In this document: piece after piece, positions 1-64,000 of the stretch
Position numbering within the stretch: the first letter of the stretch is position 1
Layout of the letters: each line of letters starts with the position of its first letter
Assembly (NCBI RefSeq): GCF_024713945.1
Contig: NC_134680.1
Span: forward strand, 1,574,001 to 1,638,000
From: Dermatophagoides farinae
Lineage: Eukaryota; Arthropoda; Arachnida; Sarcoptiformes; Pyroglyphidae
DNA: 64,000 nucleotides
Reading direction: 5' to 3'
Program-made: the position numbers and the translations under genes
Notes under the pieces: model-generated
Told to the model about the DNA's origin: nothing
Seen by the model: only the letters and a program-made list of their open reading frames with translations
Databases searched by the model: none

Positions 1-92
1 AACGTCGTGGTTGGTATGTTTGTTTTTCCGTTTTTGATAAGTATTATTTACTAAAGAATTGATTTTATTTTTCGAATTTTTATTTCTCTTAG

Positions 93-1340
93 GATACGTT
101 ATCTATTCAAACCACAACCAAATGAATCACATCCAGATCATATGTTCTATCGACGTTTATTTCCAACAATCATTATGGATATTCGTTGTACAGAAAATAA
201 TTGGCGTTCAGGAAAACATACATTGAATCGTATTAATTGCCGTAGTGAAGGCAGTAAAGGTGTTTATTGTTTACAATATGATGATCAGAAAATTATCAGC
301 GGTCTACGTGATAATACAATTAAAATCTGGGATCGTAAAGATTTGGCCTGTTCAAATGTAAGTGAACTAAAAAAAATTGTTTTTGATTCTTATGACACTG
401 TTTTCTTTAAAGGTTCTAACTGGACATACTGGATCGGTTCTTTGTCTACAATATGATGATCATGTAATTATAAGCGGTTCAAGCGATGCAACTGTACGCG
501 TTTGGGAGATTAAAACTGGACAAATGATCAAAACTTTAATACATCATTGTGAAGCTGTATTGCATCTTCGTTTTAATAATGGTATGATGGTCACCTGTTC
601 GAAAGATCGTTCTATTGCCGTTTGGGATATGACATCACCAACTGAGATTAATTTACGTCGGGTATTGGTTGGTCATCGTGCCGCAGTAAATGTTGTAGAT
701 TTTGACGAAAAATATATTGTATCTGCATCCGGTGATCGTACGATCAAAGTATGGAAAACATCTGATTGTGAATTTGTACGAACATTGAATGGTCATAAAC
801 GTGGTATTGCCTGTCTCCAATATCGTGATCGTTTAGTGGTCAGTGGTAGTTCAGATAATACGATTAGGTATGTGTGAATTTGAATTTGATTATTTCGTCC
901 ACTAATATACATAATGATGATTTGTAGAGTTTGGGACATTGAATTCGGTAACTGTTTACGCGTATTGGAAGGTCATGATGAATTGGTTCGCTGTATACGA
1001 TTTGATAATAAACGAATTGTTAGCGGTGCTTATGATGGGTATGTTGTGATTGTATTTTGATTTATGTTTTATATATTCGATTTTTTTTGTTTAATATAGT
1101 AAAATCAAAGTCTGGGATTTAGCTGCCGCATTGGATCCACGATCACCATCCGGTACATTATGTTTACGTACATTAATCGAACATACTGGTCGTGTATTTC
1201 GTTTACAATTTGATGATTTCCAAATTGTTAGCAGTTCACATGATGATACAATTTTGATATGGGATTTTCTTACACCCGATACGAATAATGAAACAACAAA
1301 CAAATCAAACAATCAATCATTGTGCTATAATAACAAATAA
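93..1340 (+). CDS. slmb: Slimb/beta-TrCP F-box WD40 protein, 3' part (5' end outside window)
   Basis: Substrate-recognition subunit of an SCF ubiquitin ligase; the family binds phosphorylated DSGxxS degrons (beta-catenin/Armadillo, IkappaB, Ci/Gli). Four exons are visible: 93-357, 413-867, 928-1038 and 1100-1340, with GT...AG introns of 55-61 bp and matching phases. The spliced product starts inside the linker after the F-box (motif YLFKPQP, then [10 protein letters not shown]) and runs through the whole seven-bladed WD40 propeller (for example [51 protein letters not shown], ending [12 protein letters not shown]). The propeller is nearly identical to vertebrate BTRC/FBXW11 as I recall it. 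The last 20 or so residues are Asn/Thr-rich and not conserved. The F-box and dimerisation exons must lie left of base 1; an acceptor (tctcttag) precedes the first exon. Identity is very secure. Confidence 0.96.
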
Positions 1341-2399
1341 GATGACCGCACTCTCAGGAACTATTTGAAATTTCGATTAAACCGAGAAAAAATGGTACGT
1401 GTTTTTGACCTGACAAAAAACAACCACATCACACATAGCCATGAGCCAATTTTGTTTTCGATTTCATGAAAGAAGAAAAAAATGCAATTTATTCGAGAAT
1501 TAGATTCAGGCTTTGATTAGAAAAATTCATTATTGATTTTTTTTCACTTTTGTAAAAAAAAATTGTTTCATTCCTTCAATTTTTGCAATTTTTTTTTCAA
1601 CCCCTCATCCACCCGCATACGTTTGTGTGAAAGTCATAAATCAGAATTATTTTAAAATTTTTCTATCCCTCACCACACACTCAGATACAATATAATAGTA
1701 GTATACACAATGTTTACAGTCACAAATTCATATGATTTTCCCGATTTAATTGTCATTCTTTTCCGATTGTCTTATATAAATAATTTCAAAATTTAAAATT
1801 TGTCACAAAACAACAATAACGATATGCTCATTTCGAATTCTTCATTGATTGATTGATTTTTATTTTTTTTTTAGTATTAATTATTATAAATTCTTCTTAT
1901 TATTTTATAATTATTACCATGATAATGACATGACACATCCTGTCCACCCACATAGTCTCTGCACTTGTATTCATAGCTATATAATGAATATCCATAGAAA
2001 TGTTGAAAAGATCATCACATCCTCCACATACATACATACATACATACAAACAAACATAAACACTTGTGATAACCACCTTCTTTTCGTTTGAGGAAATTTT
2101 TTTTTCTTCATTTATTATTTTTATCATTCATTTCATTTATCTCTTTATCTATTTCCTTTCATTTCTTTCTCTTGATTGTGTCCATTTCTATATATATAAA
2201 TATTTAATACGAACAATAAATATTGATTCGATAATACAAACAGTACTGGAGTTACGGACATTTGGACTTACGAACAAACTTATATAAATGATAAAATCGA
2301 TAAATTTCAATCGGACATTATCCTATTTGGAGATGAAATTGTCAAAAATCCTTGTGCTGCCATCTGTTCTATAAAAATCTAAACTCAATTGGAAAACAG
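1341..2399. other. intergenic stretch between slmb and the TMEM230-like gene
   Basis: AT-rich sequence with homopolymer runs, a (CATA)n tract near 2028-2052 and no ORF resembling a known protein. It should hold the slmb 3' UTR and the promoter of the next gene. I could not pick a clear poly(A) signal or TATA box. Confidence 0.5.
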
Positions 2400-2522
2400 A
2401 TGGAAGCACTGAAGATATTCATGATTAGCTTGAATCCACCAGTATTTATATTAACATTAACATTGTTGTTATTATTTTGGAATTCGTGTTGTAGAAATTT
2501 TTATTTTGTATTATTGATGGTC

Positions 2523-2983
2523 ATGACTAAAACAGTTTTGCATCATCGCCGATTGACAAAATCATCTGTCAACAATAATGATGATGATGATGATGAACGT
2601 CAGAATTTGCTTGAAAAAACACAGGTTCAATTTTCATTATTTAATGGTTTTTTAATTTTTTTTTGTCATGTTTTCATTTTCTGTAGCGATCCCAAGATGA
2701 AGATAGATGGAACGCAACGAATGAAAAATTTCATCAATTTGATCACATTCCATGGAAAGGTATCCTATTGGCATTGACGCTCACGTTGATTGGTAGCGTT
2801 ATCGTTATCGTTTTTATTTGTTCAAATTTTGGTTGGATCGCCTTCAAACCGGATGATAATTTTACATTCCTAACATTGGCCTTTATCACATTAGTGCCTG
2901 GTCTCTATCATTGTATGATTGCATTCCGAGCATATCGTGGTTATGATGGATATAGTTTTGATGATATTGCCGATCTTAATTGA
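2523..2983 (+). CDS. TMEM230: TMEM230/TMEM134-family membrane protein
   Basis: Small two-pass membrane protein of the DUF872 family; the human member sits on secretory, synaptic and recycling vesicles. Two exons, 2523-2624 and 2687-2983, phase 0, give about 132 aa. The intron has a weak donor (acag|gttcaa) and a good acceptor (ttctgtag). The conserved core is clear: an IPWKGILLA segment entering the first helix (ALTLTLIGSVIVIVF), a short loop, a second helix (LAFITLVPGLYH), then the family C-terminus RGYDGYSFDDIADLN, matching human RGYRGYSYDDIPDFD. The N-terminus carries an Asp run (2580-2595). The start is uncertain: ATGs at 2517 and 2523 are favoured, but the frame stays open to an ATG at 2400, which would add a hydrophobic segment not known in the family. 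The stop lies 8 bp from that of the convergent HSPA12 gene. Confidence 0.87.
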
Positions 2984-2991
2984 CCTAGTCA

Positions 2992-5267
2992 TTATTCATT
3001 TAGATTTGATATAAAATCTATATTCGATCTGACATCATATCCTGTTTGTAAATCTTTTGCCGTTATCTTTTAGATATAAAAATTTAGAGAAACATTAAAA
3101 AAATGACATTACATTTAATACATATTTACCTTGATTTCGGTTTCACCGAAAAACATTTCCACTTCAATTTCACGTTGTAATAATTGTTGAATGGCTGGAT
3201 TAACACCGTTTGGAAATTGAATTGTATCCAGTTCTAGATAAAGTGCTCCACATTTTTGTACACCTTGATCGGTAACAAATCTAGCCATCATATTGGTAGT
3301 CGAATAAATATGAAATATACACGAATTTTGTGTGGAAAATATTGGTTTATACCGACGTTTTATCGATTCAAACAATCCAATCGATTGATTCATCTCGACA
3401 AATTTATCGAATACATCGGTACACCATTCTGTTTGATCTTGTGCACTGACCATACGTTTCGAATGAGGATGAATAGATTGATCAAATCGTTCCATAATAG
3501 CTATACCATATGTTTGCCGTACACGACGTGAACGAATCAATGTAGGATCCAGACCATATTGACATGCCCCATATAATACGGCTAGATGTGCTTGTGATGG
3601 TATTACAACCATCAATTTTGATTCGAACATCAATTTTATTTGTTGATTAATCATAGCTGAACGGGCAAAACCACCAGTCAAAAACATATATCGAATATTG
3701 TTCGATTTCTGTTCTTCAAGTATTTGACGGCATATATCAATCAATGGATCAATAACAGATCGAAATAATTGATTCATTAGAATCATATCAATTCTAATAA
3801 TACCCAATTTCGGTGAATACGATAAACCATTTGGTGCATTTTTATCGAAGAGTTTGGTTAGTTCTTTTGAGCCACCAAAATATGTGATGAATGAAAAGGT
3901 AAGCAATATGTTATATGGTGTATGATGATCTGGTTTTGCTTCTCGTTTTCGTAATTCAAATGCTTGCATCAAATCGAGATATGTGCTTGGTGATTCCTTG
4001 CGAAAACGTTGCCATCGTTTCGAACCAAAAATTTTTTCGATTATTTTTTCAAATTTCCTATTAATTTCATTCGAACCATATGGTCCACCCGTTGATTTAT
4101 GGAAGTTCTTTGATGAAACCATCTTGTTGAATTTGATGAGCTGTTATCTGTTTTGGATTAATATCCAGAATTTTATAAGCAATAAACAACTAAAATCAAC
4201 GACTTACATCAACAGTTCCACCGCCTAAATCAATAATCAGATAGCTAATTCCAGGCTCAATTGTTGATTGAATTTTTGACTTAGAATTTCTTAATTCATT
4301 AGATAAAAATTTTCGACAATATAATGATGCTACCTCGGGTTCAAGTGCAATGCGAAGCATTTCACCACATATCAAACCGGTACGTTCAGCTGCTAATCGT
4401 ATAAATTGTTTACTTTGATCCGACCAAATTGCTGGTACGGTTATAACCCATACAATATCATCATGTGTTAAACGTAATCCACATTTTTGACCAATTTCAT
4501 CTTTTGCTTGTTGACAAAGATATTCTAATGACATTGAAAAAATTTCCATTGCTTCAATCTCATAATTTTGATTTATTGGTTTTAGCTTCAGATTTGCATC
4601 GATTTTCGTTTGATTTTCACCATTCGAATAAAGTTTCATTTTAAAATTTTCAAAATAACCATATCTGAAACATTGACTTGATTTAAGATTATAATAGAAA
4701 TTTTTTGCTTCCTGTCCGAATGAATGAAATTTTCGACGATAATCCAATAATAATGACGTTCTTTTTATCATATAGTTGATTGTTAACCAAACATTAAAAA
4801 TTGGGATCGAATTTTTTGTTTGTTTAACTTACGGTACTTTGCCTTCATGTCCATCTAGACTAGAATATTTTCGCATATAATGAATTTGATCAATATCGTT
4901 TCGAAATACAAATGCATAACCGGTATATGCTGTGCCAAAATCGATAGCAACCACAATCAATGGCCTATGTTCGAATCAAATAAACACTCAATCAATTTCA
5001 TTTCAAACACAATCAAATTACATACTCGGGTTTCGGTTTCGATTCGGACAATTCAAAACAATAAGATTGATCATTGAAAATATTTTCTTTTTGTTTTCGT
5101 TGTTCACTTTGTTGTTGGTGATGGTCAATAATGAATCGAGGATGATTCTTTTCATCTGTAATGGCTGTAATTGCTGCTTGGAATTTCTGACGATTATCAT
5201 CAAATTTCCGGTAACCAGCCAAGGTAAATATAGTTCCGTAGAATTTGCAATCGATCGTTACATTCAT
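2992..5267 (-). CDS. HSPA12: HSPA12A/B-like Hsp70-family protein (one frame problem)
   Basis: Divergent Hsp70-type ATPase of the HSPA12 branch, which has the actin-fold nucleotide-binding domain without a classical substrate-binding domain. Exons in transcript order: 5267-5026, 4964-4833, 4760-4208, 4140 (or 4147)-3130, 3066-2992; about 670 aa, matching human HSPA12A/B. Seen: phosphate-1 motif VVAIDFGTAYTGY (about residue 85), RKFHSFG, WVITVPAIW, LEPEVASLYCRK, phosphate-2 motif IDLGGGTVD (about 301-309), STGGPYG and adenosine motif LTGGFARS (about 463-470). The last exon (25 codons, TAKDLQTGYDV...) matches the HSPA12 tail and is easily missed. Joining at the first acceptor (after 4148) gives the family sequence TAHQIQQDGFIKEL but then a stop; the acceptor 7 nt downstream keeps the frame open (see findings). 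The ATG at 5267 directly follows a good acceptor sequence (gcacag), so a 5' noncoding exon may exist. Confidence 0.92.
4148..4207 (-). other. HSPA12 intron 3 with tandem acceptors 7 nt apart
   Basis: Donor gtaagt follows the GGTVD codons at 4208. On the minus strand the intron ends ccaaaacag, then seven bases later comes a second AG (ataacag, exon from 4140). The first gives the conserved family residues and then a frame break near 4102; the second gives an uninterrupted frame with a non-family peptide of about 13 residues. Confidence 0.7.
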
Positions 5268-5602
5268 TCTGTGCAAAAGAATAGAATAGAATGTCCTATG
5301 ATAAACACCCACATCGATAACCATCGATAAACAGGCAAACTTTCATCAAATGACATGTGACAAGAAACATTCGTTTCAGAAAATGTTGAATAAAAATTTT
5401 TTTAATTTTTTCACATTGAACAGTTCATAATAGTGATGATATGTGATGAAAGAAATGATAAAATAAATAATCAACAACAATAAGAGAAAGGAGTGGGAAA
5501 TTTCAAACTAAATTAAACTCAAAAGATAATAATAACTTAATGTCTAAATAGTGTTAATTTGGGGTCGGAAAAAAGAAATATTATCTTGTTTTCAAAATAA
5601 TT
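5268..5602. other. intergenic: HSPA12 promoter side / GTPBP2 3' side
   Basis: AT-rich, about 335 bp between two minus-strand genes. It should contain the 3' UTR of GTPBP2 and the upstream region of HSPA12. No further gene or clear signal was recognised. Confidence 0.5.
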
Positions 5603-7759
5603 TTAGAAAAAAACTTTAGTCACATGACCAATAGCTTTGGCTCGTTCAAATTGTAATAATAGCCGATATCCATTTCGAATATATTCTGGACGACGAATAA
5701 ATCGTATGATAACAGAAGCGGATTCATCGGCATAGATTTGTTCCTTATGTTTGATCGCTAATATTACACCACATTGACGTACATTTTCAATGTAAACAAT
5801 GGCTGACGATCCTAACGATATGACAGCAGATGAATGTGGCATTGAGTAGATTTGAGCTTGAAAATATTGACAAATTGAATCTGGATCAACATTGCTTAAC
5901 AATACCATTCCTTTACGGATAATTTTCGACAATGGGATTGTTGAATTATTGTTGTTATCGTCGGTTACATCATCATCATCATCATTGTGACCATTATTGA
6001 CGGATATTGTAGAATTCGTAAAAAGATTCAATGCTAATGTTGAACTTTCACCAGGTCGAACTATACGTCGATTTACTTTATGTCGTTGAACACTCGTAAC
6101 AAATACATCGACAAAATGTCCATCATCCAATGGTCCCACTTTCAGTACTGAACCTTCTTCAATAAGGCCTGAACGAAGAAAACCACTGGCAACGACACCC
6201 AGATTTGGTATATTAAATGTTTGATCAATCTACGATCGAAAAGAAAAAAAATCAAAGAAATAAATATAAACAGAACAAAAACAAGACAGAAAAACAAACA
6301 AACCTGAAATGTACAATTTTGTTTGATTAGTTTATCTCGATTGAATGAATCCATTGATGGTTCGAGTAAATGTAGAAAATCATAAAGTAATTCCAGCCCA
6401 TCACCATTAACACATGAGATCAGGAATATAGGCACCATGTTTTTACGATTATTATTATTACTATAGGCTATTATATCGTTACCATTTTGAATGGTTATCG
6501 GTATTTTATTCTTACAAAACGGTGATGCAATCAATGTTCGTACATTGTTCAATATACGATCAATCATTTGATCATCACATAGATCAATCTTATTGATTAC
6601 GACCATGATGGGAACTTCAAGAGCAATGGCTAAACTTAAATGTAAAAGATTTGTACCACAATCTAATGGACTCAATGCATTGATCACTAGGATGGCATAA
6701 TCAGCATGTGTTGCAGTTAAACTGAATACGGTTGTCTTAAGATATTTTCGATGGCCACCCGAATCGATAAACACGATAATTTTCGATGATAGCTGACAAA
6801 TTTCTTCAGAAGTTTGATAATCACAATATTTGATCGGTTTTCCACGATTATCGAAACCAAGAATTTCTTTATTAATACTTGATGTACGACCTGAACGAAT
6901 TTCGTGTCGATGACGGAAAAGATTTAGTCGTGCTCGACCTGTTACGATAAACCAATTCACTCCAATAAATAAAAAATCCTAATCAATGAATAAAAAAAAA
7001 CTAACCTTTTCCATTATCAAGTTCACCTTGTGTTAGTACACCAAGTAATGAACTTTTTCCCGCTTCAACATTGCCCAAAACAGAAATCCGTATTTCAACC
7101 GCTTGTCGATCAGCGGGTATTTTTTTAACCAATACTTCTAATGCTTTTCGTGGATTATTATCATTTCTTGTTGATTCAATCAATTTTTCCTGTGTTATCG
7201 ATACGGATGCATTTATTTTATCGGCCATCATATGAAGTGTTTGCAATGATGATGAGATTTCATCTTCGGTCAATCCTTTAAGGCCACCATTATCTTCAAC
7301 ACCAATCTCATAGATTGCTTCTCCATCTCCTACGAAAAAAAAACAAAATTCGAAAATTTAGACCAAAAATATTATTACAAATCAATCAATCTAACCTTCT
7401 TCAAGACGCCATTTCATCTGAGTAACAAGATGTTCTAAACGATTTGGTGATGGATTAATCAGTTTAAGTTTATATTCAACATTTCCCTGTTCCTGTTCAG
7501 GTGGTAAAATCGAATCATTATCAATTGGTAAAAGATTATGATGAGATTTTGATGTTGAAATTGATTTATCCATTTTTATTATTGATCGTTTTGCTGTCGT
7601 TGTTGTCGTTGCTGTTCGCCGTAAACGATTCGAATTTTGTCTTCGTAGCAATGATTTTTGATGATTTGTAGAGTGATGATTATGATGATGATGAAAATGG
7701 TGATTATCTTGATTGTCATCATCATTATAATCAAAAATGGTTGATAGTGAAGAATCCAT
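5603..7759 (-). CDS. GTPBP2: GTP-binding protein 2 (GTPBP1/GTPBP2 family translational GTPase)
   Basis: Translational GTPase related to EF-1A/eRF3; family members help rescue stalled ribosomes with Pelota. Exons in transcript order: 7759-7396, 7329-7006, 6938-6304, 6229-5603; introns 65-74 bp; phases agree; 649 aa (human GTPBP2 602 aa, the excess being a His/Asn/Ser-rich N-terminus). Features: family N-terminal segment QMKWRLEEG/GEAIYEIGVEDNG; G1 loop GNVEAGKSS (about 207-215); LTQGELDNGKGRARLNLFRH; switch segment SGRTSSI; G3 FIDSGGHRKYLKTTVF (about 286-301); G4 NKID (about 345-348); then two beta-barrel domains ending in PEYIRNGYRLLLQFERAKAIGHVTKV. Phrases such as LTQGELDNG, RARLNLFRH and the EEIC block favour GTPBP2 over GTPBP1. 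Odd points: GKSS where relatives have GKST, and a Ser-Gly in G3 where relatives have Leu-Ala. Confidence 0.94.
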
Positions 7760-8600
7760 GGCTGATTCAAAAAGCCAATGTTTTTCGGTGGATTTTTGTC
7801 ATTTAAAATGATTGTAAATTGTTTTGTTTTTGTTTTCGTCGAATAACCGCCAAATTTGAATGTCAATTCAACGTCAATGGTGTTGTAATGTGATCAACAA
7901 AACCAAACCAAAAACAAAAAAATGAGATCAAAATAAACGAAAAATAAAGAATAATAATTCTTATAGTTTGTTTGAGACTAGCTTGGCAACAACAAAGAAA
8001 AAACAAACTAATAATAAGATTGTATAATGAGGGGCACAAAAAAAAAGCGCGGAGTCAAAGGAAAAAAAAATATAAAGATGTTTATGGAGGAGAGAGCTCA
8101 TCAGCTGTGTGTGTGTATATTATATTTTTCATATATAAGGATACAAACACGCACAGAGACAATGTTAGCTCAATGGATAAAAAAAAAAAAATGAAAAAGA
8201 GAGAAAGATAGAGAAAGTGACTACGTTGCCAAAACGTTCTGTTTTTTTTGCAATGTTTTGTTTTTAGAATTGTAATATTGCATCTATATTACGTGTTTTG
8301 GCATTGGATTTTAATCAATGACGAATGATGTCCATCGATCGAAGACATGCATGACCGTTCCAGCAGCTGTAGCTATGATCAACTTGTTTTATTTTCCGGT
8401 TTGATTTGAAACATTTGGATTTTTTTTTGTTTTGTTTTATTATTACCTGTTTCTCTTGCAACATTGATTTTTGAATATATAGATTATAATCATTATTATG
8501 ATTGCGAAACATTCACTCAATAAACATGATTTGATTCCTTGGTTTTTCATTTGAAAATGGACAATGATGAGAAATATTTCTCTTCTTTCTTTGGGATAGT
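7760..8600. other. intergenic between GTPBP2 and glycogenin
   Basis: Upstream region of GTPBP2 plus the likely glycogenin 3' UTR. It is A-rich, with GT and AAAG tracts. A minus-strand AATAAA (plus TTTATT near 8384-8389) is a candidate glycogenin poly(A) signal. No coding sequence is supported. Confidence 0.45.
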
Positions 8601-9864
8601 TCATTGGCCATGAATGGATTGATCCAAACGTTTTTGTATGTTTTCAAAGCTATCAGCGCCAAGATAATCCATTTGTCCTTGTTGCCATGCTTGATATCGA
8701 TCTTCATTACTTGATGATGGCTGTTGTACAGCAGCAGGATTATCAATTACCATATTGGACATTGATCCAACCAGATTTAACTACAAGTGTTTGGATGTTA
8801 ATCAGATCGATTAATAAATCGGAAGAAAAATAAATCGATTGATGATGATTACCTGTTCGATGGCCGAATGAACATTGGCAACCATCATTTGCCACCATTT
8901 TTCAATGAAATCACGTGCTTGATCATTACCGATGAATGTATTCAATTTACCCATCGAAGCATTATATGAACAATACCATGGTTTTAAAGCTCCAAGAAAA
9001 TGAATAACTTTAACATTTTGGCCGAATCTTTTTTATAATATCAGAAAAAAATGAGATTCAAAATTAAATTAATAAATAATCAACATTAATAACGATTACC
9101 TTTTATATGCTGGTAAATATGAATAAGTGGATGCAAGTGTCATATTATAAATAAAGGAAAGATGACGGCCAATATCTTTTGTTGACCAATCGGAAAAATA
9201 TTGATTCAATAGACCTTGATCACCGCCATCAAAACTACCATCACGTGCGGCCATTTCAATCAATTGATTAAATGTTACATCGGAAGGTTGATAAACAAAA
9301 ACACCACTATTAAAGCAATCAGGCCAACCAACATCCGGTACAGCAGATAGCTCATCACGTTCAAATAGTTCATCAATATTTTTGACAACCAATGTATCGG
9401 AATCCATAAATACACATTTAGTGAATTGTGTTAATTTCCAACAATGTAATTTTGTTAATGTTACAGCCAATTCGGGTCGTTTTAATGCTTGAAGAATTTT
9501 CGGATCAGGACTATGTAATAGATCCACCAATTGTATGGTATCGAAGAATTTAGCCAATACCTCCCTACAAATTATAATATATTCGAATTTAAATTTGATA
9601 ATTTGTTTGAATAAAAGTTTAAATTTATCGAATCAAAAAATCAAACCTTATTTTATCGGAAACACCATTGGTAATCAATATGAACAAATGTTTTTGTGTT
9701 GCAACTTGTCGTAATGATGATGCCAATACCATTGCACCGATAGCATAATTATCGTTCGTAGCTAACGTTACGAATGCTTCTATAATTTGAAACAAAAACA
9801 AAAAATTATTTTGAAAATTCCAATCATCATTATAATTATCGATTATTTACATACCAGAAGACAT
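8601..9864 (-). CDS. GYG: glycogenin (self-glucosylating glycogen primer)
   Basis: GT8-family glucosyltransferase that attaches glucose to its own tyrosine and extends a short chain for glycogen synthase; cytosolic. Exons in transcript order: 9864-9855 (only 10 coding nt), 9779-9647, 9564-9100, 9027-8853, 8780-8601; all phases agree, 320 aa (human GYG1 350 aa). Seen: N-terminal [18 protein letters not shown], the [15 protein letters not shown] block, manganese/UDP-binding DxD as MDSDTLV (D102/D104), [24 protein letters not shown], and the acceptor tyrosine in [11 protein letters not shown], which falls exactly at Tyr195 on this model. The C-terminus keeps the glycogen-synthase-binding motif family ([22 protein letters not shown]). 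The linker between catalytic domain and this motif is short. All key residues are intact, so it should be active. Confidence 0.96.
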
Positions 9865-10980
9865 CTTTATCTTTGGTTTTTTTTTCTTGATGGATAATAA
9901 TAATAAAGAGATGAAATAATATCAAGGAAGATTTGTTTTTAATGGCAATAAAAATATCTGTATTATTCTTATGTGGCTTTAAAATGATGATGATGATGAT
10001 GATGACGTGTATTTCAGTAATGTGTGCGTATGTGAAAAAAAGGAACAGAAAATCCGTTTCTTTTTGTATAAATATAATAAAGAATATATTTATGATGATA
10101 CGATAACGAAAGATAATGATGATGACAAATATATAAAAATAGAATCATAAACATTGGCGAAAAAAAAATTCATCAATGTTCTAAAAACTTTTGATGATAT
10201 ATGACTGAAAAACAAATCTATAATCTGTTCATCATCATTTCATTTCAAAGAATGTTTTGTTTTAAGGTTTTTCAAAATAAAATATACATCGTATGTTCAA
10301 ACAAGCATTGTCGATATATTTTTACACTTATAAAGTCGACGACACAGTCAAACACAGACATGCACACACGCCGGCTTCAACAAAAAAAAAAAAAAAAAAA
10401 ATCCAGTCACGATTACATTCAACATACCATTACATTCATTATGTGTTTGTAGCAATAGAAAACAAAAAATCTTTCATTGACAGGATGTTATAATGCATCA
10501 TCAACTATCATCATTGTTAGATTCAAAGACAAGCTACCTACATCCAATACTACCACCATTGAATGAATACCGCCCTCGCATCATCATATCTATAATAATA
10601 CAACCCATGTTCTCAGATGATGATAACATTGGCTGTAGAGATTGTTTGGCCACGAATCAGTATTCACTCTATATGACAAGTTTGATTATTCGAATGAAAT
10701 CAAAACATTTTGATAAGGATTCGATTTTTCTAATCAGTCGACAAACCCATGATTTGATAATGATTAATGATAATGGCCATTTTTCATATATGAATCACTT
10801 GTTGGAAAGAAATTTTATTTTTATCAATTTATTGATTTTCATTCATATCGAATTTTAACAACAAAAACAACAACAGCAGCAATATTAAAACAGGAAAATA
10901 AAATATTTTTCTATATCTTTTGGCTGATTGACCAGCAGCAGAAAAAAAAACAAAAAAAAGGGTTACATCTTTTGAAAATA
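9865..10980. other. intergenic upstream of glycogenin
   Basis: AT-rich with (GAT)n near 9986-10005 and a poly-A run near 10381-10400. A plus-strand ORF at 10493-10858 has no recognisable similarity or splice context and I do not call it. The glycogenin promoter should lie at the low end. Confidence 0.45.
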
Positions 10981-11862
10981 TCATTGATTATTTAGATTTT
11001 TGATCAGATTTTCAGTGAATAAAAATTCACTTAGTTTTTCCGGGAAATTCGGAGGTGGACTACGGATTAATTGTTCATGAAGATTTTTTCCATCCTCTAG
11101 ATCTCTATGATTATCATAGCCAAATGTAAATGATAATGTTGATCGATGTTGTTGTTGTTGTTGTTGATGTTGATGTTGCCCGGTTGATGATGATGAACGA
11201 CCATTATTAATCCGATAATTGCGACGATTAAATATGGGCGTATGTAGCGCTGAATGTGGTGTATCGATAGCAAAATATTCCTGTTCATCTGTTACGGTTG
11301 ATGAATTATTTGATGTTAATGAATTTGAACGTTCTAATTGTTTACTTAGATACGGATTATCATTACGTGATAATACCAGAATTTTCATATCAAGATTAAA
11401 ATTTTTTACACGTGGTGAAATTGGTGAACCATGTGTTAGATATTTATCCGTGATCGGAAATGGAACATTCGATGATATCGGCTTTGATGATGATAGTGAA
11501 AGATTATCATCATTCAATGATGAACCAAAACTTTGTGAATAATAACGACTACGATGTTTTTCTAACGAATGTGAATGGCCTCTTTTATAACGTTTTAAAT
11601 AGGTTGATCGTCTGATGGAAAGAAAAAGAATTTGAAATTAAAAATCAGATTAAAATTTAAAATTTTACCTAAATAAAGATGGCCATATATTGAAACATTT
11701 ATTCTTTTCATTATTATTCCTATCTGGGTTACTTTGTTGTTGTTGTTGTTGTTGAATAATCTTGATTTGTTCATCATCATCATCATCCTCTTCACAATCA
11801 TTATCATCATCATTAATATTGATGGTCATCATTGTATCATCAATTTCAATATTATGCATCAT
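10981..11862 (-). CDS. unrecognised Ser/Asn/Asp-rich protein, probably intracellular
   Basis: Two exons, 11862-11669 and 11611-10981, joined across a 57-bp GT...AG intron (ag|gtaaaat; ccatcag|acg) with matching phase, give 274 aa. The start ATG is preceded by an in-frame TAA. Exon 1 encodes an acidic Asp/Glu run followed by poly-Gln; exon 2 begins with a basic stretch (RSTYLKRYKRGHSHS), then Ser-rich segments with SP motifs (THGSPISPRVKNFNLDMKI, a possible proline-directed phosphorylation region), another poly-Gln tract (about 11150-11170 on DNA) and a more ordered-looking tail (SPPPNFPEKLSEFLFTENLI). No signal peptide, membrane helix or known domain. It could be a regulatory or scaffold protein; I do not recognise the family. 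Clean splicing, an upstream stop and a long uninterrupted second exon support it as real. Confidence 0.62.
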
Positions 11863-13176
11863 ATTCTTCAAGAATTAATAAATTCATTTAAAATTAAATA
11901 AATTTCCATCAAAGACTACAAATATTATCAATTTGGCTAACTGTTTGGATTGTTATCGATTGATCCAATAAAATGGTCTTCATGTGTTGGGTTTGTATAT
12001 AGGTCCCAACACAAAAACAGATGCAATAGCAGCATCACGCAATGTTCATGTTGGTGTTTTGGTTGAGCCAATGACGAACATAGAGATAGAAAGAGAGAGA
12101 GAACAAAAAAAAAAGACTGCACTGGGCTTGGTACAATGAAGATGAAGAACGAATGGATCGATCCAAAGGGCGCAAGTCACAATAATGATTAAAATTAACT
12201 AATCAAAATAACCAGAATGAAATGTTCATTCAAAAATATTATTCGGCTATTCACTAAAGTATTTATCATTAGATTAGAATAGATTTATCGATCAATTAAT
12301 GGTAATTAATTAAAATAAAATGACACGATTGATCCCAATGTCAAGTTTATCAATCATGTTAGACATGATTCAAAGAAAAAATTGAATAAATATTTGAATA
12401 TAGCAATAATTTCATTTGCATAGATTACATATCATATTTCCGGAAAAAATGGAATGAATTTCTCATTCTATTCATTTTATTCGTATTCGATTTCTATTTC
12501 AACCACAGAATTCATCCATAGATCAATCATTTTTTATTCAATAATGATATCATTGAAAAATTGATTTAAAAAAAATCAAATTTTCGATTTCAAAAACGGC
12601 TAAATTCACAAAAGTTGTTAAATTCAATATATATTGAATGATGAATAATATGAACGGAATGGAATAAAGAGATGTGTGCTCAAGCATGCATCAAGTCTGT
12701 GTGTCTGTGTCTGTGTGTGTGTGTTGTGTGCAGGCAGTCAAACAGGCAAGCAGCACAGGCCAAATAATATAAACAAAACGAAGACGACGACAACAATAAC
12801 AATAAAATACAAAAAAAAACAGCAATCAATGAATAAAGGCGCCCGTGTAAATTCCGCCAAATTCTCCCCTCGTGTTTCATCATTATTATCGCTGTTCAAT
12901 TAATCAAAACAGATCTCGTCAATCATTCGATTGTCATTAATCCAGAAATTTCGATTGTCATTGGCGATTGTATTTCTATTTCGATGATCAATTCGAAAAT
13001 AAATTATCGTATCAAAATATTAAGATTTTTGATTTCTTTCTCTTTGGGCTTGCGGCCATTCGTTTAGGCCAATTTTTTTTCTTTGAATTTGAAATTCGAA
13101 AATCGCTTTTTGTATTTGTGTGTGTGTATCATTTGAGTTTCCTTCAAATCATCAAAATATCTTCAATTCTAACATC
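11863..13176. promoter_or_regulatory. divergent intergenic region shared by the Ser-rich gene and XPO7
   Basis: About 1.3 kb separates two divergent start codons, so both promoters should lie here. It contains a GT-rich tract at about 12697-12732 and, near 12836-12873, a patch richer in G+C than its surroundings (GGCGCCCG, TTCCGCC) that may mark the XPO7-side promoter. No experimentally known motif can be asserted. Confidence 0.35.
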
Positions 13177-16100
13177 ATGTGTGACGAACAAGTATTTTTT
13201 TTTTATTTAATTTAAGTTTTAACAAATTCTAATTCTGTTATTCTCCACTTTTTTCTCTTCATAAAAAAGGAATTGGTCCAATTGGAAACATTATGTAAAA
13301 AATTATATGAATCAAGCGACTCTGATGAACGTAAACAAGCCGAATCGGCATTGTTAATGTTTTCGAATTCGTTGGATTGTCTACCAAAATGTCAGCTATT
13401 ATTAGAACGTCGTGATGTATGTGATTCAATCAATTCTCTTTAAATGTTTTTTTAAATGTTTATTTATTAAAATTTTTTTAGTCGGCATTCGCACAATTAT
13501 TAGCGGCAACCACATTGACTAAATTGATTACACGTAATCCGACCGGTCTTTCCGTTGATCAACGTTTGGATATACGTAATTATATTCTAAATTATCTGGC
13601 ATCAAATCCAAAATTAGCACCATTCGTTTTGCAAGCATTGGTCACATTATTTGCTCGTATAACAAAAGTAGGATGGGTTGATATGAAAAATGATCAATTT
13701 GTTTTCCGTGATATCATACCGCACATCAGTCATTTTGTTGGTGTATGTAAAACCATGTTGATTGTGAAAAAAAAATTATTGACAAAATTAAATTCCTTAA
13801 ATAATAGGGGACGGTAGAGTATTGTAATATTGGTGTACAATTAATTTCCACACTTGTTATTGAAATGAAGTAAGTTGATGAAAATATTTTCGATTTAATT
13901 ATGATTTATATTGATTATTAATATTTCATGAAATTGAAATCATAGTCAACCGAACGCACATGAAGCAAATCGTTCTATATTCCGTCATCGAAAAATAGCA
14001 TCATCATTTCGTGATAAGAATTTATATGAATTTTTTCAACTAGCACAAGGATTGTTAAAAAGTGCTCTTGAAGAATTGAAAAAGAATAAAATATTGTATG
14101 ATGATGAACAAACATTGATTAGTAATCTACTCAAATTGATAATCAATTGCCTTTCATTTGATTTTATCGGTGCCTCATCCGATGATTCATCCGACGATCT
14201 AACCTGTAAGCAAAAAAAAAATATTTTAAAAAATAATTTGAAAATTGAATTTTTTCTCTTCCCCTAGGTGTACAAATTCCTACTAATTGGCGACCGGCAT
14301 TTCTTGACATGAATAATCTCAAAATTTACTTTGATCTATTTCATCTGTTACCGGCCAATATATCATCACTGGTAATAATGACATCTTAACTTAATGTTAC
14401 CTATTGAAAATGAAAAACCTTTTTTTTTGTTTCACATTAGTCACTTTCATGTTTAGTACAATTAGCATCGGTTCGTCGATCATTGTTCACAAATACTGAA
14501 CGGGTAAATTTCCTAAACAATTTGATCTCTGGCATAAGAATTATATTGGAAAATCCAACAAAACTTTCCGAACCAAGTGCTTATCATGAATTTTGTCGGC
14601 TACTAGCAAGATTAAAAATTAATTATCAATTAGGTGAATTAGTCAAGGCAGATGATTATGCTAAAACGTTGGAATTGATTGCAAATTTTACGATCACCAG
14701 TCTAAGGGTATGGTCAAAATTAAAAATGGATAATAATCCTATTTAATGATAATAATATATTGATGATATCTTCCTATAGATGTGGAGTGTTGCATCCAAT
14801 TCGATTCATTATCTATTAACCTTATGGCAAAAACTAGTTACATCTGTACCATATGTAAAAGCAACTGAACCACATCTATTAGAACGTTTCGCACCAGAAG
14901 TAACACGAGCTTATATAACATCAAGACTAGAAATGGTGAATGAAGTTGTTATGAACGGTTTAGAAGATCCATTTGATGAGATTGGAATGGTACAACAGCA
15001 ATTAGAACAATTATCAACTATAGCACGTTGTGAATATGAAAATACTTGTTCAATATTGGTTAATCTGTTTGATCAAGCTGCAAAAACATATCAGGATTTG
15101 ATGCAAACAATGCCACAATCCTGTGCTGAAGTTGAGATACAAGAAAATCGTCTCACTTGGCTTGTTTATATTATCGGCGCGGCTATCGGAGGCCGAGTAT
15201 TTCTCAATAGTAATGACGAACAAGATCATATGGACGGTGAACTAGCATTTCGTGTTTTACAATTGATGAATTTCACCGATATACGTCTAGCCCGTGGTGG
15301 ATTCTGTAAAAAGCTTGATCTGGCCATTCTCAGTTTTTTTGAACAATTCCGTAAGACTTATATTGGTGATCAAGTGCAAAAGACATCTACTGTCTATAAA
15401 CGTCTATCCGATGTTCTCGGTCTAAGTGAAGAGACAATGGTTTTAAGTGTTTTCATACGTAAAATGTACGTCGATGTTTTCAAATAATATATAGTTAAAT
15501 TTAAATAATTTAATTAATCTTTCTTGCTATTTGTTTGTTAACAGAATAACCAATCTAAAATATTGGGGAAACGATGAAGATATTGTTACGAAAACATTAC
15601 AGATTCTTAACGATCTATCCATCGGTTATTCAAGTGTTCGAAAATTGGTCCAATTGGAAGAAATTCAATTCATATTGAATAATCATACTGTATGCTTTTG
15701 ATAATATAATGATAAAATAGAATTCTAAATTCTGATTAATTATTCGATTGATTGATCATTAGGCCGAACATTTTCCATTTTTAAGCAATTCTTTTGATAT
15801 AAAATATATGAAGTGCCGTACAATATTCTATACATCATTAGGTCGATTATTCATGATCGATTCGGGTGAAGATGAGGATAAGTTTGAAAAATTTATGCAA
15901 CCAATCACTTGTGAGTTGTTTTTTTTGTTGTTGCCAACATTTTTTTTATTTGATTAATTGATTCTTTTTGTTAGCCTCATTGGATACGTTGAAAAATATG
16001 CTCAATAATAAATCAATGTTTAATGAAGAAGAAACAAAAGTAAGTAAAAAGTTTCTAATCCCTTTTCTTAGTTGATTAATCAATTTTTGAAACACACAGA

Positions 16101-17413
16101 AAGCCTTGATTGGAATATCTCGTGATCTACGTGGCCTAGTATATTCATTTATTTCCAGATCAAATATAATGATATTTTTCAATTGGATGTATGTATCTAT
16201 ATTTCTCAATTCTTTGGTATTTGTTTTTAATTTTTTTCTGTTTTTTTTTTGTTTTTTAATCAGATATCCAACATATACACCGGTTTTCCATGCAGCTATC
16301 GATCTTTGGTTCAATGATCCACAGGTGACAACACCGGTATTGAAATTATATGCTGAATTTGTACATAATCGATCACAACGTCTTCAATTCGATATATCAT
16401 CGCCAAACGGTATTCTATTATTTCGTGATGCAAGTAAATTGTTGGTCAATTATGGAACGAAAATCCTCATGATTCGTGATATACCGAGTGATCGTCTTTA
16501 TGCTATGAAATTGAAAGGCATTTCAATTTGTTTTTCCATATTGAAATTAGCATTGAGTGGATCATATGTAAATTTTGGTGTATTCGAATTATATGGTGAT
16601 ACAGCATTGAAAGATGCTCTCAATACGTTCATCAAATTGATTCTTTCTATTTCAATTACTGATATATTGGTAATTTTTTTTTATTTTTCTTTGGATTTTA
16701 GAAAATTTCTAAATGATTTTTTTCTTCCTTTCTAGGAATATCCAAAACTCAGCCAATCATACTATGTACTACTTGAATGTATTGCTCAAGATCATATGAA
16801 ATTCCTAGCTAATCTCGAACCTACTGTTTTCCTTTATATCATATCATCCATATCGGAAGGCCTAAATTCATTGGATAATGTATGCACATCTTGTTGTTCG
16901 GCATTGGATCATATCGTATCATACATTTTCAAAGAGATATCCAAACAGAATAAGAAAAAATCCTATGAAGTTAATTGTTTAATGGAATTGAAACCAGAAA
17001 TCTTTCAACAAATGTTATCGACAATAATGAATATAATCATGTTTGAAGATTGCCGTAATCAATGGTCAATGTCAAGACCACTACTTGGCCTAATCTTATT
17101 GAATGAAGATTATTTCAATGAACTACGTAGAAATATCATTTCACAACAACCGATTGAAAAACAAACAACAATGAATCGATTGTTTGATTACCTTATGAGG
17201 GATATTGAACGAAATTTATTGGCCAAAAATCGTGATCGGTATGTAAATCAAAAACATAAATAAAATAAAATAAGATGATTTTCTAATGATAACCATTTTG
17301 GTGATTTCCCATGTAGATTTACACAGAATGTATCAACATTTCGTCGTGAATTGAGTGATTTTCAAAAAGGAAGCGTTCCATGTAACAACGATATGATGAA
17401 CATGATGAACTGA
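13177..17413 (+). CDS. XPO7: exportin-7 (RanBP16)
   Basis: Importin-beta-family nuclear export receptor that binds RanGTP and carries protein cargoes out of the nucleus. Fifteen coding exons: 13177-13191, 13270-13416, 13482-13742, 13808-13869, 13946-14205, 14268-14371, 14441-14707, 14780-15465, 15545-15689, 15763-15910, 15975-16039, 16100-16188, 16264-16669, 16736-17238, 17317-17413. All introns are GT...AG and short, every phase matches, and the product is 1084 aa (human 1087). Matches to the family run end to end: [109 protein letters not shown]-type segments, [31 protein letters not shown] and the C-terminal NDMMN. The first exon holds only five codons (MCDEQ). The gene is complete and looks functional. 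Confidence 0.97.
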
Positions 17414-17559
17414 TTGGATCATTTTTTTCGAATATGTGGATCCATGTTTGTTGATATTTTTTCTTGTTTCAGAATAAGATTTTTTTTCTCAATACAAATC
17501 CAGAGTTTTTTTACCTGATTAAAATCATATCAAATCAATCTTTTTTTTAAAAAAAAACA

Positions 17560-20308
17560 TCAAATAGATTTTCTTCGAAATCTTGAAAATAATGCCGGCA
17601 TTAGGCCATAATGATTACTTTCGATTTCAATGTTTACACAATTATTGATTATCTGGATGGAACCTATGGTAATTCTATCAGGTGTCGTTGCAATTACAAA
17701 CGATAATGTGGAATTCTGTGATGATAAATCAGTTATGATGAATGGTTCAAGCCATTGATGATAATCGATAAATGATTGTATTGTATGGTAATCTGGTACG
17801 CAGATTATTGATCGAATCGAATCCGAATGTTTTGTCAATATATTGTCCATTTTGATTACAGCAATTTGATCAATATCGATTGCGAATGCAATCAACAAAT
17901 CTTCAAAAGAAATTGTTTCAATTTGATTTTGAAGATGATCATAGATATTACCACGCATATCAACAAATTTCATTTCAATCGAAAGTTGTATAGTATCATG
18001 TATGAGAAAATCGATTGGCAGATTAATTCCAATCGGGTTTTGTTTATCTTCAATGTAAGGTATTTGTATGTTTTTTTCATACCTATCATTTTGTCGACAT
18101 GAAAATCGTATTTCTATGGCAAATATTCGATTGAATTTACTCCGAGAATCTAATGATACATTAAACGAAATGATTTTGATGAATGGTGGTGGACTGTATA
18201 TCTGTCGATTGATATTAATTTTAGCGGATCTTTCGATTCGAATGGGACATTGTGGCAAAGTATTCTTCACATTCAATAGATATTGTTCAAATATTTCAGG
18301 GGTTTGATGGAGTAGAAATTCCTCTTCATCCGATGTAAACACCTGTTTGATTGATGCTTCCGTTAACGTTCTTAATGCTAATAGATATATCTGTGCTAAA
18401 CTGGATGCTTCCAGGTCGGATTTTCGTTCATTTCTTAGCCATTCTAATAGATTGAATAGTGCTCCTTTAACTTTATGTGTTACACGTTGATAATATAGGA
18501 TTGATGTACAACATTGTAATGCCATTGTCGATGAATCGGCATAATGAAAAATATTTCGATGAATAAAGTTAATAAGGAATTCTATTTGGAATTCGGTCAA
18601 ATGAATTTGACGATGTGCTACTGATAGAAACCAATTGATGAATTCCAGATAAACGATATAAACTTTATAACTTGTAATGGTAACCGGTAAATTTTTTAAA
18701 CTTTCAACACTACTATTATCCTGTTCTTTTGTCATCATCATTAGTTTGGCAATGAAATTGTCGACCAATTCTTGTGCCAATTCTTTGTGATCACGGCAGA
18801 ATATACAAAATCTTTTAATATAATGTAGATATTGTGGGATGAAAAAACTATCCAACAACAATTGTATTAGACGATCGGTTAATTGTGTCCGTTTTCGTAA
18901 TGCCTGATTCATCAGATGAAACAAACCGTTTGCGGCACGTTCATAATTTCGTTTATCCATCGAACTTTGCCGATGAAGTCGATATAACATGTTGAAAAAT
19001 TCATCGTCCGATATTATGAATGCAGATTGATTCATAATCTGCAGTTTTTTTTCTTGAGTATCCGGGCCATCAAACAGAAGTGGATGTAATGAATTTAACA
19101 ATGATAATGGTGGTGAATTCAATGGTGGTTCATAAATAGATTCGAAAGCAATACGGATGAAAGCCAACAATAGTAGTCGATGACCGACCGGTATCGATGG
19201 TATTGTACAAGCTTGAACCATTTGTCGTAAAAATAATTCTTCTTCTCTTGAGCTGAAGATATCAAAACCAAATTCGATTAAAAGTTTTAATGCAAATTGT
19301 ATCTGATGAATTTGATTACTAATGATAAATTTCGATAAAAATGGTCGTAAAATAAGCAATGATATTGAATCGGTATTATATCGTCCGGATAATATCAAAT
19401 GATGAACATCCATACAGATATGATAAAATTTTATATCCGGTGTATAATCAAATTGTTGCATGAGATTACGAATTTTTTCCAAATCATTTTCTGAATCAAA
19501 TAACGGTAACATACAGTATGCTTCTCGTATATTTCTTGGTGTCCTTAACGGTTTATAATCATTCGATATTTCGATTAACATTTCCTAGTATTGAATAATG
19601 TTGAGAAATTTATTATCATCAATGAAATAAAATCATACATACAGGATAAGTGGCGGAAATTTCTCGAAGACAATCTAGACAGATATCGTATTCAAATGAT
19701 TGTTGATCACAACTTTTAGCCAGCAATGTCCGGATGAAATTCGTGAACGATTTGGATATATTATCAACACCAATGATCTATTTCGCGACTCAACAATTAA
19801 AATTCATGACATTCATTGAAATGTTGCAGAAAAATTTACCGACTCTTTGAAGAATAATAACAAAGCTGTTGCACAATAATATAAACGGGCAATTATAATA
19901 ATTCGTTGTGGGGATTTATTTCGTTCAATCAACGATAACAATGTATGGAATGTCTCTTCAACTCTTTGTCAGTGTGAAAATGAAAATTTGAATTTATTCG
20001 CGAATGAATTTATTCACTACTTACTTTTCACTATAATCATACAATGGAAACATTTGTTCCAATAATGATAACAAATGCAAATGTATTTCATTACCAAGTG
20101 AATCATCACAAAGATCACGGATAACATCCGAATGAATATCGTTGAACCATTTTGATTCGAATACAGCGAAACAAAGTTGTGTACAAATATCCGAATAATG
20201 ATCGAACCAATCTGGCGTTCGTGGATTTAATAGTAGATTCGATTGTTGTTGATGATGTTTAGATTTTATATCGATTTTTGAATTTAATCTCTTCAGAATT
20301 GATGCCAT
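17560..20308 (-). CDS. AP5B1: AP-5 complex subunit beta-1
   Basis: Large beta subunit of the AP-5 adaptor complex, which acts with SPG11/SPG15 on late endosomes and lysosomes. Exons in transcript order: 20308-20025, 19963-19840, 19777-19643, 19584-17560; introns 58-62 bp; phases consistent; 855 aa (human 878). Family matches as I recall them: DICLDCLREISATYP (human ECLRELESCKP), FALKLLIEFGFDIFSSREEELFLRQM with IPSIPVGHRLLLLAF (human ALKAAFGEALFTAQDEALLLRRL with PALPPPTHLFYLH), FAIEIRFS, ISFEDLLIAFAI, and the C-terminal ear region WLEPFIITD...LSFVIATTPDRITIGS...NHYGLMPAL (human HLEPFVVVA...YCVAIHLPPDSKLLLR...DDWAVLPLA). Mostly alpha-solenoid, no membrane segment. The tail faces XPO7, leaving 146 bp between stop codons. 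Confidence 0.88.
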
Positions 20309-23300
20309 TTTTTTTGTCTAACAGTGGAAACTCCCACTTATTGAAATGAATTTTTCAAAAAAAATATCATCATCTGATTTATTTTTTCAAAATAAACAAA
20401 TAAAATATATACAAACAAAAAAAAGAAGAAATTTTTAAATAGTCAACTATCGATACAATCGATTAAATTATGATCATATAAAATAAAAATTTTCAAACCA
20501 AAACCATAATAATTCAAATTATCGGCATTTAACCAAAGTCTTCCGTTTCCGTTTATGACATAAATGATTATAATAACTCTTGATCATTTGATTCGATTAA
20601 ATGATTGTTATTTTCAAGCTTTATTTTAGTAATATAAAATATATAAAGCTTAAACTAACTGGCAATTGTAACGGCTCAATGATTAAAACAAAACAAAACG
20701 AAAAAAAATGGCTCATCGACCGGCAATGCCAATCAACCGGTTCATACATGGATGATCACTTTACTATTTGATTATTACTAAATGATGATAATCATAATAA
20801 TGATAATAATAATAATAATCTAAATTTAGTAATTCAATTCGAATCGGTAGATATTATTGTCATTATTATTATTTTGAAAAACAAAGCACTTTTTTTTGGC
20901 ATCCTTATGTCATTCAAATTATATGAAGATTAATACAAGAGAGTGAGAGAAAGAAATAGAGAGAGAGAGAGAGTTGTTACAATCGGTAAAAATAGGCAAA
21001 ACAAGATTGGCTACAAAGTTTTTTTTATATAATCAGATTCGTTCAGGTTTAAGTCAAATTTTTAATCAAAACAAAACAAAACAAAAAATGATTCGTTCGA
21101 ATCAATCAAGTAATAATTGACATATATGAACATATATTTTATTCATTTCATTCATTTATTCAACAACATGAAAACAAATGAAATGAAAATATAAAATTAT
21201 ACCAAGTAAGCACAAAATAATAATTTGTCAATTATAAATTTATTATTGATAGTTAATATTATTGAAACCTATAAATATATTGGAAAAACAAAGTTTCGAA
21301 AATTTCATTTCTGGTGGCCGTGTGTGCGTGTTTGTTTGTGGACCATATAATAATAATAAAACCCGATTATCGGTAATCAACAAACAAACAAACTTGTTGA
21401 TACTGAAAAAAAAGTGTGTATTCAAATGATTTTTGAATGATAAAAAAGAATGAAGAAAAATCTTGAAAGTATTTGTTTTTTTTTCACTTGTTTGTTCGTT
21501 ACACATTACAATATGTGTTCACAGACAAAGAAAATGGCAAAGTGACAAATATGGCGTTTTAGCGAACGCCTATCTATTTCTTTTATGTCTTCATGGTTCT
21601 TTTTTTTATTGAGAGTCTTAAAAATGATGATGATGATGATGACTGCCAGACAACAACAACAACAACAACAACAACAGAGACTGCACGTATTTATTCCGAT
21701 CCAGTTAACTCGAAAATTAGTCTAACTATCGTCGTCGTCATAAATGTTAAAGCTTCGTTTCTTTTTTTCTCATTCTTTGAATAATTTGGAATGTGAGAGA
21801 AGAAAGTGTGTGTGTGTGTGTGCTTGTTTGTTTGTTTCAAGTTTTTTGGATATTTTTTCTTTCCTCAAAGATTTTGTTGTTGTTGTTGAAATTTTTGACA
21901 CGATGAGTGTACGGCCAAATTCTGATATCACTAACAATATCTTGCACTAGCGACGGTGGGCCTTCCATTGAATGAAAATAGAAAGAAAAATTTCTCCGGA
22001 CCCTGGGCCCACTCGGCCCAATGGTAGATCCGCCACTGGAGAGATACATAAATATTTTTTTTCAACGAAAAAAAAAATTTTTTTTCAACACTGTGTGTTC
22101 AAATTATTACATATAGAGAAAGAAAAAAAAAATTTCATTTTTGTTTTTGTTTTGCACCGATTCGGATCATTGAATATATCAGTAGTTTAGTTGTTTCAGA
22201 AAAAAAAATGTTTTTGTGGGCGGTGTCCACTTTCTTGTTTGTTTGGATGAATATTTCACTTTTAAAGCACTACAATCACATCTGCATTCCGTAATGAGCA
22301 TCATAATGTGGAAAAAGTGTGCAGGTTTATTTTTGATCCACTCAATAATAATGAATAATAATGGTCCAATAATAATAATAATAATAATGATGATGCGTTT
22401 GTTTGTTTGTTTTTTTCTTTCTTTCTTGATGATAATAAACTAGATCCTGGTTGTCAATCCAATTGTGAATACATAGAAACAAAAATAATGGAAAAAAATT
22501 GACAATTTTATCTATAATAAACAACAACAGAAAAAAATACTTGCCGTAAATTCAGATGATGATGATGATGATGAGACTTTGGGATTATGAGACTCCAATT
22601 TTAGCTCAATCATTATCATTTCACCAGATATAGATTTATATTTCCATTGATGATTATTATCCAAATCATCAACACCAATAACCGATTTTTTTTTGTTTCA
22701 GGCTAATTATTCACTTTTTTCTACCTTGTGTGAGGTCTTTAATGTCTTTCAATCATCATCATCATCATCATCATTATTGTCGTTGTCATAGTTGTTGTTT
22801 TTTTTTCTTTTCTGAAGATGATTTTCATTGATTATATAAACTCTCATTATAAAAGAAAAAAAAGAAGATATTTATGTGAATTTCTTTATTTAAATGGATG
22901 ACTACTACACTTAAACACACAAACACACACACATACACAGAGAAAAAAAATCCAATTGAAAATTGGGTTCAACGAACAAAATATCGAATGTGGATGAAGG
23001 ATGGACAATTACAATAACAATATATCCACAATCGGAGGTAAAAATAAATAGATTTTTTTTTATTCATTTTTATTGACAAACACAACGGGTTTATAGATAA
23101 TGGTTAGTATTTTTTTTTGGAACAATATTGCCATAATCATTTTCTACTTCGATCAAGATATTTTCATTTCATTTTCGTTTATCTCTTTAGTTATTGATGA
23201 TGATGATGATGATGAACCTTCAAGGCTTATTAGTTTTATTGTTTTTTTTTTTTTTTTTTTTTTGGTTGCGAATATCTTCTAGCTACTTCTGTTGAAGCTG

Positions 23301-26300
23301 ACTTGTCAGATTATGGCCAAAATATTGCTTAAGATGTGATATTTTTAACAGCATTATCTATTGATGATGATGGTCCAAATATAATCTATTGATTTAGAAA
23401 AAGTGATTAATATAATTTGAATTTGTAATCGAAAAACAAAAAATTTGTTCATAATTATTTTTCAAACAAATCACTAGTCTGTTTATGACCTTTAACAATG
23501 ATGATGATGATGATGATACACAATCGAATTTGTGATGATTTGTATTAGAAAATATTGATATTTTTTTTTGAAAAGCGAAATTTTGCTTTTTTTTATTCAA
23601 ATAAAAATTACAAAATTTACTAAATTTTTTTCCATTGTTTTATTCTCTGAAATTTCTATATCAATAATGCAGTGGGAATGTATTAGAACGCGAAAAGTAT
23701 TTTTTACGATCAGTGTGAGTCTGTGTGTGTATATGTGTGTGATCAATCATAATTCCATCCTTCGGGGGCTGTTTAAGCAATTGTTTTTTTTATATTTATT
23801 CGATCAATTTACAGTGAGAAATAGAGAGAGAGAGAGGAAGATTCCATACACACAGACAGACAGATTACATTTGAAAAGTATTTAATATGGCCATTATATA
23901 ATGATAATAATAATCAGAACAGATCAAATCAAATTAGTTTAGTTTAGTTTAGTTTTTTTCAAGCAAGTTTTAATTAAACAAATTCACCTTGAAGCAATGT
24001 GAATTTTTTTTCTGGAACTAAAGAAAAGTGTTTTATTTGCACACAAACATACACATGTGAATGATGTGTGTGTGTGTGTGTGTAAGAAACCCAAAAGATG
24101 AATCTTTGGCTAATTTAAAAACAAAATCAATTGATGATGTTAATAATGACCATAGCAATGGAAATTCATATGTTTTATAGTGGACATTTTACCTTTGGTA
24201 ATGTATGTCACCTATTTCGCTATAATCATAATTATTGTTATGATCAAGACTGATATCACATTGAAATCCATCATCATTAACAAAAGAAAAAAACAAGATT
24301 TTAATCTCGGATTTCTTTTCATTCATGATGTATGTAATATGCGTTTGCGTGTGTGTGTGTGTGTGTTCATGACAAATTTTTTTTTTCTTATATCTCTCAA
24401 CAAAAAGATGCAAATCATTGTTTATTTTTTTATATCTTCAAAATAAATAAAAATATTATTTTTTTTTGATGGCTTTAGGCAGCAAAAGCATTACAATATC
24501 TATATAGATGAATGATGTCCAGAAAAAAACCCGGGTGGTGTATCATCATCAATGGTCATTTCTTCAATTTCAATTTTATTCAAAATTCAATGATTCAATG
24601 ATTATGGTCATTTGTTGTTGTTGTTGTTGTTGTTGAGTGATGGGTGAATCCTTTGACCACATACATACATTCACACATCTACATAGACATTTATTTTATT
24701 TGCAAAAATTTTTTTTATCATCATCATCATAGTCGATGTCAGCTATTTATAGCAATTTATATTTATTTATTTATTTATATTCGATTTGGACATGGCCAGA
24801 AAAAATCTTTGTTATATAATAATGATGATTATATAAGAATAAAAACAGCCGACAAACTCTATATAGTCATTATAGTTTGAATATTTGAATTTTTTTGTTG
24901 TTGTTGTTGTTGTTGTTGTAATACATAAACATTTGCCCGTATCCATAAACATTATCCATTATTCATTCATTGAATTCAATCAATTTCATTATGGTTGTAG
25001 TGGTGGTCATTTTATTTGAGTTTATATGTTAGTTTATAAAAATTTTGTTATTGTTGGTCATCATCATCATCATTATTATTATTATTATTAGTTTTCATAA
25101 TTTGTATATCGTTTTTTTTTTGTAGCAATGGTTTGTAGAGAAAACGATTGACAATGTCATAGTTTGAACGATGTCATCATCAAACAATTGAACATTCATC
25201 ATTAGCATTGAACATGACAATTGACTATTACCATTATATAAATCGTAAATTAAATCTACCTTCAAAAGAATTTAATTTCGATTTTAAAATTACAGAAAAA
25301 AAATTCATTAACAACAAACGGAAAAGAAAAATCCAATTGTAAATTTTTCACTTGTAATTTTTTTTTCTGGAATTTATATGAATTTCTTAAAGAAAAAATT
25401 CAAGCTTTTGTAATGATGATAGGGGAGAAAAGGGAGAAAGAGAAGGGGAAAAAAGTTTTTCATATTTTTTTTTGTTGTTGAGCAACAAGTTGTTGATAAG
25501 AAAAAAAAAGCATTGAAAGTGGTTAAAAATAAAATGTTTGTATTCCATTCATACATTTTTCTCTTGATACAACAACTGAATTGAATTCAAATTATCAAAA
25601 TAATGATGATGATGATGATGGTTTGAATTGATGATATCTACTTGGGTTTTTTTTCATTTACATTGCCATCGGGACACACATCATCATCCAGATGAATTGA
25701 ATTGATCGATCGATATTGAAGAATCAATCATTCAAGATCATTTTATAGATGAAAAATGATTGTTGGTCGATCATCATTGCAATGACATTTACATCAATCG
25801 ATCGATCGAAAATGTAATGAAAAATTTAATTTATTAATGAAAAAAAAACGAATGAAAAGAAAATTAATCAATTCCAAGCAGATTTAGCTTCACCATCGGA
25901 TGTTGTTAAAGTTTAGTGTATTTGGAACCAACCTATATTAATCAATCAATTATAATCGATCGATGTATTATTAATTTGATTTTTATCCATTGAAAACAAA
26001 AACAAATTGGAAAAATTTGTAAACTCGAATCAATTTGAAATTAATTTGTTTCAGGGAGAACGAGAGAACAGGTAGGCAAGTTGCAGAAAAAAAACGACAA
26101 CAAAAATCTTAATAATCGCGATAAAATATAAACTCAGATTTTTATCAAGGAGTGTAGTTGATCATCATCATCATCAGATGATGATGACCAAAAAAAAAAT
26201 AATATGATCAATTGCTACTTGATTATTTCAATCACACCTGTTGCTGCTCCTTGTTTTTTTTGTTGTCGGGATTTTTGAATTTTATTTCAATTTTTTTTTT

Positions 26301-26735
26301 TTTTTTGATTGAATTATTTGTCTGGTTATTATTATTATTTGTCAATATTATTAATAATAAACTATTAGCCAGAGAGAGAGAGAGAGAGTTCATCATACCT
26401 GAAAAAAATGTATAATGAATTCAACAACAACATGAAGAAAATCAACATTTTTTTCCTATCGAAACAAAACAAAACAAAAAAATACTGAATGGAATGTTGA
26501 ATGTGTTGTTTTTGTATGTCAGTCAGCCAGTCAGTCACTAAGTTAGTCGATCATAGACTTAAACTTAGGCTTTTCTTTTGTATTGTTGGCTTGGTTTGGG
26601 TTCAGTATCATCATCATCATCATTCAGGTGATAATGTAATATTTTTTTTTCTTCTTCTTCTTCACTGTCTCAGGTGTGTATATACATACAGGTAGCATTT
26701 TCTCCTTTCTTCCATCATCATTATCGTTTCGGGTA

Positions 26736-26769
<34 letters not shown>

Positions 26770-27824
26770 AGGTCAAAATACTGTTTGTCTGGTAACGGTT
26801 CAATAAATTCTTGGCCTGAAAAAAAAAATAAATGAACAACAACAAAAAGAAGCTTAACCATTAATCAAAAAGAGGGGCATCAAATCCAATGACCAAAAAA
26901 AACGAGGAAAAAACAGCGAAATTCGGCGGGCTCTTTTTTTCTGGGGATTCATTTGGTTAGTTTTTTTTCGTTGTTATATTTTTTCTTGCTTTCTTTATAC
27001 ATTTATATGAGAAGAAAAGAGAAGAATTTCGCGAATGAAAATCTTTTTTTTTTGTAAAAGAGACGAAAAAAAAATCTGGACAAAAAGAGGTAGCCATCAC
27101 TATTAGTTGAATAGGTGTGGCAGTAGTAGTTGGAGTAGTAGCGGTAAATATTCATTTGGTACATTTCAGGTTGATGATGATGATGTTTTCCAATATTTGG
27201 TTGCGCCAATAAGTTATTTGTGTGTATGTGTGTGTGTGTGTCATATATAAAATCACTTGACATTAACCAAATTGGCTTACATTTTCATTCAGGTCATCGT
27301 TTGATCGACTAGTGTGTGTTTTATATAATATATTTACGTACGTCAAAGTGTTAAGTTTGTAATAATTTGTCAAATGTTAGAATTGGAGTTAATCTGTTCG
27401 TTGAAAGAAAAATAACGGTAGAAAAAAAAATTGTTCGATTTGATTGACCAACGAATTTTATTACTATATAAATCGGTGGCCGAAACACTGTGTGTGTGTG
27501 TGTGTCATGTGTGGCCACCATCATTCGATTTATTTTATCATGTAACAACAACCCTGGACAATCGAATATTTTGATTTGAGAAAAAAAAATATCAAACAAA
27601 TCACCGAAAAAAAATGTGGCTAAACTTTTAAAAATTTGTTTTTTTCTTTACTCACTGTTACTATTGTTGTTGTTGTTGTTGTTGTTGTTATTAATTATTT
27701 CTTTATCATTGTCAACTGGATTTTTTTATCTGGTTTTTTTTCATTATTTACCGTTGAACCTCGTTTGTTGTTTTACGCAAACAACAACAACAACAACAAC
27801 AACATCAACAAAAAAGCAAAAAAA
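20309..27824. other. 7.5 kb gene-free, simple-repeat-rich region
   Basis: No splice-compatible or family-like coding sequence was found on either strand. It contains many short tracts: (ATG/CAT)n, (TTG/CAA)n, (GA)n near 20958-20974 and 26371-26388, (GT)n and poly-T. The only non-repeat oddity is a GC-richer patch at 21944-22040. The low end should include the AP5B1 promoter, the high end the promoter of the secreted-protein gene. Confidence 0.55.
21944..22040. mobile_element. possible fragment of a DNA transposon/MITE with a CAGTGGCGGAT-type end
   Basis: The minus strand from 22040 reads CAGTGGCGGATCTACC, like the terminal repeats seen on hAT-like nonautonomous elements in animals. The opposite edge (CACTAGCGACGGTGGGCC at 21944) is only loosely similar, and I see no convincing target-site duplication. 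The G+C content (GGACCCTGGGCCC and neighbours) is far above the surroundings. An old fragment is plausible; it is not proven. Confidence 0.35.
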
Positions 27825-30800
27825 ATGAATTATCAACATTATTATTATCAAAGATTTCAACAATCTTGTATTACCAAAAGAAGAACAATAATAATAAAAA
27901 AATCATTATCAAAAATGTTATTCAAATTAATATTATTTACATCGACATTTTGTCTAATATGGCAACAACTACAATTAGTACATGGAAATAATGATCAAAA
28001 TCAAAATATTACAATGAAAATTTATCATACAAAAAATTATTATACCCATCATCAACAAGAACAACAACAACAACAACAACAACAAAAAGATCAAGATCAT
28101 CATCGAACAGGTTTGTAAATTAAATTCTAAATGAATGAAATAATTTTATTCTTGTATGAAAATTAGTTGAAAAAGTAAATTAAAAAGATAACAATAAACA
28201 CTTTTTAGAAAGAATAATTGAATGTATGTGTTTATCAGGTGTAATTGTCACATATTTATACAATTGTCCATTTTATTTATTTTTAAATGATGACAACAAA
28301 TGATAATTTGACCTGATTGAAATGATTAATTAATTTAATGTTCATGGTATTTTAATGTTCTGACCTAAAGACAATGATAATGAGCGTACATATCCACAAT
28401 GTCAAAAATGTTGATTACCATTTCAAAATGGCTGTAGGGAAAAATTCCGAAAAAGAAAATCAAATCTCAATCAAAAAAAAGAAGATTAATTGTGTGTTTG
28501 GGTGACCGGTTTAATTTTGATTTATAGAACTAGATCATTGATTTTTTTTTGTTCTGTTTCCTGGTATTCACAAATCGACCGATGATAAAAGATTTGATGT
28601 ACGATGATAGAATAATCATGTTGAAAATCACTGTTTTTTCATTGATTCATTGATATTTTATTATTCATTGGCAATTATTTTATTCAAATTTTTTTAAATA
28701 AAATAAGTAAAAATAATCAATGGATGAAATGTGAATAGGCACACACACACACACTGGAGGCACAAATGATGATTGATTTAATTCAATGAATTATTATTTT
28801 TTTTTTTGAATCATCATCGATCAATCTTTATTTTTGCCATCGTGATGAAAATCATAACCATTGTGTGTTTTTTGTTTATTATGCATTTTTAACCGTAAAA
28901 ACATACAAAATGAATGAATAAAAAGATCAAATGTCAAGAACTAAATCGGTGTTGAAATCTTGCTGTAATAGTTAATCAGTGAACAGGATTAATGAAATGA
29001 ACGAATGAATAAATTAAAAATTCTTTTATTTGATTTTAAATTCATTATTTTGAGTGAAATTGGTTCTAATTTGATTGAAAAATTCCAAATAAATTTCAAA
29101 CAAACATTGTGTGCGTGTACGGTGTTCATCAAATGTGCATAGATATTCAAATGTCAATAGTTTGGCAGGTCAACTTTTTTTTCGGTTATTTTTCCTTACA
29201 ATTTATCAGGTTAATAATCTTGAAAGAAAAAATTCTTGACCATTTTAAGTGTTAAACATTTATTTTCATCATCATCATAATAAATCGAATCCATTTATCA
29301 TTATTTTGATTGTTTGATCAAACTCTATCGATTTGTTGTTGATGATGATGATGATGATTTGATTGAGATTTTTTTTTCAATCGATTCAACCAATGACAAC
29401 TATTCAACATTATGTGATCAATTGAATGAATGAAAGAACATTATTCACACAAGTTTTTTCTATGTGAATGACAGTACCAAAAATCGATAAATCGGTCAAT
29501 CGATCGATTATTGAACCAACATTCCATGGCCAATCATCATCATCATCATCGTATTGAATCAAAAATAATAAGATAAATAGAAAAAAACGAACATCTATTG
29601 ATGTGATGTCTATATGATGAATGTATGTATTGAACATTTATTTGATCAAATACAAATTCGAATGGTCATTCATATTCAAAGAGTAGGTCATTGATGATGA
29701 TGATGATGATTGTGGTCATCATTTTGGGTTAAGAAGGATTTCAACAACAACTCAACCAGCCAAAAATTGATGTTTAAATTTGACAAACAAAAAAAAAATA
29801 GTTATTTTTGTCGAGAAAAAAAAATGTCGGCATCAATTTCAGAATAAATAAGAAAATTCACCAAAAAGTATTTATTCATATCATCCAAATGATTTGGTAA
29901 TTAATCAATTAAACAATTATCCATTCGATGACGATCATTTTATCATCAAATTACTTTCTCAATGCGACATTCTAAGTGTTAACAAAGCTATCAGAAATAA
30001 AAAGTGCACATAACTGGTTACTGGTATAGTACATTATTATTATTTAGAGCAATTTCAATATGACAAAATAATAACCAGAAAAAAAAATTCATCAAGATTA
30101 ACATAGATGTTGGGATAGATAGATTTGAGATAAGTTGTTTTTTTTCCAATGATCATCATTATCATCATAGTGTTCACATTTTTTTTATGTGTGTCTAATT
30201 TTCACTAAAATATAGGGAATAGTATAATGACAATGAGAAAAGTCAAAAATAGGGTTAAATCTTTTTGTATTTTTTTTTTTTTATTTTCTTCAATAGATTA
30301 TCATTATTATTGTTCACTCAATTAACTATCTATCTATCTATCTATCTATCTAACACACTCATTCACTATCTATCTAAATCTACATTATCTAATCTGTGAA
30401 TGTATATTATGTGTGTGTGTGTGTATGCATATTTCTGCAAATCAAGAGTAACCTTTTTTTTCTCTCTTATTTCATTCACACATACACACACACACACACA
30501 AATAGCAAAAGAAATATATAATATAATATATGAAATGATAATAATGATGAACGAATAATGAATATTTCTTTTTTTTTCATTTCTTTATATATTTTTTTTT
30601 TTTTTGCTACCTGTAAAATAACCATAATAATAATAATAATATAATGTAGGTTATCTACATTCGCATCAACAACAACATAATCATTCACCACCAACAACAA
30701 CAACCGGTATTAATATTAATAATAATAATGGCGAAGGTGGTAGTAGTAGTAGTAGTAGCATTAATAATAATAATAATATGATGATAATGGATCAACAACA

Positions 30801-31287
30801 ACAGGTAGCCAACATCAATAGCCAGAAGGATAATAATAATCATCAACATCATCATATTAAAACTATTTTACCATCATCACCATCATCACAATTACAATCA
30901 ACATCATCGGGATTTATACCGATTGCCAAACCAACAATAATATCCACCTCTTCGTCAAACAATAATGAAAGAAATGCCAATAATCTTTTACAACAACAAC
31001 ATAATCCTCTTCATTTAAATCATCATCATCATCATCATCATCATGATTATAATGATAATCAACACCAACATCATCATCATCAAATTCATCATAATAATCA
31101 TCCATATCAACAACAGGTTTTAATTGTTTTTCTTTTCTTTTTTTCATGCATATATACACACCACATACACACACACACACACACATTTTTCCATTCATTC
31201 ATTCATTCATGAATTAAATTGAACAAGATAAAAAAAATGAATGAATGAAATTTATAACAACGAAAAAAAAAATCGAATAAGAAGTTT

Positions 31288-31333
<46 letters not shown>

Positions 31334-34300
31334 ATACAGACATTCACGCATACAGATCAAGATTTTAAGAGAAAGAAAATGGTCTTGGATAATTTAAATT
31401 GAAGAATCTTGATTTATTCATTTAACACATACACACAAGGACAATCTTGATTGTTAATTCTTAGAGATTATATAATTAATCGGTAATGAACAGCAACGAC
31501 AACAACAACAACAAATAGAAAATGAAATGTAATGGAAATTAAACTAAAACTTTAACTAAACTAAATAGATCGAACGGAATGTGTGTGTGTGTGTGTGTGA
31601 AAATAACAACAAACGAAGAAGAAGAAGAAGAGGAATTTTGAAAATAAATGTTAATGGCCATACAGAAAAAAAACCGTTTGTTGTATCTATTTTTAGTAGT
31701 CATCATTTGAAAAAAAAAGAAAAAAGAGATTCATATATAGTTAGTTCAGCCTGTTGTTATTTGATTGAAATGAATCAAATATTATATCGGTTTCTATTCT
31801 CTCTCTCTCTTTATCTTTCTAAAAAATTTCTTGAATCACGAAATTTTGTTTCTGTTGTTGTTATTGTTATTATGTTAGTCATTGGGTTTCAGGTTCATGC
31901 ATGCATGCAATGTATTCATTTGAATGTAATATTATTACATAACATATATATATAAACATACACACCTTATATTATAGTGATGAATATTATTACGGTTCAT
32001 TTACTAATGGCACCAATTTTTCTTTTTTAAATCTGGTTTTTTTTCTATTTTTCTCATTTTTCAACAAAAAAAATAGGATCAAACTTCGGATATGAATAGC
32101 ATTAATCCTGTATATCATGATGGCAGTAATAGTGTTAATAATAATAATGGTGATCAATCATTATATCATTCACATCATCCACATTCACATCATTCACAGA
32201 TACAACCATCAGCATCTGAATTACAGGCAAAAAATGCTGATGAATTATTTAAAGAATTTGCTGCCGGTTATAGTAATTTAAATGGTATGGATAATTTTTT
32301 TGAAGAATCTTCTTCATCATCAAATGAAAGACCTGAAACGATTGGTGGTGGTGGCCATCATTTTTTAAAAACATCATATCCATCAATCAATCAAGATGGT
32401 AGTGGTGTCAGTAATGTTGGAATATCTAAATATATGGCTACAAATGGTGTCGGTGATGATGTAATGACATCATCGAATGATAGTCCAATGATTTCTTCCG
32501 ATTCAGATATTGGTGGTGGTCATTATACAAAATCATCACCATCATCTTCATCATCATCACAGCCTTATTCGATGTATAGTACTGAAGATAATCATCAAAT
32601 GTATCCACCATCGATTAGTCATCATCATCATCATCCTCATCATCATCATACGACAACAACTGATTTTCATTCAACGAATGATCATCAAGGAAATGATAAT
32701 GATATGCATAATCTAATGAGTTCATTATCATCAAATGATGGTGGTTCTAGCTATATAAAGAATGCTATTATGAATGAATTCTCCAATCTTAGTCCAGCTG
32801 ATTTTGGTTCATTCTCCGATATGTCACCATCAATGAATAATGGTGTTGGTGATAATAACGGTGTTGGTAATAGTATGAATCCAATAAACGGTATAGCTGG
32901 ATTTCAACCAGCACCGGAAGGAGGACAGTTACCGGCACCACCAGGTTATAAACATGTTGGCTATATAACAATACCGGCTGGCGCTGCAAATCTACCAAAT
33001 ATGATATCACGACCACCGAATGGACTACCAATCATACGTCCTATATCACAATCACAATCATCATCGAATGGCGGTAACCAAAAAGATAAAAATAAAGATG
33101 GCAAAAAAATTCAGGATCAAAAAATGTCCGAATCAAAACCAGTACGAAGTTTATTGAGTAAATTAAATCCATTGAATATGTTACGGCGATTACGACAACG
33201 ACGTGAACGACGACAAACAACTGATGCCAGTAGTACAAATGATTATATGCCATCATATCAATCGGCAAAATACGGACATGGAAATTATCATACTATGGCA
33301 AGTAATTCTTATCCATCAATGTCATATCCAACCGGATATAGTAGCCTATCCGGTTTAGGCGGAATGTCCGGTCTTGGTGGAATGTATGCAGCAATGAGTA
33401 GTATGTCATCACCATTATATATGCCATATGGTTATACTGGTGGTTATGGTACAAGTGCATATGGTGGTTATAGTGCTTCTCCTTATATTCGTAATCCAGC
33501 AGCAGATATGAATTATGCAGCAACTGCTCAATCAGCAATGGCATTACCAATGATGATGCCTATGGCCGGTTATGGTGCCGCATATCCACCATTAGGTTTA
33601 GCTGCTTATGGTGCATACGGTGCTTATCCGGGTGGTCAACATCCAGGTATGGTTCAACAATCAGCCGCTTCATCATCATCAGGTTCATCATCTGGCTCGT
33701 CATCTGGATCATCATCTGGTTCATCAACAAATGATCAGGTTAGTTCAGCATTGGCTGGACAAACATTGCCTGGTGGTATCAATCTATCTGATCTACTCAA
33801 AGATGAAGAAGAGGAAGAACCATCAAAATTCAAAAAATTTATTAGTTATCTAAATCCAGTGAATGTATTTAAACGTTTCCGTAATAATACATCAGGTGAT
33901 GAACGTAAACGAATGGGACTACATCGTAAAAGACGTCAAATTGATCTCTATGAATTGATCGATCATGATACGATCAGAAAATATCGTCTACATAAACGTG
34001 ATGCAAATATCAATAATAATGATGATGATGATATCGGTAATCTTGATGATCAAAGAGATAATTTAACAATCGATGATTTTGATCATAACAACAACAACGT
34101 AACATCAATTACTAATAATGATAAAAATAATACTGATGGTGATAATGATCAACCGGAAACAGAATTCCTAACACATTTGGATACAATACCAAAAGTATCA
34201 CATGATTCATGGCGTCAAATAAAATCATCACAATCATCGATGAAACGATCAAAAATGCCATCAATGGGTAGTCGAAATTTTGAATTAATTCGTGGTGGTA

Positions 34301-34725
34301 CATATCGTGGTAATAGTAATATCGGTGGCAGTAGTAGCAGTAGTATTGATAGTAGCAATATTGGATATCGATCAACAATAATGGATGAAAATTTGGATGA
34401 AAATTTCGATTCCGATAATAATAATCATCATAATCATAATCATCAGAATAGTTCACCATTAATAACTGATCAATTGATTCAATTCAATAATAATAATAAT
34501 AATAATGTACAACCAGAATTGATGGGATTTCAAGGTTTTAATCATCATAATCATCTATCATTTCATCATCCATTTTTAGCTAAATCTGAAAAATCGGCTA
34601 AACATTTAACAGATAATAATAATAATAATGGTGATGAAGATAATAAACAAACAAATAATAATAATGATGGCCAGCTATTAATAAGTGGTGATCATGATTA
34701 TGATGATGATCGCCATACATCTTGA
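27825..34725 (+). CDS. large secreted Asn/His/Ser-rich protein with duplicated basic motif; family not recognised
   Basis: Three exons, 27825-28110, 30650-31116 and 32077-34725, with matching phases (1, 0) and GT...AG introns of 2539 and 960 bp, give 1133 aa. A second ATG at 27915 starts an excellent signal peptide (MLFKLILFTSTFCLIWQQ...VHG), so secretion or surface deposition is likely. The chain is mostly low-complexity: poly-Gln, poly-His, poly-Asn, Ser/Gly repeats. Ordered islands: about residues 527-570 (QPAPEGGQLPAPPGYKHVGYITIP); a Lys/Arg-rich segment SLLSKLNPLNMLRRLRQR (from about 609); a Gly/Tyr/Ala/Met-rich block (about 650-775, GYG, YGAY repeats) like cuticle or silk proteins; and a second copy KKFISYLNPVNVFKRFR (from about 836). 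RERRQ, HRKRRQ and LHKRD sites suggest proprotein cleavage. A cuticle/matrix protein or a precursor processed into pieces are both possible. Function unknown; the exon joins are inferred. Confidence 0.66.
28111..30649 (+). other. first intron of the secreted-protein gene
   Basis: 2.5 kb, long for this window. It contains (ATG)n and (GT)n tracts, a (CTAT)n tract at about 30327-30352 and no supported coding sequence. The donor is gtttgt after 28110; the acceptor is atgtag before 30650. Confidence 0.55.
31117..32076 (+). other. second intron of the secreted-protein gene
   Basis: 960 bp with (CA)n, a roughly 40-bp (GA)n tract at 31290-31329, (GAA)n near 31615-31631 and a (GT)n tract. No coding sequence supported. 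Confidence 0.55.
31290..31329. repeat. (GA)n microsatellite
   Basis: About 20 GA units, the longest dinucleotide tract noted, inside the second intron of the secreted-protein gene. Confidence 0.9.
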
Positions 34726-36469
34726 AATTTTTTTTGTTCTCTCTCTCTCTCTGTTTCCTTTTAGGCTCAACTAAACGGTGTTTTTTTCTTTTGTTAATTT
34801 TTTAATCAATTTCATTTTGAATCAATTAAAATCAATTGATCAGATGATTTAATTCAAAATTTTGACGAAAAAAAAACCAGAAAAAAAACAACAACAAAAC
34901 AAAACGAAACAATATTTATCCAGAATGTTAATTCCAGAAATTTTCAACATTTCTTCCATATTGAATTGCAATCACACAATCATTATAATTAGTCAATTTT
35001 ACACATTTATAACCATAATATATACACCATTTACATATATACACAAACACACAATTTTTTTTTATTCTATTGATATTTTCAAATTCTCAAATTTTTTTTC
35101 CTTAAAAAAATTCTTTTCATCTTCAAAAAAAAATCAAAATCAAGATGTGTACATAATAATCAACAACAACAATACTATTAGAAGTGGAACAATGACAAAA
35201 ACTTTGAAGATTTTTTTTTCATCATTTTTTTACATTAATCATATCAGATGATTTTTTTTTCAAATCTCAAACAAACAATTTACATTGCTCATCCATTCGA
35301 TTTTTTTTCCAATTTTGATCATCATCATCATCATCATCATCAACATCTTTGTCAATTGTGTGTGTGTGTGTATGTCTCACAAGGAAAAGTCATGAAGGTT
35401 ATACCTTCCATCCATTTTTTTTCATTCTTGTTCATTCTTTTCTCACATTTTTATTCATCGTTTTTTTCTGAAACATTTTTTTTCAATTCAATTTCTAATT
35501 CTTTTGATATTTATTATTTAAACTTTTTTCTCCAATTGCTGGATAAATTATTTCAAATGAAATTTATTGATTTTTTTTTTCCACACTCAAATACACCAAC
35601 ACCAACACGAAACAAACATGAAATCCTTATTAAACCATATTGTTTCAAACTAACATACACTACACGACAAACACAACTGTCAACAGAACTTCTTTGATTT
35701 TTTTTCATCTCAAATTCTACAACCAAAAAAAAAACGACAATTTGCTTTTTTTTACCTTTCCAAAATTTCAATTATTATGTCATTCATGATAAACGCTCAA
35801 AATATATAAATCATCATCTACTTAATATTCAATTTGAATTTTTTTCCACTCTCACTTCTCATTTTTTTTCTATGATTTATTCATTCATATTTTTCTTTTT
35901 GATATTCTGAACTAATCTCATCATCGTCTTCATCATCATCATCATCATCATTTTTTTCATTTCACTTTTTTTTTGATTGCATAAAAATTATATTTTTTTT
36001 TACCATAAATATTGAAATTATATATTTGAAAATTTGATTATGAAATAAAAATCATCATTTTTTTAAAAGAAAAAAAAATTGATAAAATTTGAAATGCGAA
36101 AAATTTTGCGCCAAACTTTTAATTCAAAACTAATATACTGCCATCTATCCTTTTTAAAATTAGTTACAAGTATGCACATGCGTAAATTATTGCATACTCA
36201 ATTGAGCGACGTTTTTTTCTGTGTATATTTTCCTCTTCCGTTGTTTGCTCGCTTCTTTCACTCACTCACTCACTCACTCATTCACTCATTGACGAAAACA
36301 CACACGTGGTTTTTCAGTTGTATTGTTCTCAAATCTCCGAAAAAATTATCATTTCTGAGCTAAGGCAAAAAAATTTTTTTTTTTTTGCAACTTTACACAC
36401 GAATCCACATTTGAAAAAAAATATTTTTTTTGATTTCATCTTTAAAAATTTCAAATCGACAACCGAAAA
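34726..36469. other. intergenic between the secreted-protein gene and RPLP1
   Basis: T-rich, with (CAT)n tracts near 35320-35342 and 35931-35950. It should hold the 3' UTR of the upstream gene and the RPLP1 promoter. No gene is supported. Confidence 0.5.
36231..36290 (+). promoter_or_regulatory. pyrimidine-rich stretch, candidate RPLP1 promoter/5' UTR start
   Basis: Ribosomal-protein genes of animals start transcription in a pyrimidine tract (TCT initiator). Here TCCTCTTCCG at 36231 and CTTCTTTCACTC at 36251 fit that pattern, followed by a (CACT)n repeat at about 36259-36280. Choice of start site is a guess; it lies about 200 bp above the ATG. Confidence 0.28.
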
Positions 36470-36829
36470 ATGTCTATCAACGAACTTGCTTGTGTATATG
36501 CTTCATTGATCCTTCAGGATGATGATGTGGCTATCACTTCGGAAAAAATCCAAACAATTTTGAAAACAGCCAACGTTGATGTTGAACCATATTGGCCCGG
36601 TTTATTCGCCAAAGCATTGGAAAATATCGATGTCAAAGGTTTGATTACAAATGTTGGATCGGGTGTTGGTGGTGCACCGGCAGCTGCTGGTGTTGGTGGT
36701 GCCGTATCTGCCGCTGCTGCAGGAGGTGATGGAGCCGCAGCTGATGATGCTAAAGATAAGAAAAAGGAAAAAGAAGCCGAACCAGAATCCGAAGAAGATG
36801 ATGATATGGGTTTCGGTCTTTTTGATTAA
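36470..36829 (+). CDS. RPLP1: 60S acidic ribosomal protein P1
   Basis: Stalk protein of the large ribosomal subunit; pairs with P2 and docks on P0 to recruit translation factors. Single uninterrupted coding exon, 119 aa, the usual P1 size. Seen: N-terminal dimerisation domain ([44 protein letters not shown]), an Ala/Gly hinge (GGAPAAAG...AAAAGG), a charged KDKKKEKE segment, and the invariant C-terminal tail [12 protein letters not shown] that contacts elongation factors. The Kozak context (cgaaaaATGtc) is good. A poly(A) signal lies 56 bp after the stop. Confidence 0.98.
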
Positions 36830-36884
36830 AACATTTTTGTTTATTGAACTAACAACAACCAATCCCGTATTTTGATTTTGATCT

Positions 36885-36890
36885 AATAAA
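36885..36890 (+). terminator. AATAAA poly(A) signal of RPLP1
   Basis: Canonical hexamer shortly after the RPLP1 stop codon in a T-rich 3' UTR. Confidence 0.7.
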
Positions 36891-37398
36891 AAACATTCAA
36901 AAACAACATTTTTAAAAAACTTTTTCTTTATATTTTGTCAAATAAAGACAAAAATTAATTTTTAATTTTCTTTTGTTTTTTGTTCCAAATCCATTGATTA
37001 TATATAGCATATATAATTTGCACGAACCAAAAATATTAGTCTTTTGCTAATATTGCTAACAAGAAAAAATAGTGAAATCAATTGACTGTATTTCATCAGA
37101 AATTTAAAATGATGACGATGTTTTGTTTGTTTGTTTCTTTCTTTCTTTTTTTCGGTTATCATAAATCACACCATCACAAATAAACGACCGAATATATCGA
37201 TATATATTTTGTATAATGATATGATTATATGTGGAAATATGTATGGTGTGTGACAAAATTAAAATCAAAACCAAATATTATACTATATATCGTCAAACAC
37301 ACATTGACCGGCACACATTGTACATAACCAAATAAATAGGATTTTTTTTTGGGCACACATTCGTCACCGAATATGATAAGTTCGAATGAAATTTTCAA

Positions 37399-37399
<1 letters not shown>

Positions 37400-37434
<35 letters not shown>
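37400..37434. repeat. (GAT)n trinucleotide microsatellite upstream of MsrB
   Basis: Eleven to twelve uninterrupted GAT units immediately before the TATA-like element of MsrB. Confidence 0.9.
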
Positions 37435-37436
<2 letters not shown>

Positions 37437-37444
37437 TATAAAAA
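37437..37444 (+). promoter_or_regulatory. TATA-like element upstream of MsrB
   Basis: TATAAAAA sits about 100 bp before the MsrB start codon. Pyrimidine-A initiator-like sequence (TTCAATT) occurs around 30 bp downstream. It borders the (GAT)n tract, so chance occurrence cannot be excluded. Confidence 0.35.
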
Positions 37445-37540
37445 GCCAATGGTTTGAATAGTTTTTTGATCAATTCAATTTGAATTCATAGAAATTCAGC
37501 ATCTTTGTCGAGAACAAGAAAAAAAAGAAGAAAAGAAAAA

Positions 37541-38027
37541 ATGGCTACAAGTTTTGTCGTTGATCGTGAAAATCTTAAACAACGTCTTACAACCTTACAG
37601 TATAATGTAACACAAAATGGAAATACCGAAGAGTAAGTTGTGTTTTTCAAATTATTATTAATTGTTTTAATTTAATCTTTCTTTTTTAATCTATCAATCA
37701 ATCAATAGACCATTTACAGGTAAATATAATAATTTCGATGAAGGTGGAATATATTCCTGTATTGTATGTGAACAACAATTATTTACATCGGAAACCAAAT
37801 ATGATTCTGGTTGTGGTTGGCCGGCATTTTTCGATTCATTAGATATGAATAAACTTTGTTTTAAACCGGATTATAAGAAAGCACCACGTATACGTACAGA
37901 AATTACCTGTGCAAGATGTGATGCACATTTAGGTCATCTATTTGAAAATGGTCCAAAACCAACCGGTAAACGTTTCTGTATCAATTCAGCATCATTGAAA
38001 TTTCAATGTTTTCCACAGCGATCCTAG
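37541..38027 (+). CDS. MSRB: peptide-methionine (R)-S-oxide reductase MsrB
   Basis: Reduces the R-form of methionine sulfoxide in proteins back to methionine using thioredoxin. Two exons, 37541-37632 and 37709-38027, split phase 2 by a 76-bp intron; 136 aa, a minimal SelR domain. Seen: the fold signature GIYSCIVCEQQLF and SGCGWPAFFD; structural zinc cysteines C48/C51 and C98/C101 (CARCDAHLGHLFENGP); catalytic cysteine C121 in KRFCINSASLKF, a Cys and not selenocysteine; C66 in SGCGWP is the probable resolving cysteine. No signal or targeting peptide is evident, so a cytosolic/nuclear location is likely. All key residues present. Confidence 0.97.
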
Positions 38028-38150
38028 CTAGATAATAATTTCTTTCGTTAATTTTAATGACAATAGTTTTTTTTTTAATTTTGTAAAAAAACACCACCAA
38101 CACTGCTACATATTTCACACGACCATCATCGGTTTTTTCTTGATTGATTA

Positions 38151-38156
38151 AATAAA
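38151..38156 (+). terminator. AATAAA poly(A) signal of MsrB
   Basis: Hexamer 124 bp after the MsrB stop codon. Confidence 0.6.
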
Positions 38157-38740
38157 GCATAATATCGTTAAATTTTTCGTTTTTTCTCTCCAAGAAACTT
38201 TTTCTGTTTAGTTACCAAGCGTAAATCCTTATTGTGGACTTTGGATTCGTCTTCATTTTTTTTGCGTTCTCGACGTTTGTTTTTTGTTTGGATGTTCACC
38301 TAATTGTACGCTAAAGTTGAGATTCACAGAAAACGAAAAAAAAAACAAAATTCACAATTTCATATCCATTGATTTGAAATAAAATTAAACGATTTATAAG
38401 AAAGAGTTATCTTATTCCATTAGAGATCAATGGTAAAAAAAAATTGAGATCAAGGATACGGAGAAAAATTAAAAGAAAAAATTGATTTAGAACGTTTGAA
38501 AAAATGAAATAAAATTCGGCTAGATTTTCCCATAAACATTTCTTTGGTAATCATTGAAATGTTGTTGGTTAATTTTATCGGAAAGTTTTTTCCATCCAAA
38601 ACACGAATCACGTGGATCAATTTAGAATCAAATTTCCCTTGTTGGCTTTATTTATTTATTTTTTGATTGTTTATATGATAAATAAAATTACGGGACCAAT
38701 CCAGTTTGATTTAGTTTATTAACAATCGATATATACTATC
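38157..38740. other. intergenic between MsrB and WDR6
   Basis: AT-rich, about 580 bp. It should carry the WDR6 promoter; no clear element or gene was recognised. Confidence 0.5.
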
Positions 38741-41700
38741 ATGTCAACGATCAAAAGCCATGTTCGATGTTTAACATTCAATGATCCATTTTTATTGGCT
38801 GGTTTGTTTTCATTATTATTTTCATTTTTATTCGATCATTGAACTTTTGAAATATGATAATTTATTGAATTTTATTTTTATTTTTATTATATTAGGTATC
38901 GGTTCGTTTGTATTTATCTGGTATCGTAATGATAAACATATATTCCATTTTATTCGTTCAATTTCATTCAAGATGAAACAGAATATAATTGGTATTAGAT
39001 TCATCAATACGGATATTATTGATCGCAATGATCAAACGAAAATTGAACATCAACTTATTATTTATTCAATTCATTACATTTATTATTGTTCAATACATTT
39101 TGAAATGAACGATGTAAATAATTTAGAATTTATTATCAATGCAAAATATATTAATCAATATATGATACTTGATTTAATCAACGATACGACCAATAATGAA
39201 TCGATAATTATGATAAATGCACGAAATGAAGTGGTCATACAACGAAATCTTAAACAAAACCAATGCAACAACAGCAAACAATATTTTAATCACCATATTT
39301 TTGGTCCACAAAAATGTATTCTTTATTCGGCAAAAATTCTTGAATCGTCATTGAATGAAAATTATATAATCATAGCATCTGGAACGGTATTCACTCAGAT
39401 TTTAATATGGTCCATTGTGTTTCAAACAGATGATTCAAAATCGGATGAGAAACCATTAGTGCAAGAGCTACAAACATTACATGGCCATGATGGTGTTATT
39501 TTTTCCATCGATTATAATTCGAAGCTTAACATTCTAGTTACCGCTTCGGATGATCGAAGTATTCGCGTATATGGAGTAATTCTTGTAATTTTCAATCACA
39601 ATCAAAGAATCGTCTATCTATATGGAAAATGAATCGATTTCAATTGACACATACATATTATGGACATGAAGCTCGTATATGGCGTGTAATGATTGTAGCC
39701 GCCACTAACACCATAACAGATTCTTCCATGTGTATATCCGTTGGCGAAGATTCATCATTAATCATATGGTCATTACACGAACCATTTGGAATGTTAAGAC
39801 GGAAACGTTTCGCACGAAATAACCGAATCTGGAGCCTATGTACAACCGATGATCAAATTATTTGTGGTGGTAGTGATGGTTCCATACAATTCACATGTAT
39901 TGAAGATATTTTGCAATTAAATCGATTCAAAACATTCGAATGGAGCCGAAAATTATCCTCTGTGAAAGCTATATCATTTTTACGATCAAACATATCAAAC
40001 ACTTTACATACTTTAACTGCTTGTGTTAAAGGTGAAATTTTTATCTGTGATAATAATGATGTCATCTCTACCATCTCTATTGATCAGCATCAAGAATATA
40101 ATCTTGATGAAATTTTTGGTAATTATATAAAAATGGCAGCCAATCATAGCAGAAATATGGTTGTGATCGGTTCGATATTCGGTCATTTAGGTGTGATCAG
40201 AATGATTCCCAATTCAATGGTTGTCAAACTAGTCTATCTGGAAAAAATGTTCGAAAAGAAAATAATTGATATTAGTTTTATCGATGATGATGATCGATTA
40301 ATGATCTGTTTACTTGATGGTTTAGTGAAAATTGTTCAGATTTATGATGATGAAAATTGCAATTGCAGATTAAACATTGGCCAACAAGATTATCGATTAC
40401 CTAACAGTAAACACCAATGGTGTTCATGTGGACTTTTATACAAAAATCTATTCATCATTGGTGATTATTCGGGTAACATTTTATCATATTGGTCTGATGA
40501 ATCGGAACCATTCCAAAAATTATGGCATATTCATGGTCAAAATGGTGTGACCTGTATTAGACGACAGTCAAAATCTCGATTTGTTTATTCTAGTGGTCGA
40601 AATGGACGCATCATTGAATATATAATGATTGAAGATGATTTCGGTGATAAAGTTGTCGATTTTCGTAAACTACGAACGTATGCATCATTTTATGATGTTG
40701 AATGGATTTGTGGATTTGAATTCGATAGCCGAACAGAGAGGCCAAGTTTTGTTTACGGATTTAATTGGCGTAAATTTATCGTCTGGAATATTGACAACGA
40801 TCAAACCGTTTTGTTTGAAGAAGATTGTGGTGGGGGTCATCGATCATTCGACGTTTTCATTGAACCATTCGATGATGATGAAGACGGATTAATACGAATT
40901 GAATTTAGCTTCAGTAAATCGAATACAATGAAACAGGTTGGCCGTATTTGTCATCATTCACCACTATCGAAATCCAAATTGTGTTTCTCTTCAATACCAC
41001 GAAAGATTAATTGCTGTACACAAATGATTATCGATCAATCAGTTTATTTTATGATTGCCGGTGAAGATCGATCAATTCAAGTGATTGGTTATGAAAAAAG
41101 TAAAAAAGAAAATCACTTCAATCTTATTGAAGTTTTACATGCTCATATTGCTACAGTGAATGCCATCAGATGTTTGTCAAACAACGATACGATAAATAAT
41201 ATGACATATGCTATTTCGGTTGGTAGTCGATCACAAATGATTATATGGCGATTTTGGCATGATGATGATCATCAACGATTAATTTGTGAAGAAAAATCTG
41301 TGAATTTTCTCGGTCTTTTCAATAAACAGTTAGAATTTGAAACTAAAATTCGCAAAACTGATAATGATGATAAACTTCTTGAATTAGATGTCCGTTATAT
41401 GGACGTTGATTTCATACGACTCAAATCAGATGAAAATCCAGATAATGTTCAATTCCAAATAGTTGTTGCCTGTTCTGATGCTTCATTTCGGATATTCAAT
41501 TATTGTGAATATCGAAATAAAATTGAAATTCAACATAAAATTCAATGGGGCAATTCTTGTCTGTTGAAATGTCGAATTTTACTTCGAAACGATTACCTTT
41601 CATCATCACCACTAGATGACAGCAATATTACTGCGGTTACAACAAACGATGGTTATATTCATTTATGTTCAATCAATTCAATCAATCAATATTCAATCAA

Positions 41701-42626
41701 CAAAAAAAATAATAATAATGATGATGATGATGATTATCATCGTTTATTATCACGACAAATTCATCGATCCAGTATCTGTGCATTTGATTGGATGTTAATT
41801 AATAATGGTAAGTTGTTTTTCATATTCTTCGTTAATTAATTAATCGTTTTGTATTTTTATTTTTAAATAGAAATTTTAATGATTGCAACCGGTGGTGATG
41901 ATAATCGAATGATCATAACATTGATTAATGTTTATTTTGTTGATGTCGTTAATCAAAGTAGCAATCGTCAGCAGCAGCAAGTTAGATTAAATTTTTTACG
42001 ATCATTCAGCCAACAGATCTCAGGCCATACATGTCAAATAACAGGTTTGTTTTGTCATTATACTACTAAGCAGGGTCTATTTGTGTTTTGATTAATTTAT
42101 TTGCTCAATCAATCAATCGATCGATTTATTTGTCATTTTATTTTATGCTTATTCATTCATTCTTTGCTTATATACATTTTTTATATATATATTCTATTAG
42201 ATGTAAAGTTTACAAATGAAAATGATTATCGCAATTTGATAAGCATTTCGATCGATCAACAAATGATTTGCTGGCGTATACATATTGCCGATAATGATGA
42301 TGATGATGGTGATAAAATTCCAAATACAAAAATCATTGAATCAAACAAAACGATCGATTCAATTATATCGATTGATCGACAATTAATATCCATTGCTGAT
42401 GTTTCATCATTTTGTCGTTTGTTTATCGATCATTGGAATAATAATAATGATAATAATAAAAGGTTCGTTTTTACATTGTTACTTGACACGTTTTGTTTCT
42501 GATTTCTTTTCTTTTACAATTTTCAGCACTGATCAAATAGAAACATCAAATTGGCTGATTTGTGGTGATGGATTTCAATTGATACGTATGAATGGCAAAA
42601 AAAATCGTTCCATTTTGATTGAATAA
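38741..42626 (+). CDS. WDR6: WDR6, WD40 partner of the tRNA 2'-O-methyltransferase FTSJ1
   Basis: Multi-WD40 protein; with FTSJ1 (yeast Rtt10/Trm734 with Trm7) it directs ribose methylation at tRNA position 34. Six exons: 38741-38801, 38896-39566, 39608-41807, 41871-42044, 42201-42462, 42527-42626; phases agree; 1155 aa (human 1121). Family landmarks: N-terminal IGSFVFIW, the ECALYS-type segment as KCILYSAKIL, HGHDGVIFSIDYNSKLNILVTASDDRSIR, YYGHEARIWRV, SVGEDSSLIIWS, HGQNGVTCI, SGRNGRIIEY, the hallmark CGGGHRSFDV (human CGGGHRSWAF), AGEDRSIQV, SGHTCQITG, ISIDQQMICWR and ICGDGFQLIRMN. The 41-bp intron after SIR is unusually short and could be a frame error instead (see findings). An AATAAA is present just past the stop. 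Confidence 0.92.
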
Positions 42627-42733
42627 TATTTTTGCAAGGATTTCCGGTTCAAAATCAATTCACAATGTAGTAGTATTTCAGATATATGGCACTCGAGGCG
42701 ATCAATTCATGATGATGATCAATTGATGATGAT

Positions 42734-42739
42734 AATAAA
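42734..42739 (+). terminator. AATAAA candidate poly(A) signal of WDR6
   Basis: First canonical hexamer after the WDR6 stop, 107 bp downstream. Confidence 0.45.
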
Positions 42740-44364
42740 TCCAAAAAAAAGAAAGAATTCAATATTAAATGCAAATAGAATTATGAATAGTATTTTTTGG
42801 CCAATAACAATATCATTTCACGTGAAACATAAACCTGTAACGACCATCAACAACAAAAAAAACGTGGTTTTATTCTCAATGTGTGAATCACATCATCATC
42901 ATTGCTTGGGTAAATGGCCGCCGTAGGCATAATGGGAATATTTTTTATGTCAATCATCAATTGATCGAACGACGAATAGACAAGCAAATCATACATCACC
43001 AGATGAGAGGGAGAGAGAGCGAGATTAATTTTCACTTTGCAAATATTATATATGGTCTATAAAAAAAAATATTGTGATCGAAATGTTGTTCAACAAAAAA
43101 AAAATGATGATGATGATGATGGCCCAAAGGTAAACATTAACAACGATGACGCACACACACACGTGTGTGCTTTACAAGATTTTTTCAACGAATAAATAAG
43201 TTTTAGATTCATTTCTTGCCTTATCCACACACACACACACACATGGACAGAATCCATTTATCATTTTGAAAAAAATTGTGTGATAAAGTTGACTACATAA
43301 AAAACATTGCCTTTTTCTCATTCAACTTTGACTTTCGACATTTTACTCTCGATCACACCGTCATCGTCGTCGTCGAGAGAAAGATGTTAATTTTTTCATC
43401 ATCATCAAGCTGATAATTATTGCATATTTTTTTCTAAAGTGATGGGCGTAGTTTTTTCTAAAAAAAATTTTTAAATATTTTTTTCCAGTGCAAAAAACTA
43501 CACACACACACACTGACTTAAGCTTTGTATGATTCATATGATTTTTTTTTATGAAGAAAAATTATGTGTAAAGATTGTTTTTCTTTCTTTTTTTTTTTGA
43601 TAAATTAACAATTGAGCCAAGCAAGCTTTTTTTGACTTTTTTTTTTGAATAAATAAATAAATAATTATTTGCGAAATGCAAATGGCAACCCAAAAATGAT
43701 CATGATCATGATCATCATCAACGAGGCTAATCCATATAATTCTTTACAATTTTCATTATTCATCAAGGAATTTTTCCATTCACACTTTCTATACAAATCT
43801 CGCCAACACAACACCTTACCCATTGCATGTGTGAATGAAACAAAAAAAAGAATGGATTTAGAATCTGCAATCATCATTGACTTGTTTTTTTGCGGAGGGG
43901 AGGCGAGAGGGGAAGAAATAAATTATTTCCAACAAAAAAAAACAATACAAAATTTAAGGATGTCAAAAAAAACCAAACAAGCCAGCCATTCATTTTTCCA
44001 AATATTACAATTCTCAACAGAAAATGAAAAAAAAAAACAAAAACCAGCAAATAAATGTAAAAACAAGACACATAAGATAAACAGATGAACCACAGTGAAA
44101 CATATTCATCCATCCATCGATTTATCCACTAAATACATACATACACACACACACACACATAGCAGTCTATACAAACAAAAAAAAATTTCAATAGCTTTCA
44201 CTAATGATGATGATATCGATATTTGAAATTATGCCATTATAAGTGTGTAGAAAGAGAGAGAAAAAAAAACAACCGATTTATGATTATTATGACGTTGTTG
44301 TTGTTGTTTGTTTGTTTGTTATTTGATTTTTTTTAGACAAGATTTAATAGCTAAATGTATGTAT

Positions 44365-44365
<1 letters not shown>

Positions 44366-44396
<31 letters not shown>
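44366..44396. repeat. (GT)n microsatellite
   Basis: Uninterrupted GT dinucleotide run of about 31 bp, one of the longest in the window. Confidence 0.9.
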
Positions 44397-44401
<5 letters not shown>

Positions 44402-44833
44402 TATTACAAGAATCATCATCTTGTAATATATAACAACGACTCTTATGTTTTGCAATAATGATGGCGATGATGATGATGATCGTCATTAAATTACATTATT
44501 ATTATTATTATTACCAAAATTTGATTTGATTGGATTCTTTTTTTTTTTGACTGGATTCATTCCATTATTATTATTTTAGGAGAATTTCCTTTCTTGTATT
44601 TTGTTTGTCTGTGTTGGTGGGTGGGAGGATGCTACTGGTTTGGCTGTTTCTTTTTCACTCAATTGTTTGTTATTATTTATTTACTGTTGTACTTGAGTGT
44701 TTTTTTTTTGTCTATTTTATTTGGGATGATGAGGAAATTTATCTTTCAAACATAAGAATATGGAAAGAAAAAAAAAGTAGGAGGCCAAAGAGAACAAGAA
44801 AATCAGAAAAGAATTTGAACCAGGCAGACAAAA

Positions 44834-44868
<35 letters not shown>

Positions 44869-47861
44869 TACATTTGATCCATTTTCATTTCCATTTCGTT
44901 CTTTTTTTGGCTTCTCTTATTCTTATGAAATTCATTGAATTTCTTTCCGACCTAAAACTTTGATGATGTTTTTTTTTAGCTTTTTGAATTTTCTCACATC
45001 TTCTTCAACACTTTATATAGAGATAAAAATATTCTTTTAAAAAAATCAAGGATGCGATCAGATGGAACAGTGTGTTATTGAGTAATAAATAAAACAACAA
45101 CTAAATCAGAAAAAAAAGACTTTATAGTATGAATCAATGGATGAATGACGAAAATGAAAATAAAAAAAAGTAATAATTCCATCATTATTGACGATAGATG
45201 GAGAATTTCCAATGTACAGAATTCAGATTCTATAACCATCATCATCACACCGGTGAGAATTGTGTGCTGTATATTTTTTTATTGCATTTTCTTTGTTTCG
45301 TTCATTCGTTTTGCTAGTTTCCATCTGTTCTAAACACACAAAATTCACTATAGAAATCTACGAATTACAGCTGCATCAATTTTTTCTTTGCCCTGTTTTA
45401 CCCGTAAAAAATCCGGTTATTGAAGATTTTATTTCTTTTTTTTCTATCAGATTTCAAGTTTTTTGATGAAAAACAAAATTAAAAAAAAACACCAGAAAAA
45501 CCTTTAACAAATAAACCTGGATCATGGAATGGATCTCCAGGTTCTGTATCAATAAATAGTTATTGTTACAAATTTTTTGTTTCATTTTTCATCAGTACAG
45601 TGTAATGTTTACCGTTGTTATGGACTTTACCGTTGTGTTTTCTACAATATTTTGGCTGTATGAATAGCTGGTATCAAAACACTAGAAAATTTTTCTCTCC
45701 TGGCTCAATCCATCTCATCAATATCAACGGCGGTTAGAAAGGAATTTTTTTCCCAGTTTCTGGTATTCGAGAATAGCAAAGTTATTCTCTTTGATTTTTA
45801 TTTCGTTCTAAACTAAAAACTAATTCATCGTTCTTTTATTTATAGGGAGAAATTTTTTTTTCACCTCTTCAGTGTTGGTTTTTTTTGTTACCATTTTGGG
45901 ATCGACCAAGATGAACAGTCAATGAACGGAACGAGCCACCACCACCACCATCACCAACCGCACACACACACACACGCAAAAATCCAATAATATTCCTCAA
46001 CAACACAACATGCTGAGGATAGATAAATGAATTGCTGTTGTAGTCGATTCTGTTGAAACTTTAATCGAAATATTCGTTCAAGAGAAAGGGCAGAAAAGAG
46101 GTGTCGTTTTTTTCGTTTGACTTTTCTTTGATGATAATAATGATGGAAAAGGTGAAAGTGGAAAGTATACTTAGATCGAATATGTCAATTTTTTTCTACT
46201 GATTGTATGAAGTGTGTGAAGAAATAAATGAAAAACTGTGTTCTCTGCCCATTATGATATGTGAACATTGAACAATTTTCCGGTGTTATTGTTGTTGATG
46301 GTGTTTTCTGTGTACAAAAACACTTTTGGAATCGTTTTTTTTTCATTAAATCAATGAAGTAATCATTGTTATACTGTTGTTGTTTTACATTCGTCAGCTA
46401 GAATATTCTTTTGTCAGAAATTATTTCGCATAAGTGAGAACAAAAAAAATCTAATTTTAATTTTAATTTCAATTTTTTCTTTTTCTTTCATGCACCAACA
46501 TTTGATTTTTTTTTATTTGATAAATCAATTTTCGTCATTTTGTTTAGTCATTTTAAATGAGAATATAAAAAAAATAATGAAATTATGATTCAAAAAAAGA
46601 ATTCTAAAGAATCAAGAATGATAATGATAAAAGGGAGGAGAAAGAGGAGAAGTGAAGAGAAATTGATTGGTTACAAATTTTCAGAAACAAATTACTAACA
46701 CTACTGAGAAGTAGGAAAAGAAAAAAAAACCAAAATGGAGAATTTTTTTCTCCACTCTCTCTCTCTCTCTTTCTCTCCAACGACTGAAATTGATAATGGA
46801 TGAATAAAATGAAATTCCAATCGTGTTTTTTTGTTGTTGTTGTTGTTTCACCATTCACTATGTGACAATTTCCAATTCCAATGATGTTTTGCTTGTGTGT
46901 GTGTGTGTGCTGATGTGTGCGTTTGATGTAAGTAATTATAATTGGTAATTGTTTTTTCTTTTAGTTTTGTTGTTGCTATTGTTCACAAATGATTTTGATG
47001 ATCAATTCGCTGATGCGATAAGTATGTTAATTGTGTGTGTGTGTGTGTGTGTGTCTGTGTGATATGCTTTTTTTTCATTTCATATTCACACCCACTCACA
47101 CACACACACACACACACACACATTTTGATTGCATTTTCAATTAAAAATATTTGAAATCTGAATAGAACAAGAAAAAAAAATCCACACATATTGTGATTTA
47201 TTCAAACAGGAATAGAAATGAAAAAAAAAATTTTTTGAATTACAAAATTCTGTTTGTTTTTTGTCGTTTTAATTTCGATTCGGAATTTGTTTGATCAAAC
47301 TGATGAACAGATTTTGAGGTCAATAAAACTTTTTATCGTCTACCTGGGTGGTGGTGGTGATGGTGGACCTGATAGATGATGACCACTTGATAATAATAAT
47401 AATAATGGACCATATTGATTGTTGTTGTTGACAAGGGGTACAAATATGATATTGGCCTTTGAATGAATGGAGGTCGCAAAAAAAAATTTGGTATTGTATT
47501 AGTTTAAATAGACAACAACAATATCAATAATTAAGTTAAACAAATATAACTTACCGGTAACCATCAATCGACCATATGTGTGTGTGTGTGTGTGTTTGTA
47601 CATCAATTGATATTTACCATTTTCAGTTTCTCTCTCTTACTTTCTTTAACCGAGAATTCAACAAGCAACCAATCATGGCAGCAAACAACAACAACAACAA
47701 CAACAACAAACATTTGTTGCCAAGTTTTTATTTTTTATTTTGTTGTCGGTAAAGCTAAAAAAAATGGCCAGAAAAAAAAATTATGAATATGATTGTGATG
47801 ATTTGTTTGAAACAAAGTAAATATTATGACTGAAAACACACTCACACACACACACACACCT

Positions 47862-47863
<2 letters not shown>

Positions 47864-47895
<32 letters not shown>
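47864..47895. repeat. poly-T tract, about 32 nt
   Basis: Homopolymer T directly after a (CA)n run. On the minus strand it would be poly-A, but there is no retrogene-like sequence next to it. The length may be unreliable in an assembly. Confidence 0.85.
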
Positions 47896-47896
<1 letters not shown>

Positions 47897-48992
47897 ATGG
47901 AAAATTAAACACAAGAAAAAGAAAGAAATATTCCCATCATCAGCATTATTGGCCAAATAATAATAAAAAAAAATACATTGAAAATGGAAATAAAATGTAT
48001 ATGAATCAATCGACAAACAACAAAATTGTGTGTGTATGTGTGTGATATTGGTCTGGTTTAATTTTGATTTTTTTTTTCTTTATAGTTTATACATACAACA
48101 CACAACCACAGAAAAAAAACAGATGAAATAATCTTTGATGCTTGTAGCCATAAGGTAGTAGATATGATGATTTAGAATATGAGTAAATATTTATGTAGAT
48201 TTTGCCATTTGTTTGTTATTCAACAGTTTTGCATTTCGATTTTTATATGTAGATCAAATCAGATCATTAAATGTGAATGAGATCATCATCCGCTGATGAT
48301 GATGACATTGGGAATTTGATAGATAAATCTTTTTTTGATTATGTTGGTGATGAATTGCAAATAAAGGTGAAAATATTACACCAGACACACGCAAAAAGTG
48401 ATGTGGTGAAAAAAAAACCGTTGTTGTCATATTTTTTTTCTCTCTTTCTCTCTCTCTCTCTTATATCTATTCAAAGTAAGTAAAGTAAGGTAAAATAAAT
48501 AAATAAATAAATGAAAAACCCGTGAAAAAATGTGTGAAAAAAAAATTGATCATTCTTGATTTCTTGTTTTTTTTGTGTGTGTGATTTATAAATCAAACAA
48601 AAAAGTTTTATTTTTTGATTTTGCGTTAGTAATATGAAAAGGTAAAGCCAAAGAAAAACAAAATGTCAAATGTCACACCATCACATAGGTGACAATAGAA
48701 TTTTGCTTTGTTTTGTTGTTTTTTTGAATGAAATGAAAAAAAAACGTTATCAAAAAAAAATTTTTTTTTTCGATCTGACAATTCAAATATTTTACTGCTA
48801 TTATCATGATGATAATGATGATGATGATGATATGGGGTGTGTGTGTGTGTGTGTGTTCGCCATTACATGAATGGTAAAAATATTTTTGTATTCAATTTCA
48901 GTGTTTTCCATCAAATGTTTTTTTTTCTTGTTCAAAAAATGAAAATCCTTAATAATAATGGCTGGCTTTTCTGGTATATTTTCTGTTTCTGA

Positions 48993-49031
<39 letters not shown>

Positions 49032-50317
49032 AGTGTGTTTGTGTATTTTGATCATATCATCGTTTAACGAATACGACTTTGTGTTTATAATAATGGTGGT
49101 GATGATGATGGTACCCTCCAAGGGATCTAAACCAGCCAGCCTGTGCAAGCCAGTCGAACAAACATTGTCTCACTTGGGACCATGAGAGCTATAGAGCTAG
49201 AGATCCATTTACAAGAACAATAATAAGAGATTTTACCGTTATCCGTCTTTTTCAATGAATGATTTTGAATAAATTTTCATATATGGACGGTTGTAAAAAA
49301 AAATTGAATTAAATTATGGATTTTTTTTTCGTTTCTTTTTAGATTGATCAAATTGTTACCCTATTCTTCATGGTTTTTTTTCTATGCGATCAATACAATT
49401 GTATGAATGTAAAATGATGAATTGGATCCATATCAAAAAAAAGTGTGAATAATACGGTTAATAATCCATTGGTGATACAAAAAAAAACAAGAGGAGAGAA
49501 ACCGCGACCATCTGTCCATTGTTAAGGATACCGATACCGATTACCTCGTATACCACTACGACAATCACGGAAATTTGAATTTTTTTTTTTTTTTTTTTTT
49601 TGATTGAAAATGCTAGAAGCATTAGTTATGATGTTATGGATATAAACAACAACAACGAAAACCACCACGACGACGACGACGATCACTATACCACCACCAC
49701 CACCACCACCACTACGACCATCATCAATAAACTGGAAATTATGAAATGCTATTGCATTTGTCGACTGTTTGTGACGGTGTATGGTCGTCTTTGTTGTCGT
49801 CAATTTGATGATGATGATAATCCAATCTTTTGATTCGTGAAAAATTTGTTTTGTTTTTTTTTCGGTAAAATCTCATTTTTTTTTTATTGATTCACCTATG
49901 GAAAAATGTTTTGGGCGTGTTTGTGTTTTGTAATGATCAATGATGTATAATCAAATGGATTGTGTTATGATTGATTTCATCCAAATTCTTTATTCATTCA
50001 CAATGACAATGTGTATTTCTTCTTCCCGCTTTTTTTCAAAGTTTTCTTTTTGTTGATCGTATTATGTTTGTGTGTGTATGTGTGTGTGTGTGTGTGTTGT
50101 TAAAATTTTAATCTTCCATCAATAGTGTTAAATGTTAAATGTTTTTGTTTTGCATCTCAATTTTTTTTTTGTCGTTCATCTATCCGAAAAAAAAGTGTTA
50201 ATGTAAGGTCATTGAGCTGATGACCATCTATCTTTTTTCACCACCTTTTTTGCATCCATTATACATCATTACTGTGTGAAACCAACAACCACCGAAAACT
50301 ATTCAACAATAAAAACA

Positions 50318-50537
50318 ATGATGGCCATCGATCTAAATCGATGGCATCATACAACTTCTACATCATCATTGGATCGATGTAGAAAAAAATTCCGTTCAAC
50401 CATATCAACAACGTTATTCATATCATCTTCATCATCATCATCATCATCATCATTTTACATGATCGCCTTGTCATTCTATCTGTTTACAATCATTTCAACA
50501 CAATTGTTTATTATACCAATAGCGGCTGCCATTGAAA
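50318..50537 (+). CDS. candidate first coding exon with signal peptide; remainder not in window
   Basis: The open frame starts at ATGATG (50318) and reaches a splice donor (gaaa|gtaata) at 50537, phase 1, giving about 73 residues. The N-terminal half is basic and Thr/Ser-rich, followed by a poly-Ser run. A second ATG at 50459 begins a strong signal peptide (MIALSFYLFTIISTQLF...IAAA) with an Ala-Ala-Ala cleavage context just before the donor. This is the typical layout of a first exon of a secreted or surface protein with a long first intron. I find no partner exon in the following 13 kb, so the gene would continue past the right edge. Chance cannot be excluded because (TCA)n supplies part of the open frame. 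Confidence 0.42.
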
Positions 50538-53500
50538 GTAATAATTTTTTTTAATTATTTGATTAGTTAATTAGTTAATTGTGACTGCAATATATAGTAA
50601 TAATAAATAAGTTTATTGAGAAATTTTCTGGGAATATTTAAAAATTTTTCATATTTCCAGCAAATTACATACTTGTCTCGCTTGTGTGTGTGTGTGTGGC
50701 ACAATAATTTTAAATTTAATTGAAAATTAACCCAATGTGTGTCTGTGTGTATGTTTTTGCGAAGCCGACAAAAGTTGGCGCCATCATAATCATGTGTGTG
50801 TGTGGCTGTGTGTGTCTGATGTAATTTAGTTAATTTATATTTATATGATGATGATGTGATAGATGAAAATGGAAATTTTTTTTTCTAATTCAATTTAGAT
50901 AAATTTTCAATTCGATATGGTTTTCAAAAATTTTTTTTCCATTTTCAAAATCATAATGAGAAGGGTTATTTCTTGATAATTACAAGCAAAGTTAGAAAGG
51001 GAGGGAGATAGAAAAAGGATCATTTTGGTGGATTGAATATTAACACTTTGGGTGCCAACATTGTTGTTGTTGTTGGTGTTGCTGCTGCACCTACCAGACT
51101 ATTTTGTCTTATCATTGATTCATACTCCTAAACATTTGAATAAATTAAAATTGGATTTCCGTGACACATAACTTGCTGAGATGTCTTGCTGTTTTCAATG
51201 CTTTTCAGTTTTTATCATTTTTGTGGTATTATTTTTTTTTAGGTGTGATGACCATTGGAATTGTTTGTGAATAAAAAAAAATGAAATGAAATTCAAATCT
51301 TACGAAAAAAAAACTTGATGATTGAATTTAAAATATTCGAACGATTGTGATAAATCCCTTTTTAATCAAAATGGAATTCAAAATTTTTGTCGTTATGATG
51401 ATGATCATGTGTCATGTTGAGACAAAAAACCGGATATGTTGTATGTAATGCCGGATAATTCATAATTCCCGGATTGTTTTTGTGTTAGCAAGATTATGTT
51501 GGATTTTTCTTTCTCTCTTTTCCTCTATTTAAATGTTTTGAAGATTGATCTATGTCTATGTATATGTATTAGATTCGGCTTGTGATATCATATATGATAT
51601 GTGTGTTTGTGTTTGTTTAAAAAAACGAAAAAAAAAAATTTATTCAACTTTTAAGTTTATCGATATTTTTTATGTTTGTTACAAAATAACTAGAAGAATA
51701 GATAGGCAATCTTTGTGTTCTGAATCGATTTACTTGTTCAAAAATGGAATTTTGAATTTGATTTTAAAATTTAAATACAGATATATATATATATTGTATT
51801 CTGAATATAGATAATATAGTGAAACAAAATGCACTTTAAAGCGAATATATACATGTATATTTGATTTGATACGACGAAGGGGTGTGTGTGTGTGATGATG
51901 TGGTGGTATGTTTCAGAACGCATTTTTTTTATTTTTATCTGAAAAATCGATCTGATTTCCGGGAATCTTTCCTACATTTATTTATTTATTTATTTCTTAT
52001 GTAAACGTGAAAAAGTAAATTTTTCTTTTCTTCAAATTTCATTTCATCGGTTTCATATTTACCGGGATGATTTTTTTTATATATATATATTCAATTTGTG
52101 AATGCATAATATATATCGATAGATAAAGTACTGATCGATCAATATTAAAAAAAATCAATGCTTATTTTTGAAGTATATATACTTGACATGTGTACTGTGT
52201 GTGTGTGTCTGTTTGCATTTGGTTTTTTTATTTTTTTTTTCATTTCGGGTTTTCTTGGTTTTGGCAATTCATCTTGATATTCATCTCAAAGATTTAAGAA
52301 TCTAAATATACACACACACACACACATTCGATACAGCTTACACAGGATTCTTGATACAATAATGAAAAGTGTTTCCATTCAAAAATTGATTGGAGTGTGT
52401 GTGTTGTTGTTGTTGTTGTATGTTTCATCGGGTAAATACAGATAGATAGAGAAACGGAAGACAAGATTCATAACCTGGTTTTATGGAAATTGTTTTGATT
52501 TTTTTTCTTCAAATCATCATCATCATCATATTATCATAATCGATTTTGATGGGAAATTTTTTTTTCTTGCCAAAAAAAACGGTTATCGGGTTATATAAGA
52601 CCAGTGATATATAATAACCAATCACATACGATTCGTTGTATGATGATGTTGATGATGATGATGATAATACCCAGTTAAGACAAGTAAAAGTAAGGGTAAA
52701 AAAAAGCCTATTATCGTCATTATTATTATTTATTTATTTATTTATATAGAATGAATAAGAAAATTCGATTGTGCATCACACACACAATAATAATGATGAT
52801 GATGATGATGATTATGACGATTGATGCCATCATCATCATCATAATACTATTAAATGGTTTGGAGAATCTATCTGTGTGTGTGTGAGAAAGAGAAAGAAAG
52901 AAATGAATCGATTTTGGATTTTTTGTTTTTTGTACATAGTGAATAGTCAATATATTTTCTAAAGTAAAGTGTTTGTATTGAGTATTATCATATACAGTTA
53001 ATGTCATCTCATCATTGATTGTTTTTTTTTCCTCTCTGTATTTCCCCTATGTTTGATATGCTTTTCTTTTTGTTTTTGTTTTTGTTGTTGTTGTTGTTAC
53101 CAGCATTTGTCGATTATAATAGAAATACCCCCAATATATACTTTTTTTTGATGATGTTCAATACTGTACATCTACAACAACATCACATTGGTTTTGGGTA
53201 TTAAGACTGAGGATATAACATTATGTTGAAATAGATTTTTCCAAAAATCCAATTGGTTTGTGCTGATAATTATGAATGAATGTATGGGTGGATCCAGGAT
53301 CTTCATTATTTTATCATATCATATTATCGGTTGAATCTTTCCATATCCTTTGAATGATTGACGTGGATACTGTGTGTGTGTGTGTTGTGTTTGATTATAA
53401 ATAATGAAATGAAAATGCATATCAACACAAAAAAAAAATAATCGATTTATTCAACAGAATTGTGAAAATCTTTCCGTGTGCAGTGGTACTATGCGTGTGT

Positions 53501-56500
53501 ATCCGTTTCAATTCATTATTCAATTTTGTAAATCTTCAAGAAAAAAAAAGAAAAAGAATCGATAAAAATATTCATGTCGACTATTTTAACACATTTCGGA
53601 CGTTATCGATCCAAGTTTTGTTCATTTTTTTCCCGGCATCACATTTGAATCGATTAGAAAGAATTTTGTTTTGAAATTTTTTTTTTTTTTTTAATTAACA
53701 TTGATTATTCATCCGGATGTTGTTGTGTTCTATGTGTGTGTGTGTGAAGATAGTATCATCAATGAGTGAGAGAAAAAATGTGTATGTGTGTCCATTTTAT
53801 CGATGTCAATGAAATTTTTTTTTTTTAAATTTAAATTTAAAAAAAATTAAAACATTTTTTTTTCATCTAAAATCCCACGATATATGTGTTTATGTGTGTG
53901 GTGGTGATTGAAAATTTCGATAACGTCACAATGTCATTTGCTGTATGGATGATGATGAGGTCAATATTGATAATGATGATTTGTTGTTGTTGATGGTAGA
54001 AATAGTTTTTTCAATCAAGGTTTTTTCTTTAAATAACGACTAATCTATAATTTGCATCTGTCGAGTTAAAATAGTCACCTCCGCTTTTTTACTGTTGTTG
54101 TTGTTGTTGTTGTTGTTGATGAAAAAATTGTCCATTATTTTGAACAGAAATGAAATAAAAAAAAATTGAAAAAAAAACAAATAAATGATGGAAAGAATTA
54201 TTATCCTCTCATCAACAACATCAGTGTTGATGATCATACACACACACACACACAGGATTCATGGATGTTAAAAATATGGCATAGTACAAATATAGTGTGT
54301 GTGTGAGAGAGCGAAAAGAATGGAATTTTTTTTCTTGGTTTTGGTTTTGTCCATAAATCTTAATGTATTTTAAGTAATCTTTCGTTGTTATTATCTTTAA
54401 CCTCTTGTTGTTGTATAATCGTCTTTATGATGTCATCTATTTTTTTTTTAATAAAAATAATAATAAACGAGAAAGATGCCATTGTTCTTTATTCGTTCAG
54501 TGTATTTTCTGTGTGTGTGTGTGTGTGTGTAATTCACATTGTCGAATGTAGTTTTTTTTTCTTTTATTTTAATCTTTATTTCGTTAATCTATGCTATTCT
54601 TCGTTATTCAGTTGTTTTCGTTTTGAAATTATCATTATGTTTTTTTTTTGTTGTTGTTGCTCGATGAAAGATACTTTCTTTCTTGTGACTTGAATTTCAT
54701 TTTTAGTTTTTTTTTCAAAGTTTTGTTGTTGTTGTTGTTGTTGGTTAATTGAAATGAATTTTTTTTTCTTTCCTTGTTTGTTGACATTTTGACATTATAA
54801 GCGATTTAATTCAATATACCACCACCACCACTTGTAATTAGTTATCATTTTGAATTTCCATTGTTGATTGTGGTTTGTATTGGCGAACAAATGATGTAAT
54901 TGAATTTTTTTTTTAATTAAGTTAATTAGGCTAAATAGATGGTGGATTCATTAATTCAATAATGTGAAAGAGATAATCTTTGTAAATGGAAAAATATGAA
55001 CATGAAAACATTAAATTAGTCGATGATAAATCACAATCGATTGTATGATTGATTGAATTGAATTGAATTGATGGATGGACCACACATGAAAAGATTATAT
55101 CCAAATCGAATCGATTCGATTCGAATGGTAATTTAAAATGTTCATAATGTTCAACCACAGAATTCAAACGTTATCGTCGATTTTTTTTAACTTGATTGCA
55201 TTTGACATTATGTGGATATTATCGATTTCGGATGATATTGAAAATTGTTTTGCCAAACAAAAAAAAAGGAAAAAAAAATTCAAACAACTATGTCGACCAG
55301 AAGCCATAAATTGTTGCACATTCTGCGCCCACCACCATAGCCAAACTAATCACACACATATGTGTGTGACATGCATATATTTTGTTTGGTTTCAAAATTT
55401 AAACTATTGTGTGACATGACGACAAAAAGTTTTCGATATCGAAAAACGAAAAAAAACGTCATGTTTGCCTATAAGTAGTCCAACTGCGATTCAATTTTAC
55501 GGTGATATGCATTTTTTTCTGGTCTTTCGGTTTTTCTCTCTGTTCGTTTTTGTTTAGTTCATTTTTTTTTTTTTTTTTAGTTAAAAATATTCCATTCGGG
55601 TCCTAGGGGTCAATATATAACACATGCAAATGCATAGCTATAGAGGTCAATTGAGTGGTCATATAAATGTATCATGCTGATCATGATGATGATGATGATG
55701 ATGATCATCATCATCATGTGGTTCATTGATTGCCACAAAGTGTGATCATCATCATCATCATAGCCATGCAAAAAAAAACTGCCTGGGTTCATTTTGTTTC
55801 GCATAATTTTGTTGTTGTTGTTGTTGCATTCACCATTATGCATAATATTTCAATAGGTCTGTTTGGTGATTCTCTTTTTCTTTGATTTACATTTCTTCTT
55901 CTTCAACAGTGGTTGAATGTGGAATTTTTTGATCAACCATTTTTTTACATTTGCTGCATTAATTGTCGTCGTCGTCGTCGTTTGTTTGGTAGGGTAGCAA
56001 AAATAAAGTTTAGTGTTAAACGACCACGACAACGACGAATAAGACGGCTATTTCTTCAGGCTAGTTTTTCGACTGACTGACTGGCTGGCTGGCTGGCCAT
56101 TGTTGAATATCCATTAATCAAGCCGAGAATTGACACATTGAATTTCGGTTTCTGAATTGAATCAATAATAATCGAAAAGATCGATCAAAACTTTTTTTTT
56201 TATATTTTATCATTGATGATGATGATGATGATAAAAAAAATCGATAATCTTTAGTTTGAATGTGATAATTTTTTACTTTTTTTTCCCGGTGAAATTATCT
56301 ATAGAAATTTCCCAGAAAAAATTTATTCAAATTGTGGAAATGGGAAACTTTCGATAAAATCTTTTTTTTCAGGTTAATGCCGACGGTAATTGATAAAAAT
56401 GTTCTTGTTTTTTTTTATCAAATTCGACCTTAATTCACCAATTCAATTCAGTTGTATGTATAATGTGTATATGTGTTGAGATATTTAATCTTAATCTTGA

Positions 56501-57275
56501 TTTTCATATGCCTAACATATGATAAAATGTATCATCACCATATATATATATACACACTAATTACATAACGAAATTTATCATGATTAAAAAAAAAAATTTC
56601 TGTGTAAATTTAAATGAAAAAATGACCATGAAATTAGAAACATTTTAACTGACCATCATCATTCAAGTCTTGTTTGTAGAGAAGAAACAAAAAAAAAATC
56701 TTCTAATGTGCCATATCTAAATATGATGATGATCTGGATTTTTTTTTTTTTTTTTTTGACAACCAGAAACTAATTATTGAAACCGAAAAAAAAATCACGA
56801 AACCAAATCACAAACACAGATATTTTTCGTTTCACATATAATCAATTAATGTAGTGTGATATTCTTTTTCTTAAATGAATAGAATTTGGTTCATCATATT
56901 TTTTTTTCGAATTCTTTTACTACGCTTTTTTTACCAATTTTTTGTATATGTTGTTTGCCATGTGTGTGTGTGTGTATTTCTGTATGTATGTCAAACATCA
57001 TGTATCAATCATTGTGTGTGTCTGGGTGAATTGTTGATTAATGAATTTGTATGTAAAAAGAAAAAAAATTCCAAATTCTTTGTATGCAAAATTTCCAATT
57101 TTACAAACTTTGTTTTTTTTTCATTGTATTTCTGTTGCTTTTTTTTCTATTCACATTAAATATGTTTTGTATATATTGAAATTGTTTTGTATCATCATCA
57201 TCATTGGCCAATGGTGTTTTAAATTCAATATACATTCATATGCCATATGTTTGTGTATTCGTTTTCGGATTTCAT

Positions 57276-57320
57276 CACACACACACACATACACACGGAA
57301 GCTTTGTGTGTGTGTGTGCA
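57276..57320. repeat. (CA)n-(GT)n inverted pair, potential hairpin
   Basis: A CA run (57276-57296, one T interruption) is followed after about nine bases by a GT run (57305-57318), so either strand could fold into a stem of at least 12 bp. Confidence 0.7.
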
Positions 57321-60300
57321 CATGGAACTTAACAAAAAAAAAAAAAAAAAAGTTTTGATCTTTCAACTGAAAAAATTTTTTTTCCAGATTAGAAACAACA
57401 AACAAACTCCAATTTTACTAATGTATACAATGCTATAACAAACGTTTAGCCAATATTTATAATCAGGTCATGAATCAAAATGAATGAATGAATTTTTTTC
57501 TTTTAAAAATTTTATTTAACCAGAAAAAGTTTTCTTTCATTTTGATGATACAGTTTTTATGGTGTTGGTAGTAGGATAAAAAAAAACAAAAATAGTTTTT
57601 GGATTCAAAACAACAAAAAAAAACATGAAAATCGAATTTAAACATTAACGAATTTATTTTGGTTCTTGATTGCTATTCTTTCTTGCCTCCGGTTATTTAT
57701 TCTCTTATTTGATTCTAAACAGAATTTTCTTCTCTCTCTCTCCATTGATATCGATCATCATTAAGCTTTGTTCTGGATTTTTGTTCAGAAATTTTCCATC
57801 AAATTATTTTCTTGGTTCGTATTTTTCGAAAAAAAACTTGAATTAAACTGTACTGCCTTTATTTGTTTGAAAGAATTTATTGATGATGGAAATTAAGTTA
57901 ATCGATTTTTTTTCTGGATTATACAAGGATCAACATCATCGATGTCGATTCAGGATCTAAGTTGGAAACTTTTTATTTCCGGAAACATTTTTTCTTTCTT
58001 TTTTTTTATTTTCGATACAATTTTTTTTCATTCCATATTGATGATAATAATAATAGAGCACAAGATACTTTCAGTTATCGTATCCATTCATCCAACCAAC
58101 CAACCAACGATTGACAAGTTTGTCAACCTCGAACAAAAAATTGAACCAAACTGAATTTCCTTTTTTCACACACACACCACACACATTTGCATATAGAATG
58201 ATTGATTGAACTTTTTTTCTCAGCAATGGGCCGGCCTCGATTATATAATGACAAACTAACCAGCCAGATAAAAATTTGAGTTTAATGCTGATTTTGAATT
58301 GAATTGAATATTTTAGAATATCAAATAAAAAAAAAACGCATAGATGATATGATGCGTTGGCGTTGTCGTTCAGTTGTATCATTACCAATATGTATAGGCA
58401 CCGATGCAAGACCAATCTAGCTAAATGATGAATTCATCATTTGATATAGATCGAAAAAAAGGTGATGAAGATAAAGAGCCATCGCAATCTTTCAAACCAC
58501 CCTCGCTTTCCTAAACATAACGATTTTTCTTTTGAAAAATTTCAAGTTTTCGATTTTTCGTTTATAGCCACCACTACAACCAACATGATGACAATATTCA
58601 AATCAATTATTAATTATGTTACAAAAATTCGTTTGAATATGACTGAATTCTTTTTTTTTTCTTTCTTTCAGTGTGTGTGTTGGAATGAAAAACGGTTTTT
58701 TTCTTCTTCGATTAATGTTTCGTGTGTCGGTGTGTCTGAATGAATGAATATTCTGCCATTACTATTACCTATATATGGTTATTTCGTAAATTGATTGAAA
58801 CTATCATCATTCCACAACAACAACAACAACAACAACAAAAACAAGAACCAGGTGTATTTCTAGTATTCATATATTTTTCGATTCTATGGAAATAACAAAA
58901 ATAAACCACACAGCAGGTTAACTACCACTATATGAATTCTGGTTACCTTTGCCTTCTTAGTATTTGTTCGTTGGTATTTTGACTATTTTTAACCATAATG
59001 ATGATGATAGATAGCATTTTTTTGGGTAGATATGATGATGATGATCTGATAAAAAAAAATTCTCTTTTGATATGCGATAAATATATGACTTGTTTTAGCT
59101 TGGGTTTTTTTCTGAAACAAATAATATACAATCAACCATTGAAAAAAATAAAAATTCTGAATATTGAAGCTTTCGTTTTCACATATTCAGCCAGTATTGT
59201 AGTAGGTGAATTAATTTCTATATTTTTCAACATACAACTGTAATGTGGTGTATAATTTATGTTCGCACTCTGTTCACTCCCTAGAATTCATTCACAAATG
59301 GAATAGAGAATGAAATTGTTCTTGATATAAATCGGCAGGTATATGAGGCCAATGATTCTTTTTTTTTTGTTCATTATAAGCAATGGATGGTGGATTCTTC
59401 TCACCAGTAACAGCTGGCTGTATTTGCCTTTTGCCTATTTATTTATGTTTGGAATGAAATTTTCGTTTTTTCTTTTTTGTATGTGTGTGTATATAGAATC
59501 TGGCACCACCATTATTGAATTGCCCATACAATGAATTCATTCAACAAAACGAATAGCTGGTAAAACTTTGTCGATGATGATGTTGTTGTTATTGTTGTTG
59601 GAAATTGGAGCACGTGTCACACGCGATGTGAAACAACAAATGTTTTTTTTTTTTTTTTTGCTATACAAACACGATATATCTATGTGTTTCTTTTTTTTTC
59701 TTCTCATTCTGATCATTCTGATATGGTGGATGATGAAGATGAAGAGGTTTATTTATTCGAGAACTTTATTTCTATCTGAATGAATTATGAGTTATTATGA
59801 TTGTATTCATATTTCAAATTAGGATTCGAAAAAAAAAGAATTTTTCCCTTTGTTGTTTCAGTAATGAACTATTCCATTTTTTCGGGTTTTTCTGGTTAAA
59901 ATAAAGTCGGTTAACTTTGTTTGAATTTCCGTATATGTGTGTGTTTGTGCTTTGCCTGTTTTTTTTTTAAATCATGAATTTCAATTAGCTTTCAACATGG
60001 ATGGATGGATGGATGGACGGAATTGAGCCATCATCATCATGATCATCATTTTTGTTTTTCATTCATGAATATTTTTCGTGCGATGCATTTGACAACCATG
60101 TCAACGTTCACTTATGTATACATACAGTGTGTGTGTGTGTGTGTGCTTTTCGATAATTTGGTCTCTATAGTTATTATTTATATCCGGTTCAATTTCTCAT
60201 TTTTTTTCTTTTCGTTCCATAATAATGGTTATATATGTATGATTTTGACCTTTTTTCTTTCCATCGAAAAACAAAAACAAGGTAAAATATCCATTATGTT

Positions 60301-61106
60301 GATGATGATAGCTTTCTGGACTAATGGTCCATGAATTTATTTGAATATAATTAGATTTTCGATACACCCACTCATATATATCGAAAATTGAAATTGAATT
60401 TTTTTTTCTCTTCCTTTTTTCTGTTTATATCGATTCTAATATACATATTGATCTGTTTACTGGTTAGTTATTTTTGTTTTGGAATCGATCATTGAATTGA
60501 ATTAAGGTAGATTCGAGTCAAGTCAATTTTCATTTTCTTTTTTTTTTTTTGGACTGAATTCAATTGAGCCAAAGAATATTCGCGTTTTGAGTTTTTTTTC
60601 TCCTGAATCTTGAATTGAATTGATTGTTGATGGAAAAAGACCGAACATTTTGAAATTTGTTCACTATGTGTGTGTTTGCAGTCTGAAATTCATCCTGAAA
60701 TTCTTTTGCGTTTTTTTTTTTCTACATTGCAACAATAACCGAATTATTCAAAAAAAAACATTCCCTTTTTTCTGGTCTCTATTTATATATGATTATGAAA
60801 TAGTTGTTGTATTTGTGGTGTGTTGTAAATGATGATTATGGTGATTAGAATGAAAAAAAAAATGCAGCAGCAATAATAAATTAACGATTGCGATGTGGTC
60901 GAGCTGCTTTCTCCTCACATTCATTGCTTATGACATTCGTTTGTTTGTTTGTTTGTTGGTTTTTTGATTCCATTTATTTCGTTTTTCTTTTCATTCGAAA
61001 AAATTTAAACTGAATTTTCTCTTTCTTTCTTTCAACAATTTATTGTTTGGTTGGTTGGTTTGGTTTTTCTTTGCGCTTAATTCAATGATTTATACCCGTT
61101 ATTGTT

Positions 61107-61148
<42 letters not shown>
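61107..61148. repeat. (TTG)n trinucleotide microsatellite
   Basis: About 14 TTG units, the longest trinucleotide run of this type in the window. Confidence 0.85.
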
Positions 61149-61151
<3 letters not shown>

Positions 61152-64000
61152 TTGTTTGTTTTCCACCAATTCTTGTAATGGTATAATGTTCATTTTTTTT
61201 AAAAAAAAATTTATTCACCGGTTATTATTCAGCGGTTATTTATATTAAAAAATTTTTTGTAATAAGAATCTAATTTTATGAATCCAAAACAGATTGGCGG
61301 TTATTATAATGATAATAATAACAAAATCGGAAATTCAATTCATTTCAATGACATTAAAAAAATGATACATTTTTCTTTCTTTTGTTCCTGTACATTCTAT
61401 TGAGCAAGCAAAAAAAAAAAAAACAACGACAAAATTTTCATATGAAAATAATAATAAAAAAAAATTGGAATATGGCAAATGACTTTAAATGACGACAGCA
61501 AAAAGAACAAAACAAAAATGGACCCCATTTTCATTCTTTGGGTCGTTATATCTCATATATTCAATACATATGGCCTGAATATAATGGATATGTGTGAATT
61601 TTTTTTTTTTTTTTTTGGGGATCCAATTGTATTACACCATTTGTATTCGGTATTGGTTTTGTTAACATGTTATTTCTTAAAAATATGGAGCATTATGGTC
61701 ATCGATATCATCATCATCATTATGATTTATTTTTATTCGATTAAATCAAATTAATTCAAGTTCCTTCTTTTGCTTATTCCCTTTTTTTTCGGTCAATGGC
61801 CAATATCCGGTATCAATAAATTCAGAAAAAGTCAGGAAAAAAAATGAATACAATAAATATATCATTCCATTCTAGTTGCTGATGTTGCCCTTATGTAATA
61901 ATAATAATGAATTTGTTTCATTTATCCATCAACAATAATAACAATGATGATGATTATAATTATTATTGTCATTGTCATTTTGTCTAGGCAATGTCTAGGA
62001 AAATGAAAATTAAACAAAACAGTAACATCGTGTATCTTTGATTAGTACAACAATCACTAATACTGTATTTATTACAATGGATCGGATTTCGTTTTTTTTT
62101 TTGCTTTGCTTTGCTTTGCTATCATCATCAACGACGATGACGGCAATCAAACACTATTCGATTCGATTTGACTTTTTTTGACTCTGAATAACGTATCGTT
62201 ATTCCTCTCTCTCTTTTTCCATTGTAATTTGGATTGCATCGAAATAAAACGAATATAAATCGGAATTGTATCAATGAAAATGAGAAGAAATTCAGTCACT
62301 AACACTAGTTAGTCAGTTAGTTAGCTTAAGAATTGAATTGACAAAGAAAAAAAAAGAAAGAAAAGATCTACTGTTTACAGATCATTGCTTCGATTATCAT
62401 CTTGAATTTAACCATTGTGTGTGTGTGTGTGTTTGTTCCTTTTTTCTTTCATCTATTTTTCTTTGTGCAATTTTTTTTATTTATAAATGTAATGTGTGTG
62501 TGTGTGTATGTGTTTTACTTGGTTGATTGCTTACACACACACGCACACACACACACACATTGAATTCTTTTATTTTTTTCGGATTCTTTTTACACACACA
62601 CACACTCAATATATCGATCTAATTGAATTGAAGTGTATATGTGTGTTTGATATTTGTAGATGATTCTGATGAATACTAGATTAAACACACACACACACAC
62701 ATACATACGCCCCAAATTTTTTTTTACCGTTTTTATATTCAAAATGATGGGTGTGTGTGGGGGGAGTGGATTGTTCCAATAATTGGATTGTCTCTCTCTC
62801 TCTCTCTCTTGCTTGATTTTTTTGATTGAATGAATTTGGCAATTTTTTTTATTCATTGATTGATTGAAATGAATAATTTTCACTGTTTGTCGTCGTCGTT
62901 AATGTTGATTTGGTAACGGCTGTTCTGCTTCATTCTGTTTATTAGCATTATTATGAGCTACTGGCCATCACACATATAGTCAATGATTTGATCCGATCAT
63001 CAAATAAATTCGCGAGGTTTAGGCCATTATTTGATTAAAAGTTTTTTTGCTTTTCTTCTTCAAACAACAATTTTTCTGTGCGAATTTTTATTTGCCTTTG
63101 ACCTCTGTCAGCCACTGATATATATGATGATGATTAGCCTGGATGGTGATCCATATTCAATTGATTATTTGACCATAGTGTGTGTGTGTGTGTATGTGCG
63201 TGTTTGTATTTCGATTAAAATTAGTACTACAACAAGGGCATGAATGTTTCATTGCTGAGGGAAAAAACTTTTACTTTTTTTTGAATAAAAAGTTTTTGGA
63301 TTTTTTTTTTATTTGGTTCCATTCAAAATTAAATTGAATTTATCGGGTAACAGCAGCAGCAACAACAACAACAACAACAGTAGCAGTTGAGTGAAAAAAA
63401 ACTTGTCAACATCGTGTGTGTGTGTGTTTGGGTGTGTGACCGGCAATGGCTAATTTTCCCAAATGTCATCATCATCATGTGATCTGGTTCATATCAAAAT
63501 ATATCCATGATTTTTTTTCTCTCTAATACTGTCTGTGCATGTGTATGTTTTTCTCGATCAATCGATCATTGTGAATAGAAATTTAAAAAAAAAACACCAT
63601 CCGATGTAATCGGATATCAGGTCATTCAATCTCGGATTTCATCATTTTTTATTTTATTGCTTTATATTTTTGATGTTGTTGTTATTGCAGTCAACAACAA
63701 CAATCATAAAACATTATCATATACACAAGTTCCGTCTGTCTATACATGTGTGTTAATGAAATGACAAAATTTTTTTTTTCTTGCTAATCAAAAATAATTT
63801 TACGATAATCTTGGATTTCGATAATTTTAATCGTTCTTAACATGGATGAATGAATGAATGAATGAATGGATTATCCCTGTAATTTAGAGATTTTGATACA
63901 AGTAGCTATATGATGATGATCCAATTTTTTTTTTGGTACGTTCACCAACAAAAAACATTATGATTATCTAATTTATAGCATAGAAAACCAGTGAATCAAT

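Follow-up and report, generated by a model that had tools for sequence, protein, structure and literature searches.

The locus at positions 27825 to 34725 of a 64,000-nucleotide stretch of Dermatophagoides farinae DNA (the window, located on contig C4 of 7,117,990 bases) raises the question of what a large low-complexity protein without recognisable relatives may be for. The earlier note had read it as a secreted protein, perhaps a cuticle component or a processed precursor. We give roughly one chance in two (0.5) to the explanation that the protein would be a convertase-processed secreted precursor of extracellular structural material, namely a cuticle- or eggshell-like matrix.

The gene lies on the + strand in three exons (27825-28110, 30650-31116, and 32077-34725), which give 1133 codons and one stop when spliced. 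The junctions proposed earlier, 28110/30650 and 31116/32077, are exact and join the exons in frame. Agreement in phase is, however, weak evidence by itself, since 64 of the 360 GT/AG pairings tried around the exon boundaries (5 × 8 × 3 × 3) are likewise open and in phase. Only two of these 64 models use the best-scoring donor at both junctions. One is the proposed model, and the sole difference in the other is the acceptor before 30737. Scored with an approximate generic matrix, the donor at 28110 is good (2.1% of the GTs in the window score as high) and the donor at 31116 is mediocre (33%), the latter counting against our explanation.

Because in-phase joining is weak evidence, coding was tested separately by synonymous-codon choice alone. 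Coding usage was derived from 200 kb of the genome, in which 23 ORFs reach 300 aa, and the non-coding background from the two introns and the downstream DNA in the window. Exon 3 scores 102.9 bits (best other frame, 72.4) and exon 2 scores 18.5 bits, values reached in 0 of 500 simulations in both cases. Exon 1 from Met31 scores 4.9 bits, which 4 of 500 simulations equal, and one other frame scores 4.4. The codon scores favour coding in each of the exons, most weakly in exon 1, and the three-exon gene is probably real. The stretch 33241-33765, which corresponds to a Gly/Tyr/Ala/Met block, scores 8.0 bits when taken alone, and two of the five other frames score higher there (9.8 and 23.5). The case for coding in this stretch rests on the open frame because the codon score is weak, and this weakness counts against our explanation. 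The start position should also be noted. The previously assigned start at 27825 (Met1) is less likely than that at 27915 (Met31), since adding codons 1-30 lowers the exon 1 score from 4.9 to 0.3 bits. The start is thus probably at 27915, which gives a protein of 1103 aa, and codons 1-30 look untranslated. The features of the gene are as follows.

27915 to 28110, + strand: coding part of exon 1 from the likelier start, Met31 (codon score; donor after 28110)
27915 to 27986, + strand: probable signal peptide, residues 31-54, with cleavage after VHG (hydrophobicity and the (−3,−1) rule only)
30650 to 31116, + strand: exon 2, low-complexity, rich in His, Asn, Gln, and Ser (splice; codon score)
32077 to 34725, + strand: exon 3, 882 codons and the stop (splice; codon score)

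The protein contains the His/Asn/Gln/Ser homopolymer runs and the Gly/Tyr/Ala/Met block that the earlier note had described. Among the 23 homopolymer runs of at least four residues, 15 use a single codon throughout, as in trinucleotide expansions. Such tracts had been regarded as the mark of an unusual protein, but they are common in this genome. For an ORF survey, 20 stretches of 10 kb were taken, all on contig C1, and 68 ORFs of at least 150 aa were obtained. Of the 13 that reach 400 aa, four come close to exon 3 (0.353) in their fraction of Asn, His, Gln, and Ser (0.317 to 0.333). The idea that the homopolymers are the chief novelty was rejected after this survey. What speaks against the rejection is that the fraction in the whole protein, 0.39, is exceeded by only one of the 68 survey ORFs and that of exon 3 by two.

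The signal peptide had been called strong. A hydrophobic core and one site fitting the (−3,−1) rule indeed exist (MLFKLILFTSTFCLIWQQLQLVHG, cut before NNDQ), and the best 11-residue hydrophobicity is 2.39 in the signal versus 1.41 elsewhere in the protein. The hydrophobicity of the core is, however, ordinary, as 30 of 472 Met positions in the survey ORFs have a core at least as hydrophobic, and this counts against our explanation. The protein is probably secreted, judging from this segment, the signal itself being only probable. Cys is absent from residues 55-1133, that is, from all 1079 mature residues.

Relatives were sought in PDB, prokaryote and viral collections, Pfam/NCBIfam, and the genome of D. 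farinae itself. No Pfam family exceeds the cut-off for the protein from exons 1 and 2, for exon 3, or for three islands, and NCBIfam gives no match for exon 3 and two islands. The search of PDB with exon 3 gives just three weak matches, which start in His-rich tags (E 0.084 to 0.45). The statement that the protein belongs to no known family thus holds within Pfam, NCBIfam, and PDB, with nothing over the cut-off and no PDB relative. Two Pfam matches of one island, Cyto_heme_lyase (16.9 bits; cut-off, 23.8) and Pdase_C33_assoc (12.4 bits; cut-off, 25), were set aside as lying below the cut-offs. No relative was found in viral contigs with two islands or in prokaryote genome contigs with positions 32914-33075 as the query. 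The prokaryote genome contigs gave one locus (L036) with 33769-33999. The match there spans 43 codons, depends on the word GLHRKRRQIDL, and runs antisense to a frame of 417 codons on a bacterial MAG contig of 60% GC; its E-value holds only for stretches picked for containing such a word, and the match was rejected. Protein searches of the 22 contigs of the own genome (62,435,336 bases) for a second copy, with exon 3, two islands, and the Gly/Tyr/Ala/Met stretch, returned the self match only. A Der f 2 stretch of 106 residues from PDB matches this genome at 99%, in keeping with D. farinae as the species. The protein may well have orthologues in other mites.

The window contains other frames around the gene. 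Just downstream is a 60S acidic ribosomal protein frame at 36446-36826 (+), and beyond it lie frames for SelR (37671-38024) and for WD40 (38775-39629 and 39554-41836). From 42000 to 64000, no stop-to-stop frame exceeds 143 aa, indicating long introns or gene-poor DNA. On the other side, a 674-codon frame at 17563-19584 (−) weakly matches the middle domain of AP5B1 (26.3 bits; cut-off, 24.5), and the frame next to it, at 14780-15484 (+), is that of exportin-7. A 342-codon frame at 3118-4143 (−) matches nothing in Pfam at E 0.001. The window gave no match in the tRNA and Rfam searches.

Exon 3 encodes a basic motif in two diverged copies, at residues 603-624 and 832-853, a duplication that the earlier note had missed. 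Each copy, with L-N-P-x-N in it, leads to a furin-type site of the form R-x-[KR]-R before Q (copy and site together are hereafter called a cassette): RQRRERR before Q, ending at residue 630, and RKRR before Q, ending at residue 871. The two sites flank the Gly/Tyr/Ala/Met block, and the predicted cleavage product between them has 241 residues. The positions are as follows.

33130 to 33195, + strand: cassette 1 motif, residues 603-624, ESKPVRSLLSKLNPLNMLRRLR (motif comparison)
33193 to 33213, + strand: furin-type site 1, residues 624-630, RQRRERR before Q (motif)
33214 to 33936, + strand: predicted middle product, residues 631-871, 241 aa (putative cleavage)
33238 to 33693, + strand: Ser/Gly/Ala/Tyr/Met block, residues 639-790, no Cys (composition)
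33391 to 33483, + strand: first copy of a diverged tandem repeat in the block, residues 690-720 (repeat comparison)
33526 to 33630, + strand: second copy of the repeat, residues 735-769 (repeat comparison)
33817 to 33882, + strand: cassette 2 motif, residues 832-853, EPSKFKKFISYLNPVNVFKRFR (motif comparison)
33925 to 33936, + strand: furin-type site 2, residues 868-871, RKRR before Q (motif)
33994 to 33999, + strand: extra dibasic KR, residues 891-892, a possible minor site (dibasic list)

The alignment of the two cassettes scores 45. When the second segment is shuffled, one of 5000 trials does as well, and when the whole protein is shuffled, none of 2000 does; the score also exceeds the maximum of 43 among 100 scan-wide nulls on the masked protein. 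Behind the probable signal peptide, three R-x-[KR]-R motifs occur at two places versus 0.06 expected, and none of 20,000 shuffles contains three. Among the survey ORFs, none of the 23 that reach 300 aa has two such motifs, but one of all 68 does (207 aa, locus L016), so precursors are not alone in having R-x-[KR]-R pairs, and this counts against our explanation. The cassette core, searched for as a DNA pattern, matches at seven places in the genome, two in the gene and five elsewhere, while the reversed control pattern matches at one. The five outside matches lie in frames of 22, 23, 26, 40, and 110 aa, which are probably non-coding. Amphipathic helices in the cassettes are not above shuffles (1112/2000 and 742/2000 as high), which counts against our explanation. 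Convertase P-domain exons are present in the genome, with five matches that exceed the cut-off, spread over four places, one of them with an internal stop. The earlier suggestion of a processed precursor fits the two furin-type sites.

The composition of the block should be noted. Residues 639-790 contain 17% Ser, 16% Gly, 14% Ala, 14% Tyr, 10% Met, and 9% Pro without Cys, and there are 12 GY/YG pairs. The tandem repeat in the block scores 65, and none of 300 segment shuffles is as good, the highest being 63. Nonpolar residues account for 54.6% of the block, 47.3% of the middle piece, and 35.3% of the mature protein, and the value of 35% counts against our explanation.

A plausible course of events would be as follows. 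The D. farinae gene, single as far as exon 3 shows, would encode a secreted pro-protein of ~1103 residues, which the signal peptide is predicted to direct into the secretory pathway. The two diverged cassettes may present R-x-[KR]-R before Q to a furin-like convertase; the motifs themselves are evident, and the cleavage is putative. The cuts would yield an N-terminal His/Asn/Gln/Ser-rich piece of 576 residues, the middle piece of 241 residues, and an acidic Asn/Asp-rich C-terminal piece of 262 residues. The Ser/Gly/Ala/Tyr/Met-rich middle piece without Cys is the candidate working product. It may polymerise, perhaps with tyrosine cross-links, in an external matrix such as cuticle or eggshell, and the flanks may keep it soluble until it is cut free. 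Its tissue, assembly, and cross-linking are all conjectured from sequence. A bolder extension, which we regard as doubtful, is that the duplicated LNPxN basic cassette is a release module on both sides of an assembling block in an extracellular polymer of the mite lineage. In this extension, the polymer would be made as a three-part pro-protein, and the cassette, whose core pattern matches no other long frame of the genome, would offer a modular means of holding a silk- or shell-like segment soluble until both of its ends are cut.

The alternative that survives best, though unlikely, is an intracellular, perhaps nuclear or RNA-binding, low-complexity protein, to which exon 1 has been misattached and in which the basic runs serve as nuclear-localisation signals instead of cleavage sites. 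Many frames of the genome are rich in homopolymers, the signal core is ordinary, the donor at 31116 is weak with 64 of 360 junction combinations in phase, and the KKDKNKDGKK-like and RRLRQRRERR runs are rich in lysine and arginine. However, no DNA- or RNA-binding domain was found with Pfam, both basic sites follow copies of one motif and are both followed by Gln, and the absence of Cys from 1079 mature residues and the cuticle-like Gly/Tyr/Ala block point to the outside of the cell.

The two convertase-type sites, together with more dibasic pairs, would also suit a secreted precursor from which a convertase frees soluble factors (antimicrobial, salivary, or signalling peptides). Arachnids do possess antimicrobial peptides rich in Gly. 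We consider this alternative rather improbable, since the released piece is as long as 241 aa, the dibasic list contains only one Gly-Lys-Lys and no set of repeated short peptides is present, and the composition of the block better suits a structural role. It is very unlikely that the protein is a type II membrane protein starting at Met1 (27825), with 30 cytosolic basic residues and the hydrophobic stretch as an uncleaved anchor: an in-frame Met1 and a basic segment of 30 residues after it speak for this, but with codons 1-30 included the coding score drops to 0.3 bits from 4.9, and a fitting cleavage site follows the hydrophobic stretch, which is short. Least probable of all, the frames would be kept open by triplet repeats or would be misjoined exons of different genes, as the many single-codon runs and the weak codon signal in the Gly/Tyr/Ala/Met stretch might suggest, whereas exon 3 is open for 882 codons with a strong synonymous-codon bias, the scores of exons 2 and 3 are reached in 0 of 500 simulations, and a protein motif is duplicated.

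The point of moderate interest in this probable pro-protein is the twin release cassettes, not the homopolymers. Where the protein would be cut, and which new N-termini would arise, follows definitely enough from the cassettes for a single proteomics experiment to decide. Cuticle and eggshell proteins of mites are poorly catalogued, and the D. farinae protein, if secreted, is worth looking for in mite extracts. Novel chelicerate-specific cuticular families are very likely still to be found, according to a passage of PMC12105342.

Among known systems, convertase-processed precursors carry R-x-[KR]-R behind a signal peptide, and here three such motifs at two places lie behind the probable signal. 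Neuropeptide precursors fit less well, as comparison of the dibasic list with the sequence gives one GKK and no repeated short peptide. CPR and CPAP proteins, which are chitin-binding cuticular families, are likewise secreted arthropod matrix proteins, if the prediction of secretion holds, but no chitin-binding domain of the R&R or PF01607 type was found with Pfam. The Drosophila proteins dec-1 and sV23, the latter a vitelline-membrane protein with a prodomain, are processed insect eggshell precursors. The likeness is an analogy of mechanism only, in that a secreted precursor is cut and assembles into a matrix, and we know of no twin LNPxN cassettes in dec-1 or sV23. Vitelline-membrane proteins undergo dityrosine cross-linking, as stated in a passage of PMC10697589.

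In the passages of PMC12105342 on hypothetical cuticular proteins (CPHs), the criteria are no domain annotation, a predicted signal or extracellular location, top-decile expression, and at least one cuticular trait, the traits being no Cys, richness in Gly/Pro/Ala, at least three AAP(AVL), abundant PV/PY, and tandem repeats. The same passages give more than 70% of Dermatophagoides pteronyssinus CPHs as shorter than 300 aa and more than 90% as more than half nonpolar. Like those CPHs, the present protein has no recognised domain (Pfam; NCBIfam for exon 3 and two islands), a probable signal, a mature part without Cys, a tandem repeat, and a Gly/Tyr/Ala-rich block, yet it contains no AAP(AVL) and seven PV/PY pairs. 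Unlike the usual CPH described there, it has 1079 mature residues, of which 35.3% are nonpolar where more than 50% is typical though optional, and only the block reaches 54.6%. Without claiming membership in a named cuticular family, we suggest by analogy that the protein, which shares some of the CPH criteria, would work like a processed matrix precursor.
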